Under the pieces are notes generated by a model. It did no database searches. It saw nothing but the letters and a program-made list of their open reading frames with translations, and was not told the DNA's origin. From contig CANRIU010000012.1 in assembly GCA_947630755.1 (NCBI GenBank), forward strand, positions 1 through 50,719: a DNA stretch of 50,719 bases, in the 5' to 3' direction. Source of the stretch: an uncultured Oscillospiraceae bacterium. Lineage in GTDB: Bacteria; Bacillota; Clostridia; Oscillospirales; Oscillospiraceae. Positions 1 to 50,719 of the stretch are shown here, in pieces. The position numbers and the translations under genes are program-made. Each line of letters begins with the position of its first letter. The first letter of the stretch is position 1.

Positions 1-3
1 GTT

Positions 4-49
4 CACCCCCTGTTGTACCTTTTATTCTACAACAGGGGGTGTCTTTTTT
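4..49 (+). terminator. Intrinsic terminator of an upstream gene outside the window
   Basis: A perfect 14-bp inverted repeat (4-17 with 28-41, arms CACCCCCTGTTGTA and its complement) with a 10-nt loop is followed by TC and six T residues at 44-49. This is the classic rho-independent form on the plus strand. The gene it ends lies before the window. Confidence 0.9.
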
Positions 50-189
50 CATTGTCTGTTTTTCGGGATACGGTCCAAGAGCTTTTCGGCCTGCCCCGCC
101 CTTTTTTTCACCCAAAAATGTAATATCCGCCCCGAAAAAGGTAGTTTATTAATAGAGCGCTCAAAAAATAACGAAGGGAGGCGGGGAGC

Positions 190-747
190 TTGGACGACGC
201 GGGGATAATAGGGCTTTTGTTTCGCCGCTCCGGGGACGGCATCCGGGAGCTGGAGGCGAGATTCGGCGCCGGATGCATGGCCATCGCCAGGAACGTCCTC
301 GGAAATGAGGAGGACGCGGAGGAGTGCGTCAACGACGTGTGGCTCGGGGCGTGGAACGCCATACCGCCCAGCCGCCCGGACCCGTTGAGGGCCTTCATCT
401 ACCGGATATGCCGGAATCAGGCGGTGAAGCGGTTCCACCGGAACAGGGCAAAAAAGCGCGGCTCCTCCTACGACACCGCGCTGGAGGAGCTGGAGAACAC
501 TCTCGCCTGCTTTGAGTCCCTGGAGGACACTCTGTCCGCCCGGGAGCTCAGCCGGGAGCTGGACGCCTTTTTGGACTCCCTCCGGGAGCGCGACAGGGCG
601 CTTTTCATGCGCAGGTACTGGTACGGCGACAGCCTTGCGGCGATCGCGGAGGACCTGGGCATGTCCCCCAACGCCGCCAGCGTGCGTCTCGGGCGGATCC
701 GCCGGAGGCTCCGGGAGCATCTCATCAGGGAGGGGTACGAACCATGA
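190..747 (+). CDS. ECF-type RNA polymerase sigma factor
   Basis: This 185-residue protein has the two-domain layout of a small sigma-70 family factor. Region 2 covers about residues 20-90 and includes NEEDAEECVNDVWLGAW and the following FIYRICRNQA helix. Region 4 covers about 125-180 and ends in a helix-turn-helix (SLAAIAEDLGMSPNAASVRLGRIRRRL). The start is TTG at 190, preceded by GAAGGGAGG about 9 nt upstream; no in-frame ATG fits better. It overlaps the next gene by 4 nt (ATGA), so the two are translationally coupled. The partner is a single-pass membrane protein, the usual arrangement for a sigma/anti-sigma pair responding to an envelope signal. The family is clear; the regulon and signal are unknown. 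Confidence 0.93.
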   Translation: MDDAGIIGLLFRRSGDGIRELEARFGAGCMAIARNVLGNEEDAEECVNDVWLGAWNAIPPSRPDPLRAFIYRICRNQAVKRFHRNRAKKRGSSYDTALEELENTLACFESLEDTLSARELSRELDAFLDSLRERDRALFMRRYWYGDSLAAIAEDLGMSPNAASVRLGRIRRRLREHLIREGYEP

Positions 748-2144
748 ATAGCGAATACATTTCAGACGCCCTCGGGGGCATCAGTGACAGGCATATAGAG
801 GCGGGAGCGGGGAAAATACGCCGCCGGAGCATTTTTCTCCCCGCGGCTGCGGCGGTGCTGGCGTTTGTCCTCATCGCCGGGAGCGCCCTGCTCCTCACCC
901 GTGACGGTGGCGCGGCGGTGAGCGTCTACGCCGCCGGGACGGACGAGGAGCTCACCCGGGCGGGGGAGAGCTTCGTAACGGGCAGCGTGTCTGACGGCGG
1001 GGAGCTCACCGGGCATCCGCTGATGTTCTACATCACCGGGGAGAAGATCGAGTCCGTGCGGCTGTGCGCTAAAAATGAGTTCCTCAACTTCACCGACCTC
1101 ACGGAAAAGAGAGACGAGTTCGGGGCGGCCTCCGCCTTCACCGTGCCCTACGGGGAGGACGAGAGGGAGTACAGCTTCCTCATCTACGACTGGGTGCCTC
1201 TGAGGCTGCTGTCCGCCCTGCGCTCCGGTGAGTATGGCGGCATAGCCGAGCTCCCGGCGGACTACCGCCGGGACGAGATAGTGCTGGAGGTGACATTTTC
1301 AAACGGCAAAAGCGTCATAAAGGCCGTGAGAGTGGAGCTTCTGGACGACGGTACCTTTTTCGCGGGTATCGGAGACCCCGAGCCCGGGGAGGACGACGGC
1401 TTCCTCTCCCGCCCTGACGCCCGGCCCATCCCCCGGGAGGAGATGTACGGCAGGGGCGTGGTAAATGTGGAGGTCCGCCTCCGGGAGGGCGCGGAGACAG
1501 GAGCGGACCCGGAGCGGTACATCACGGAGGACATAAGCTCCATAGCTGTGAGCTGGGAGGGGCGCGAGCCCGCCATGGTCCAGATGTTCGCCGCCGAGGG
1601 CGCAAATGACGGCGAAGACATGGAGCTTCTCATGACGAAGGTGATTGATTCCGCCGAGTGCTCCGTGGAGTTTCCCGGCAGCGCTCTGGAGGGCGTGTCC
1701 GTGGGCGAGGTGTGGTTTGTGATAACCTTTGATGATGAGCACATCGTCACAAGCGAGAGGTTCGGCGTCGAGTCGAGGTACGCAGGCCCGGCGGTCGGGG
1801 AGGTATACGCCTATATCAAGGACCTCACCAACGGTGTCCTCACCTTCGACAGGTTCGAGTGGGTCGACGTCCCCGGCGACCGCGCCCGGGAGCTTGGCAT
1901 AACCGAGGACGACGCGCCGTCAGGCTTTCTCATTTATAACAGCAGCGAGAGGACGGAGACGCTCAGGACCGCCAGCGACTGCGGTTACATCGTCCACGAC
2001 TGGAGCGACAGCTTCAAGGCGTATACCCTCAATGAGCATGAGTTTCTGGGCTTCCTTGAGGAGCGGTCAGGACGGGACGTGCCCTATATCCTGACTGTGA
2101 GAGACGGCGTCATCGTCCAAATCAAGGAGCAGTATGTACCATAA
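744..2144 (+). CDS. Single-pass membrane protein, probable anti-sigma partner
   Basis: This 466-residue protein starts at the ATG that overlaps the sigma factor stop. About 27 cytoplasmic residues (NSEYISDALGGISDRHIEAG and a basic stretch) precede one membrane helix at about residues 29-52. A long acidic extracytoplasmic part of roughly 410 residues follows, rich in beta-strand-like segments and with no catalytic motif I recognise. A short cytoplasmic segment, one helix and a large outside domain, next to an ECF sigma gene, is how many Clostridia arrange anti-sigma factors. The short N-terminal tail would then hold the sigma factor. This role comes from position and topology, not a recognised anti-sigma domain. 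The gene is followed by a strong bidirectional hairpin. Confidence 0.7.
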   Translation: MNSEYISDALGGISDRHIEAGAGKIRRRSIFLPAAAAVLAFVLIAGSALLLTRDGGAAVSVYAAGTDEELTRAGESFVTGSVSDGGELTGHPLMFYITGEKIESVRLCAKNEFLNFTDLTEKRDEFGAASAFTVPYGEDEREYSFLIYDWVPLRLLSALRSGEYGGIAELPADYRRDEIVLEVTFSNGKSVIKAVRVELLDDGTFFAGIGDPEPGEDDGFLSRPDARPIPREEMYGRGVVNVEVRLREGAETGADPERYITEDISSIAVSWEGREPAMVQMFAAEGANDGEDMELLMTKVIDSAECSVEFPGSALEGVSVGEVWFVITFDDEHIVTSERFGVESRYAGPAVGEVYAYIKDLTNGVLTFDRFEWVDVPGDRARELGITEDDAPSGFLIYNSSERTETLRTASDCGYIVHDWSDSFKAYTLNEHEFLGFLEERSGRDVPYILTVRDGVIVQIKEQYVP

Positions 2145-2151
2145 AAAATTC

Positions 2152-2182
2152 CGCCCCCGGGTAAACCCCGGGGGCGAATCGC
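2152..2182. terminator. Bidirectional intrinsic terminator
   Basis: A 10-bp GC stem (2152-2161 with 2167-2176, CGCCCCCGGG and complement) lies between the convergent ends of the membrane-protein gene and carB. On the minus strand it is followed by AATTTTTT, a strong termination signal for the carAB transcript. On the plus strand the tail is weaker (AATCGCTTTT). Confidence 0.85.
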
Positions 2183-2200
2183 TTTTATAAATCGGGAAAA

Positions 2201-5200
2201 TCAATACTCGTAAACTCCATCGTACACCAGCACGGCGTCGCCTGTGAGGGTGACGAGCTCATCGGAGTAGTTGACAGTCACGTCCCCGCCGGGGAGCTTC
2301 ACGGTGATGTCTCTCCCCTTGTGAAGGGCGCCCCGCTCGGTGGCGGCGATAACCGCGGCGCAGGCGGCGGTGCCGTTGGCCCGCGTCTCTCCCTCGTCCG
2401 GGGAGAAGACCCGGATGCGCAGTGTGTCGTCATTCACGACCTTCACAAACTCCACAAACGCCCCCTCGGGGAGGAGTCCGGAGTTCACCAGCGCGGAGCC
2501 CACGCTCTCAACGTCAAATCCGCCCAGATCCTCGGTAAATACCGTGCAGTGGGGCACGCCAAGGGTGCACAGCGTTATGCGGTACTCCCGCCCGTCCACG
2601 CTGACGGGCTCGTCCACCACCCGGGACTTGCCGATGAGGTTCACCTGCATCCTCCGGGCGTCAAGGAACGCCGTGCCCATGTGGACGCTGACGGTGCTCA
2701 CCCGCCCGTTGCGGGTATAGAGCTGGAGATAGCGGATGCCGGTGTCGGTCTGTATGGTCATGTGCTCGTGGCGGACGATGCCCTTGTCGTAGAGGTACTT
2801 GCCCACGCAGCGTATGGAGTTTGCCGCCATGCGCCCCTCGGTGCCGTCGGGGCTGAAAATGCGCATCTTGGCGTCGGCTCCGGCGGAGTTCTCTATGAGC
2901 ACCAGCGCCCCGCCGCCTATCCCGGTGACCCGGTCGCAGAGCGTCACGCTCAGGGACTCCGGGCTCGTTATCCGCCCGTCACGGTTGTCGAAGAAGATGT
3001 AGTCGCTGCCGCAGGTGTGCATTTTGGCGAAGCTCACCAGCTCCCGGGTCCTGCGCATATCGTTGAGGTTTACAAGCTCCGTGTTCTCGTTGGTGAAGCG
3101 GCTCGCCAGAGTGTCGGTGACGGCCTCCGCCGTGTCAAGGCTGGTGATGCATGGTATGCGCAGCCGCACCGCCCGGGCGTGCAGGTCAATGAAATCGCCC
3201 ATGGTGTCGTCATAGAGCGCCCCGGTGTAGACGATGAAGCTTATCGCGCCATCGTCCATCAGTGTATAGGCGTCGTGGACATGGTTTATCTCCTTCACCT
3301 CAAGCCCCAGGTTCCTGACTACGGCGGCGGTGTCCGGCGTGGCGTAAAGCTCCATGTGCAGGTCGTTGAGCTTCTTGGCAAGGCGCACCACATCGGGAAG
3401 GTCGTGGTTCTCGATGGAGAGGAGCACGCCGTTTTTCCCCGGCGTGAAGGCCCCGGAGAGGTTGTAGCCCGCGGCCCGAAGGCCCTTGAAAAGCGCCTCG
3501 GAGAAGGTGCGGCCCAGTCCCAGGACCTCGCCCGTGGACTTCATCTCCGGTCCCAGCATGGAGTTTGCGTCCGTTATCTTCTCAAAGGAGAACACCGGGA
3601 CCTTCACGGCGTAGTAGGGCGGCGTGTCGCAAAGGACCTGCTCATACCCCAGGCCCTTGAGCGTCGCGCCCATCATTACCCGGCTTGCCACGTCAACCAT
3701 GGGTATGCCCGTGACCTTTGAGAGGTAGGGCACGGTACGGGATGCCCGGGGGTTCACCTCAATGACATAGAGCTCCTTTTTGTAAATGAGATACTGGATA
3801 TTCACAAGTCCCCGGGTGCCAAGCTCCAGCGCAAGGCGCGTGGAGCACTCCACGACCCGCGCCATCATCTTGTCCGTCAGGTTGTAGGGGGGATATACGG
3901 CGATGGAGTCGCCGGAGTGGACGCCCGCCCGCTCGATGTGCTCCATTATGCCGGGCATGAGCACGTCCGTGCCGTCGGAAATGACGTCCACCTCCAGCTC
4001 GGTCCCCGGCATGTACTTGTCAACTAAAACGGAGTTGTCCTCCCTCTCGGTGCTCGCGAAAATAAGCGCCATGTAGTTTCTGACATCCTGCTCGTCGTGG
4101 GCGATGACCATATTCTGTCCGCCGATGACGTAGCTGGGGCGCAGCAGCACCGGGTAGCCCAGAGTCTCGGCAGCCTTAAGGGCCTCCTCAAGAGTGTGGG
4201 TGCCGAAGCCCTTGGGGCGCTTTATGCCAAGGGACTCCAGCAGCGCGTCAAACCGCTCCCGGTCCTCGGCAAGGTCGATGCCCTCGGCGCTGGTGCCGAG
4301 GATGCGTATTCCCTGTTTATCCAGATACTCCGTCAGCTTGATTGCCGTCTGACCGCCGAAGGCCACGACCACGCCGATGGGCTTCTCCACCTTGATGACG
4401 CCCATCACATCCTCGGGTGTCAGGGGCTCGAAGTACAGCCTGTCCGCCGTGTCGTAGTCGGTGGAAACTGTCTCCGGGTTATTGTTGATTATGACCACGT
4501 CGTAGCCCAGCTTCTTTAAGGTCACGGCGCAGTGGACGGAGCTGTAGTCAAACTCGATGCCCTGCCCTATCCTTATGGGTCCGGAGCCGATGACTATGAC
4601 GCTCATGCGCCTTCTCGGCTGCGGGCGGGAGTCGCACTTGTCGTTGTAGGCGCTGTAGTAGTAGGGCGTCTCCGCCTCAAACTCCGCGGCGCAGGTGTCG
4701 ACCATCTTGTACACGGGGTCCAGGTGCGGTATCTCCCCCTGCCCGGAGATGGCCCGGAGGGCGGCGTCGGTGTAGCCGTAGCGCTTGCCCTTCAAATATG
4801 TCTCCCGATCGATGCCCTTTTCGGCGATGAGCCTCTCATAATCTACCAGATTCTGGAGCTTTGAGATGAACCAGCGGTCGATCATTGTGACCTCGTGGAT
4901 GTGCTCGTGGCTCACCCCGGCCTTCAGCGCCTCAAAGACGGTGAAGATCCGAAGGTCGTCCATCGCCGCAAGCCTCTCCTCAAGGCTCTTTCCCGGCTCC
5001 GGGGCGCGGTTTAATGTGCTCTGCCCGATCTCGGCGCCGCGGACCGCCTTCATAAGGGCGGACTCAAAATTCGTCCCGATGGACATGACCTCGCCCGTTG
5101 CCTTCATCTGCGTGCCAAGGCGCCTTCCGGCGCCGTGGAACTTGTCGAAGGGCCACTTGGGGAACTTCACCACGCAGTAGTCCACCGTGGGCTCAAAGCA

Positions 5201-6232
5201 GGCGTAGGTCTTGCCTGTGATGTCGTTTCGTATCTCGTCTAATGTGTACCCCAGGGCGATCTTCACCGCCACCTTGGCTATGGGGTAGCCCGTGGCCTTG
5301 GAGGCGAGTGCGGAGGACCGGGACACCCGGGGGTTTACCTCGATAACGGCGTACTCGAAGCTGTCGGGGTTTAAGGCGAACTGGCAGTTGCAGCCGCCCT
5401 CGATGCCCAGCTCCGTTATAATGTCCAGCGCCGCGCTTCTCAGCATCTGGTACTCCTTGTCCATCAGCGTCAGCGCCGGCGCGACAACAATGGAGTCCCC
5501 GGTGTGTATTCCCACTGGGTCCAGATTCTCCATGGAGCAGACGGTGATAACATTCCCCGCGCTGTCCCTGATTACCTCAAACTCTATCTCCTTCCAGCCG
5601 AAGATGTACCGCTCGATGAGCACCTGGTGAATCGGCGATGTCTCCAGTCCCACGAATGCCACACGCCGCAGCTCCTCGGCGCTGTATGCCACGCCGCCTC
5701 CGCCGCCGCCAAGGGTGAAGGCGGGGCGGACTATCACCGGGTAGCCGATGCGGTCCGCGATGGCGACGCAGTTGTCCACGTCGTTTGCTATGTCCGAGGG
5801 TATGCAGGGCTGACCTATCTTCTCCATGGTCTCCTTGAAGAGCTCCCTGTCCTCGGCCTTGTCTATGGCGTCGGCATTAGTCCCGATGAGGCGCACGCCG
5901 TGCTTTGCCAGAAATCCCTCGTGTGTCAGCTGCATGGCTATGGTGAGGCCCGTCTGCCCGCCAAGGCCGGCGAGGAGACAGTCGGGCTTCTCCTTGAGGA
6001 TTATCCTCTTCACCGTCTCGGCATTGAGGGGCTCGAGGTACACGCTGTCCGCCATGTCCCCGTCGGTCATGACCGTGGCGGGGTTGGAGTTTACAAGGAT
6101 GGACTTCACGCCCTCCTGCTTCAAAATGCGGCAGGCCTGGGTCCCGGCGTAGTCAAACTCCGCCGCCTGACCGATAACTATCGGGCCGGAGCCTATTACC
6201 ATGACCTTTTTTATCGACTTATCTAAAGGCAT
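2201..6232 (-). CDS. carB: Carbamoyl-phosphate synthase large subunit fused to a DapF-like domain
   Basis: This enzyme makes carbamoyl phosphate from bicarbonate, ATP and ammonia delivered by CarA, for pyrimidine and arginine synthesis. The first ~1060 of 1343 residues are a standard CarB: a carboxyphosphate ATP-grasp half starting with VMVIGSGPIVIGQAAEFDY, an oligomerisation region, a second ATP-grasp half starting VIVIGSGPIRIGQGIEFDY near residue 545, and an MGS-like allosteric domain at about 945-1060. CarB normally ends there, near 1070. Here about 280 more residues follow in frame and match diaminopimelate epimerase along their whole length, but without the catalytic residues (separate entry). 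Its ATG overlaps the carA stop by one base (TAATG), so the subunits are translationally coupled. The transcript ends at the hairpin at 2152-2182. The CarB call is certain; the effect of the extra domain is unknown. Confidence 0.97.
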   Translation of the reverse strand: MPLDKSIKKVMVIGSGPIVIGQAAEFDYAGTQACRILKQEGVKSILVNSNPATVMTDGDMADSVYLEPLNAETVKRIILKEKPDCLLAGLGGQTGLTIAMQLTHEGFLAKHGVRLIGTNADAIDKAEDRELFKETMEKIGQPCIPSDIANDVDNCVAIADRIGYPVIVRPAFTLGGGGGGVAYSAEELRRVAFVGLETSPIHQVLIERYIFGWKEIEFEVIRDSAGNVITVCSMENLDPVGIHTGDSIVVAPALTLMDKEYQMLRSAALDIITELGIEGGCNCQFALNPDSFEYAVIEVNPRVSRSSALASKATGYPIAKVAVKIALGYTLDEIRNDITGKTYACFEPTVDYCVVKFPKWPFDKFHGAGRRLGTQMKATGEVMSIGTNFESALMKAVRGAEIGQSTLNRAPEPGKSLEERLAAMDDLRIFTVFEALKAGVSHEHIHEVTMIDRWFISKLQNLVDYERLIAEKGIDRETYLKGKRYGYTDAALRAISGQGEIPHLDPVYKMVDTCAAEFEAETPYYYSAYNDKCDSRPQPRRRMSVIVIGSGPIRIGQGIEFDYSSVHCAVTLKKLGYDVVIINNNPETVSTDYDTADRLYFEPLTPEDVMGVIKVEKPIGVVVAFGGQTAIKLTEYLDKQGIRILGTSAEGIDLAEDRERFDALLESLGIKRPKGFGTHTLEEALKAAETLGYPVLLRPSYVIGGQNMVIAHDEQDVRNYMALIFASTEREDNSVLVDKYMPGTELEVDVISDGTDVLMPGIMEHIERAGVHSGDSIAVYPPYNLTDKMMARVVECSTRLALELGTRGLVNIQYLIYKKELYVIEVNPRASRTVPYLSKVTGIPMVDVASRVMMGATLKGLGYEQVLCDTPPYYAVKVPVFSFEKITDANSMLGPEMKSTGEVLGLGRTFSEALFKGLRAAGYNLSGAFTPGKNGVLLSIENHDLPDVVRLAKKLNDLHMELYATPDTAAVVRNLGLEVKEINHVHDAYTLMDDGAISFIVYTGALYDDTMGDFIDLHARAVRLRIPCITSLDTAEAVTDTLASRFTNENTELVNLNDMRRTRELVSFAKMHTCGSDYIFFDNRDGRITSPESLSVTLCDRVTGIGGGALVLIENSAGADAKMRIFSPDGTEGRMAANSIRCVGKYLYDKGIVRHEHMTIQTDTGIRYLQLYTRNGRVSTVSVHMGTAFLDARRMQVNLIGKSRVVDEPVSVDGREYRITLCTLGVPHCTVFTEDLGGFDVESVGSALVNSGLLPEGAFVEFVKVVNDDTLRIRVFSPDEGETRANGTAACAAVIAATERGALHKGRDITVKLPGGDVTVNYSDELVTLTGDAVLVYDGVYEY
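2204..3040 (-). other. Degenerate diaminopimelate epimerase (DapF-fold) domain at the CarB C-terminus
   Basis: CarB residues ~1065-1343 can be aligned by eye to DapF from its first strand (AKMHTCGSDYIFFDNRDG) to its end (LVYDGVYEY). DapF uses two cysteines, in MCGNGxRC and in GETLACGTGACA. Here these read MAANSIRC, with Ala at residue 1136 (codon 2825-2827), and GETRANGTAACA, with Asn at residue 1286 (codon 2375-2377). The substrate-contacting motifs are altered too: GNDY is GSDY, NADGSE is SPDGTE, GNPH is GVPH, and ERGxGET is SPDEGET. The fold-defining glycines and hydrophobic strands remain, and the frame is open. This suggests a kept but non-epimerase domain, perhaps structural or regulatory. 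Confidence 0.88.
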
Positions 6233-7299
6233 TACCGCACCTCCATCATATCAATGAATCTGTCAAAAGCCCACTCGGTGTCCCGAGGTCCCCCGTGGGC
6301 CTCCGGGTGGAACTGCATGGAGAAGGCCCGCTTTCCGGGGTAGTCCACGCCCTCGCAGGTCCCGTCGTTCACGTTCATAAAGCGCATTTTGCCCCCGGCC
6401 CGCTCTATGGCGTCCACGCTCACGGCGTAGCCGTGGTTCTGGCAGGTGATGTAGACCCTGCCCGTCTCCAGGTCCTTCACAGGCTGGTTTGCCCCCCGGT
6501 GGCCGAATTTCAGCTTCTCCGTGGCGGCCCCGGCGGCGATAGCCATCATCTGGTGGCCGAGGCATATGCCGAACATGGGCACCTTGCCCATGAGCTCCCG
6601 GATGACCTGGATGCACCCTTCGTTGTCCGCCGGGTCCCCGGGGCCGTTGGAGAGCATCACCCCGTCGGGGTCACAGCCCATTATAGTCTCCACACTGGAG
6701 TTATAGGGGAGAATGACCACCCTGCACCCGCGCTTTAAGAGGTTCTCCGTGATGCTGCCCTTTGCGCCGTAGTCGAGGAGGACCACATTGTGCTTTACCT
6801 CCCCCTCGGGCAGGAGTATCTCCGGCTCCCGGGTGGAGGTGGCCTCCACTGAGCCCTCCACGCGGTAGTCCCTCAGGGTGTGCCAGTCGTAGTCCGGGTC
6901 GTCGGTTATGACGGCGTTCATCACGCCCCCGTCCCTTATCATCTGTGTGAGCTCCCGGGTATCAAGGCCGGATATGCCCACTATCCCCATGCGCTCCATG
7001 AAGTGCTGGATATTCTCCTCGCACCTGAAATTGGAAGGCTCGGCGCAAACCTCCCTGACTATAGCTCCGCGGACATGGATGTCTGAGCTCTCCATGTCCG
7101 CGTCGGCGACACCGTAATTACAAAACATTGGGAAAGTAAAAATTACCAGCTGTCCATAATAGCTGGGATCGGTAAGACTCTCCACGCACCCGGTCATGCC
7201 CGTGGTGAAAACAAGCTCGCCAACGCTGGTACCGGAAGCGCCAAATGACTCCCCCTCATATTTTTTCCCGTTCTCCAAAATCAAATACGCTTTTCCCAT
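6232..7299 (-). CDS. carA: Carbamoyl-phosphate synthase small (glutaminase) subunit
   Basis: This subunit hydrolyses glutamine and passes ammonia to CarB. The N-terminal CarA domain begins AYLILENGKKYEGESFG. The class I amidotransferase domain carries the nucleophile motif GICLGHQ, an upstream SNGPGDP, and the catalytic FHPEA near the C-terminus. I place the start at the ATG at 7297-7299 (355 residues) because GGAGGAG lies just upstream and family homology begins there. The frame stays open for another 56 codons, but that stretch lies in palindromic repeat DNA and looks noncoding. The stop shares a base with the carB start. The dapL gene ends 177 bp upstream, with an intergenic repeat element in between. 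Confidence 0.96.
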   Translation of the reverse strand: MGKAYLILENGKKYEGESFGASGTSVGELVFTTGMTGCVESLTDPSYYGQLVIFTFPMFCNYGVADADMESSDIHVRGAIVREVCAEPSNFRCEENIQHFMERMGIVGISGLDTRELTQMIRDGGVMNAVITDDPDYDWHTLRDYRVEGSVEATSTREPEILLPEGEVKHNVVLLDYGAKGSITENLLKRGCRVVILPYNSSVETIMGCDPDGVMLSNGPGDPADNEGCIQVIRELMGKVPMFGICLGHQMMAIAAGAATEKLKFGHRGANQPVKDLETGRVYITCQNHGYAVSVDAIERAGGKMRFMNVNDGTCEGVDYPGKRAFSMQFHPEAHGGPRDTEWAFDRFIDMMEVR

Positions 7300-7370
7300 A
7301 AACTCCTCCATGCAGTCGTATTCATCAAGCATCGCAGATTTCGCGTCCGCAGACGCGAAGAAATCCAAAT

Positions 7371-7489
7371 CATTTTTGCGGCGGCCTGCGCGTCGCAAAA
7401 ATGCCCTTTCAGGTTTGCGGAGTGTGCGAGCGGAGCGAGTGCGCGCAGCAAACCGGCAAATTCTCAAAGAATGTTGTCACGACAACATT
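7371..7489 (+). repeat. Multi-hairpin intergenic element, copy 1
   Basis: Read on the plus strand, the element begins with a 33-nt hairpin: arms 7371-7380 and 7394-7403 (CATTTTTGCG and complement) around a 13-nt loop GCGGCCTGCGCGT. Then come the linker CCCTTTCA, an outer helix GGTTTGC/GCAAACC (7412-7418 with 7448-7454) enclosing AGTGT and GCGCGCA, the linker GGCAAATTCTC, and a hairpin AATGTTGT-CACG-ACAACATT at 7470-7489 followed by T residues. The last hairpin overlaps the 3-prime end of dapL on the other strand. Copies 2 and 3 share the loop and linkers but have different, still-paired stems. A further 8-bp hairpin (TTCGCGTC with loop CGCA) sits just outside at 7340-7359. Confidence 0.8.
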
Positions 7490-8694
7490 TTTTTGATTCG
7501 CTCCATGGCCTCGCAGGTGTTCTCGTATGTCCCGAAGGCCGTGAGCCGCACATACCCCTCGCCTGACGGTCCGAAGCCCGCTCCCGGGGTGGTGACGACA
7601 CACGCCTCATGGAGGAGCCTGTCGAAAAACTCCCAGCTGCCCATCCCGTCGGGGGTCCCGCACCAGATATAGGGGGCGTTGACACCGCCGTAGACGGCAA
7701 GTCCCGCTTTTGAGAGGGCGCCGCGTATGATCTGGGCGTTGTGGAGGTAGTACCTCACGTTCTCCATGGACTGCTCCCAGCCCTCCGGGGAGAGCGCCGC
7801 CTCGGCGGCCCGCTGGATGACATAGGGCACGCCGTTGAACTTCGTGCCCATGCGCCGATTCCACAGATCCCGGAGGCTCACGCCGCCCCGGACCAATGCC
7901 TTCGGTATCACCGTGTAGGCGCAGCGGTTTCCCGTAAATCCGGAGCTTTTTGAGAAGGACCTGAACTCAATGGCGCAGGTCTTTGCCCCCTCCACCTCAA
8001 AGATGGAGTGGGGTATGCCGGGCTCGGTAATGAACGCCTCGTAGGCGGAGTCAAAGAGTATGACGCTCTGGTGCTCGTTTGCGTAGTCCACCCAGACCTT
8101 GAGCTGCTGGGCCGTCGCGGCGGAGCCCGTGGGGTTATTGGGTGAGCAGATGTATATCATGTCGGGCACCCTCTCCGGCAGCGCCGGGAAGAAGCCGTTT
8201 TCCGCGGTGCAGGGCAGGTAGACAAGGTTTGTCCACCTCTCCCCGTCGTAGTCCCCGGCCCGGCCCGCCATGGCGTTGGTGTCCACATACACCGGGTACA
8301 CCGGGTCGCAGACCGCGACAACATTGTCAGGCGAGAATATGTCGCCTATATTGCCGCAGTCGGACTTTGCCCCGTCGGAGACGAAGATCTCGTCGTCGGC
8401 AATGTCCACGCCCAGCTTTTTGTATGCACCCTGAATGGCGAAGCGCAGGAAGTCGTATGCCCCGCAGGTCTCCTCGCAGTAGCCCCGGAAGGTCTCCCGG
8501 TTTCCCATTTCCCGGCTTGCCTTCTCCATGGCCTCCACCACCGCGGGAGCCAGCGGCAGCGTCACGTCGCCAATGCCCATGCGGATTATCGGCATGGGGG
8601 GATTTGTTGCCTGAAATGCCCTGGTCCTGCGCCCGATCTCCGGGAATAGATACCCCCCGGGGAGCTTCAGAAAATTATCGTTTATCCTGACCAA
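7477..8694 (-). CDS. dapL: LL-diaminopimelate aminotransferase
   Basis: This PLP enzyme converts tetrahydrodipicolinate directly to LL-diaminopimelate, a shortcut in lysine and peptidoglycan precursor synthesis. The 405-residue protein starts [19 protein letters not shown], the family's typical N-terminus. It carries [17 protein letters not shown], the strand with [10 protein letters not shown], and the PLP-lysine region [17 protein letters not shown]. The start is TTG at 8692-8694 with GGAAAGGGG about 8 nt upstream. The pathway still needs a DapF epimerase to make meso-diaminopimelate. The only DapF-like sequence here is the degenerate domain on carB, two genes downstream. No promoter is obvious in the 80 bp upstream; a TTGACA at 8755-8760 (minus) has no matching -10. 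Confidence 0.96.
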
Positions 8695-8774
8695 TGTCTA
8701 TACCCCTTTCCAAGGTTTTTGCCCGGCGGCGCGCCGATGGCGTCTCACCGCCCCTGTCAACCGATCGACCAGAT

Positions 8775-11213
8775 TCAATCGTCCAGAAGGTGTGTATAAT
8801 CATACCTCTCGATCTCAAACAGGTCCGTATTCCCCATATCCGGATTCCATATAATGAATCCCAGTACCGCGGTGAGCTCCCCGTCCGCGCTCCGGCAGGC
8901 ATCCTTCGGCTCCAGGTCAATGGGCCTGATGGAGAAATCGTCGCGGATCTTATACCTCTCCAACACGGAGGATATGCCGTAGGCCGATGTCTCCGGAGTG
9001 TCGGTATAATCATCCTCCTCGCTTCCGTACCAGTGGTTGTAGTCGTAAGCGTTGTCTATAATATTCTCCCCGTCATAGGAGCACAGCCATATATCCCTCT
9101 CGCTGTGGTTCACTCTATGCCAAAACTCCACCAGGAAGTAAGTCTCGCCCTCATATTCATACACAAAGCCGCTGACCTCACCGGCGTTGCCTATCTCGGA
9201 AAGGCGGAGCGCGACGACGTCGCTGTCCCAGCTTGTGGTGCCGAAGCTCTTTTGCGCGGAGCGGACCACCTCGTCGTCCTTATACTCATAGATGTCGAGG
9301 TAGAGCCCGATGGCAAAATCATCGGGGAGAAGCTTTACCCTGAATACGCAGAGCTCCTCCTGCCCGTCCTTGTCCACATCGCCGTAGTATGCGCTGTAAA
9401 TGCCCTCGACGTAGAGAGGCGTCTCCACGTCATACATGCCGAATCTCGTTCTCACCGGGCCCGTGGGTGTGTTGTACTTTGGAATCAGCACGTTATTAAG
9501 ATGCTCCTCCAGCTTGTCGTGGACATTATCGCCCAGGGTGAACGTGACGGTGGTGTCGCCCTCGACGATGACCTGCCCGCCGATGGTGTTATCTTTTGCG
9601 TCTCTTATCTCCACCTCGTACTCGCCCGGCGCCGTGATGAGCCTGTAGACCCGCTCGCCATTCTCGTTTGATGTGGGCCTCGCCTGGCGGATAAGCCCCA
9701 GAAGGTCGTCTCCCACCCCGGTGGCGTACACCTGCACATCCAGATCGGGCAGGAAATTCCCCGCGCTGCTCATGACGATTATGTCGAGGTTCGCAGCGCG
9801 TAAATCTATTGTCGTGCCTGCCACGCCGCGAGTGAACTCAAGCTCATCGGTGTCGATGATCACGGACTTTATGAGCTCGAAATTATAGGATATGTCGATC
9901 TGATACATATCGCCCTTTTGATCGCTGTCCCGGGGAATGAAGAAGCTGCCCTCGCTGACCTCCCCGTTGTCCAGCCTCTGGTATGGGGAGGTGGACCCGT
10001 CGCGATCGATCTTAAGGCACTGAATCGACACGTCCTCCATGTCCACCGACCCGTCGCCGGATGTCAGCAGCACATCTATGCCGGTAGGCTCCCTGAGCCG
10101 GAAGAGCCTTGAGGGGTCCCGGGGCCACTCGACGAAGTACCCGTATCCGGCGTTGAGCATCCAATTAAAGCTCCCCTGGACATCCTCTACCGCCTGTCCC
10201 AGAGCAGACTCAATGTCCGCATACGCGCCGTATTCGTCGCACTGGGTGAGATACTCCGCCGTGCGGCTCATGACGTCGGTGCCGTACAATATATTCATAA
10301 TGTCGCTTGTGCCAACGTAGGAATCAAAGCCCTTGTTTATGAAGGTCTCCGCCATTACCCCATTGTCGGCGCCGCTCTCGCAGGCCGAGGTGAAGAACAG
10401 TCCCCCGTGGACGTCGCTCATGTACTTGTCAATAAAGTGGTAATTAAAGGCAAATTTCCTGCCGTTGTCACAGACATGAACAAGGGCCTCTCCGGTTTTG
10501 GAGTCCTGCTTCATGTCCTCCTCATATTTCTCGCGCTTTTTCTTTGTCACCCTCTCATTTATGCACAGGCAGAATATATCCTCACCCTGGCGGTTGGTGT
10601 ACATCCCGCCGTGGCCTCTCCAGAATATGGCCCGGACGTTCTCTTCATCCAGTGAGCCGAAAAACTCCTTCAGCTCCTCGATGGTCATTCCCCTGTCGTA
10701 GGTTTTGGTGCTCACGCCGTCAAGGGCGTCGGCTATGGTCTCCCCGGGGTCCCTGTACCCGGCCGGGTAGGGCTCGGACATCAGCGAGAAGAATCCCATC
10801 ACTGCCACACTGAACTCATCCCCGCCGGAGTAGAAGTCCCGTATCGGAGGAAGGTAGACCGTGGTGGTCCCGTCGTTATTGAAAAATGACACGGAGTGCC
10901 CCGCCTCGCAGTAGGCGGCGCCCTCTATCTCCCCGTCCTCCTCCAGCTTCAGGGCGTAGTCATACACCGCCAGGGCGGCGTCCTCCACCTCATCCATGTC
11001 CGGCTCCAGATACCCGTCCTCGTCCAGATAGTCCTCCAGCACCTGGGCGATCCCTTCCTCGATGAGCTCGTAGGACTCGAGGTCCTCCGTGTCAGCATCG
11101 TCGTTCTCCCCGGACTTATCTCTGTCCCCGGCGTCGCAGGCGCCGAGGCACAAAACGAGGGCGAGCAAAAGCGCGGCAAACATGGATCGGGCAGCAGATG
11201 GCGGTTTTCTCAT
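8775..11213 (-). CDS. Lipoprotein with caspase/CHAT-like peptidase core (paralog B)
   Basis: This 812-residue protein has a lipoprotein signal peptide ending LCLGAC, with the lipidated Cys at residue 26, then an acidic spacer. Residues ~100-345 resemble clan CD (caspase/CHAT-type) peptidases. A hydrophobic strand leads to a His-Gly pair (VRAIFWRGHGGMY, His201) and a later strand leads to a Cys (GGLFFTSACESG, Cys278), followed by a G-F-x-x-Y-V-G-T-S segment as in CHAT domains. Residues ~370-560 look like beta-sandwich domains; one resembles carboxypeptidase regulatory repeats. The C-terminal part has DVDKDGQEEL, a Ca-binding-type loop. It is a full-length paralog of the gene immediately upstream, with its own consensus promoter. 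The lipoprotein call is firm. Peptidase activity is inferred from two motifs, and the substrate is unknown. Confidence 0.75.
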   Translation of the reverse strand: MRKPPSAARSMFAALLLALVLCLGACDAGDRDKSGENDDADTEDLESYELIEEGIAQVLEDYLDEDGYLEPDMDEVEDAALAVYDYALKLEEDGEIEGAAYCEAGHSVSFFNNDGTTTVYLPPIRDFYSGGDEFSVAVMGFFSLMSEPYPAGYRDPGETIADALDGVSTKTYDRGMTIEELKEFFGSLDEENVRAIFWRGHGGMYTNRQGEDIFCLCINERVTKKKREKYEEDMKQDSKTGEALVHVCDNGRKFAFNYHFIDKYMSDVHGGLFFTSACESGADNGVMAETFINKGFDSYVGTSDIMNILYGTDVMSRTAEYLTQCDEYGAYADIESALGQAVEDVQGSFNWMLNAGYGYFVEWPRDPSRLFRLREPTGIDVLLTSGDGSVDMEDVSIQCLKIDRDGSTSPYQRLDNGEVSEGSFFIPRDSDQKGDMYQIDISYNFELIKSVIIDTDELEFTRGVAGTTIDLRAANLDIIVMSSAGNFLPDLDVQVYATGVGDDLLGLIRQARPTSNENGERVYRLITAPGEYEVEIRDAKDNTIGGQVIVEGDTTVTFTLGDNVHDKLEEHLNNVLIPKYNTPTGPVRTRFGMYDVETPLYVEGIYSAYYGDVDKDGQEELCVFRVKLLPDDFAIGLYLDIYEYKDDEVVRSAQKSFGTTSWDSDVVALRLSEIGNAGEVSGFVYEYEGETYFLVEFWHRVNHSERDIWLCSYDGENIIDNAYDYNHWYGSEEDDYTDTPETSAYGISSVLERYKIRDDFSIRPIDLEPKDACRSADGELTAVLGFIIWNPDMGNTDLFEIERYDYTHLLDD

Positions 11214-11268
11214 CGTTCATTAACTCCTTCCCACGCCAAAAAACATGTGAAAATGCGCTTATTTTTAA

Positions 11269-11297
11269 ATTATAGGCGCAAACCCCCGGATTGTCAA
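11269..11297 (-). promoter_or_regulatory. Consensus sigma-A promoter of lipoprotein paralog B
   Basis: On the minus strand TTGACA (11292-11297) is separated by exactly 17 nt from TATAAT (11269-11274), a perfect match to the housekeeping consensus. It lies about 55 nt before the ATG at 11213, which has GGAAGGAG about 10 nt upstream. The sequence around the promoter is clearly homologous to that of paralog A. Confidence 0.93.
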
Positions 11298-11352
11298 CGC
11301 CGTCTGACCGCGAAACGCACCGCGCGCGGCCCGTTCGCCTTCTCAGGAGCTG

Positions 11353-13827
11353 TCAGCCGTCTGTAATCATGAAATTTTCCAGATGGTATGTATAATCATA
11401 CCTGTCAATGCTGAATAATCCTATATTATCCGGGTCCCGGTTCCATAAAACAAACCCAAACATCGGATAGAGCGGCCCTTCGTCGCCGTAAAAGGTGTAC
11501 GCCGGCTCCACATCAATGGGCTTTATGGAGTAATCATCGTAGGCCTGGTACCTCTCCAGCATGGAGGACAGCCCGTAGGCAGAGATCCCCGGGGTATTTG
11601 TCTCTCCGTTTTCTCCGCTGTCATACCAGCAGTTGTAGTCGAACGTGTCGTCAACAAATTTCTTCCCGTCATAGGAGCACAGCCAGATCTCCCTCTCGTT
11701 GTGGTCCGTTCTCATCCAGCGCTCCAGCATGAAGTATGTTTTGCCCTCATATTTATATATAAAGGAGCTCAGCTCAACGGCATTGTAGATCTTCGACAGG
11801 CGCACCGCGACGACGTCGCTGTCCCCGCTCATACTGCCGAAGCTCTTCTCCGCGGCGAGGACCACCTCGCCGTTCCTGTACTCAAAAATGTCAACATAGA
11901 CCCCGATGGCGAACTCCTCGGGAATATATTTCGTTCTGAAGGCGCAAAGCTCCTCCTGTCCGTCGCCGTCTACGTCACCGTAGTATACGCTGTAAGTGCC
12001 CCCGGTGCGGGGTGTGCCCCAAATGCTGCTGTCATAGAGATCTATGTCCTCGAGCCCCGGCCGTGTGGGCGTGGGGTACTCACTCACCAGCACCCGTAAA
12101 AGATACTCATGCAGCTTTTCGTGGACATCTACCCCCAGTGGGAATGTAACGGTGGTGTCGCCCTCGACGACTACCTCTCCTTCTGTGGAGCCATATGTAT
12201 CATCCGTTACCTCCACATAGTACTCGCCCGGCGTCACAAGCAGCCTGTAGACTCTCTCTCCATCTTCATTCGTGGTGAGCTCCGCCCGGCGCAAAAGCCC
12301 CAGAAGGTCGTTTTTCGCGTCGGTGGCGACGACCTCCACATCGGCATCCGGCAGAAAATCCCCCGCCCCGTCGGTGACGATTATGTCGAGGTACCTGACG
12401 CTCATATCTATTGTCGTGCTTGCCGCGCCGCTTCTGAAATCAAGCTCCTCCGGGTCGATGGTTACGGACATTATGAGCTCAGACTTATAGTAAATGTTGA
12501 CCTCATACATCACGCCTTTTCCGGTGTCATCGCGGGGAATGAAGAAGCCCTCCTCGCTGACCTCCCCGTTGTCCAGCCTCTCATAAGGGAAGGTGGACCC
12601 GTCGGGGTTAAGCTTTAGGCACTGCACCGAAACTTCACCAGGTTCTACCGACCCGTCGCTGGACTTAAGCTTCACCTCTATGCCCGCGGGCACCCTGAAC
12701 CGGAAGGGTTTTGAATCGTCCCTGTTCATCAGGACGAAGTTCCCGCCGCCGTCATAATAATTGAGCTTCTGGTTAATGCTGCCATTGAAATCTTCTACCG
12801 CCTGCCCCAGGGCAGAATTAATATCGATATACGCGCCGTATTCGTCCTGCCGGGTAAGATACTCCACCGTGCGGCTCATGACGTCGCCGGCATACAATAT
12901 TTTTATAACGTCGCTTGTGCCGACGTAGGAGTCAAAGCCCTTGTTAAAAAAGGAATTTGCCATTATTCCCCCGTCAGAGAAGCTTTCGCAGGTCGAGGCG
13001 AAGAACAGGCCCCCGCTCACGTTGCACATATACTTGTCAATGAAGTAGTGGGTGAAGGCGAATTTCCTGCCGTCGTCGCAGACCTCCACCAGCTTCTCGC
13101 TGGACCAGTCCTCGCTGCCCAGGTCACCACTTTTTTTAAATTTATCGAGCTTTTTTTCCGTCACCTTCTCATTTATGCAAAAGCAGAATATATCTTCGCC
13201 CTTGCAGTTTCTGTACATGCCGCCGTGCCCTCTCCAGAAGATGGCCCGGACGTTCTCTTCATCCAGGGAGCCGAAAAACTCCTTAAGCTCATCGATCGTC
13301 TTGTCATTGCTGTAGGTACTGACAATCACGTTGTCCATGGCGTCGAGTATGGTATCCTCCGGTTCCCTGTACGAGGGGGATTTGAGTTTACTTTCAAGGC
13401 GTGATAAAGTGAAAAAGTCCATCAAAGCCACGCTGAACTCCCCCGCACCGGAGCAGAAGTCCCGTATCGGCGGAAGGTAGACCGTGGTGGTCCCGTCGTT
13501 ATTGAAAAACGACACGGAGTGCCCCGCCTCGCAGTATGCGGCGCCCTCTATCGTCCCGGCCTCCTCCAGCTTCAGGGCGTAGTCGTACACCGCCAGGGCG
13601 GCCTCCTCCACCACGTCCGTGTCCGGCTCCAGATACCCGTCCTCGTCCAGGTAGTCCTCCAGCACCTGGTCAACTCCGTCATTGATGAGCTCATGGGAGT
13701 CGAGGTCATCCATGTCGTCCTCTTTGGACTCCTCCCTTTCCCCGGCGCCGCAGGCGCCAAGGCAAAAAACGAGGGTGAGCAACAGCACGGCAAACATGAA
13801 ACGGGTAACGGACAGCAGTCTCCTCAT
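11353..13827 (-). CDS. Lipoprotein with caspase/CHAT-like peptidase core (paralog A)
   Basis: This 824-residue protein is co-linear with its downstream neighbour from signal peptide to C-terminus. The signal peptide ends FCLGAC (Cys26). The putative catalytic pair is kept: VRAIFWRGHGGMY (His201) and GGLFFASTCES (Cys280). Stretches such as AAYCEAGHSVSFFNNDG and LKEFFGSLDEENVRAIFW are identical in both proteins, while the segments after the histidine and in the C-terminal half have diverged. The C-terminal region again holds a DVDGDGQEEL loop. Conservation of the dyad in both copies argues for a working active site. The start ATG follows GGAAGGAGAT. It sits behind its own perfect consensus promoter. 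Alternatives are another clan CD family (C11 or C25) or a non-enzymatic derivative. Confidence 0.75.
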   Translation of the reverse strand: MRRLLSVTRFMFAVLLLTLVFCLGACGAGEREESKEDDMDDLDSHELINDGVDQVLEDYLDEDGYLEPDTDVVEEAALAVYDYALKLEEAGTIEGAAYCEAGHSVSFFNNDGTTTVYLPPIRDFCSGAGEFSVALMDFFTLSRLESKLKSPSYREPEDTILDAMDNVIVSTYSNDKTIDELKEFFGSLDEENVRAIFWRGHGGMYRNCKGEDIFCFCINEKVTEKKLDKFKKSGDLGSEDWSSEKLVEVCDDGRKFAFTHYFIDKYMCNVSGGLFFASTCESFSDGGIMANSFFNKGFDSYVGTSDVIKILYAGDVMSRTVEYLTRQDEYGAYIDINSALGQAVEDFNGSINQKLNYYDGGGNFVLMNRDDSKPFRFRVPAGIEVKLKSSDGSVEPGEVSVQCLKLNPDGSTFPYERLDNGEVSEEGFFIPRDDTGKGVMYEVNIYYKSELIMSVTIDPEELDFRSGAASTTIDMSVRYLDIIVTDGAGDFLPDADVEVVATDAKNDLLGLLRRAELTTNEDGERVYRLLVTPGEYYVEVTDDTYGSTEGEVVVEGDTTVTFPLGVDVHEKLHEYLLRVLVSEYPTPTRPGLEDIDLYDSSIWGTPRTGGTYSVYYGDVDGDGQEELCAFRTKYIPEEFAIGVYVDIFEYRNGEVVLAAEKSFGSMSGDSDVVAVRLSKIYNAVELSSFIYKYEGKTYFMLERWMRTDHNEREIWLCSYDGKKFVDDTFDYNCWYDSGENGETNTPGISAYGLSSMLERYQAYDDYSIKPIDVEPAYTFYGDEGPLYPMFGFVLWNRDPDNIGLFSIDRYDYTYHLENFMITDG

Positions 13828-13894
13828 CGTTCATTATCTCCTTCCCATGCCACGGCGCGGCGCTCACCCTGAAAAAATGCGCTTATTTTTAATA

Positions 13895-13923
13895 ATTATA
13901 GGCTCTGCGGTCCTGATTGTCAA
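13895..13923 (-). promoter_or_regulatory. Consensus sigma-A promoter of lipoprotein paralog A
   Basis: TTGACA (13918-13923) and TATAAT (13895-13900) on the minus strand with a 17-nt spacer match the consensus exactly. The AT-rich stretch with AATAAGCGCATTTTT just downstream is shared with the promoter of paralog B, so the duplication included the promoter. Confidence 0.93.
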
Positions 13924-13983
13924 CGCTGTTTAACCACGAAATGTTCCGTGATGTCCCGCGCCCGGTTTGTTCACCTTTACAAA

Positions 13984-14027
13984 GCGCCTTCCCTCATTCC
14001 CGGCAGCGCCTTCCCTCATTCCCGGCA
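13984..14027. repeat. Two exact 22-bp direct repeats
   Basis: The unit GCGCCTTCCCTCATTCCCGG plus CA occurs twice without a gap (13984-14005 and 14006-14027). The second copy ends 8 bp before the -35 box of the RNase J promoter. The rest of the 320-bp gap before RNase J holds that promoter and a ~170-nt leader. Confidence 0.9.
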
Positions 14028-14035
14028 ATGCGGGA

Positions 14036-14064
14036 TTGACAACCGCGGGAAGGTATGATAAAAT
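14036..14064 (+). promoter_or_regulatory. Promoter of the RNase J gene
   Basis: TTGACA (14036-14041), a 17-nt spacer and TAAAAT (14059-14064) form a good sigma-A promoter. The predicted start lies ~170 nt before the GTG start codon. The leader contains inverted repeats (GCGCCCGCCCGGCGC, TTCAGGGCCTGAA and an ATACATAC/GTATGTGT pair) that could fold, which would fit RNA-level control of an RNase gene. Confidence 0.8.
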
Positions 14065-14243
14065 AGCCTGAAATGGCAATTTCCCTGTGCGTGGAATTTT
14101 GCGCCCGCCCGGCGCTTTATTTTATAGAAATACATACCGCCAGTTCAGAGGAAAATACCTTCCGGCGATTCAGGGCCTGAAGGGCGCTTTTCTCTGGGCT
14201 TTGTATGTGTGCGTCTACATACTTTGATAAAGGAGATTAGTTT

Positions 14244-15911
14244 GTGTCAACAAAGGAAAAACTGAAAATCGCGGCCCTCGGCGGTCTGAATGAGATTGGG
14301 AAAAACATGTACGTCTACGAGTACGGGCAGGACATCATGGTGGTGGACTGCGGCATCGGCTTCCCGGACGATGATATGTACGGCATCGACTCCGTCATAC
14401 CCGACATAACCTACCTCGTCAGGAACAAGTCCCGCATCCGGGGCATCGTCCTCACCCACGGTCACGAGGACCACATCGGCGCCATGCCCTTCGTCATGGA
14501 CGAGCTCATGCAGGTGCCCGTCTACGCCACCGCCCTCACCAACGCCTTGGTGAACATCAAGCTCACGGAGCACGGCACCGCCGACAAGGTGAAGCTCAAC
14601 ACCGTGAAGGCCGGGGAGAGCGTGAAGATAGGCTGCTTCAAGGTGGAGTTTATCCATGTGAACCACTCCATCCCCGACTCCGTGGCCCTCGCCATCAAGA
14701 CCCCTGTGGGCGTGGTCGTCCACACCGGCGACTACAAGATAGACACCACCCCCATTGACGGCGGAATGATAGACCTTGCCCGCTTCGGGGAGCTGGGAAA
14801 GCGGGGCGTCCTCGCCCTGGTGACGGACTCCACTAATGTTGAAAACCCCGGCTACTCCCTTTCGGAGAGCGTTGTCGCCGCCAACTTTGAAAACCAGTTC
14901 AAGGACTGCCACGAGCGGATAATCGTCACCACCTTCGCCTCCAACGTCCACAGGCTCCAGCAGGTGATAAACTGCGCCAGAAAGTACGGGCGCAAGGTCG
15001 CCGTCACGGGCCGCAGCATGGAGAACGTCCTTCGGGTCGCCACGGAGCTTGGCTACATGGACATCCCCCAGGGCATACTCATCGATATAAACCAGATAAA
15101 GGGCCTTCCCCGGGACAAGGTGGTCATAATCTCCACCGGAAGCCAGGGGGAGACAATGAGCGCCCTCCACCGCATTGCCTTTTCCGAGCACAAACAGGTG
15201 GAGATCCAGCCCGGCGACAAGATAATCATCTCCGCCTCCGCCATCCCCGGGAACGAAAACTCCATCACACAGGTGATAGACGAGCTCTTCCGCAAGGGCG
15301 CCACGGTCGTCTACGAGCGCAGCGCCCTTCTCCACGCCTCCGGGCACGCCTGCCGGGAGGAGCTGAAGCTGATGCTGGCCCTCGTCAAGCCTAAATTCTT
15401 CATCCCCGTCCACGGGGAGTACAGGCACTTAAAGCTCCACGCGGACCTTGCAAAGCAGATGGGCGTCCCGCCAAAGAATGTGGTCATCTCAGACCTCGGA
15501 AAGGTGATCGAGCTCTCCGCCCGGTCCATCAAGCTGGGCGGCGTAATACCCTCCGGGAAGATATTCGTGGACGGCACCGGCGTCGGCGACGTGGGAAGCG
15601 TCGTTCTCCGGGACCGCAAGCACCTGGCCCAGGACGGTATGCTGGTGGTGGTGGTGAGCCTCTCCAGCTACGACGGGTCCCTCGTCTCCGGGCCCGACAT
15701 CATAACCCGTGGCTTTGTGTACGTCAAGGAGGCGGAGGAGCTGATGCAGGAGCTCAAGGACGTGGCCTATGAGTCCATCGAGTACTGCAACTCCCGGCGT
15801 ATAAAGGACTGGTCCGGCATAAAGGGCACCATGAAGACGCGCCTCTCGGACTTCCTCTACCGCAGGACAAAGCGCTCGCCCATGGTTTTGCCTGTTATAA
15901 TGGAGGTATAA
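14244..15911 (+). CDS. rnj: Ribonuclease J
   Basis: RNase J is a metallo-beta-lactamase-fold 5-prime exonuclease/endonuclease of mRNA turnover and rRNA maturation in Firmicutes. The 555-residue protein has the zinc motif THGHEDHIGAMPF near residue 75, followed by MBL strands, the beta-CASP insert, and VHGEYRHLKLHADLA, the later histidine motif of the family. The C-terminal domain is complete. The start is GTG at 14244 with AAGGAG 8 nt upstream. The stop at 15909-15911 is separated by one base from the next start, so the two genes are probably one transcript. It is the only RNase J gene in the window. Confidence 0.95.
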   Translation: MSTKEKLKIAALGGLNEIGKNMYVYEYGQDIMVVDCGIGFPDDDMYGIDSVIPDITYLVRNKSRIRGIVLTHGHEDHIGAMPFVMDELMQVPVYATALTNALVNIKLTEHGTADKVKLNTVKAGESVKIGCFKVEFIHVNHSIPDSVALAIKTPVGVVVHTGDYKIDTTPIDGGMIDLARFGELGKRGVLALVTDSTNVENPGYSLSESVVAANFENQFKDCHERIIVTTFASNVHRLQQVINCARKYGRKVAVTGRSMENVLRVATELGYMDIPQGILIDINQIKGLPRDKVVIISTGSQGETMSALHRIAFSEHKQVEIQPGDKIIISASAIPGNENSITQVIDELFRKGATVVYERSALLHASGHACREELKLMLALVKPKFFIPVHGEYRHLKLHADLAKQMGVPPKNVVISDLGKVIELSARSIKLGGVIPSGKIFVDGTGVGDVGSVVLRDRKHLAQDGMLVVVVSLSSYDGSLVSGPDIITRGFVYVKEAEELMQELKDVAYESIEYCNSRRIKDWSGIKGTMKTRLSDFLYRRTKRSPMVLPVIMEV

Positions 15912-15912
15912 G

Positions 15913-16245
15913 GTGAACATACAGATCTTCGGCAAGTCCAAGTGCTTCGACACGAAAAAGGCCGAGCGCTGGTTCAAGGAGCGCCGCATAAAATTCCAGT
16001 CCGTGGACATCCTGCGTTACGGCCTGAGTCCCCGGGAGTTTGACTCCGTCCGCCGGGCGGTGGGGCTTAACAATATGGTAGACGAAAAAGCCAAGGGCGC
16101 GGAGCTTCTTAAATACCTTGCCTATGACGAGGACCGGGCGCAGAAGCTGTTTGAGGACCAGAGCCTCATCAGGACCCCCGTCGTCCGCAACGGCCGGGAG
16201 GCCACCGTGGGCTACTGCCCGGAGATCTGGTCCAACTGGCAGTAA
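15913..16245 (+). CDS. ArsC/Spx-fold thioredoxin-like protein
   Basis: This 110-residue protein has the arsenate reductase/Spx fold. It opens with a strand and a Cys near residue 11 (IFGKSKCFDTKKAERWFKER), the usual position of the ArsC catalytic cysteine, and has the C-terminal pocket motif LIRTPVVRNG before GYCPEIW. There is no CxxC pair as in classic Spx. The start is GTG at 15913; its ribosome site GGAGGT lies inside the end of the RNase J gene. Members of this family are often labelled arsenate reductase without evidence for that activity; a general thiol or regulatory role is equally possible. A hairpin region with terminators follows. Confidence 0.82.
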   Translation: MNIQIFGKSKCFDTKKAERWFKERRIKFQSVDILRYGLSPREFDSVRRAVGLNNMVDEKAKGAELLKYLAYDEDRAQKLFEDQSLIRTPVVRNGREATVGYCPEIWSNWQ

Positions 16246-16276
16246 CAGGCGAGTTCCGGCTTTCGCCGGAGTAAAA

Positions 16277-16304
16277 AATACCCGTGCCCTGAGGCACGGG
16301 TATT
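16277..16304 (-). terminator. Terminator-like hairpin, copy 1 of an identical pair
   Basis: A perfect 12-bp stem AATACCCGTGCC with loop CTGA. On the minus strand it is followed by a run of T residues (complement of the A run at 16273-16278), so it would best stop transcription coming leftward from the VanW gene. An identical 28-bp hairpin stands at 16587-16614. A small TCCGGC/GCCGGA hairpin lies just after the ArsC-like gene (16254-16270). Confidence 0.8.
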
Positions 16305-16309
16305 TCAAG

Positions 16310-16501
16310 CCGTCGACAAAGGCTTTGCCTTTGCCGACGGAAGGAATTTGCCGGTCCCCTACGCGCACGGCCCAGAGGGCCGCACACATCTCCGCGCTAA
16401 GAGCCGCCCTACGGGCGGTTGCGCTCCGAAATGGCGCCTGCGGGCGCACATCCGGGGACCTGAAAGGGGCAAAATCCGACGCACATGTCGCCGGATTTTG
16501 C
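16310..16501 (-). repeat. Multi-hairpin intergenic element, copy 3 (reversed and enlarged)
   Basis: Read on the minus strand, the first hairpin (arms 16492-16501 and 16469-16478, GCAAAATCCG and complement) has the loop GCGACATGTGCGT, close to copies 1 and 2. It is followed by CCCTTTCA as in copy 1, an outer helix GGTCCCC/GGGGACC (16454-16460 with 16353-16359), the linker GGCAAATTCC, and a hairpin CCGTCGGCAAAGGC paired with 16310-16323 (one mismatch). The outer helix encloses extra small hairpins not in the other copies (CCGCCC/GGGCGG at 16404-16418, CGGCCC/GGGCCG at 16368-16382, GCGCC/GGCGC at 16434-16447). With the two flanking identical terminators this accounts for most of the 408-bp gap. 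Confidence 0.78.
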
Positions 16502-16586
16502 ATTGAATTTTTTTCGCGCTGTGACCGAAGGGAATCCCCTTGCGGAACGGGCGCTGATTTTAAGCAAAGCTTTGTTAACAGTCTAA

Positions 16587-16618
16587 AATACCCGTGCCCT
16601 GAGGCACGGGTATTTTTT
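16587..16618 (+). terminator. Intrinsic terminator, copy 2 of an identical pair
   Basis: The same 12-bp stem and CTGA loop as at 16277-16304, here followed by TTTT at 16615-16618 on the plus strand. It would stop transcription from the RNase J operon before it runs into the convergent VanW gene. Confidence 0.85.
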
Positions 16619-16653
16619 CATATTTTCAAAAATCATGCGGTCTATTTTGGCGC

Positions 16654-18618
16654 TCAGCCGTCGCCGCCGCTGGGGACCTCGTCCGGGTCGCCGCCGCCCT
16701 CGTCACCTATGCCGCCGTCTCCCGGGTCAGGCCCGTAGTCCCCCGGCCCGGTCCCGTCCTCCGGCGTGTCGGGGGTGTCCGGAGTGTCAGGGTCATCCGG
16801 TGTGTCCGGCGTATCGGGTGTGTCGGGATTATCCGGCGTATCGGGAGTGTCAGGGGTATCAGGGGTATCAGGGGTATCAGGGGTATCAGGCGTGTCAGGG
16901 GTATCAGGCGTGTCCGGAGTATCCGGAGTATCGGGTGTATCCGGCTCATCCGGGTTGTCGGGATCATCCGGGTCGTCGGGGTCGTCCGGGTCCGTGGGTC
17001 CGACGGGCTCATCGGGGACCTCCGGCCCCTTGAGGATCACCCTGTCCTGGGCCTTGTAGGTGTCCTTGGAGATGAGGGTCCTGCTCAAAAGGTTCCCGTC
17101 CCCGTCGTAGACCAGCTTATACGCCTCGGACTTGTAGCCCACATGGCCCGCGGTCTTTACCTTCGTCTCACCCGGGGCGAGGGTCTCGTCGATCTCCTCG
17201 ACCTCCTCGTACTGGATGGTCTCGATGGTCTTGGACTCCAGCTCCACATAGTTGTCGTTTTCCTTCGTGCCCCAGATCTCCACAAACAGCGTCTTGTTCT
17301 CCACCCAGCAGACAAGCTTTATGGGGTAATTCCGGTTATTCACGAATTTGAAGTGGGGCGAGGGCCAGCTCACCGTGGCGTCCAGCCCCAGCGGCAGGTA
17401 GGAGACGCTGAAGGAGTGGTTCTGGCGCTTTGTTATCTCCAGGTCCGCCTTGAGCGTGCAGAAATATATTGTGGAGCTCACCTGGCATATGCCGCCGCCC
17501 ACCTCGTTTACGGTCTGCCCGCCGGAGTAGGCGCCCGCGGGCTTGTAGCCCTTGGCCTCGGTGCGCTGTCCCACCACCTCGTTAAAGGAGAACTCCTCCC
17601 CGGGGTTGAGCACAAAGCCGTTCACGGCCTGGGCCGCAAGGGTGACGTTTGTTATGCGGTTTGAGTTGCTGGAGCTTAAGGATGTGCTCTTCTCCGCCAG
17701 CTTGTCCTTGAATAGGAGGCTCTCAATATCGTCCCCGGATATGCTGGGCTTTGTGATGATGAGCTCCACCATTACCGTCTCTCCGGGCTCCGCCTCGTCA
17801 TAGAGGCGCTTAAGCTCCTCCACGTCAAAGCTCACGCCGTCAGAGCCCGCGGTGAAGGTCTCCGTCGCCGGGTCATACACCGCGTCCACGGGCTCGGTGT
17901 GGACCTGCTGGAAAATGGCGTCAAAATTCGGCTCCAGCCCTCCCGGTCCGGCGTTGTTCTTCTCGGAGAACTCCTCCGTCTGCCCGGATGTGCCGGAGAG
18001 CAGCGTGTCCCGGATATACTCAAACACGGCCTCCTCGTCCACGGAGTAGCCGGAGTCGCCCTTTGTCACGAAAAGCTGTGTCTTCGTCAGCTCATAGCTT
18101 GAGTCCTTCGCCCCGTGCTCCGCCCTCTCGGCGGCGTCGGCGACTATCGCCCTGACGCCGGACTCGTTAAAGACGCTCTCGGTGTACACGTCGTGGGGGG
18201 TTTTCATGCATTTGATGTAGGTGATGAGGTTCTCAAAGAAGCTCCCATCCCTGCCCCAGGCGTAGGCCGTGTCCACCGCTGTGTTAACCGACGCCACAAG
18301 TCCCGCCTCGTCGCTGGAGACGGTTATGGACACCGTGTCCGTGAGCTTCACCGTCGCCGTCACCCCGGAGGGCACGCCGAGGGACGGGGAGTTTAACAGC
18401 GTGCTGTGCGCCTCGCTGTAGGTCATGCCCCCGATGTCGATCCCGGCGACCTGGATATTCGGAAATATCGTGTCCTTCGCCGCCACATACGCGCCCATGC
18501 CCATCACCGCCGCGAAAGCGATGCAGAGCACCACCGCGCAGACGATAAGCGCCGTCCGGAGGGTGTTGTTTCTCCTCCTTCTCCTTCTTCTCTTTTGTAC
18601 TCTTTTTCCCTGTGCCAT
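16654..18618 (-). CDS. VanW family surface protein with G5-like domain and Pro-Asp-Thr tail
   Basis: I start this at the ATG at 18616-18618 (GAGGG upstream), giving 654 residues; a TTG 15 nt earlier is possible. A basic stretch (KRRRRRRRNN) precedes a membrane helix at ~20-45, so it is anchored with its bulk outside. Two peptidoglycan-binding-type segments span ~55-320. The VanW domain follows (~325-450) with LNPGEEFSFNEVVG and GGGICQVSSTIY. A G5-like domain (~455-535) comes next. The last ~110 residues are a low-complexity tail of Pro-Asp-Thr/Asp triplets, typical of wall-spanning linkers, with no LPxTG sorting motif. VanW proteins are linked to the cell envelope in Gram-positives, but their biochemical role is not settled. 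The gene stands alone between a promoter at 18674-18701 and terminators. Confidence 0.9.
   Translation of the reverse strand: MAQGKRVQKRRRRRRRNNTLRTALIVCAVVLCIAFAAVMGMGAYVAAKDTIFPNIQVAGIDIGGMTYSEAHSTLLNSPSLGVPSGVTATVKLTDTVSITVSSDEAGLVASVNTAVDTAYAWGRDGSFFENLITYIKCMKTPHDVYTESVFNESGVRAIVADAAERAEHGAKDSSYELTKTQLFVTKGDSGYSVDEEAVFEYIRDTLLSGTSGQTEEFSEKNNAGPGGLEPNFDAIFQQVHTEPVDAVYDPATETFTAGSDGVSFDVEELKRLYDEAEPGETVMVELIITKPSISGDDIESLLFKDKLAEKSTSLSSSNSNRITNVTLAAQAVNGFVLNPGEEFSFNEVVGQRTEAKGYKPAGAYSGGQTVNEVGGGICQVSSTIYFCTLKADLEITKRQNHSFSVSYLPLGLDATVSWPSPHFKFVNNRNYPIKLVCWVENKTLFVEIWGTKENDNYVELESKTIETIQYEEVEEIDETLAPGETKVKTAGHVGYKSEAYKLVYDGDGNLLSRTLISKDTYKAQDRVILKGPEVPDEPVGPTDPDDPDDPDDPDNPDEPDTPDTPDTPDTPDTPDTPDTPDTPDTPDTPDTPDTPDNPDTPDTPDTPDDPDTPDTPDTPEDGTGPGDYGPDPGDGGIGDEGGGDPDEVPSGGDG
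16762..16995 (-). repeat. In-frame 9-bp repeats encoding a Pro-Asp-Thr tail
   Basis: About 25 imperfect 9-bp units encode PDT, PDD, PDN or PDE triplets in the C-terminal tail of the VanW protein. Neighbouring units differ mainly at third codon positions, but five adjacent units at 16853-16890 are nearly identical, so recent slippage is likely and the tail length may vary between strains. Confidence 0.9.
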
Positions 18619-18673
18619 ATCTTTATCCCTCAAAGCTCAAGCCCGCAGGCTTTTTTATGTTAACTACGCTAAT

Positions 18674-18701
18674 ATTATAGAAAAACCGCCGTGAAAATCA
18701 A
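18674..18701 (-). promoter_or_regulatory. Promoter of the VanW gene
   Basis: Minus-strand TTGATT (18696-18701), a 16-nt spacer and TATAAT (18674-18679). A small AAGCC/GGCTT hairpin with T run lies in the leader near 18639-18658. Confidence 0.72.
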
Positions 18702-18763
18702 CTACAAAATAGTAAATTTTTTCGTTAAGATTGTAACTATTTTGAATTATTTCTCCAACTGCC

Positions 18764-20014
18764 TCATGTGATGCCCTGAAAGAGCTGCACCTCACCGGGG
18801 CGCTTGGAGAACATGGAGAACTGGTAGGCGTCGTCGGAGTCCTGCTTCCAGGGGGAGACGATGCTCATTCTCTGCTTCGTCTGGGCGTCCAGTATCTCCC
18901 CGATGAGCACGTTGGACAGCAAAAAGCCCTGGGGGGTGAAGCTCCAGCGGTCGTCATTTCGTACCATCCACTTGTGCGCCACAAAGGACTCCATGAGCTC
19001 CCGGGCCATGTCGAATTTACAGGGGAAAATGTCGTAGTACTCCTTCTCGGAGATCCCCCGCGTCGTCCGCAGACCCAGCATCAGGTACTCCCCCGCCCGC
19101 TCGAAGTCCGTAATGGACTCCGCGTGGTCCACCACGCTCCTGCCGGAGAGTATCCCGTCGGCGTAGAGCTCCATGTCCGCCACGCATGAGTAGCGCTGGC
19201 CCGAGACATAGGAGTGGGCCGCCGCGCCAAAGCCCATATACTCCCCCATGGTCCAGTATTTAAGGTTGTGCCGGGAGGCCCTGTCCCGCTTTGCGAAGTT
19301 TGACACCTCGTACTGCTTGTACCCGTATCTGGACAGTGCGTCCACGGCGTAGAGGTACATATCCGCCTGAAGGTCGTCGTCGGGTATGAAGGGCGAGCCC
19401 TTAAACGGGTATAGCGCCGTGCCCTCCTCTATCTTCAGCCCGTAGCAGGAGAAGTGGTCCGGCTTCAGGGCTATCATCTTCGTCAGAGTGTCCGCCCAGT
19501 CCTCTCTCGTCTGGCTGGGAAGGCCGTAGATGAGGTCGAGGCTTACGTTGTCAAAGCCCGCACGTCTCGCGCTCTCCACCGTCTCCTCAACCTTCGCAAA
19601 GTTGTGGAGCCTCCCCACTGACTTGAGTATGCCGTCGTTTGCCGACTGGGCGCCGATGGACAGGCGGTTAAAGCCCGCCCGGCGCAGCTTCACCATGTCC
19701 TTGTAGCTTATGCTGTCCGGGTTCACCTCCACGGTGTGCTCCCCGTCTATCATCACCCTGCCGTACTTTTTAAGGGCATCAAAAAGCTCCACGAGCCTCC
19801 CCGAGCCGTAAAAGCTGGGCGTGCCTCCGCCGATGTACACCGTGTCGATGATGTAGCCCTGGAGCTGTGAGCCCGCCTCCTTTATGTGCGTTAGAAGTGC
19901 CTTCTGGTACCTCGGTATCATGCTCTCCTTCCCCACCAGGGAGTAGAAGTCGCAGTAGGCGCACTTCCCGGCGCAGAAGGGGATGTGTATATAAATTCCA
20001 AGTCTCTTGTCCAA
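18764..20014 (-). CDS. hemW: HemW-type radical SAM protein (heme chaperone family)
   Basis: This protein belongs to the radical-SAM family once called coproporphyrinogen III oxidase, now regarded mainly as a heme-binding chaperone (HemW). The cluster motif is CAGKCAYCDF near residue 14, preceded by LGIYIHIPF and followed by YIGGGTPS and the SAM-binding strands (LSIGAQS, LDLIYGLPSQT). A C-terminal HemW domain is present. I place the start at the TTG at 20012-20014 (416 residues) because GGAGGG lies 7 nt upstream and homology begins there. The frame stays open 21 nt further to a GTG that directly follows the stop of the kinase gene, with no suitably spaced ribosome site. Confidence 0.9.
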   Translation of the reverse strand: MDKRLGIYIHIPFCAGKCAYCDFYSLVGKESMIPRYQKALLTHIKEAGSQLQGYIIDTVYIGGGTPSFYGSGRLVELFDALKKYGRVMIDGEHTVEVNPDSISYKDMVKLRRAGFNRLSIGAQSANDGILKSVGRLHNFAKVEETVESARRAGFDNVSLDLIYGLPSQTREDWADTLTKMIALKPDHFSCYGLKIEEGTALYPFKGSPFIPDDDLQADMYLYAVDALSRYGYKQYEVSNFAKRDRASRHNLKYWTMGEYMGFGAAAHSYVSGQRYSCVADMELYADGILSGRSVVDHAESITDFERAGEYLMLGLRTTRGISEKEYYDIFPCKFDMARELMESFVAHKWMVRNDDRWSFTPQGFLLSNVLIGEILDAQTKQRMSIVSPWKQDSDDAYQFSMFSKRPGEVQLFQGIT

Positions 20015-20035
20015 TTTTCCGCCCTCCGGACGCAC

Positions 20036-20971
20036 TCAGTAGCTGTAAACTCCCCCGCCGATAAACTCCCGCAGCAGGGAATTTTTCGGGACAAGCTCCT
20101 TTGCCACGGGGACGTACTCCTCAAGGAGGGGTATTATCTCCCGCACCTCCTCGAAGCCCGGCTTGCCCTCGGTGAGGGTCTTCAAAAGCGGCAGCGCCTC
20201 CCCGGCAAGGACGCTGACCTCGTACTCCAGGGAGGAGTCCAGCGTCAGCCTTGCCTTTGGTATGAAGGGCGTTATGTGCTCCCGCTCCCCCCGCATGACG
20301 TTTGCCCACAGGGACAATGTATACTCCGCGTCCGCGCCCCGGAAGTTGTTGTCCCGGACGACCCGCCTTATGAGCCGCGTCCACTCGGGCTTGAATACTC
20401 TCCCGCCGGGGAACAGGGTCTCGGAGCTTGCCGCGATATAGAGGGCGAAGGCCCCGGGGTTTTTGTCTGTTATAAGGTCATTGAGGGCGTGGATCCCCTC
20501 AAATATCGCGACCTCATTTTCCCGGAGGCGAAGGGGCGTAAACTGGCTGGCGCTGCGCTTCTGGCGGGAGAACATGAAGTAGGGGACCTTTATCTCCTCA
20601 CCCTGGGAGAGCTTTGCGAAGTGCTCGTTTAAAAGCTCCATGTCCAGAAGCTTTGGCGACTCATAGTCCACCTCCCCCTCCGGCGTGCGGGGGCAGGTCC
20701 GGAGGTCCAGGGTGTTGAAGTAGTTGTCCATGGATATGGTGTGGCACTTTATCCCCCGACGGCCCAGTTCCGTCTCGATGAGCCGCGCCGTGGTGGTTTT
20801 CCCCGCGCCGGAGGGACCCGAGAGCAGCACTATGGGGCAGCGCTCAAGATTTTCGCTGATGGCTGTGGCAGCGCGGTGGACACGCTCCCGGTACTCGCGC
20901 TCCGCGTCCTCGATGAAGTTCTCCGGGTCGCGCCGCGCCTGGTCGTTTATCCTCACGATGGAATAGGCCAT
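20036..20971 (-). CDS. Uridine kinase-like P-loop nucleoside kinase
   Basis: This 311-residue P-loop kinase has Walker A GPSGAGKTT near residue 56, a lid and substrate region with ISMDNYF as in uridine kinases, and IFEGIHALND at the Walker B position. About 45 residues precede the kinase core, and the C-terminal ~60 residues are helical. The motifs fit the uridine kinase/phosphoribulokinase superfamily, so pyrimidine salvage is the best guess, though the substrate is not proven. The start is the ATG at 20969-20971 with AAAGGAG 6 nt upstream. A GTG 15 nt earlier lies within that ribosome site. It is 11 nt after hemZ and 21 nt before hemW, clearly within one operon. Confidence 0.85.
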   Translation of the reverse strand: MAYSIVRINDQARRDPENFIEDAEREYRERVHRAATAISENLERCPIVLLSGPSGAGKTTTARLIETELGRRGIKCHTISMDNYFNTLDLRTCPRTPEGEVDYESPKLLDMELLNEHFAKLSQGEEIKVPYFMFSRQKRSASQFTPLRLRENEVAIFEGIHALNDLITDKNPGAFALYIAASSETLFPGGRVFKPEWTRLIRRVVRDNNFRGADAEYTLSLWANVMRGEREHITPFIPKARLTLDSSLEYEVSVLAGEALPLLKTLTEGKPGFEEVREIIPLLEEYVPVAKELVPKNSLLREFIGGGVYSY

Positions 20972-20982
20972 AATGTCTCCTT

Positions 20983-22452
20983 TCACATATCCGCGTAAAA
21001 TTCCGTTATTTTCTCCCTGTCCCGCAGGATTTTGTCCATGCTCTCGATATACTCCCTGGGATATTTCGGGTCAAACACCCGCTCTATCCTGCCGCTTTTC
21101 CTGTTTACGAGCTTTGTTGACCCGCCCCCGCCCATGGCGAGGATGGTGCAAAGCTCCTCCATTATCAAAATGTTGTATAGGCTCTCATGCCCCGGCAGCG
21201 CCCAGCCCACGTTCTCAAAGCCCCCGGACATGAACTTCTGGCGGTAGAGGTAGTAGGGCCTGTACCCGGCATCGCGCAAAAGGCTGTTCGCCGTGTCCAG
21301 CATCCGCCCCACCTGGGCTCCGCCGGGCCTTGCGGTGTCGTTTTCCGTGATGCGCGAGCCCTTTTTCAGGGCCAGGGTGTGGACGGTTATGTTCTCCGGT
21401 CCCAGGGCTATCACCCTCCGCACCGTGTCCTCAAAGCCCTCCGGCGTGTCGGCGGGCAGCCCCGCGATGAGGTCCATGTTCACGTCGCACCGAAGCTCCC
21501 GCCGGGTGAGGGCGTAGGCCGCCTCGATGTCCTCCGGCGTGTGCCTGCGCCCGATGGCGGCGAGGACCTCGCCGGACATGGACTGGGGGTTTATGGAGAT
21601 GCGCGTCACGCCCCGGAGGGCGCGGAGCTTCTCCGCCGTTATGGTGTCCGGCCTTCCCGCCTCCACGCACACCTCCCGGACGTGTGTCAGGTCAAACTCC
21701 CCCCGGAGCCACCCCAGCACAGTCTCAAGCTGCTCAGCCGAGAGCGTCGTCGGCGTGCCGCCGCCCATGTAGACGGCGACTATGCGAAGTCCGAGCTTTG
21801 CCGCTCTCCGGGCCGTGGCAGCTATTTCCCGGTGGAGCGCGTCCAGAAAGGGCGGTATGAGGCCCATGGACTTCTCCACGCTCTGGCTGACGAAGGTGCA
21901 GTAGGCGCAGCGGGTGGGGCAGAAGGGTATGCCCACATATACCGCCGCGTCCCGCTCACCCAGCTCCGAAATGGTCTTAAGCGACGCCCTGGCGGTGTCA
22001 AGGCACAGCCGGGAGCGCTCCGGGGAGACGAAGTATTCCTCCTCCATGCGCATCACGGCCTCGGTATCCGAAAGGCCCCGCTCTAAGTATTTTGTCATTA
22101 TCGTCCCGGGCCGTATCCCCGTGAGGGCGCCCCAGACCGGGCGCTCCACCCCGAGGTCCATCGCCGCGTGGTAAAAGGCCAGCTTGATTATTCTCTGGGC
22201 CTCCCGGTCCGCGGTGGTCTTTTCCTCAAAAAGCCCCCGGTCGCCCCGCTCTGCGCACTTTGCCTCCCGGCCCCGAAGGCGCAGTGTCACAGTTGCCGCG
22301 GCCTCGTCCCCGGTGAGGCTGAGCTCCACCGAGGCGGCGGTGTCCGCCCCGTCAATGGTGTCGGTGTACTCCGGCCTCTCCCCGGGGAAGAGGGCGAGCA
22401 TTATCTGCTCCACCGCGTATTTATATTCGTGTCCCACAAGACATAGCTTCAT
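20983..22452 (-). CDS. hemZ: HemZ-type radical SAM protein (coproporphyrinogen dehydrogenase family)
   Basis: This 489-residue radical-SAM protein has an N-terminal region of ~160 residues specific to the HemZ group (GALTGIRPGTIMTKYLERGL). The cluster motif CPTRCAYCTF lies near residue 180, with YMGGGTPTTL and DLIAGLPADT in the barrel, and the HemZ C-terminus QKFMSGGFENVGWALPG. HemZ is named for oxygen-independent coproporphyrinogen oxidation, but organisms with it often lack a full heme pathway, so the true reaction may differ. Its ATG overlaps the stop of the MBL gene upstream (ATGA), and the kinase gene follows. A second related radical-SAM gene, hemW, lies two genes downstream. Confidence 0.92.
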   Translation of the reverse strand: MKLCLVGHEYKYAVEQIMLALFPGERPEYTDTIDGADTAASVELSLTGDEAAATVTLRLRGREAKCAERGDRGLFEEKTTADREAQRIIKLAFYHAAMDLGVERPVWGALTGIRPGTIMTKYLERGLSDTEAVMRMEEEYFVSPERSRLCLDTARASLKTISELGERDAAVYVGIPFCPTRCAYCTFVSQSVEKSMGLIPPFLDALHREIAATARRAAKLGLRIVAVYMGGGTPTTLSAEQLETVLGWLRGEFDLTHVREVCVEAGRPDTITAEKLRALRGVTRISINPQSMSGEVLAAIGRRHTPEDIEAAYALTRRELRCDVNMDLIAGLPADTPEGFEDTVRRVIALGPENITVHTLALKKGSRITENDTARPGGAQVGRMLDTANSLLRDAGYRPYYLYRQKFMSGGFENVGWALPGHESLYNILIMEELCTILAMGGGGSTKLVNRKSGRIERVFDPKYPREYIESMDKILRDREKITEFYADM

Positions 22453-23054
22453 AGGCTCTTTGCGTACCTCACATAGCAGTTTGACGCCTTCTCCACGTCA
22501 AGGGTGCTGGGGTCCATGTGCCCGGGATATACATCGTAATTTCCGGGTATGTCCGCAAGCCTTCTGAGGGACTCCAGAAGCCTGTCCATGTCCCCGCCGG
22601 GAAGGTCGGTCCTGCCGCAGCTCCCGGCGAAAAGCGTGTCCCCGGTGAAAAGCGCGTCCCCGCACTTTATTGTCACGGACCCCGGGGAGTGGCCGGGCGT
22701 CTCCATCACCCGAAATCTCAGGGAGCCCACGGTGACGATGTCCCCGTCGGACCAGAATTTCGTCCCCTCCGGCGCAAGGTACCTGAAGCTCTCCGGCCTG
22801 TCCGTCACGTCCGCCCGGTGGATGTATATCTGCGCCCCGGTCTCCTCGTGAAGGCCCTCCGCCGCCCCCGTGTGGTCGTAGTGCCCGTGGGTCAGGAATA
22901 TGGCCCTGACGCAAAGCCCAAGGTCCTCGATGTAGTCCATGATGGTGTTAAGCTCGTCCCCCGGGTCAATGACGGCGCACTCCCCGGTGTTCTCATCGGT
23001 GACGATATAGCAGTTGGCCTCGATATGGCCAACAGGTATGCATTTTATCAGCAT
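22449..23054 (-). CDS. MBL-fold hydrolase, glyoxalase II-like
   Basis: This 201-residue metallo-beta-lactamase-fold protein has the metal motif THGHYDHTGA near residue 55, then TPGHSPGSV, GDTLFAGSCGRTDL and YPGHM, the four ligand regions of small glyoxalase II-type hydrolases. It starts ANCYIV near the N-terminus like its relatives. Typical substrates are thioesters, but the natural substrate cannot be read from sequence. It overlaps dtd by 7 nt and hemZ by 4 nt, so it is translationally coupled to both. This place between dtd and hemZ is common in Clostridia. Confidence 0.9.
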   Translation of the reverse strand: MLIKCIPVGHIEANCYIVTDENTGECAVIDPGDELNTIMDYIEDLGLCVRAIFLTHGHYDHTGAAEGLHEETGAQIYIHRADVTDRPESFRYLAPEGTKFWSDGDIVTVGSLRFRVMETPGHSPGSVTIKCGDALFTGDTLFAGSCGRTDLPGGDMDRLLESLRRLADIPGNYDVYPGHMDPSTLDVEKASNCYVRYAKSL

Positions 23055-23500
23055 TTTCCTGTCCCCCTCGTATCAAATAAGATGGTCACAGGCCCGTCGT
23101 TCACGGACCCGACCTTCATATCCGCCCCAAATTCCCCGTGCTCCACCCGAAAGCCCCGGCTGCGGCACTCCTCCATAAAGAGCTCATAGAGCGGGACCGC
23201 CGTCTCCGGTCTTGCCGCCTCGGTAAACCCCGGCCGGCGGGACCTGGTGTCGGCAAAGAGGGTAAACTGGGACACGCACAGTATCTCTCCCCCGGCGGCG
23301 GCTAAATTCAGGTTCATCTTCCCCTGCTCGTCCTCAAAGACCCGCAGCCCGCAGACCCTGTCGGCGAGCTTTACCGCGTCGTCCCGGGTGTCGTCCCTGT
23401 GCACCCCCAGCAGTACGAGAAATCCTCTCCCGATTTTCGCCGTCACCACTCCGTCAATGGCGACGGAAGCGTCCAAAACCCTCGTGACAACAGCGCGCAC
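23048..23500 (-). CDS. dtd: D-aminoacyl-tRNA deacylase
   Basis: DTD removes D-amino acids, and glycine mischarged on tRNA-Ala, from tRNA, protecting translation. The protein carries the catalytic CVSQFTLFAD and the cross-subunit motif NDGPVT, both intact. I start at the GTG at 23498-23500 (150 residues), which gives the family N-terminus MRAVVTRVLDASV with GGAGGAG just upstream. An ATG five codons earlier sits inside that ribosome site. It lies downstream of relA on the same strand, but the 334-bp gap between them is full of hairpin repeats. Confidence 0.95.
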   Translation of the reverse strand: MRAVVTRVLDASVAIDGVVTAKIGRGFLVLLGVHRDDTRDDAVKLADRVCGLRVFEDEQGKMNLNLAAAGGEILCVSQFTLFADTRSRRPGFTEAARPETAVPLYELFMEECRSRGFRVEHGEFGADMKVGSVNDGPVTILFDTRGTGKC

Positions 23501-23535
23501 AGTCTCTCCTCCCATAATCCATTTAAATTTAAAAT

Positions 23536-23665
23536 GATTTTCGCGGCGGCATGTACGTCGCGAAAATCACCTTTTGTCGCCCAAGTGTCCAGTCCGCAGA
23601 CTGGTCGCGCAGGGCGACAAAAGGGAAATTTTCTCTGAATTTCGCAAAATTCAGAAAAATTTCCC
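23536..23665 (+). repeat. Multi-hairpin intergenic element, copy 2
   Basis: Plus-strand order: a hairpin with arms GATTTTCGCG (23536-23545) and complement (23559-23568) around the loop GCGGCATGTACGT; a perfect 13-bp helix CCTTTTGTCGCCC (23570-23582 with 23612-23624) enclosing AAGTGT, a CCAGTC-CGCA-GACTGG hairpin (23589-23604) and TCGCGCA; then a long hairpin 23623-23665 built from GGGAAATTT and TGAATTT arms. The loop, the AGTGT and CGCGCA segments and the AAATT linker match copies 1 and 3 although the stems differ. Confidence 0.85.
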
Positions 23666-23668
23666 GCA

Positions 23669-23791
23669 CGTTCTCTTACGGGGAAAGGCTTTAGCCTTTT
23701 CCCGTGGGTCGTTCTCTTACGGGGAAAGGCTTTAGCCTTTTCCCGCAGGTCGTTCTCTTACGGGGAAAGGCTTTAGCCTTTTCCCGTAGGT
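23669..23791. repeat. Three tandem 41-bp hairpin repeats
   Basis: Three near-identical 41-bp units begin at 23669, 23710 and 23751, each starting CGTTCTCTTACGGGGAAAGG. Each contains an 11-bp hairpin (CGGGGAAAGGC with loop TTTA and GCCTTTTCCCG). The units differ only at one or two bases at the junction. A fourth copy breaks off after CGTTC at 23792. Confidence 0.95.
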
Positions 23792-23802
23792 CGTTCCCCC
23801 TG

Positions 23803-23831
23803 GCATCGAAAGCCCGTTGGGCTTTCGATGC
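23803..23831 (-). terminator. 13-bp hairpin after relA
   Basis: A perfect 13-bp stem (GCATCGAAAGCCC, 23803-23815 with 23819-23831) with a 3-nt loop lies 3 nt after the relA stop. There is no T run, so it may stabilise the mRNA end or end transcription only weakly. Confidence 0.55.
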
Positions 23832-23834
23832 AAG

Positions 23835-26060
23835 TTACGTTCCCTGTCTCTTGACCTCCTTGACGTTCCTCACGTTCATTATCCTCGTCATGGCGGAGGC
23901 CAGCTCCGACTTGTCGTGCACCCGAATGGTGATGTATATCGTCGCCTGTCCCCCGGCCTGATTTCTCGCGGTGAGGGCGTCCACCTTCACCTTGAGTGAG
24001 CTTAAGACCGTGGCGATGTCCATCACAAGCCCGTCCCTGTCCGCGGCGGTTATCGCTATCGCCGTCTGGTAGAGGTCGTCCTCCCCCGGCGCCCAGTGGA
24101 CACGGATCCACCTGTCCTGCTCGTCGGCCTTTCCGGCGGAGATCCCGTAGTTTTTGCAGTCCGTGCGGTGTATGGACACGCCGTAGCCACGGGTTATGAA
24201 GCCCACGATCTCATCCCCGGGAACAGGCATACAGCAGTGGGAGAATTTGACCAGGCAGTTGTCTATCCCCTCCACGATTATGCCGTTTACAGCCTTGAGC
24301 CGCTTGCCCTCGGAGGGCGCCCAGAAGGGGCTCAGGCCCTGCTTCTTGGCGGAGCGCTCTATCTGGCGCATCTCCTCCTTGATGTTGTTCACCGTCTTCT
24401 GGGCGGAGAGCCCCCCGTAGCCGATGGAGGCGTACATATCGTCAAGGGCCGAGACGGAGATCCTCTCCAGTATTCTTGGCAGCGCCTTCTCGTCGCTGAG
24501 TATGGACAGCGGCACCGCCTGACGGCGCATCTCCGCCTCAAAGGCCGCCTTTCCGGTGACTATATTCTCCTCCCGGCGCTCGCGCTTGAACCACTGGCGT
24601 ATCTTGTTTCGCGCCTCGGAGGATTTGACTATGGTAAGCCAGTCCCGGCTCGGCCCCTTGGAGGTATTTGAGGTTATGACCTCCACCACGTCGCCGTTCT
24701 GGAGCACATGGGAAAAGGGCACTATCCGCCCGTTGACCTTGGCGCAGGTCATGCGGTTGCCGATGGCGGAGTGTATGGAGTAGGCGAAATCTATCGGCGT
24801 TGCCCCGGCGGGCAGGCTCTTCACGTCCCCGTGGGGCGTAAACACGAACACCTCGTCGGCGAACATATCCACCTTCAGGTTGGATATGAAGTCCTGGGCG
24901 TCTGAGTCCTCCTGTGTCTCCAGAAGGTTTCGTATCCAGGCGAATTTCTCCTCGTCGCCCCTGCCCTGTATGCCCTCCTTGTACTTCCAGTGGGCGGCGA
25001 TGCCGTACTCCGCCGTCCTGTGCATCTCCCAGGTGCGTATCTGTACCTCGAAGGGTATGCCCTCGGTGCCTATGACCGTGGTGTGGAGGGACTGGTACAT
25101 ATTTGGCTTTGGCGTGCCTATATAGTCCTTGAATCTCCCGGGCACGGGCTTATACAGCTCGTGTATGCACCCTAAGACATTGTAGCACTCCGCTATGTCG
25201 TCCACTATCACCCGGAAGGCGTAGATGTCCATTATCTCGTCAAATTCCATGGACTTTCCGAACATCTTCCTGTAAATCGAGTAGATGTCCTTTGTCCGGG
25301 ACTGGACGCCGCACTTTATGTGAGCCTCGTCCATCCTCTGGCGTATGGCGGACTCGGTGCGCTCCATGAAGCCCTGGTTGCGCTCCTCCCGCTCATGAAG
25401 GGCGGACTCTATCTCCCTGTACCCCACGGGGTCCAGGTACCGAAGCGACAGGTCCTCCAGCTCCAGCTTTATCTTCTGCATCCCCAGCCTATGGGCAATG
25501 GGGGCATAGATCTCCATTGTCTCCCTGGATTTCTCCAGCTGCTTTGGGGCGGACTGGTACTCCATGGTCCGCATGTTGTGGAGTCTGTCCGCCATCTTTA
25601 TGAGCACCACCCGGATGTCCCTGGCCATGGCCAGCAGCATCTTCCGGAGGTTCTCCATCTGCTCCTCCTCCTTGGAGGTGTAGCGCATCTTTGTGAGCTT
25701 CGTGACCCCCTCCACTATCTCCGCCACGCTCTCGCCGAAGCGCTTCGCCACGTCCTCGTGGGTCACGTCGGTGTCCTCTATGACGTCGTGGAGTATCGCC
25801 GCGATAACGGAGTCCTCGTCAAGGCCCATCTCCGCCACTATCACCGCCGCCGCCAGCGGGTGGGTGATGTAGGGGCTGCCGTCCTTACGAAGCTGCGCCC
25901 CGTGGGAGTCGCGGGCAAACTCATAGGCCTCCCTTATGCGGTCCATGCTCTTTATCTGTGTGTTGGCCTCCACGGAGGAGGCGAGCTTCTCAAATGCCCT
26001 CTCGCACATTTCCTGCGCCTCCGGAGAGAACTCCGGGGCTTCCTTTTTGCTTTCATCCAT
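23835..26060 (-). CDS. relA: Bifunctional (p)ppGpp synthetase/hydrolase
   Basis: The stringent-response enzyme that makes and degrades (p)ppGpp. Domains in order: an HD hydrolase domain at ~45-170 with ILHDVIEDT, the synthetase domain at ~230-370 with YSIYRKMFGK and RFKDYIGTPKPNMYQSLHTTV, a TGS domain at ~400-460, a helical/zinc-type region with FSHCCMPVPGDEIVG near 625, and a C-terminal ACT domain. With both HD and synthetase motifs intact it should be bifunctional. I start at the ATG at 26058-26060 (741 residues) with GGTGAG just upstream; a GTG four codons earlier is also possible. It follows recJ after 87 bp and precedes dtd. Confidence 0.94.
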   Translation of the reverse strand: MDESKKEAPEFSPEAQEMCERAFEKLASSVEANTQIKSMDRIREAYEFARDSHGAQLRKDGSPYITHPLAAAVIVAEMGLDEDSVIAAILHDVIEDTDVTHEDVAKRFGESVAEIVEGVTKLTKMRYTSKEEEQMENLRKMLLAMARDIRVVLIKMADRLHNMRTMEYQSAPKQLEKSRETMEIYAPIAHRLGMQKIKLELEDLSLRYLDPVGYREIESALHEREERNQGFMERTESAIRQRMDEAHIKCGVQSRTKDIYSIYRKMFGKSMEFDEIMDIYAFRVIVDDIAECYNVLGCIHELYKPVPGRFKDYIGTPKPNMYQSLHTTVIGTEGIPFEVQIRTWEMHRTAEYGIAAHWKYKEGIQGRGDEEKFAWIRNLLETQEDSDAQDFISNLKVDMFADEVFVFTPHGDVKSLPAGATPIDFAYSIHSAIGNRMTCAKVNGRIVPFSHVLQNGDVVEVITSNTSKGPSRDWLTIVKSSEARNKIRQWFKRERREENIVTGKAAFEAEMRRQAVPLSILSDEKALPRILERISVSALDDMYASIGYGGLSAQKTVNNIKEEMRQIERSAKKQGLSPFWAPSEGKRLKAVNGIIVEGIDNCLVKFSHCCMPVPGDEIVGFITRGYGVSIHRTDCKNYGISAGKADEQDRWIRVHWAPGEDDLYQTAIAITAADRDGLVMDIATVLSSLKVKVDALTARNQAGGQATIYITIRVHDKSELASAMTRIMNVRNVKEVKRQGT

Positions 26061-26147
26061 ATTACTCACCACTGAAAAAAGGGTTTTCTACCCAGTATAT
26101 GTGTCCTGCCGCCTCCCCGGCGCGCCTCCGCCGGAAAAAGCCGCCCG

Positions 26148-27830
26148 TCAGCCTAACGGCACATAGTCGCAAAGGCACAGCTGCACCGTGCGTCTGCCGC
26201 GAAACTCGTTTATCTGCGGGGTGAAGGCCGCGTCGCACCGTCCCCCGGTCCTCACGCCCAGCGCCTCGGGGCTTTTTGAGAAGAACACCGCCTCAAAAAC
26301 GCTCCCGCCACGGCTGAGCCACAGCTTCGTATGCTTTCCCTCGGAGAGGGCGGCGCAGTTTTCCACCGTCATGTCCCTCATGCACAGCACGGGCTGCGGA
26401 TTTCCCGGTCCGTAGGGCTCCAGAGAGTCCAGCGCCTCCACGTTCTGGAGGGTCAAAAGCTCCGGCTTTATGACCTCGAGGTCAATGTTCAGCACCCGCT
26501 CCGGAAGCTCCGGATGGTCAAGATAGAGCCTCCCCAGGCGCTGCCTCAGCTCATCCACCCGGTCCTCCGCCACGGTCAGCCCCGCCGCCATCTCGTGACC
26601 GCCGTAGCCTAAAAGGCAGTCTCCGCACTCGGCTATGGCCTCGTATATGTTAAACCCGGGCACGCTCCGGCAGGAGCCCCGGCCCACCCCGTCCTTCAGG
26701 CATATCATCACTGCCGGGAGGGAGTACCTCTCCGTCAGGCGCGAGGCCACGATGCCGCAGACCCCCTGATGCCAGCTGTCGGAGGCCAGCACTATGGGTC
26801 CCTCCGGCGGGTGCCCGTCGAGAAGCCCCACGGCCTCCCGGAACATCTCCCCCTCCAGTCTCTGCCGCTCACGGTTTAAATCGCAAAGTCGGGAGGCCAG
26901 CTCCCGTGCCCTCCCCGGGTCCCGGGTCAGCAGCAGCTCCACAGCCACATCCGTGGTGCCGAGCCTGCCCGCGGCGTTTATCCTCGGCGCTATGGAGAAC
27001 CCCACATTCCCCACGGTGGGCGTGCGCCCCTCCATGCCGGAGGCCCTGCGCAGAGCGTCCAGCCCCGGCCTCCCCCCGGCGCGGAGCATCTCCAGTCCCC
27101 GCTTAATGAGCACCCTGTTCTCCCCGGTGACGGGCATGACATCCGCTATGGTCCCGGTAGCCACCAGGTCCCCGTACCTGCGCAAAAGCCTCTCCTCGCT
27201 GCCCGGGCCCTCCACGGCGCAGATGAGCTTGAAGGCCACGCCCACTCCCGCAAGGCCCTTGTAGGGATAGGGGCAGTCCGGCCTCATGGGGTCCACGGCG
27301 GCGACTGCCTCGGGAAGCTCCCCGCCGCAGCGGTGGTGGTCCGTTATCACCATGTCGAGGCCGAGGGCCTTTGCGTGCCTCGCCTCCTCCGCCGCGGTGA
27401 TGCCGCAGTCCACAGTTATTACGAGGCTCGCCCCCCGGGACCTCACCGTGTCAAGGGCGGCGGAGTTTACGCCGTAGCCCTCCTCCAGCCGCTCGGGTAT
27501 GTAAATGTCGCACTCCAGTCCCCTGCCGCGCAGGTAGTCCGCCACAACGCAGCTGGATGTTATGCCGTCCACGTCATAGTCGCCGTAAACTGCTGTGTGC
27601 TCGCCGTTTTCTATGGCCTGCCGCACCCTCGCGGCGGCCTTATCCATGTCCCTCATCCCCATGGGGTCCAAAAGCGCGGACAGGTCGTCGGCGAGATATT
27701 CCGCCACCCCCGCCATGTCCGTGACGCCCCTGGACGCCAGCACCACCGCCGCCAGGGGATTTAACCCCGAGCGGCACAGCCCCACGGCGCTGGGCCTGTC
27801 AAAGCCGATTACGTTCCATCTTATACTCAC
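26148..27830 (-). CDS. recJ: Single-strand-specific exonuclease RecJ
   Basis: RecJ is a 5-prime to 3-prime single-strand DNA exonuclease of recombination and mismatch repair. The DHH core motifs are present: YGDYDVDGITS, VDCGITAAEE, the signature VITDHHRCGGELP, and the DHHA1 part with SDSWHQGVCGIVASRL and GYGGHEMAAGLTV. A C-terminal OB-type domain completes it, and 560 residues is normal for RecJ. I choose the GTG at 27828-27830 with GAGGGG about 10 nt upstream; a TTG 18 nt earlier overlaps that site. It leads the recJ-relA-dtd gene row and has its own promoter at 27885-27913. Confidence 0.94.
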   Translation of the reverse strand: MSIRWNVIGFDRPSAVGLCRSGLNPLAAVVLASRGVTDMAGVAEYLADDLSALLDPMGMRDMDKAAARVRQAIENGEHTAVYGDYDVDGITSSCVVADYLRGRGLECDIYIPERLEEGYGVNSAALDTVRSRGASLVITVDCGITAAEEARHAKALGLDMVITDHHRCGGELPEAVAAVDPMRPDCPYPYKGLAGVGVAFKLICAVEGPGSEERLLRRYGDLVATGTIADVMPVTGENRVLIKRGLEMLRAGGRPGLDALRRASGMEGRTPTVGNVGFSIAPRINAAGRLGTTDVAVELLLTRDPGRARELASRLCDLNRERQRLEGEMFREAVGLLDGHPPEGPIVLASDSWHQGVCGIVASRLTERYSLPAVMICLKDGVGRGSCRSVPGFNIYEAIAECGDCLLGYGGHEMAAGLTVAEDRVDELRQRLGRLYLDHPELPERVLNIDLEVIKPELLTLQNVEALDSLEPYGPGNPQPVLCMRDMTVENCAALSEGKHTKLWLSRGGSVFEAVFFSKSPEALGVRTGGRCDAAFTPQINEFRGRRTVQLCLCDYVPLG

Positions 27831-27884
27831 TGGTCCATTGCCCCTCAAAATACTGCTGTCAGCAAAATTCTTTCATAAATTATT

Positions 27885-27913
27885 ATTATAACAAATAAAT
27901 CGCCGGATAACAA
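27885..27913 (-). promoter_or_regulatory. Promoter of recJ
   Basis: Minus-strand TTGTTA (27908-27913), a 17-nt spacer and TATAAT (27885-27890), about 55 nt before the recJ start. It is divergent from the U32 peptidase promoter. Confidence 0.75.
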
Positions 27914-28013
27914 TAGCGACTTGGCGAAAAATCTGATTTTCCCGCACCCGATGGGGAATACCCGGGTTTTTTATTAAAATTATGTAAAAGTGATTTAATT
28001 TCATGTCGGGGTG

Positions 28014-28022
28014 TGCTATAAT
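28014..28022 (+). promoter_or_regulatory. Extended -10 promoter of the U32 peptidase gene
   Basis: TGCTATAAT at 28014-28022 is an extended -10 element. The -35 region (TTAATT near 27995) is poor, which extended -10 promoters tolerate. It lies 46 nt before the start codon. Confidence 0.7.
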
Positions 28023-28067
28023 GATTTTGATTCTGCCTGTGGATTTACATTTAAAGGGGGTTTTTCG

Positions 28068-30128
28068 ATGCCGGAGCTTTTGTCTCCCGCGGGCTGCGCG
28101 GAGAGCGTGTCCGCCGCCGTGCAGAGCGGCGCCGACGCCGTCTATCTGAGCTTCGGCACCCTCCTTGAAAAGCGTGCCTTCGACCTTTCCGAGGACGAGT
28201 TCGGCAGGGCCGTGCAGTTTGCCCACGTCAGGGGGGTGAAGGTCTACGCGGTGGAGGACTACCGCGTCACCGACGACTCCCTCCCCCAGTGTGTGGAGAA
28301 CGCCAGACGGGCCTCCCGCATGGGCGCGGACGCCGTCATAGCCGACGATCTGGGCCTCATCTGGGCGCTGCGCCGGGCGCTGCCCACCATGCCCATCCAC
28401 GCCGGGGAGGGCCTTGGGATACACGACCTTGCCGGGGTGAAGCTCTGCGCCGCCATGGGCATCTCCCGTGTGGCCCTGAGCCGCGAGCTTGACAAAAAGT
28501 CCCTCGCCGCCATATGCGCCGCCTCCCCCATTGAGGTGGAGATCGCCGTCCATGGCAAAATGTGCCCCGCCTTCACCGGGAGCTGCCTTCTCCCGGGGCT
28601 CCAGGACAATCTGGGCGGCCCCTGCGCCGGGCAGTGCCGTTCCGGCTTCATCAGCGACGTCCGGGGACGCCACCCTCTGGGGATGAAGGACCTCTGCCTT
28701 GTTGACGAGCTTGAATTTCTCCTCTCCCTGAAGCCCGCCGCCCTGCGCATCGAAGGGCGGGACCGCCGCCCGGAGTACTGCGCCGCGGTGACTGGCGTCT
28801 ATTCCAGGGCTCTTGGCACCCTCCGCCGCCCCTCCGAGGAGGACAGGGAGCTTCTTCGCGGCGCCTTCCCCGCCTCCGGCTTCACCCGGGGCTTTCTCGG
28901 CGCGTCGGATATGTCCTCCATGATGGGTCTCTCCGGGACCGAGAGCCGGGAGGACACCCCATTTTACGCCGCCGTCCGCAAGAACTACTTAAACCGCGAG
29001 TACCAGCGTGTGGACGTGACCTTTGACGCCGAGCTCACCCTTGAGGGGCCCCTGCGCCTCACCGCCCGGGACGACCGAGGCAACGAGGCATTTGCCGAGG
29101 GCGGCCGCTCGGAGCTGGCCTTCCACACCGAGATGAACCACACTCTCATTCAGACGGAGCTCTTCAAAACCGGCGGCACGCCATTTAAGTGCGCCGGAGT
29201 CACCTCAAGGATACAAAAGGGCGTCTGGATGGACCCCCGGGAGATCGCCCCCGTCCGGGAGCAGGTGCTCGCCGACCTCCTCCAGAAGCGCTTCACCTCC
29301 GAGCAGCGCGCCGAGGGCATAGTCCCGGAGCTGCCCGCCGTCCCCGCGAACCGGGATCTCCCGGTGCTCACCGTTTCGGTCCTGAAATGCTCCCAGCTCT
29401 CCCGCCGGATAGCCCAGCTCTCCCCTCCCGTGGTCTACGTCCCCCTGGAAGAGGCCGCCTCCGGGGACAAGCGGCTGGAGCCCTTCCTCGAGGACCCGAA
29501 CATCTCCGTCTGCGCCGTGATGCCCCGGGTGCTCTTTGACTCGGAGCTGGGGCAGGCGGCGGAGCTTCTGATGAAGGTCCGGCAGCTCGGCGTTACGGAG
29601 GCCGCCGCCGGTAGTCTGGGGCACATAATATTCTTAAGAAAGCTGGGCTTCGACGTCCGCGGGGACCTGGGGCTTCAGGTGCGAAATTCCACTTCCCTCG
29701 CGGTGCTCCTCGGCCTTCGGCTAAAGAGCGCGGCTCTGGCGATGGAGCTCTCCTCCCAGCGCGTGCGCTCCCTTCGCAAGTACATGGACACGGAGCTCGT
29801 GGTCTACGGCAGGATGCCCCTGCTCTACTCCGCCGGGTGCCTCATCCGGGCAAACACCGGGGTGTGCTCCTGTGACAGCTTCACCGGATTTACCGACTCC
29901 TCCGGCTTTCAAAACCCAGTGACCCGGGGCTTCGGCTGCCGCAACACCCTGTGGAGCGCCCAGAAGCTCCACCTTGTCGGGCGCAGCAGGGAGTATCTGA
30001 GCGCCGGGCTCTGGGGCGTGCGTCTGGCCTTCACCACTGAGAACGCGGAGGAGTGCGCCCGCATAGCGGAGCGCTACCTTGAGCGCGGCAGCTATGAGCC
30101 CTCCAGCACCACCGAGGGCCGCTTCTGA
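28068..30128 (+). CDS. U32 family peptidase / RNA-hydroxylation protein with DUF3656-type C-terminus
   Basis: This 686-residue protein starts MPELLSPAGCAESVSAAVQS, the U32 signature N-terminus; AAAGGGGG lies upstream of the ATG at 28068. The N-terminal half is a TIM-barrel-like U32 domain with VHGKMCPAFTGSCLLPG and the Cys-rich CAGQCRSGF, resembling the cluster-binding cysteines of the TrhP/RlhA group. Those relatives help hydroxylate tRNA or 23S rRNA, whereas older annotation called them collagenases. The C-terminal half (~380-686) matches the long form that carries the DUF3656 region. Only the family is clear; an RNA-modifying role is more likely than proteolysis. It leads the row that continues with maf and mreCD. 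Confidence 0.88.
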   Translation: MPELLSPAGCAESVSAAVQSGADAVYLSFGTLLEKRAFDLSEDEFGRAVQFAHVRGVKVYAVEDYRVTDDSLPQCVENARRASRMGADAVIADDLGLIWALRRALPTMPIHAGEGLGIHDLAGVKLCAAMGISRVALSRELDKKSLAAICAASPIEVEIAVHGKMCPAFTGSCLLPGLQDNLGGPCAGQCRSGFISDVRGRHPLGMKDLCLVDELEFLLSLKPAALRIEGRDRRPEYCAAVTGVYSRALGTLRRPSEEDRELLRGAFPASGFTRGFLGASDMSSMMGLSGTESREDTPFYAAVRKNYLNREYQRVDVTFDAELTLEGPLRLTARDDRGNEAFAEGGRSELAFHTEMNHTLIQTELFKTGGTPFKCAGVTSRIQKGVWMDPREIAPVREQVLADLLQKRFTSEQRAEGIVPELPAVPANRDLPVLTVSVLKCSQLSRRIAQLSPPVVYVPLEEAASGDKRLEPFLEDPNISVCAVMPRVLFDSELGQAAELLMKVRQLGVTEAAAGSLGHIIFLRKLGFDVRGDLGLQVRNSTSLAVLLGLRLKSAALAMELSSQRVRSLRKYMDTELVVYGRMPLLYSAGCLIRANTGVCSCDSFTGFTDSSGFQNPVTRGFGCRNTLWSAQKLHLVGRSREYLSAGLWGVRLAFTTENAEECARIAERYLERGSYEPSSTTEGRF

Positions 30129-30167
30129 CATTTTTCCCGTGAAAATTTCCTTATTCAGGTGTATTAT

Positions 30168-30755
30168 ATGATTATTCTTGCCTCCGCCTCGCCCAGGCGG
30201 CGCGAGCTTTTGCGAAATATGGGCATTGACGATTTTCTTATCCGCCCCACGGACCGGGAGGAGCCCTGTGACCCCTCCCTTTCGCCCGGGCAGGCGGTGG
30301 AAAAAATAGCTCTCGGCAAATGCCGCGCCGCCGCCCTCTCCGCATCCGCCGGGGATATAGTCATAGCGGCGGACACGCTGGTATTTCTGGACGGTAAGCC
30401 TCTGGGAAAGCCCCGGGACTCCCGGGACGCCGCGCGTATGCTCTCCGCCCTCTCCGGCAGGGAGCACCACGTTATAACGGGAATGGCCGTCATCTCCCAG
30501 GGCACGGAGCAGTCCTGCGCCGTATCCACCGCCGTGCGCTTTCTTCCGCTGACAGAGGCCCAGATCGACTGGTACGTCTCCACCGGGGAGCCTCTCGACA
30601 AGGCCGGGGCCTACGGCATACAGGGTCTGGGCGGGATGCTCATCGACAGCATAGACGGCGACTACTACAACGTGGTCGGCCTCCCGGTGGCGAGGCTCGC
30701 CGGGATGCTCTCCCGCGCCGGGTACGATGTCTTTTCAAAGGGTGAACAGATTTGA
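30168..30755 (+). CDS. maf: Maf-family nucleoside triphosphate pyrophosphatase
   Basis: Maf proteins hydrolyse non-canonical or excess nucleoside triphosphates such as dTTP and UTP, and are linked to septum control. The 195-residue protein begins IILASASPRRRELL, the diagnostic Maf motif, followed by AADTLVFLDGKPLGKP and the C-terminal GAYGIQGLGG. The ATG at 30168 has AGGTG 6 nt upstream; an earlier GTG at 30159 is less likely. Its stop overlaps the mreC start by 3 nt. The maf-mreC-mreD order is widespread in Gram-positive bacteria. Confidence 0.95.
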   Translation: MIILASASPRRRELLRNMGIDDFLIRPTDREEPCDPSLSPGQAVEKIALGKCRAAALSASAGDIVIAADTLVFLDGKPLGKPRDSRDAARMLSALSGREHHVITGMAVISQGTEQSCAVSTAVRFLPLTEAQIDWYVSTGEPLDKAGAYGIQGLGGMLIDSIDGDYYNVVGLPVARLAGMLSRAGYDVFSKGEQI

Positions 30756-31594
30756 AGGATCTCATCTCCAAAAAGGGAATATATATCGCCGTGGCGGCGG
30801 TGGCCGTCGCCATAGCCGCCGCGCTCTCCGTGGCATTGTCCGGCGGGCACGCCGGATTTGCCGCCATGCTCTCCGAGCCCTTCTTCAAGCCCGTAAAGAG
30901 CGCCATGACGAGCCTCGCCGGATCTCTGGAGCACATCTACGGCTACATGTACCGCTATGACGAGCTGGAGGAGGAGAACGCGAGCCTGCGCTCCCGCATA
31001 GCGGAGCTTGAGCAGGAGTACCGCGAGTACACCGAGATAAGCGAGGAGAACGCCCGCCTACGCTCTCTTCTGGGCTTTGTGGAGCGCCATGAGGAGCTGA
31101 AGCTCGAGCCCGTGTCCGTCATTTCCTGGACCGCCAGCAACTTTTCCTCCTCCTTCACCATCTCCAAGGGCTCCTCCTCCGGGATAGAGCTCTACGACCC
31201 CATCATCACCGAGGACGGGTACCTGGTGGGCCAGGTGACATCCGTCACCGCCTCCTCCTGCACCGTCACCACCGTGGTGGACACCACCTCCCGTGTCGGC
31301 GCGCTCATATATGAGACCGGGGAGACGGGCGTGGCCTCCGGTGACTTTGAGCTCTTTCAGGACGGCACGCTCCGGCTCTCCTACATCGCGGAGTTGGAGG
31401 ACGTGCTCATCGGCGACACCGTGGTCACCTCCGGCTCCGGCGGAGTTTTCCCCTCCGGGCTTGTGATTGGCAAGATAACAGGCATGTCCGTTGGCGCCTC
31501 GGGCCTTGACCCCTACGCCATAGTCGAGCCATCCGCCGACATCGACGACTGCGCTCACCTCTATGTCATAACGGACTTCGCCGTGAGCGAGTGA
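30752..31594 (+). CDS. mreC: Rod shape-determining protein MreC
   Basis: MreC is a bitopic scaffold outside the membrane linking MreB and the wall-elongation enzymes. The 280-residue protein has one membrane helix at ~9-30 and a heptad-type coiled coil at ~68-110 (YDELEEENASLRSRIAELEQEY). Two beta-barrel MreC subdomains follow, with VGQVTSVTASSCTVTTVVD and the GLVIGKI motif. The start is TTG at 30752 overlapping the maf stop (TTGA), with AAGGGTG upstream. No mreB lies in the window. It is followed after 9 nt by mreD. Confidence 0.94.
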   Translation: MKDLISKKGIYIAVAAVAVAIAAALSVALSGGHAGFAAMLSEPFFKPVKSAMTSLAGSLEHIYGYMYRYDELEEENASLRSRIAELEQEYREYTEISEENARLRSLLGFVERHEELKLEPVSVISWTASNFSSSFTISKGSSSGIELYDPIITEDGYLVGQVTSVTASSCTVTTVVDTTSRVGALIYETGETGVASGDFELFQDGTLRLSYIAELEDVLIGDTVVTSGSGGVFPSGLVIGKITGMSVGASGLDPYAIVEPSADIDDCAHLYVITDFAVSE

Positions 31595-31603
31595 GGTGCC
31601 CGG

Positions 31604-32104
31604 ATGATGAGAGAACGCAGCCGCGTCTTGATCAAGCTCCTCATTCTCGCGCCGTACCTTGCGGTGCTGTACATCCTCCAGTCCACCCTCCTGACCCACC
31701 TGCCCATATTCGGCACAACGCCCATGATAATGCCCCTCGCCGTGTGCGGCGTGGCGCTTTTTCTCGGCAGGGTCGACGGCGGCGTCACCGGGCTTTTCGC
31801 CGGGATGCTCATGGACCTCGCCTGCAATCAGGCGACGATACATTTCACCCTTGTCCTCACTCTCACCGGGCTTTTAGTGGGCATACTCTCCGACACGGTG
31901 CTGGTGCAGGGCTTCCCCTCCTACCTCCTCACCGCCGCGGCGGCACTGGCGGTGTGCTCCGCCTCCCAGGTATTTGCCCTGGCGGTGCTCCGGGGCGCGC
32001 CCATAGCGCTCCTGTCCGGCATAGCCGTCCGGCAGACGCTCTCCTCCCTCATATTCACCTTCCCCTTCTACTATATCTCCCGGTTCCTCTGCCGAGTGAT
32101 GTGA
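31604..32104 (+). CDS. mreD: Rod shape-determining protein MreD
   Basis: This 166-residue integral membrane protein has five to six predicted helices, including LLILAPYLAVLYILQSTLL and PLAVCGVALFLG. The size, hydrophobicity and position directly between mreC and the PBP2 gene identify it as MreD, the membrane partner of MreC in the elongasome. MreD is weakly conserved, so context carries much of the call. It starts ATG-ATG at 31604 with GAGGTG upstream. Confidence 0.9.
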   Translation: MMRERSRVLIKLLILAPYLAVLYILQSTLLTHLPIFGTTPMIMPLAVCGVALFLGRVDGGVTGLFAGMLMDLACNQATIHFTLVLTLTGLLVGILSDTVLVQGFPSYLLTAAAALAVCSASQVFALAVLRGAPIALLSGIAVRQTLSSLIFTFPFYYISRFLCRVM

Positions 32105-32126
32105 CACCCCGAAGGAGGCTTAAGCT

Positions 32127-34232
32127 ATGGAAAAATACATCAAACCCTCCCGGGTCGCGCTGATGGCGCTGCTTATGGCGGCGATAATCGCGGTCTACGG
32201 GCTGACCCTATACCGCATACAGGCCATTGACACAAAGGCCATACTTGACGAAAGCGACCTCACCGCCACCACCTACACCGTCGCCGCCGCCCGGGGCTCG
32301 GTCCTCGACAGGAACGGCGAGCTTCTCGTCTCCGACAGGACGGTCTACGACGTGAGCATTTCCCGCTCCCAGCTTCTAAGCTCCGAGGACCCCAACGGCA
32401 CCATATTAAAGCTCATCCGCGCCTGCGACCAGTACGGCGTCGAGTATAACGACTCCTTCCCCGTGACCATGACCGCGCCCTTTGAGTACTACGCCAACGC
32501 CACACAGACCCAGCAAAACTGGCTCAAGCGCTACTTTGACTTCTTCCCCAACGGCCTCCAGATAGAGGACCCGGAGAACCCCGACGTGTCCGCCACCGAG
32601 CTCACCAGCTGGATGCGCACCCACTACAAGATAGACTACACCGTCCCGGCGGAGGACGCCCGGCGGATAATGGGCGTCCGCTGGGAGCTGGAGATGCGCG
32701 CCATCATCAACACCGACGACTACGTCTTCGCCTCCGACATCCCGCCGGAGTTTTTGAGCTTCATATCCGAGCAGAACCTCTCCAGCGTCTCCATACTCAC
32801 CCGCTCCGTGCGGGAGTACCACACCACCTACGCCGCCCACATCCTGGGCTACCTTGGCGCCATGGACAGGGAGGAGTACGATGAGAAATACAAGGACCTG
32901 GGCTACCCCTTCAACGCCACGATAGGCAAGACCGGGGTGGAGGCCGCCTTTGAGGAGTACCTCCACGGCACCGACGGCGTGGTCACCGTCTACACCGACC
33001 CCTCCGGCGCTGTAAACGACATGGAGGTCGTCACCGAGGCCAGGGCGGGCAGCAACGTCTATCTCTCCATCTCCCTCCCCTTGCAGAAATCCGCCGAGGA
33101 CGCACTCAGGTACAGCATCGAGGAGATGAACCGCGCCCGCGTCCAGGAGGCCATGGAGAAGGCCGAGGAGGAAAACACCACCTATGAGGAGCCGGAGCTT
33201 GCCCGGGGCGGCGCAATAGTCGTCATGGATGTCAACACGGGCGAGGTCCTTGCCCTTGCCAGCTACCCCACCTTCAATATCGCCACCTTCCGGGCCGACT
33301 ACAACGAGAACAACGCAAACCCCCTGTCGCCCCTTTTGAACCGGGCCACCCAGGGACTTTATAACCCCGGCTCCACCTTCAAGATGGTCACCGCCTTCGC
33401 CGCCCTCCGGGGCAACACCATCTCCCCCCAGGACACCATCTACGACGCAAGCCAGTTCACCAAATACCCGGACTACCAGCCCGTGTGCTGGGTCTACCCG
33501 GGAAGCCACGGCTCCATAAACGTGGTCCAGGCGCTGGAGAAGTCCTGCAACTACTTCTTCTACACCGTCGCCGACCGCATGGGCATCACCCGCATCGCGG
33601 AATCCGCCCGTCTCTTCGGCCTCGGCTCCCACACGGGCATTGAGATCGGCGACAAGGAGGGGGAGGTCGCCTCCATAGAGCTCAAGCGTGAGAAGCTGGG
33701 CGAGGGCTGGTGGGACGCGGACACACTGCTGGCCTGCATAGGCCAGGGTCTCAACCGCTTCACCCCCATCGAGCTTGCAAATTACGTCGCCACCATCGCC
33801 AACGGCGGCACCCACTACAACGCCACCATCCTCAAAAGCGTCGCGAGCTTTGACTACTCCAGCGTCTTTGTCCGGCAGAGGCCCTCGGTGGAGAGCGTCA
33901 TTGACGACGAGGGGGGCTATATCCCCGTCCTCCAGCAGGGCATGAGGGCCGTGGCCCAGACGGGCACCGCCTCCTCCCAGCTCTCCGGCTACCAGGTCCC
34001 CGTGGCCGCCAAGACAGGTACCGTCCAGAACGACCGCTCCGCCATGAACGACGGCGTCTTCGTCTGCTACGCCCCCGCCGACAAGCCCGAGATTGCCATC
34101 GCCGTTGTGGTGGAAAAGGGCGGCTCCGGCGCGGCCCTCATCACCATCGCCAAGGACGTTCTGAACACATATTTCGCCGGGACCTCCAGCTATATTACCA
34201 CCGTCCAGCCGGACAACTCACTTTTGAAATAA
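32127..34232 (+). CDS. mrdA: Penicillin-binding protein 2 (elongasome transpeptidase)
   Basis: A class B PBP that cross-links peptidoglycan during cell elongation. An N-terminal membrane helix (~8-30) is followed by a pedestal domain starting near AARGSVLDRNG. The transpeptidase domain has all three catalytic motifs: SxxK as STFK with Ser416, SxN as SCN at 473-475, and KTG at 629-631. Its 701 residues match PBP2-type enzymes. It starts at an ATG with GAAGGAGG, 22 nt after mreD. The usual RodA glycosyltransferase partner is not in the window. Moderately long insertions in the pedestal (~90-220) are seen in other clostridial PBP2 proteins. Confidence 0.94.
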   Translation: MEKYIKPSRVALMALLMAAIIAVYGLTLYRIQAIDTKAILDESDLTATTYTVAAARGSVLDRNGELLVSDRTVYDVSISRSQLLSSEDPNGTILKLIRACDQYGVEYNDSFPVTMTAPFEYYANATQTQQNWLKRYFDFFPNGLQIEDPENPDVSATELTSWMRTHYKIDYTVPAEDARRIMGVRWELEMRAIINTDDYVFASDIPPEFLSFISEQNLSSVSILTRSVREYHTTYAAHILGYLGAMDREEYDEKYKDLGYPFNATIGKTGVEAAFEEYLHGTDGVVTVYTDPSGAVNDMEVVTEARAGSNVYLSISLPLQKSAEDALRYSIEEMNRARVQEAMEKAEEENTTYEEPELARGGAIVVMDVNTGEVLALASYPTFNIATFRADYNENNANPLSPLLNRATQGLYNPGSTFKMVTAFAALRGNTISPQDTIYDASQFTKYPDYQPVCWVYPGSHGSINVVQALEKSCNYFFYTVADRMGITRIAESARLFGLGSHTGIEIGDKEGEVASIELKREKLGEGWWDADTLLACIGQGLNRFTPIELANYVATIANGGTHYNATILKSVASFDYSSVFVRQRPSVESVIDDEGGYIPVLQQGMRAVAQTGTASSQLSGYQVPVAAKTGTVQNDRSAMNDGVFVCYAPADKPEIAIAVVVEKGGSGAALITIAKDVLNTYFAGTSSYITTVQPDNSLLK

Positions 34233-34320
34233 ATTTTCCCAGAATGTTGCTGTTTGTCATAAATTTGAATTTTTTCCCGTCAAATATCCGAAAAATGAAT
34301 AAGATTTCTTTATATTTCGC

Positions 34321-34349
34321 TTGCAAACCTGATAAGGCTCATATATAAT
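34321..34349 (+). promoter_or_regulatory. Promoter of minD
   Basis: TTGCAA (34321-34326), a 17-nt spacer and TATAAT (34344-34349), 17 nt before the start codon. The ~120-bp AT-rich gap after the PBP2 gene shows no strong terminator. Confidence 0.78.
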
Positions 34350-34366
34350 CTTAATTGGGGGCATGT

Positions 34367-35104
34367 ATGAGTAAAGCTGTTTTTATAACCTCCGGAAAGG
34401 GCGGCACGGGCAAGACCGCCTGCTGCGCCGCCATAGGCTCGTTTCTGGCAAGGTCCGGTCACAAGACCGTCCTTGTGGACTGCGACGCCGCGCTGAGAAA
34501 CCTTGACCTCGCTCTCGGGCTCTCCGCCGGTGGGCTGTGGGACTTTATGGATGTTATCGAGGGCCGCGCGCAGCTTGCCGACGCCCTTGTTCCCCACCCG
34601 GGCATCGAGGGCCTGAATTACCTCTCCGCCCCGGCGGAGCTCCCCGGCCCCGGCTTTGCCGGAGCGTTTGCGGAGCTCATCGGCGCCATGAGGAACGATT
34701 TTGAATTTATACTTCTCGACTCCCCCGCCGGGATCGGCAGCGGCTTTCGCATGGCGGCTCCCGCCTGCGATATGGGCATTATCGTCGCCACCGGGGATTT
34801 GAGCAGCCTCCGGGACGGACAGCGCACCGCCCAGGATCTGCGCGCCCTTGGCGTCCCGGAGCTTCGGCTTCTGGTGAACCGCCTGTCCCGCCGGGCCTAT
34901 CGCCGCATCCGCCGGAACGTGGACGAGGTCATTGACACCGTGGGTGCCCGGCTTATCGGCATAATCTCCGAGGATGAGAGCGTCATGGAGGCCGGGAACC
35001 GCCAGATCCCCCTCATCGACTATGGGGCCAGATGGGCCTGGGACCAGTTTTCCCGGGTCGCCCGGCGCGTCGCCGGGGAGAATGTCCCTCTCGGGCGCTT
35101 TTGA
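34367..35104 (+). CDS. minD: MinD-family ParA-type ATPase
   Basis: This 245-residue deviant Walker A ATPase has KGGTGKTACCAA near residue 10, VLVDCDAALRNLDLALGL at switch I and ILLDSPAGIG at the Walker B strand, all as in MinD, the membrane ATPase that positions the division site. The ATG at 34367 has GGGGG upstream. Canonical MinD ends in a Lys/Phe-rich amphipathic membrane helix. Here the end reads WDQFSRVARRVAGENVPLGRF, so membrane targeting may be weak or different. No minC or minE is adjacent, although genes of this kind often flank minD after PBP2 in Clostridia. mgsA follows after 42 bp. Confidence 0.87.
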   Translation: MSKAVFITSGKGGTGKTACCAAIGSFLARSGHKTVLVDCDAALRNLDLALGLSAGGLWDFMDVIEGRAQLADALVPHPGIEGLNYLSAPAELPGPGFAGAFAELIGAMRNDFEFILLDSPAGIGSGFRMAAPACDMGIIVATGDLSSLRDGQRTAQDLRALGVPELRLLVNRLSRRAYRRIRRNVDEVIDTVGARLIGIISEDESVMEAGNRQIPLIDYGARWAWDQFSRVARRVAGENVPLGRF

Positions 35105-35146
35105 AAACGACAAACCATTTTATTTACATAGAAAGCTGGTGATGGA

Positions 35147-35548
35147 ATGAATATCGCACTGATGGCACACGACAGGAAGAAGGAGCTTATGGTGCAGTTC
35201 TGCATCGCATACTGTGGGATACTTCAGACCCACTCCATTTGCGCGACCAACACTACCGGACGACTGGTCAAGGATGCCACGGGGCTGCCCATCGACCTGT
35301 ATCTGTCCTGCGACCAGGGCGGGGACCAGCAGATGGCGGCGCGTCTTGCTTACAACGAGCTTGACCTCGTGCTGTTCTTTTCCGACCCCACCGACCCCAA
35401 GGGCATAGCCTCCGTCAACAAGATAGGACGCCTCTGCGACCAGCAGAACGTCCCCTTCGCCACCAACGTCGCCACCGCCGAGGTCCTGATACGCGGCCTC
35501 AAGGACGGTATGCTCGACTGGCGCGACATCGTAAACCCCAAGAGATAA
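35147..35548 (+). CDS. mgsA: Methylglyoxal synthase family protein, divergent
   Basis: Methylglyoxal synthase converts dihydroxyacetone phosphate to methylglyoxal and phosphate. The 133-residue protein has the family's N-terminus (MNIALMAHDRKKELMVQF), a phosphate-binding TGRL stretch, the catalytic-Asp motif GGDQQMAAR and a C-terminal ATNVATAEVLI. However, the conserved FFRDP reads FFSDP, and the HEPDV motif that holds a histidine and aspartate of the active site in known enzymes is replaced by KGIASV. The usual GPLGGDQ is CDQGGDQ. The catalytic Asp remains, so partial or altered activity is possible. It follows minD and is followed by two GC hairpins. Confidence 0.85.
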   Translation: MNIALMAHDRKKELMVQFCIAYCGILQTHSICATNTTGRLVKDATGLPIDLYLSCDQGGDQQMAARLAYNELDLVLFFSDPTDPKGIASVNKIGRLCDQQNVPFATNVATAEVLIRGLKDGMLDWRDIVNPKR

Positions 35549-35565
35549 GCAGTATCACAATATAT

Positions 35566-35628
35566 CCCCGCCCGGGCGTCCGGCGCGGGGCAATACCGCA
35601 ACCCCCGCTCACCTGGCGGGGGCTTTGC
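35566..35628 (+). terminator. Two GC hairpins after mgsA, probable terminator
   Basis: CCCCGC/GCGGGG (35566-35571 with 35585-35590) is followed by CCCCCGC/GCGGGGG (35602-35608 with 35616-35622) and CTTTGCTT. The T run is weak. The second hairpin lies about 37 nt before the hisS start, so it could also act as a leader structure for hisS. Confidence 0.55.
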
Positions 35629-35659
35629 TTGCGGACATAAGCTTCAAGGAGAAAGATAA

Positions 35660-37015
35660 ATGGAAAAGATAACACCGCGAACCCTGTCGGGGTTTATGGA
35701 GCTCCTGCCGGAGAAGCAGGCCCTCATGGACCGGATAACCGACACCATACGGCGGGTATACTCCCTCTACGGCTTCACTCCCCTCGACACCCCCCTCATA
35801 GAGAGCTCCGAGGTGCTTCTGGCGAAGGGCGGCGGGGAGACCGAGAAGCAGATCTACCGCTTCACGAAGGGCGACTCCGACCTCTCGCTGCGCTTTGACC
35901 TGACGGTGCCCCTGGCAAAATACGTCGCCATGAACTACTCAAAGCTCGCCTTCCCCTTCCGCCGCTACCAGATAGGCAAGGTCTACCGGGGTGAGCGGGC
36001 CCAGAGGGGCAGATTCCGGGAATTTTATCAGGCGGACATCGACATCATCGGCGACGGCTCCCTCGACATAATGAACGAGGCCGAGATCCCGTCCATAATC
36101 TACCGCCTGTTCACCCAGCTTGGCATAAGCCGCTTTGTCATCCGCGTAAATAACCGCAGGCTCCTCACCGGGTTTTATGAGATGCTCGGCCTATCCGATA
36201 AATCCGGTGGCATAATGCGCACGGTGGACAAGCTGGAGAAGATCGGTCCCGGCAGGGTCCGCTCACTTTTGACCGACGAGCTCGGCCTTGACCCCGAAAA
36301 GGCCGGGGAGATACTTGACTTCATCTCCATATCCGGCTCAAACTCATCCGTCCTCGCCGCGCTGGAGGCGTACCGCGGGCGCAGCGCCGCCTTTGACGCC
36401 GGACTTTCGGAGCTGGCCGCCGTGGCGGGCCATCTCTCCGCCTTCGGCGTTCCGGAGGAGAATTTCGCCCTTGACCTCACCATCGCCCGTGGCCTTGACT
36501 ACTACACCGGGACAGTGTATGAGACAAAGCTCCTCGACCACCCGGAGGTCGGCTCCGTCTGCTCCGGCGGAAGATATGACGACCTCGCGGGCTTCTACAC
36601 CGACAAAAAGCTTCCGGGTGTGGGCATCTCCATCGGCCTTACGCGGCTCTTCTTCGTCCTTGACGACATGGGCCTTCTCTCCGAGGACCTCCCCACCGCC
36701 CCGGCTGACGTGCTCATACTCCCCATGATCGACGACATGTCCCCCGCCGTGGAGCTGGCGACTCTCCTGCGCTCCCGGGGTATCCGCGCCCAGCTGTACT
36801 CCGAGCCCAAAAAATTCAAGGCGCGCATGGCCTACGCCAACAGGCTCCGCGTCCCCTTCGCCGCCATAATCGGCGAGGACGAGGCATCCCGGGGGCTTGT
36901 GGGCCTCAAGGACATGGCCTCCGGCGCCCAGGAGGCCCTTTCACCTGCCGAGTGCGCCGACAGGGTCCTCTCCGCGCTGGAGCGCTGCCGGGACATACGT
37001 CCCGTAAAGGGCTGA
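35660..37015 (+). CDS. hisS: Histidyl-tRNA synthetase
   Basis: A class II synthetase charging tRNA-His. Visible motifs: RFDLTVPLAKYVA, motif 2 (FRRYQIGKVYRGERAQRGRF), the His-specific ARGLDYYTGTVYE, CSGGRYDDL, and motif 3 GVGISIGLTRLF. A C-terminal anticodon-binding domain (~350-440) is present, which favours HisS over the shorter regulatory HisZ. The 451 residues fit. The ATG at 35660 has AAGGAG 8 nt upstream. The small membrane-protein gene follows 3 nt after the stop, then aspS, giving the frequent hisS-aspS pairing. Confidence 0.93.
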   Translation: MEKITPRTLSGFMELLPEKQALMDRITDTIRRVYSLYGFTPLDTPLIESSEVLLAKGGGETEKQIYRFTKGDSDLSLRFDLTVPLAKYVAMNYSKLAFPFRRYQIGKVYRGERAQRGRFREFYQADIDIIGDGSLDIMNEAEIPSIIYRLFTQLGISRFVIRVNNRRLLTGFYEMLGLSDKSGGIMRTVDKLEKIGPGRVRSLLTDELGLDPEKAGEILDFISISGSNSSVLAALEAYRGRSAAFDAGLSELAAVAGHLSAFGVPEENFALDLTIARGLDYYTGTVYETKLLDHPEVGSVCSGGRYDDLAGFYTDKKLPGVGISIGLTRLFFVLDDMGLLSEDLPTAPADVLILPMIDDMSPAVELATLLRSRGIRAQLYSEPKKFKARMAYANRLRVPFAAIIGEDEASRGLVGLKDMASGAQEALSPAECADRVLSALERCRDIRPVKG

Positions 37016-37018
37016 GCC

Positions 37019-37543
37019 ATGTCCGGCAGGCATTTTTTCCTCATCCTGTTCATCCTCGCCCTGGCTGTCCTCGCCGTGGGACTTGTGCTCTGCCGGCCCA
37101 TGGAGGCCGACAGCTACGCCCCCGGCGGCTTTTCCATGGAAGCGGTGGACGGCGCCTACGTCTGGGCATATGAGGAGCAGGGCGACGGAGTCCCCGTGAC
37201 TGTCCTCTCACTGGAGGGCGGTCAGGAGCTTAAGGATATTCTGAGCCGCTTTGACGGCAGGGGCTTCGGGCGCACCCCCGCCTCCCTCTTCTCTGACGAG
37301 GCCCCCTCCTCCTTTGTGGGCGACAGGTGCTGGGGCGTCACCCTCCGGTGCTCAGTCTCCGGCGCGTCCCTCACCTTCACCTTCCGCGGGGGCGCCCTCA
37401 CCATCTCCGGCGGGGAGCAACCCGCCACCGTCCTCACCCAGAACAAGAGCACCTGGGCGTCATCCATATACGACTACATTCTCTCCCTCTACCCGGAACC
37501 GGATCCGGAGCCCGACCCCGAGACGCCGGAGGAGGCGGAGTAA
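37019..37543 (+). CDS. Small membrane-anchored protein of unknown function
   Basis: This 174-residue protein starts at an ATG 3 nt after the hisS stop, so it is probably co-translated. One N-terminal helix (FFLILFILALAVLAVGLVLC, ~6-25) anchors it or acts as a signal peptide. The outside part (~30-155) is strand-rich with no motif I recognise. The last ~18 residues are an acidic Pro-Glu-Asp stretch (PEPDPEPDPETPEEAE). It sits between hisS and aspS, but nothing in the sequence links it to tRNA charging. Confidence 0.75.
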   Translation: MSGRHFFLILFILALAVLAVGLVLCRPMEADSYAPGGFSMEAVDGAYVWAYEEQGDGVPVTVLSLEGGQELKDILSRFDGRGFGRTPASLFSDEAPSSFVGDRCWGVTLRCSVSGASLTFTFRGGALTISGGEQPATVLTQNKSTWASSIYDYILSLYPEPDPEPDPETPEEAE

Positions 37544-37592
37544 TAAGCTTTTCCCCTTCAAAATAAACACATATAATTTGGAGTGAAATGAA

Positions 37593-39368
37593 ATGACCCA
37601 ATCACGCACCCACACCTGCGGCGAGCTTCGCCTTGAGGACGCCGGAAAGGACGTCCGCCTTGTCGGCTGGCTTGAAAACCTCCGCCTTGTGAGCTCAAGC
37701 CTCGCGTTTCTTGTCCTCCGGGACTTCTACGGCACAACTCAGGTCGTAATCGAGGACGAGGGCCTTCTCGCCCAGGTCCGCGCCATAAACAAGGAGTCCA
37801 CCATCGCGGTGAACGGCACAGTCCGGGAGCGCAGCAGCAAGAACCCCAATCTCCCCACCGGCGACATCGAGGTCGTCCCGGCGTCCATCGAGCTTCTTGG
37901 CCGCTGCCGCTATAATGAGCTGCCCTTCCAGATAAACCACTCTAAGGAGGCGGACGAGTCCATTCGCCTCAAGTACAGATACCTCGACCTGAGAAACCCC
38001 GATGTCAAGCGCAATATCGTCCTGCGCTCCAAGGTCGTCGCGGACCTGCGCTCCGCCATGATCAACGAGGGCTTTCTCGAGATAGCCACCCCCATCCTCA
38101 CCGCCTCCAGCCCCGAGGGCGCCCGTGACTACCTCGTCCCCTCCCGCAAGCATCCGGGGAAGTTCTACGCCCTTCCCCAGGCGCCCCAGCAGTTCAAGCA
38201 GCTCCTCATGACCGCGGGCTTTGACAGGTACTTCCAGATCGCCCCCTGCTTCCGGGACGAGGACGCCCGGGGCGACCGCTCCCCCGGCGAGTTCTACCAG
38301 CTGGATATGGAGATGGCCTTTGCCGACCAGGAGGACGTCCTCGGCGTCCTGGAGCGGGTGCTGGTGCCCATATTTGAAAAATACGGCAAGTACAACCGCG
38401 TCTCCCAGGCCCCCTTCCGCCGCATCAAATACAATGACGCCCTTGAAAAATACGGCACCGACAAGCCGGACCTGCGCATAGACCTTGAGATCACCGACGT
38501 AACGAAGCTCCTCTCCGGCATCGGCTTCGGCCCCTTCGAGGGCCAGACCGTGAAGGCCATAGTCGTCACCGACTTCACCGCCACCCGCAAGCAGATAGAC
38601 AAGCTCTGCGCCGACACCGAGGTCCAGGCCGGGCGCAAGCCCTTCTGGTTCAGATATGACGAGAACGGGCAAATCGTGGGCGGCATCGCCAAATTCGTGG
38701 AGCCCGTGAAGGAGCAGGTCATTGAAGCTCTCGGCCTGAAGCCCGGGTGCTTCGTGGGCCTCGCCGCCGGGAAGCTCAGCGCCGCCCAGAAGACCGCCGG
38801 GGTCATGCGCGTAAAGCTGGGCGCCCTCTGCCCCGGTCATATGGATAAGGAGCAGTACGCCTTCTGCTGGATAGTTGACTTCCCCATGTACGAGATAGGT
38901 GAGGAGTCCGGGGAGCTGGAGTTCTGCCACAACCCCTTCTCCATGCCCAACGGCGGGCTGGAGGCCCTCCGCCGGGCCGCCGCCGGGGAGCTGGACTCCC
39001 TGACCATCACCGCCTTCCAGTATGACCTCGTAATAAACGGCTATGAGTCCGCCTCCGGCGCGGTGCGCAACCACGACCCGGAGATAATGATCGAGGCGTT
39101 CAAGCTGGTTCGCCTCGGGGAGGAGGACGTGAAGGCCAAATTCCCCGCCATGTACAACGCCTTCTGCTACGGCGCGCCTCCCCACGCCGGAGCCGCCCCG
39201 GGAGTTGACAGAATAATGATGCTCCTCACCGGCGAGGAGCTTATCCGTGAGGTCATAGCCTTCCCCATGAACAAGTCCGCCCAGGACGTGATGATGGGCG
39301 CCCCCGGCGAGGTCACGGAAAAGCAGCTCCGGGAGCTGAGCATATCCGTCACAGCCAGGGAAGAGTAA
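37593..39368 (+). CDS. aspS: Aspartyl-tRNA synthetase
   Basis: A bacterial-type class II synthetase of 591 residues. An N-terminal OB anticodon-binding domain (~1-110) leads into the catalytic core with RYLDLRNPDVKRNI, TPILTASSPEGARDY, FRDEDARGDRSPGEFYQLD (motif 2) and PGVDRIMMLL (motif 3). The bacterial GAD insertion (~290-420) lies between motifs 2 and 3. Whether it also charges tRNA-Asn cannot be decided from motifs alone. The start ATG at 37593 has GGAG 9 nt upstream; a lone TATAAT at 37572-37577 has no clear -35 partner. A 10-bp hairpin follows the stop. Confidence 0.95.
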   Translation: MTQSRTHTCGELRLEDAGKDVRLVGWLENLRLVSSSLAFLVLRDFYGTTQVVIEDEGLLAQVRAINKESTIAVNGTVRERSSKNPNLPTGDIEVVPASIELLGRCRYNELPFQINHSKEADESIRLKYRYLDLRNPDVKRNIVLRSKVVADLRSAMINEGFLEIATPILTASSPEGARDYLVPSRKHPGKFYALPQAPQQFKQLLMTAGFDRYFQIAPCFRDEDARGDRSPGEFYQLDMEMAFADQEDVLGVLERVLVPIFEKYGKYNRVSQAPFRRIKYNDALEKYGTDKPDLRIDLEITDVTKLLSGIGFGPFEGQTVKAIVVTDFTATRKQIDKLCADTEVQAGRKPFWFRYDENGQIVGGIAKFVEPVKEQVIEALGLKPGCFVGLAAGKLSAAQKTAGVMRVKLGALCPGHMDKEQYAFCWIVDFPMYEIGEESGELEFCHNPFSMPNGGLEALRRAAAGELDSLTITAFQYDLVINGYESASGAVRNHDPEIMIEAFKLVRLGEEDVKAKFPAMYNAFCYGAPPHAGAAPGVDRIMMLLTGEELIREVIAFPMNKSAQDVMMGAPGEVTEKQLRELSISVTAREE

Positions 39369-39386
39369 AACAATCAGATAACCGTG

Positions 39387-39410
39387 GCGGATACCCTCCG
39401 GTATCCGCCG
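39387..39410 (+). terminator. Hairpin after aspS
   Basis: A perfect 10-bp stem GGCGGATACC (39387-39396 with 39401-39410) and loop CTCC. There is no T run, so it may be an inefficient terminator or an mRNA 3-prime stabiliser. Confidence 0.55.
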
Positions 39411-39438
39411 CTGTCGTGAAAGGCATATTTGAGGTGGG

Positions 39439-40068
39439 ATGATGATCTCATTACAGAGTTATTTGGCCGACCCCTGTGGAACGGCAAGTATTCCATATTG
39501 GAAGTGTAAGAGCGTCACCCCGCCGCCAAACATGATGATCGTCCATCAAAGGCAGATGACTGACGCGCTGCTCTCCGGCTATGACGATGAGCCGTACTTT
39601 CGTCTACTGCACGACATGAAAAACATAAGGCCAATGGCCGTCGAGGGCGCCGAAATAGTCCCGGGCGGAGATATGGTGCATGAATTCGTCCGGCTTATCA
39701 ACGGCAGCTACACCGATTTGAGCGTCACCGCCGGGCAAATTGAGAGCTTGCGGCATACGCCCGTCTACTGCCCGGACCTGTGGGTCTTGCTGAGGGACAG
39801 TGACACACAGGCTTTTCTCGCCGGAGGCATAGCCGATTATGATAGGCAGATCGGCGAGCTCATTTTGGAGTGGATACAGGTCCTCCCGCCATACCGTGGG
39901 CGCGGCTACGGTCAATTTATAGTGAATACGTTGCTTTATAAAATGAAGGACACTGCAAAATTCGCAACAGTCTCGGGAAAAATCAACGCTCCCTCTAACC
40001 CCGAACGCCTATATAGAAGGTGTGGCTTTGCCGGAACCGATGTCTGGCATATCCTCACCAAAAAATGA
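39439..40068 (+). CDS. GNAT-family N-acetyltransferase
   Basis: This 209-residue protein has the acetyl-CoA-binding motif of GNAT enzymes in its second half: strand LILEWIQVLPPYRGRGYGQFIVNTLL, then VSGKINAPSNPERLYRRCGFAG, where the last helix and strand close the fold. The first ~75 residues (SLQSYLADPCGTASIPYWKC) are a conserved lead-in that I have seen in clostridial GNAT proteins of unknown substrate. It starts ATG-ATG at 39439 after GAGGTGGG. The codon choice is somewhat more AT-rich than in the flanking genes. It stands alone between aspS and the acyltransferase. Substrate unknown. Confidence 0.88.
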   Translation: MMISLQSYLADPCGTASIPYWKCKSVTPPPNMMIVHQRQMTDALLSGYDDEPYFRLLHDMKNIRPMAVEGAEIVPGGDMVHEFVRLINGSYTDLSVTAGQIESLRHTPVYCPDLWVLLRDSDTQAFLAGGIADYDRQIGELILEWIQVLPPYRGRGYGQFIVNTLLYKMKDTAKFATVSGKINAPSNPERLYRRCGFAGTDVWHILTKK

Positions 40069-40090
40069 ACATTCACATTGACGCTTAATC

Positions 40091-40119
40091 TTGCGCACTG
40101 GCGAAAAATCTGTTATAGT
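40091..40119 (+). promoter_or_regulatory. Promoter of the acyltransferase pair
   Basis: TTGCGC (40091-40096), a 17-nt spacer and TATAGT (40114-40119), about 30 nt before the start codon. Confidence 0.65.
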
Positions 40120-40148
40120 AGGTAAAAATAACCTTTTTGGAGGCACAA

Positions 40149-41648
40149 ATGGCAAAAAAGCTCCGGCCCACGGCCTTCACGTTCTATACTGACTCCCTGC
40201 CCCAGGAGGACAGGGAGAAGCTTACGTCCTTTATAAGGGTGCTGGACCGCCATCTGCGCATAGCCCGGGAGGCGAAGGTCGGCATCACCCGGGACTTTGA
40301 AAACGCCATACTCTGGTACTCAAAAAACGGCGTGCCCCTGGACGCGGCCTTAGAGCGCCTCGCCCCCGCAAAGCTCGGGGGCTTCTACTCCCGCCCCGCC
40401 GACGACTGGTACCCCCTGGACGCGGCGGCGAAGGTCTACCCGCTCTCCATGAGCCACAAGCAGATGGCTGTGTTCCGCCTCTCGGCCTACTTGGACTCCG
40501 ACATTGTCCCGGAGCTTTTGCAGATGGCCCTGACCTTCACCATAAAGCGCTTCCCCTTCTTTGCCACCACCATAAAGAACGGCGTTTTCTGGCACTACAT
40601 CGACGCGGCGAAGCGCCGCTTCCCCGTGGAGCCGGAGTCCACCGTCCCCTGCGCCGACATAAACGTGTCCATGACGGGCTCCAAGTCCTTCCGGGTGCTC
40701 TATTTCAAAAACCGCGTGAGCTGTGAGTTCTTCCACATCCTCACCGACGGCACCGGGGGCATGGTGTTTTTAAAGTCCCTGACGGCGGAATACCTCCGCC
40801 TTCTCGGCTCCGATGTCCCCGCCGAAAACGGCGTTCTCGACATTGACGAGCTCCCCGACGCCGCGGAGTCCACCGACGACTTCTCAAAGTACGTCTCCGG
40901 TAAAAAGACCTCCGGCTTTGTGGACAAGCCCGCCCTCCAGATGGGGGGCAAGCTCTCCGCCGTGAAGCCCTGTCAGGTGATCCACTTTGACATGGACGCC
41001 GCCGCCCTCCACGACGCCGCCAGATCCCGTGGCGCCTCGGTCACTGCCCTTGTGGCGGCTATGATGTTCATCGCCTGCAAGGCCGCCACCGACAAGCAGC
41101 ACGGCACCTTCCACATACAGCTGCCCGTCAATATGCGAAGGTACTATGAGTCCAGGACCCTGCGCAACTTCTCCCTCTACGCCAACATCCGCATGAGCAT
41201 TGAGGACATAACCACCGTTGACGGGATACTGCCGGAGGTCTCCCGGCAGATAAAGGAGGGCATCGGGGACGAGAAGATGCAGGAGATGATGAACGCCGCC
41301 GTGAAGCTCGTGCGCTCCGTGAGGCTTGTGCCGCTTTTCATAAAGTGCCCCGTGGCACGGCTCATCTACGGCTTTCTCGGCGACCGGGCCTTCACCACCA
41401 CCCTCTCCAACCTCGGCGTGGTGGAGGTGCCCGGGGAGATGGGCGAACACATAAGGAAGATGGACTTTGTCCTCGGCACCGTCGCTCTGGCCCGAGCGGC
41501 CTGCTCCATGGTGACGGTGAACGGCGTGGCTACGCTGTCGGTGGCAAAGCTCACCACGGACCCGTCCTTTGAGGAGCGCCTTTACGCTCTTTTGAAGGAG
41601 ACCGGGCTTAATATCAGGGTCTCGGGGAGTGAGTTATATGGATTTTGA
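40149..41648 (+). CDS. Condensation/alcohol-acetyltransferase-like acyltransferase
   Basis: This 499-residue protein shows the HxxxDG catalytic motif of the CoA-dependent acyltransferase/condensation superfamily: FHILTDGTGGMVFLKSL near residue 200. A second structural match is in the C-terminal half, TTLSNLGVVEVPGEM, like the motif before the DFGWG-type region in such enzymes. The long N-terminal part (PLSMSHKQMAVFRL) also fits alcohol acetyltransferase-type proteins. It starts at the ATG at 40149 with GGAGG 6 nt upstream. It overlaps a small polytopic membrane protein by 11 nt, so the two are translationally coupled. The acyl donor and acceptor are unknown. Confidence 0.72.
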   Translation: MAKKLRPTAFTFYTDSLPQEDREKLTSFIRVLDRHLRIAREAKVGITRDFENAILWYSKNGVPLDAALERLAPAKLGGFYSRPADDWYPLDAAAKVYPLSMSHKQMAVFRLSAYLDSDIVPELLQMALTFTIKRFPFFATTIKNGVFWHYIDAAKRRFPVEPESTVPCADINVSMTGSKSFRVLYFKNRVSCEFFHILTDGTGGMVFLKSLTAEYLRLLGSDVPAENGVLDIDELPDAAESTDDFSKYVSGKKTSGFVDKPALQMGGKLSAVKPCQVIHFDMDAAALHDAARSRGASVTALVAAMMFIACKAATDKQHGTFHIQLPVNMRRYYESRTLRNFSLYANIRMSIEDITTVDGILPEVSRQIKEGIGDEKMQEMMNAAVKLVRSVRLVPLFIKCPVARLIYGFLGDRAFTTTLSNLGVVEVPGEMGEHIRKMDFVLGTVALARAACSMVTVNGVATLSVAKLTTDPSFEERLYALLKETGLNIRVSGSELYGF

Positions 41649-42210
41649 GATTATTTACCCCAAAATAAAGCGCCACTCCATAGCGATGCTGTATGTCAGG
41701 TACATCTTCGGGCTCATTTTCCTGGCGGCATCGGTTATATGCGTTGTGGTGAACATCATCCTCGGCGGCGTGGCCTGGAGCGTCATAGCCATGTGGGGAA
41801 TGCTCATGGTGTGGACTCTGGTGCTCAAGGCCCCGCTGGTGGAGCGCAACCTCATAAGCCAGGGCGTGAAGCTGGCGGTGATGACGGGAATACTGCTGGT
41901 GCTGATCGACAGGCTCATCTACCCCGGCTGGGCGAGCTTTGTGGTGCCGATAGTCAGCTACGCCGCGCTTATCGTTCTGGCGATACTCTTTTTTGTCAAC
42001 GTCTCAAAGCAGCGCCACAACGTCATGCCCCTTGTCATACTGACTGTCCTTGTCATTGTGGGCTCCGCCATTGCCCTCTTCGTCTTTTCGGAGCGCAGCT
42101 GGCCCATGATAGTTCTCGCCGTCACCTCCGCGGTGCTCCTTATCGCCACGATTTTCACCCTGAAAAGCCGCCTTTTCTCGGAAATAGTGAAGCGTTTTCA
42201 CATAAAATAG
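41638..42210 (+). CDS. Polytopic membrane protein coupled to the acyltransferase
   Basis: This 190-residue protein has five to six hydrophobic helices (YIFGLIFLAASVICVVVNIIL, VLIVGSAIALFVF and others) and short loops. The ATG at 41638 lies inside the end of the acyltransferase gene with GGAGTGAG upstream. No catalytic motif is visible. The tight overlap suggests the two proteins work together, for example a membrane partner for modification of a lipid or envelope molecule; this is inference. A strong bidirectional terminator follows. Confidence 0.8.
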   Translation: MDFEIIYPKIKRHSIAMLYVRYIFGLIFLAASVICVVVNIILGGVAWSVIAMWGMLMVWTLVLKAPLVERNLISQGVKLAVMTGILLVLIDRLIYPGWASFVVPIVSYAALIVLAILFFVNVSKQRHNVMPLVILTVLVIVGSAIALFVFSERSWPMIVLAVTSAVLLIATIFTLKSRLFSEIVKRFHIK

Positions 42211-42233
42211 CCCCCTTCTAAGGGACCGGGAAC

Positions 42234-42281
42234 AAAAAAGAATGGCCTGTTCTCCATAGAGAAGACAGGCCATTCTTTTTT
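42234..42281. terminator. Strong bidirectional terminator
   Basis: A perfect 17-bp stem, AAAAAAGAATGGCCTGT at 42234-42250 with its complement at 42265-42281. The arms carry A and T tracts, so it works in both directions. Confidence 0.92.
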
Positions 42282-42322
42282 ACGATTCGCTTGTCGGTTG
42301 AGTCCGTTAAAGCACACAGTTA

Positions 42323-42367
42323 TTGAAATAACGCGCCGTGTAATATATGATTTGTTTATCGGCCGAT
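42323..42367 (+). promoter_or_regulatory. Promoter and possible operator of the XRE regulator
   Basis: TTGAAA (42323-42328), a 17-nt spacer and TATGAT (42346-42351). A perfect 10-bp palindrome ATCGGCCGAT at 42358-42367 sits at the expected transcription start, a position where a bound repressor would block the promoter. Self-repression by the downstream protein is a guess. Confidence 0.55.
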
Positions 42368-42398
42368 ACAAAATACATAAATATCGGAGGGATCCGCC

Positions 42399-43412
42399 AT
42401 GAATATGGACATCGGAGGCGCAATCAAAAGGCTGAGAACGGACAGGGGCATAACGCAGGAGGAGATCGGTGAATATTTGGGCATCTCATTTCAGGCAGTC
42501 AGCAAGTGGGAGACGGGAACGACCATGCCGGATGTCACCCTGCTGCCGAAAATCGCGGCATTTTTCGGCGTCCGGATCGACGATTTATTCTCCGTCGACC
42601 ACGAGGACGAGCTGAAGCGCGTCGAGGAGAGCCTGTCACACAGATTGTCTGAACGAAGCCGCCTCTACTCAAAACGGATACTGGACGCCTCTTTGCAGGA
42701 CGACCCGGACAACATCCGCGCTCTGAAGCTGTATGCCCGCTTAAACCTGTCCGGGGCAAATGACGATTTACTGGAAGCCGGAAGGATGCTGGAGAGGGCG
42801 ATGAAGCGCTCCCCGCTGGATGAGGAGATTTTTGAGCTGTATTTTCAGGTGCGCGGAGGTGGCGTCTATAAGGCCCGCAGTGACGACGACTGGTTTATTC
42901 GTGTATGTGAGCCCTATGCTGAAAAATACCCCCAAAATCTCGGACTTATGGCCCATCTCATTGAAGCGATGATCCGCCAGCGGTACTTCGAGAAGGCGGA
43001 GGAGTATATTCGCCTGATGCAGCCTGACAGCGGGAGGGAGTATCTGCGCAAGGTCTATCTCGGCGACCTTGCTCTGGCAAAGGGAGATGCCGATCGGGCA
43101 AAGGCGATTTGGAACACCGTATCCGAGGACGACAGCATGGGACAGTATGAAGCTGGGGAGAGGTTCAACCGGCTCAATGAGTATGACCGGGCGATAAGGT
43201 GCTTTCAGAACGCGTTTCAGTCAGCCGCTCCGCCCAGACCCCTCGACCCCGTCTTTTCTCTCGCCTTTCTTTACACAAAGCTGGGAAGAAACGCCGAGGC
43301 GGTCCGGGCGTGGCAGCTAATCATAAGCACCCTGGCATCGGATCATAACGACTATGACAGTGAAACCGTAGAATGGGCACATAGAGAAATACGAAAATTA
43401 CAGGGCAAATGA
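42399..43412 (+). CDS. XRE-family HTH regulator with TPR-like C-terminus
   Basis: This 337-residue protein has a clean N-terminal XRE helix-turn-helix (~5-60): GGAIKRLRTDRGITQEEIGEYLGISFQAVSKWETGTTMP. The remaining ~270 residues are helical repeats of the TPR kind, such as VYLGDLALAKGDADRAKAIW and YDRAIRCFQNAF. Such proteins in Firmicutes often sense a peptide or partner protein through the repeats. The start ATG has GGAGGG upstream. It is a single-gene unit behind its own promoter, convergent with the SLH peptidase gene 45 bp away. Target genes are unknown. Confidence 0.92.
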   Translation: MNMDIGGAIKRLRTDRGITQEEIGEYLGISFQAVSKWETGTTMPDVTLLPKIAAFFGVRIDDLFSVDHEDELKRVEESLSHRLSERSRLYSKRILDASLQDDPDNIRALKLYARLNLSGANDDLLEAGRMLERAMKRSPLDEEIFELYFQVRGGGVYKARSDDDWFIRVCEPYAEKYPQNLGLMAHLIEAMIRQRYFEKAEEYIRLMQPDSGREYLRKVYLGDLALAKGDADRAKAIWNTVSEDDSMGQYEAGERFNRLNEYDRAIRCFQNAFQSAAPPRPLDPVFSLAFLYTKLGRNAEAVRAWQLIISTLASDHNDYDSETVEWAHREIRKLQGK

Positions 43413-43457
43413 GGCGTTTCCCGCCGCTTCACACCATTGTCCCCCGCCAGGTGCAGA

Positions 43458-44771
43458 TCACCTTGAGGAGTGGGGCGGCTGGCGCCAGATGCCGATGGGC
43501 ACTCCGGTGTAGGTCCCGTCGGAGAGGTAGATGTCGCAATTTATGTACTGCTCGTAATAAACCCACTTGTCCCAATAGGGGTCGTTCTCGTAGTACTCCG
43601 CGCCCTTGTGGAGACTCAGATAGATGGGGCTCTGGTTGTTTCTCGCCATGGTCTCCATGAAGTGCAGCAGCTCATGGACCACCGCCGCCGCGGGCCATGC
43701 CCGCTCCTCGTCAAACACCCACATGGCGTAATCCGTGTCCCGGCACCTTATCATGGTGTAGCCTGTCCCCTGGGAGAAGGGCACGCCGCCAAGTCCGAGG
43801 TATGTGACCTCAAGGTCAAGGTCCACAAAGAAGGTGACGTGGTCGTAGTAGTCCAGATCCACCGTGGACGGCAGGAATTTTTCCGCGCCCGTGGGGCTTA
43901 GCCAGTAGCCGTTGCCCTCGGAGTATACAAGGTCGTTGAAGGTTACGGGCGTGTCTATAACTATGTAGTCCATTTTTGCGCCTATGACGCCGTCGCTCAA
44001 GGTCTTGAGGTCATCCCTGAAACGGGCCGCGAGGTCAATATACATATCGACCTCCTCATCCGTCATGGTGGTGGTGTCGTCCACTCTCTCGCCTGTGGAC
44101 TTGGTGTAGTGGATGTCGGCGTTGCGGCATATGACGGCAAGGAGACGCCACTCCACGTCCTTGGCGAAGGTGCGGTAGAGGAAGGTGACTATCTGCCCGC
44201 GGGTGCAGGTGCTTCTGGGGGAGAAGGTGGTCTTGGTGGTGCCCTCGGTTATGGCGCTCATGAAGGCCCAGTTCACCGCGTCCCAGTTGGAGCTGTTCCT
44301 GGATACGTCGGTGAAGGGACAGGTGCCCTGTATCCGGTGCTCCCCTGTGGCGCGAAAGAGGAATGTCACTATCTGCGCCCTGGTGCAGGGCGAGCCGGGC
44401 TCGAAGGTGGTCTTTGAGGTCCCGTCGGCGATGCCCTTCTCATGGGCCCAGAGGACGGCCTTGTAGTAGTACTTCCCCGGGGTCACGTCGGTGAAGGGGG
44501 AGACTTTTGTGTCGGGCTCGGGGCTTCCCATGGCCCTCCACAAAAATGTCACCGCCTCGCTGCGCTTGCAGGTCTTACCGGGTGAGAATGTGGTATCTGA
44601 GGTGCCCTCGGTTATCCCCTGCTCCACCGCCCATTTGACGCTCTCATAGTAAAAGGCGCTCTCGCTTACGTCGGAAAAGCGTATCTCCCTCCCTGACGCC
44701 TGTGCGGAGACGGGAACAAGTGCAATGATGATTACAAGTGCCAGGGAAAAAGCAGCTATTCTTTTTTTCAT
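43458..44771 (-). CDS. SLH-domain surface protein with zinc-peptidase (HExxH) domain
   Basis: This 437-residue secreted protein has a signal peptide (~1-26, ending VSAQAS) and three SLH repeats at ~30-75, 92-140 and 150-200 (FSDVSESAFYYESVKWAVEQGI is the first) that would bind it to the cell wall. The C-terminal domain (~205-437) carries HELLH at 366-370 in AAAVVHELLHFMETMA, a zincin motif, with a later His388 and Glu392 as possible third ligands (LHKGAEYY). I do not recognise the peptidase family. The start ATG has GAGGAGG upstream. It lies downstream of an MBL gene and may share its transcript. A surface zinc protease is the best reading; activity is unproven. Confidence 0.83.
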   Translation of the reverse strand: MKKRIAAFSLALVIIIALVPVSAQASGREIRFSDVSESAFYYESVKWAVEQGITEGTSDTTFSPGKTCKRSEAVTFLWRAMGSPEPDTKVSPFTDVTPGKYYYKAVLWAHEKGIADGTSKTTFEPGSPCTRAQIVTFLFRATGEHRIQGTCPFTDVSRNSSNWDAVNWAFMSAITEGTTKTTFSPRSTCTRGQIVTFLYRTFAKDVEWRLLAVICRNADIHYTKSTGERVDDTTTMTDEEVDMYIDLAARFRDDLKTLSDGVIGAKMDYIVIDTPVTFNDLVYSEGNGYWLSPTGAEKFLPSTVDLDYYDHVTFFVDLDLEVTYLGLGGVPFSQGTGYTMIRCRDTDYAMWVFDEERAWPAAAVVHELLHFMETMARNNQSPIYLSLHKGAEYYENDPYWDKWVYYEQYINCDIYLSDGTYTGVPIGIWRQPPHSSR

Positions 44772-44836
44772 GTCGTTTCCTCCTCAGTTTTTAAGGTAAC
44801 GGGAGTCGACCACGCGCGGGTCCGGCTTCCGTCTCC

Positions 44837-45433
44837 TTATATAAAAATGTAAGGTGAATCGCTTGTGCGCAGACTGAATATGCTCTCAAGCTCCCCGATG
44901 ACCTGCGCCATCGGCAGCTCCAACGGCCTACGGTGGGATAGAAGCGCCGTCCCCGCCTTAAGGTGACGGAGCGTCACTATGAGCTCCCGCAGAAGCCCCG
45001 CGTTGTAGCCACGGCGGCCCTTTATCCCGCCGGCGTAGACTGCGTCGCCCAGAAAGGCGTACCCCTCCCAGGACAGCCCCAGACACCCCCTGGCGTGGCT
45101 TGACGGGAGGGGGAAGACCCGAAGTCCCGGGACGGGCTCCAAGGGGGCCGTGACTACGGCGCCCAGGCCCAGCTTTTTGGCGGTGAAGGCCCCGGCGTAG
45201 ACCTCCTCAAGCTCCACTCGGCTGAGATTTCCGCAGTGGTCCGGGTGGAAGTGGGAGATAACCGCCCTCTTTTTCCCCGGAAGCGCCCTTATGTGCTCCG
45301 CGGCATCGGGCGCCGCGCCCAGATCAAAAAGCCACGTCTCCCCCTCAAGGCGCAGTATACCCACGTCCGCGGAAAGCGGATCCTCCGACGACGGGAGATA
45401 TGACAGCGGCCCGGAAATCACACGCTCTCTCAT
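44837..45433 (-). CDS. Small metallo-beta-lactamase-fold hydrolase
   Basis: This 198-residue protein has the MBL metal motif SHFHPDHCGN near residue 60, then SSHARGCLGL, FLGDAVYAGG and ALLSHRRPL at the later ligand positions. It is shorter and more divergent than the glyoxalase-like MBL protein elsewhere in the window. The start ATG has AGGGTGAGG upstream. It sits after ridA and before the SLH peptidase on the same strand. The substrate cannot be inferred. Confidence 0.85.
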   Translation of the reverse strand: MRERVISGPLSYLPSSEDPLSADVGILRLEGETWLFDLGAAPDAAEHIRALPGKKRAVISHFHPDHCGNLSRVELEEVYAGAFTAKKLGLGAVVTAPLEPVPGLRVFPLPSSHARGCLGLSWEGYAFLGDAVYAGGIKGRRGYNAGLLRELIVTLRHLKAGTALLSHRRPLELPMAQVIGELESIFSLRTSDSPYIFI

Positions 45434-45459
45434 GCCCTCACCCTTTGAACGCAGACCTT

Positions 45460-45483
45460 CCGCCCGGAGGCTTCTCCGGGCGG
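45460..45483 (-). terminator. Hairpin after ridA
   Basis: A perfect 10-bp stem CCGCCCGGAG (45460-45469 with 45474-45483), just downstream of the ridA stop. There is no T run, so termination may be partial. Confidence 0.5.
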
Positions 45484-45490
45484 ATATTTG

Positions 45491-45868
45491 TCACTGGACC
45501 TCGGCTATGACCTCCACCTCCACCAAAACTCCCTTGGGGAGGTCCTTCACCGCGACGCAGCTGCGGGCGGGTTTGGATGTGAAGTATTTGGCGTATACGC
45601 CGTTAAATGCGGCAAAGTCGCCTATGTCGGCTAAAAAGCAGGTGGTCTTGACGGCCATCGTGAAGTCGGAGCCCGCGGCTCTCAGGACCTCGCCCAGGTT
45701 GCGCATGACCTGCTCGGTCTGGGCCTCGATGCCCACGGCCTCCACGTTCCCCGTGGCGGGGTCGATGGGGATCTGCCCGGAGGTGAAAACCAACCCTCCG
45801 GTGACGACGGCCTGAGAATAGGGGCCGATGGCGGCGGGTGCGGAGTCGGTATGTACGGTTTTTGTCAT
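45491..45868 (-). CDS. ridA: RidA family enamine/imine deaminase
   Basis: RidA hydrolyses reactive enamine and imine intermediates released by PLP enzymes such as threonine dehydratase. The 125-residue protein carries the family landmarks GPYSQAV, FTSGQIPIDP, the substrate Arg in ARSCVAV and the Glu in VEVEVIAEV. It follows ilvA by 45 nt on the same strand, with AAAGGAG before its ATG. This is a direct functional pairing: IlvA makes 2-aminocrotonate and RidA speeds its conversion to 2-oxobutyrate. A short CCCCGG/CCGGGG hairpin lies between the two genes. Confidence 0.95.
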   Translation of the reverse strand: MTKTVHTDSAPAAIGPYSQAVVTGGLVFTSGQIPIDPATGNVEAVGIEAQTEQVMRNLGEVLRAAGSDFTMAVKTTCFLADIGDFAAFNGVYAKYFTSKPARSCVAVKDLPKGVLVEVEVIAEVQ

Positions 45869-45913
45869 GATGGCTCTCCTTTCATTCTTCTAACCCCGGC
45901 GGGCCGGGGGGAT

Positions 45914-47113
45914 TTACTCGTTGATGAGCTTGAAGCCGTGGTCCTTGAGTGAGCTCCTTATGGCGCGGATGTGGTCGTGGTTGCGGGTCTCCAGCTCCAG
46001 TCGGAGGTAGACGCCGTTGATGTCGGAGCCCTCGTTGGCGTGCTCGTAGTGTACGGAGACCACATTTCCGCCCTCCCGGGCGATGCACCCGGCGACCTTC
46101 TCCAGCTGGCCCGGCTTGTCGACGAGCTCTATGGTGAGCTGGCAGCGGCGGCCTGACATGAGAAGGCCGCGGTCGATGACCCGGGAGAGGATGGTCACGT
46201 CCACATTGCCTCCGGAGAGGAGGCAGACGGTCTTTTTGTCCTTAATGGGGACCTTGTTGAACATGGCTGCTGCAACGGAGATGGCGCCCGCGCCCTCGGT
46301 GACGAGCTTCTGCTGCTCCATGAGCGCAAGTATCGCGGCGGCGATCTCGTCATCGGTGACTGTGACCACGTCGTCCACATATTTGCTCGTCAGGGCGAAG
46401 GTGTTATCCCCGGGGGTCTTGACGGCGATGCCGTCGGCGATCGTGGAGACGGTGGGCAGGTGTACTATCTCCTTTTGGTGGATGGAATTGACCATGCTGG
46501 GGGCGCCCGCGGCCTGTACGCCGTAGACCTTTACGTCGGGATTAAGGGCCTTCACCGCGAAGGCTATGCCGGATATTAGCCCGCCGCCGCCCACGGGGAC
46601 GATAACCGCGTCCAGATCCGGGAGCTGCTCCATGAGCTCAAGGCCGATGGTGCCCTGTCCCTCAATGACAAGCTCGTCGTCAAAGGGGTGGATGAAGGTG
46701 TAGCCCCGCTCGTCGCGAAGCTGAAGGGCCCGCTCATAGGCGTCGTCGTAAACGCCCTCCACCAGCACCACCTCCGCGCCGTAGCGCTTAGTGGCCTCCA
46801 CCTTGGAGATTGGCGCGCCGTCGGGCAGGCAGATGACGGCGTGTATCCCGGCCTTCTGGGCGGCCAGGGCCACGCCCTGGGCGTGGTTTCCGGCCGAGCA
46901 GGCGATGACGCCCCGGGCCTTCTCCTCATCGGAGAGCTGGCTTATCTTGTAGTAGGCGCCCCGGACCTTGAATGAGCCGGTTATCTGGAGGTTTTCGGTC
47001 TTGAGATACACCTGGGACTCCGGATTTAAGCGGGGGGCGTATATCACATCCGTGTCGCGGATCACCTCTCTGAGGACGTAGCGGGCGTGGTAGATCTTAT
47101 CTAATGTAATCAC
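45914..47113 (-). CDS. ilvA: Threonine ammonia-lyase with C-terminal ACT domain
   Basis: This PLP enzyme deaminates threonine to 2-oxobutyrate, the first step to isoleucine. The PLP lysine is Lys49 in ITGSFKVRGAYYK, and the glycine-rich phosphate loop reads VPVGGGGLISG. An ACT-type domain occupies ~325-399 (LTIELVDKPGQLEKVAGCIA), as in the shorter catabolic-length enzymes of Clostridia rather than the long E. coli IlvA with two ACT-like units. So the enzyme may be biosynthetic or degradative. The GTG start at 47111-47113 lies one base after the DUF815 stop, with GGAGG 12 nt upstream. ridA follows. Confidence 0.93.
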   Translation of the reverse strand: MITLDKIYHARYVLREVIRDTDVIYAPRLNPESQVYLKTENLQITGSFKVRGAYYKISQLSDEEKARGVIACSAGNHAQGVALAAQKAGIHAVICLPDGAPISKVEATKRYGAEVVLVEGVYDDAYERALQLRDERGYTFIHPFDDELVIEGQGTIGLELMEQLPDLDAVIVPVGGGGLISGIAFAVKALNPDVKVYGVQAAGAPSMVNSIHQKEIVHLPTVSTIADGIAVKTPGDNTFALTSKYVDDVVTVTDDEIAAAILALMEQQKLVTEGAGAISVAAAMFNKVPIKDKKTVCLLSGGNVDVTILSRVIDRGLLMSGRRCQLTIELVDKPGQLEKVAGCIAREGGNVVSVHYEHANEGSDINGVYLRLELETRNHDHIRAIRSSLKDHGFKLINE

Positions 47114-47114
47114 T

Positions 47115-48314
47115 TTATTCTGAAGCCTCCATTTGCGAAGATAGTAGTGAGTCAGTAAACTGCTCCGCGGCCCTCGGGCTCATGCCGCCCCGGCGGAGTG
47201 CGAAGGCGCAGGCCCGGGTCTCCAGGTCCGGGGTGTCCGGTATGCCCTTCTTTTCGGCGAGCTCCCGGACGATGCGAAGGTAGAGGGCCCGGGAGGGCTT
47301 TGTGAAGAGAATGGTAAGTCCGAAGCGGTCGGATAGGGCGACGGTGTCCTGTATGGTATCATTTATGTGTACGTCGTCCCCGTCCCTGTCGGAGAAGGAC
47401 TCCTTCACCAGGTGGCGCCTGTTGGAGGTGGCGTAAATCACGGTGTTCGGTGCCTTCACGCTGACAGAGCCCTCCAAAATCGCCTTCATGGCGGAGAAGC
47501 TGTCGTCGTTTTTCTCAAAGGAGAGGTCGTCGATGAAGAGGATAAACTTGAGCGGGTTGTCTCTGAGGCGCTCCATTATCGTCGGGATGCTGCGAAGCTC
47601 CCGCTTTCCCAGCTCAATAAGGCGCAGTCCCTCCGGGGCGAGGAGGTTCGTCACGGCCTTGACCGTGCTTGATTTGCCCGTCCCGGCGTCGCCGATGAGC
47701 AGAACGTTTGCCGCGGGCAGGCCCCGGAGAAGGGCGCGGGTGTTGTCGATAAGCGCTCCCCGCTCCCGCTCATAGCCCACAAGGTCCTCTGTCCTTGTCC
47801 CGTCCGGCGAGCGGACGGGGACTATCTCGCCGTTTTCGACCCTGAACATGGTGTGGCGGGCGAATATGCCGTAGCCCGTGGTGGCGACCCGGGACAGCCG
47901 GGCCTCAAACTCCTTTTTAAAGTCTATTCTCTCGGACTCAAAGCCGGGCAGGTACCCCTCGAAGCCGATAAGGGACTTAAAGCCCCTGTCGGTGAGGTCG
48001 GAGATCTCCTGAAATACTCCCAGCTCCCCCTCAACGCACTCTTGCAGGGGCTTGGGTATTGGCTCTCCCCGGGCACGGAGGACGACATACTGGTTCTCGT
48101 CCTCGGCGGCGGCGTCAAGAAGGTAGCGGCTCAGGTTCCAGCCCTGCTTATACAGAGCGTCCACAAAGTCGGCGTACTTCTCCACCCTCTCGGACTCGTC
48201 CCCCTCGCACTCAAAAAACGCCCGGAGGGCCCGGAGCACAGGGCCGTTTTTCACACCGCGGAACACGACTATTGACGCCAGCCTCGCCGCGGCGACAGGT
48301 AAACTTTCCAGCAT
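47115..48314 (-). CDS. DUF815-type AAA ATPase
   Basis: This 399-residue protein has an AAA-type P-loop core in its second half: Walker A GDAGTGKSS at 208-216 and Walker B FILFIDDLSFE at ~257-267, followed by a sensor-type YATSNRRHL. The N-terminal ~190 residues are helical and family-specific. It matches the DUF815 ATPase family, which has no established role. The start ATG is one base after the leuB stop and the end one base before ilvA, so it is embedded in a leucine/isoleucine gene row, perhaps only by operon packing. Confidence 0.85.
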   Translation of the reverse strand: MLESLPVAAARLASIVVFRGVKNGPVLRALRAFFECEGDESERVEKYADFVDALYKQGWNLSRYLLDAAAEDENQYVVLRARGEPIPKPLQECVEGELGVFQEISDLTDRGFKSLIGFEGYLPGFESERIDFKKEFEARLSRVATTGYGIFARHTMFRVENGEIVPVRSPDGTRTEDLVGYERERGALIDNTRALLRGLPAANVLLIGDAGTGKSSTVKAVTNLLAPEGLRLIELGKRELRSIPTIMERLRDNPLKFILFIDDLSFEKNDDSFSAMKAILEGSVSVKAPNTVIYATSNRRHLVKESFSDRDGDDVHINDTIQDTVALSDRFGLTILFTKPSRALYLRIVRELAEKKGIPDTPDLETRACAFALRRGGMSPRAAEQFTDSLLSSQMEASE

Positions 48315-48315
48315 A

Positions 48316-49392
48316 TCAAAGCCTCTCCATGACGGCGTCCGTCATTTCCCGGGTGCCCAGCGTCCCGGCGCCGGAGGCGCCGGCGATGTCCGCCGTGCGA
48401 AGCCCGTCGTCCAGCGCCCGGTCCACCGCCCGCTCGATGGCGTCGGCCTCCCGGGTAAGCCCGAAGGAGTAGCGCAGCATCATCGCGGCGGAGAGGATGG
48501 TGGCGATGGGGTTTGCGATCCCCCGCCCGGCTATGTCCGGGGCGGAGCCGTGGATTGGCTCGTACATCCCCCGGGTGCCCTCCCCCAGGCTCGCCGAGGG
48601 GAGCATACCGATGGAGCCCGTGATCTGGCTTGCCTCGTCGGAGAGGATGTCGCCGAACATATTGCTGGTGACTATGACATCAAACTGCGCCGGGTCCCGG
48701 ACAAGCTGCATGGCGGCGTTGTCCACCAGCACATCCCGAAGCTCCACATCCGGGTAGAGGGCGTCGCGGACCTCGTGGACGGTCCTGCGCCAGAGGCGGC
48801 TCGTCTCCAGCACATTGGCCTTGTCAACGGAGCCCACCCTTCCCCGGCGCTTTCTCGCCGTCTCAAAGGCGACCCTTGCTATCCGCTCGATCTCAAAGCG
48901 GGAGTAGCACTCGGTGTCGTAAGCCTCCTCGCCGTACTTTCCCTCCCGGTAGCCCCGGTCGCCGAAGTAGATGCCCCCGGTGAGCTCCCGGACTATCATT
49001 ATGTCAAAGCCGTCCCGGACCAGGTCGGGCCGCAGGGGGCAGTCGCCGGAGAGGGCCGGGTAGAGCCTAGCAGGGCGAAGATTTGTAAAGAGCCCCAGGG
49101 CGGCGCGGATGCCCAGGAGCGCCTTCTCCGGCCTTAAATTTCCGGGGAGGGTGTCCCACCTGGGTCCGCCGACAGCGCCGAGAAGTACCGAGTCGGAGGC
49201 CAAGCACCCGTCCACAGTCTCCTGCGGCAGGGGGACGCCCACGGCGTCGATGGCGGCGCCGCCGATGAGATAGGGGGTAAAATTGAATGTGTGGCCGTAC
49301 TTTTCTCCCACGGCCTCAAGGACGCGCACGGCGCTGTCAACGATCTCCGGGCCGATGCCGTCGCCGCGGAGAAGCGCAATATTGTAAATCAT
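48316..49392 (-). CDS. leuB: 3-isopropylmalate dehydrogenase
   Basis: LeuB oxidises and decarboxylates 3-isopropylmalate in leucine synthesis, using NAD. The 358-residue protein shows [11 protein letters not shown] near the N-terminus, [22 protein letters not shown] at the active site, the [14 protein letters not shown] lysine region, and [18 protein letters not shown] binding the dinucleotide. Related enzymes act on other 2-hydroxy acids, but this motif set is typical LeuB. The ATG at 49390-49392 has AAGGAG 8 nt upstream. leuA, leuC and leuD are not in the window. Upstream of its start is the long hairpin array. Confidence 0.95.
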
Positions 49393-49413
49393 TGAAAAGC
49401 TCCTTTTTTAAAA

Positions 49414-49718
49414 GGCCGAAAGGCCAAGTAAAGGTCCCCGAAGGGGACCGGGGAAACCCGCCGTCAGGCGGGGCAAGTCCACCGAAGGTGGACGGGGATA
49501 TTCCGCCCGAAGGGCGGAGGGATAGGTCCCTAAAAGGGACCGGGGACCCGCCGACAGGCGGGGATATTCCACCCGAAGGGCGGAAGGTGAGGTCCCCGAA
49601 GGGGACCGAAAGCCGCCGTCAGGCGGGGTAAGTCCACCGAAGGTGGACGGGGGCCGTCTGAAAAGACGGGTTTTTCCGCCCGGAGGGCGGAGCGTTTTGT
49701 CCACCTTGGGAGGTGGAC
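49414..49718. repeat. Array of about 13 short hairpins upstream of leuB
   Basis: About 13 mostly perfect inverted repeats of 5-8 bp with 3-6-nt loops are packed in 305 bp. Four modules recur: GGTCCCC with loop GAA (49433-49449, 49591-49607, variant 49525-49541); CCCGCC with loop GTCA or GACA (49457-49472, 49547-49562, shorter 49613-49626); GTCCACC with loop GAA (49477-49493, 49632-49648, variant 49699-49718); TCCGCCC with loop GAA or GGA (49502-49518, 49675-49691, one-mismatch variant 49567-49585). A CCGTCT/AGACGG hairpin stands at 49654-49669. Short open frames here reflect low complexity and are not called as genes. Confidence 0.93.
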
Positions 49719-49730
49719 GGGAGATGTTCG

Positions 49731-49903
49731 TTTTCTCTCTTTTGACCCGTCAAAAGAGAGAAAAGAACCAAAAGAGAGAAAACCGGGTCAAGGGGGATTT
49801 CGATTTTGCCGTCAAGCGGCACTTCCGCCGCTGCGCGGCTCCCTTTGCCCCCTTGACAATCCCCTTTTAAAAACGACACAAAGGGGGTTTGCGAACCCCC
49901 TTT
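49731..49903. repeat. Group of long nested inverted repeats
   Basis: Three inverted repeats follow the array: a perfect 15-bp pair TTTTCTCTCTTTTGA (49731-49745 with 49750-49764), whose right arm is partly repeated directly at 49769-49782; a perfect 10-bp pair GTCAAGGGGG (49787-49796 with 49848-49857) enclosing 51 nt; and a 10-bp hairpin AAAGGGGGTT (49880-49889 with 49894-49903). From 49904 to about 50108 I see nothing beyond a lone minus-strand TATAAT at 49943-49948 without a good -35. Confidence 0.85.
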
Positions 49904-50108
49904 GGATTTCCCCGGGGACCCGCATCGCGACATTATTCTTCTATTATACCTGAGTAGGTGAAGCGGAGGGCAAAGACTGAACATTCAGCGTTGTCACGAT
50001 AGTCAAGCTCCCGCGCCCGCATATCGAGACTTACCGTTGCACCAATCGCCGCGCGGTCCTTAATCGAATTGTCTCAGCGTTTTCTACCGCTGCCGCTCAC
50101 TGGCCTAT

Positions 50109-50719
50109 TGACATACGTTCAGCCTTCATCCCACCCCGCGCGGGGCGGAGTAGAACTACAGCCTGTCGTCCACAAACAATGGAGCGGCAGCGGGGATGGC
50201 GCTGAAGTCAATTCGACAAAGCGCCGCGCGGAATTTGGGGCGACAAATCCCCCGACAACCGCCGCGGCAGCCGTCCCGCCGTGAAAAGCGTAAACCCCGG
50301 TTTGCGAATACGGTTCTTTAGTCTCGCCACCCCGCGCGGTAACTCACTTTTCGGTCAACAAGCGCAGCCGCGCGGGGCTGAGTAGAACTACAACTTTCGT
50401 CCACAACCGAAGGAGCGGCAGCGGGGATGGTACTGAAGTCAATTCGACAAAGCACCGCGCAGAATTCGGGGCAAAAAAGCCCCCGATAACCGCCGCGAAA
50501 GCCGTCCCGCCGTAAAAAGCGTAAACCCCGGTTTGCGAATACGGCTCTTTAGTCTCGCCCCCCTCGCGGTAACTCACTTTTCGGTCAACAAGCGCAGCCG
50601 CGCGGGGTAGAGTAGAACCACAGACTACCGTTACCAAACAACGGAGCGGCAGCGGGGATGGTGCTGAAGTCAATTCGACAAAGCACCGCGCGGGAATCGG
50701 AGAGGCAAAGCCCCCGACA
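50109..50719. repeat. Tandem repeats of about 231 bp, cut by the window end
   Basis: At least three copies run head to tail: the first is recognisable from ~50130 (its left edge, ~50109-50129, has diverged), the second at 50341-50570 and the third from 50571 to the window end. The segment TAGAACTA/TAGAACCA recurs at 50151, 50383 and 50613, so the periods are 232 and 230 bp. Each unit contains GGAGCGGCAGCGGGGATGG, then CTGAAGTCAATTCGACAAAG, and a GTAAACCCCGGTTTGCG palindrome. The copies differ by substitutions and small indels that break reading frames, so a repeat protein is unlikely. Confidence 0.9.

Follow-up and report, generated by a model that had tools for sequence, protein, structure and literature searches.

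Hairpin-rich repeats in gut Oscillospiraceae as probable MITEs of IS1182-family transposases

Hairpin-targeting transposons and short interspersed repeats

IS1272 and TnSha1, which are Staphylococcus elements of the IS1182 family, use hairpins without sequence consensus as targets (PMC5678879, PMC4923244), often transcription terminators (PMC4923244), and remove all or part of the target stem-loop, no target duplication being generated (PMC5678879, PMC4923244). Duplication of a whole stem-loop appears in PMC5678879 as pathway b of the model in its Fig. 13, beside the replacement pathway proposed for IS1272, and the same paper reports that Siguier et al. had noted palindrome targets for some IS1182 members. 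A 2025 paper states that the action of IS1182 transposases may or may not involve duplication or deletion of the target (PMC12056078), and PMC3281130 and PMC3196728 list IS1182 elements with 4-bp repeats. The word MITE is absent from the text of PMC5678879, as is IS1182 from that of PMC10969869. Among the literature matches listed, which included few subscription papers, no description of IS1182 MITEs or of the repeat considered here was found.

The locus in question, at positions 7371-7489, lies in a 50,719-nucleotide stretch of DNA from an uncultured Oscillospiraceae bacterium, the whole of which was analysed (the window). From its sequence relationships, it very likely belongs to a family of MITEs, non-autonomous elements for whose movement in trans DDE transposases of the IS1182 family are probably responsible, since IS1182 elements in the genus have the same type of ends and, in six of the eight with both ends found, identical flanking palindromes. 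Points shared with IS1272 and TnSha1 are the IS1182-family transposase, the hairpin target and the placing of some insertions directly 3′ of genes (PMC5678879, PMC4923244); however, all or part of the target stem-loop is deleted there, whereas here the hairpin is duplicated. With bacterial MITEs, as characterized in PMC10969869, the elements have in common that they are short, non-coding, high in copy number, mostly intergenic and bounded by terminal inverted repeats, together with stem-loop folding and movement in trans by an IS; the QMITE2 example there has direct repeats of 7-9 bp as against mostly ~19-39 bp here. SPRITE, RUP and BOX of Streptococcus pneumoniae are likewise small interspersed stem-loop repeats, SPRITE being terminator-like (PMC10969869; see also PMC3049150), but they are from another host group and are likened by description, not by sequence. 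Where IS1182 hairpin targeting has previously meant destruction of the target, the same transposase family here seems to duplicate it, and the present cases would be natural examples of a pathway that PMC5678879 had only as a model drawing.

Window copies and the extent of the family

The first-pass annotation of the window described three spacers sharing one architecture, and all three are found as described, at 7371-7489 (plus strand), 23533-23668 (plus strand) and ~16353-16501 (minus strand), here copies 1, 2 and 3. Each has hairpin A, whose arms vary while the loop is conserved, then a CCCTTT-type linker and a helix B that encloses an inner hairpin. The features are as follows.

7339-7359, plus strand: copy 1 hairpin E (TTTCGCGTCCGCAGACGCGAA), exact position, upstream of the start given in the first-pass annotation
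7371-7403, plus strand: copy 1 hairpin A, 13 bp with 7-nt loop GCCTGCG; 59.7 bits with the covariance model
7404-7411, plus strand: copy 1 linker CCCTTTCA; many own-genome copies have a similar linker
7412-7454, plus strand: copy 1 helix B, arms 7412-7418 GGTTTGC and 7448-7454 GCAAACC, with a variable hairpin inside
7470-7489, no strand: the 'last hairpin' of copy 1 in the first-pass annotation, AATGTTGTCACGACAACATT, overlapping the 3′ end of the aminotransferase gene at 7477-8694 (minus strand)
16275-16305, no strand: copy 3, left copy of a duplicated 31-bp terminator-like palindrome AAAATACCCGTGCCCTGAGGCACGGGTATTT
16306-16584, minus strand: copy 3 complete element, 279 bp
16306-16322, no strand: terminal inverted repeat of copy 3 on the element's 3′ side, plus-strand sequence CAAGCCGTCGACAAAGG
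16353-16460, minus strand: copy 3 helix B, arms 16454-16460 and 16353-16359 (GGTCCCC/GGGGACC), inner region expanded
16469-16501, minus strand: copy 3 hairpin A, loop ACATGTG; 57.3 bits with the covariance model
16585-16615, no strand: copy 3 right palindrome copy, identical to the left; terminator-like in a terminator scan
23536-23568, plus strand: copy 2 hairpin A, loop GCATGTA; 62.2 bits with the covariance model
23570-23624, plus strand: copy 2 helix B, arms 23570-23582 and 23612-23624
23625-23663, plus strand: copy 2 hairpin C, conserved apex GAATTTCGCAAAATTC
23669-23831, plus strand: copy 2, three tandem linker-plus-hairpin units at 41 bp spacing, then a hairpin-D-like palindrome (23803-23831)

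Some details of the earlier description need revision. The 33-nt extent of hairpin A stands, but three inner pairs, of which one is usually G.T, fall within what had been taken as loop, so that in place of 10-bp arms and a 13-nt loop it has 13 pairs and a loop of 7 nt. Copy 1 was called intergenic, which holds except for 7470-7489, where its 'last hairpin' shares the stop and last codons of the aminotransferase gene. For copy 3 the core was correctly placed, but the full extent of 16306-16584, the terminal inverted repeats and the 31-bp flanking duplication were missed. It is the only window member with recognised ends (the other end, at 16584, starts AGACTGTTAACAAAG on the minus strand) and a flanking duplication. 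For copy 1 neither element ends nor a flanking repeat were recognised, and it is probably an old family member whose ends have been lost. Hairpins similar to its hairpin E precede hairpin A, by eye, in several copies from other genera. In the 23669-23831 region of copy 2 neither a terminal inverted repeat nor a flanking duplication was recognised; the tandem hairpin units at 23669-23796, with linker CGTTCTC, look like the outcome of local amplification of an end hairpin.

Eight copies, the three window copies among them, were used to build a covariance model covering hairpin A and the linker, so that the 57-62 bits of these three (E 4e-11 to 5e-10 within the window) are scores of training-set members. 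The first-pass annotation had proposed such a search of this genome and relatives, and had made its case depend on further copies in the genome and on covariation holding as more copies were aligned. Many further copies were found: with 150 of 1086 first-look candidates scored, the own genome (2.19 Mb) has 70 hairpin-A matches at E<0.01 and 86 at E<=1. At E<=0.001 in a set of 40 genomes, 22 were matched, namely the own genome, 20 of the 24 others of the genus and one of 15 from other families of the order, with 2-123 hairpin-A matches per matched same-genus genome. An order-level draw with 16 candidates scored per genome gave matches at E<=1e-4 in 35 of 394 genomes, from 15 of 168 genera and under four family labels. 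A strict hairpin pattern was matched by at least 117 stretches of named genomes, the titles among the matches listed being mostly Oscillospiraceae or Intestinimonas gut MAGs, with Dysosmobacter, Oscillibacter, Clostridia, Clostridiales and Eubacteriales as further labels; there were no matches to the strict hairpin-A pattern in viral contigs. An ORF-based count of gene context was set aside, 29 of the 70 copies being inside ORF calls taken as spurious.

End to end, the elements are ~110-310 bp, multi-copy and without a transposase inside. An element can nevertheless carry cargo, as an 867-bp member at L177 (6868-7734) holds a 130-aa GNAT acetyltransferase ORF within helix B; a stretch with the same length pattern is present on contig 26 of G005.

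Ends, flanking duplications and IS1182 elements

Inverted repeats of the CAGNNTGTC(A/G)A.. type form the ends of many copies. When the upstream flank of each copy was aligned with its downstream flank, matches at a repeat score >=36 were present in 47 of 197 copies (pattern-selected loci included), as against 1 of 587 control pairings in which the two flanks came from different copies, the own genome contributing 19 of its 61 copies; the other 150, window copies 1 and 2 among them, have no flank repeat at that score. The repeat is generally a hairpin: a hairpin score >=8 is reached by 37 of the 47 repeats (again with pattern-selected loci) versus 3.3% of 703 random windows, and a score >=6 by 44 versus 23% of random windows. 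Repeats are mostly ~19-39 bp, following the target hairpin, and the duplication tends to span hairpin foot to hairpin foot: hairpin and repeat start no more than 3 nt apart in 33 of the 47, and their lengths agree to within 4 nt in 29. The Spearman correlation of hairpin with repeat length, 0.76 for 44 repeats, is partly built in because the hairpin search window grows with the repeat; it is 0.65 for all 47, where length-matched random windows give 0.23, and 0.59 with a fixed search window. Many of the repeated hairpins can be read by eye as intrinsic terminators, the terminator scan being that of copy 3.

There are exceptions among the 47. The repeat of L079 is 86-88 bp and not a hairpin, L163 and L173 are without a good palindrome, and the flank repeats of L039, L090 and L173 may take in the element's own sequence, while at C16:30144, C4:64212 and L123 the two flanking loops look, by eye, mutually inverted. 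A strict-end search yielded four non-IS elements, two of which show a difference of over 2 nt between hairpin and repeat lengths. Of 18 copies from other genera of the order, 6 have duplicated hairpin flanks (20 were fetched, and L248 and L254, which contig ends cut and which had been mis-registered in the cross-genus comparison, were excluded); the flank repeats of L255 and L265 are not hairpins. A separate observation concerns L034, at G000:C14:19832, where in the downstream flank the sequence after the duplicated hairpin resembles, on the opposite strand, the T-box motif GGTGGTACCGCGG, the insertion possibly being into a T-box terminator.

A search of four relatives with the end sequences gave short elements and, in G015, an opposed pair ~1.5 kb apart. 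This pair, L211 (1496 bp), encloses a 473-aa transposase that has DDE domains in Pfam and scores 385 bits with the IS1182-family model NF033551 (cut-off 270), and the IS1182 transposase of the own genome scores 437 bits with it. The own-genome IS1182 element, L226, comes after a gene read by eye as GMP synthase and lies between two copies of AAGCCCTTGCCGTCGGCAAGGGCTT; its ends, CAGACTGTAGACAAAC and CAGTCTGTCGACAAAC, are comparable to those of copy 3. On visual comparison the IS ends of the own genome are similar to subfamily 2, of which copy 3 is a member, and those of the G015 IS to subfamily 1. Both ends were found for eight IS1182 elements, six of them bounded CAG..CTG and abutting, with no gap, identical palindromes of 21, 23, 23, 25, 31 and 31 bp. 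A hairpin thus stands on both sides in six of the eight, not the stem-loop replacement of the IS1272 type. At L229 and L230, also with both ends found, the sequences differ between the two sides; these are IS1182-like pieces of 751 and 989 bp with ends beside two different palindromes, possibly through recombination between copies. With the patterns used, no end/flank pair was found at L225, L227/L233/L291, L228, L231, L237, L298, L299, L300, L301, L306, L307 or L308, several such IS1182 loci being fragments. As for what ties the short elements to these IS, inverted repeats of the autonomous-IS kind are present in many copies, though window copies 1 and 2 have no recognised ends, and target duplications like those of IS1182 elements are found (47 of 197 copies; six of eight IS).

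IS1182 homologues (E<=1e-10) are present in 14 of 25 genus genomes, the own genome included, and none was found in copy-rich G005, G006, G018 and G019, nor in G030 outside the genus, so that some copy-rich assemblies are without a visible parent. Draft assemblies may lose IS genes, and IS fragments are seen at G012 contig ends. Conversely, G004 has one homologue and no hairpin-A matches. No likeness of the hairpin core to IS interiors was seen by eye.

ISfinder repeat lengths for the IS1182 family are 0-60 bp. IS1202 / ISNCY elements also have long target duplications, of a size similar to the present repeats, and the IS1634/IS1549 type has long variable ones. Neither is the source favored: the ISNCY_2 model had no match above cut-off in the 40 genomes, the transposase scores 25.7 bits with the IS1634 model (cut-off 100), and it passes a cut-off only with IS1182.

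Sites with and without a member can be compared downstream of an RNase J and an ArsC-like gene in 15 genus genomes. Hairpin A is there in three (G000, G011, G002); in G002 the left hairpin is apparently missing and the element end touches the stop codon, a possible exception to the presence of a hairpin on both sides. G010 has, by eye, a lone end-type hairpin, and in the remaining 11 there is no downstream hairpin-A match within 569-1500 bases (a match in G012 is on the other side of the gene). Most member-free genomes have by eye one terminator-like hairpin, which supports insertion without deciding the matter because the terminator itself differs between species.

The first-pass annotation had offered two suggestions, selection on an RNA structure or a palindromic mobile element. 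The latter is the better one, and is well supported by the abundance of copies, by their terminal inverted repeats and duplicated targets, by filled and empty orthologous sites, and by autonomous elements of the IS1182 family whose ends and targets are of the same kind. For such an element, the transposase may recognise the terminator as a hairpin or cruciform and join the element ends to the hairpin feet on the two strands, with the consequence that gap repair would leave a full copy of the hairpin on either side. The adjacent gene would then retain its terminator, and the element would occupy a quiet pocket between two terminators, which would explain the tolerance of so many copies in a 2.2 Mb genome. 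Terminator-keeping insertion is a neat route to harmlessness, and an element that is harmless in this way can become abundant. Between the inverted repeats there is a chain of hairpins E, A, B, C and D (not all in each copy), with loops and linkers conserved and stems compensating.

The covarying core and rival explanations

RNA folding gives z-scores of -2.0 for copy 1 (4 of 200 shuffles fold equally well), -11.7 for copy 2 and -5.4 for copy 3. Covariation in hairpin A was counted over 13 pairs in an alignment of 73 rows (66 distinct) fitted to the covariance model, with kinship ignored and with pattern-selected loci left out because the pattern fixes the stem. Paired cells make up 98.5% versus 77.5% on shuffling, and there are 141 double-change cells versus 32 shuffled (0 of 500 as high), slid controls reaching at most 55. 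The claim that conserved loops are accompanied by compensatory stem changes is thereby borne out, and covariation has persisted with more copies, beyond both shuffles and slid controls. A count of the pairs in which any double change occurs is non-discriminating, at 10 versus 8.6 shuffled (45 of 500 as high). For hairpin C, 18 distinct own-genome arm pairs, with a mean 5′-arm identity of 60%, have 94% of cells paired versus 70% on arm shuffling (maximum of 200 shuffles 80%); this is cleaner than another count of 134 rows, in which each hairpin is counted twice as both strands matched. The occurrence of loops like CCTG, CACG and CAGG led to the idea of a CATG kissing loop being abandoned. A single-strand fold of the hairpin core is probably under selection, as RNA or DNA, with the proviso that template-switch correction of palindromes could account for part of the covariation pattern.

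That correction, carried further, is the alternative to be taken most seriously: arms of quasi-palindromes would be kept complementary by template switching at replication and not by selection. We judge this to be a minority prospect of some substance. It fits with stems that are near-perfect though their arms differ, as in hairpin C (94% paired at 60% 5′-arm identity), but loops and linkers are more conserved than arms even though they are outside the protection of such correction, and positions 4 and 10 of the loop mostly carry G..A or A..G. These last points are not decisive, because part of the loop is set by the regex and the subfamilies are related by descent. A structured non-coding RNA, either a cis element or an sRNA, that has turned repetitive and whose transposon-like ends are incidental, is less likely again. 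Strong compensatory changes alongside conserved loops and linkers would be expected of it, one inner pair of hairpin A is mostly G.T, A.T or G.C (113, 22 and 7 of 149 regex-selected hairpins, pattern-selected loci included, a selection that favours pairing), and the core is recognisable across other families of the order, copies from other genera keeping a similar loop and several of them also, by eye, a similar linker and upstream motif. However, an RNA leaves the terminal inverted repeats, the hairpin duplications and the IS1182-like ends to coincidence, and copies with duplicated flanks sit between two terminator-like hairpins. Nor is there a clear strand preference in support, cells with G.T versus A.C numbering 10 versus 7 apart from the G.T pair, which is not clearly unequal; the window has no match to Rfam 15 at gathering score, and five loci gave four weak matches, all far below gathering (best 28.8 bits against a gathering score of 43).

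Two further readings are highly improbable. One is that the flanking hairpins were pre-existing, elements sitting where two terminators already stood and no target duplication having occurred. Gene ends commonly have terminators and some flanking pairs are diverged, but the flanking hairpin varies between copies while matching within a copy (47/197 versus 1/587), flanking copies are identical at six of the eight IS1182 elements with both ends, and at the RNase J site a single terminator-like hairpin is seen by eye in most member-free genomes. The other is that REP/BIME-type palindromes are being moved by RAYT (Y1 HUH) transposases. The elements are palindromic and high in copy number, and Y1_Tnp proteins are present in the own genome (two matches) and in 18 of the 40 genomes; against this, no Y1_Tnp match (E<=0.001) was found in G005, G006, G011, G015 and G017, which have 112, 59, 82, 51 and 51 hairpin-A matches. 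Terminal inverted repeats and target duplications, as in many of the present elements, are unlike REP/IS200-type movement.

Within the preferred reading of MITEs moved by IS1182 transposases, a bolder proposal can be put forward tentatively. The hairpin core may be a functional structured module, RNA or single-stranded DNA, borne on at least two IS1182 end types through several families of gut Oscillospiraceae relatives, sometimes with a gene, and hidden between duplicated terminators, the target hairpin and not the transposase setting the duplication length; in its entirety this is rather doubtful. The covarying core does raise a testable question, namely whether a transposon body must fold, and in which strand or molecule. 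There is also a caution for RNA discovery, since screening such genomes for covariation will pick out MITEs as candidate RNAs.

Other features of the window are also pertinent to its annotation. A 1343-aa ORF at 2201-6232 (minus strand) has carbamoyl-phosphate synthase large-chain domains and a C-terminal diaminopimelate epimerase domain, and is either a CarB-DapF-like fusion or the result of a frameshift or an overlooked stop. At 8775-11213 and 11353-13827 two neighbouring ORFs on the minus strand (812 and 824 aa) lie over diverged direct repeats that are 67-89% identical in the blocks listed. Nine-base repeats (TCCGGNGTR-like) are present at 16742-16993 near one end of a VanW/G5-domain gene, and tandem repeats with a period of 230-231 bp occupy 50136-50719, reaching the contig end.
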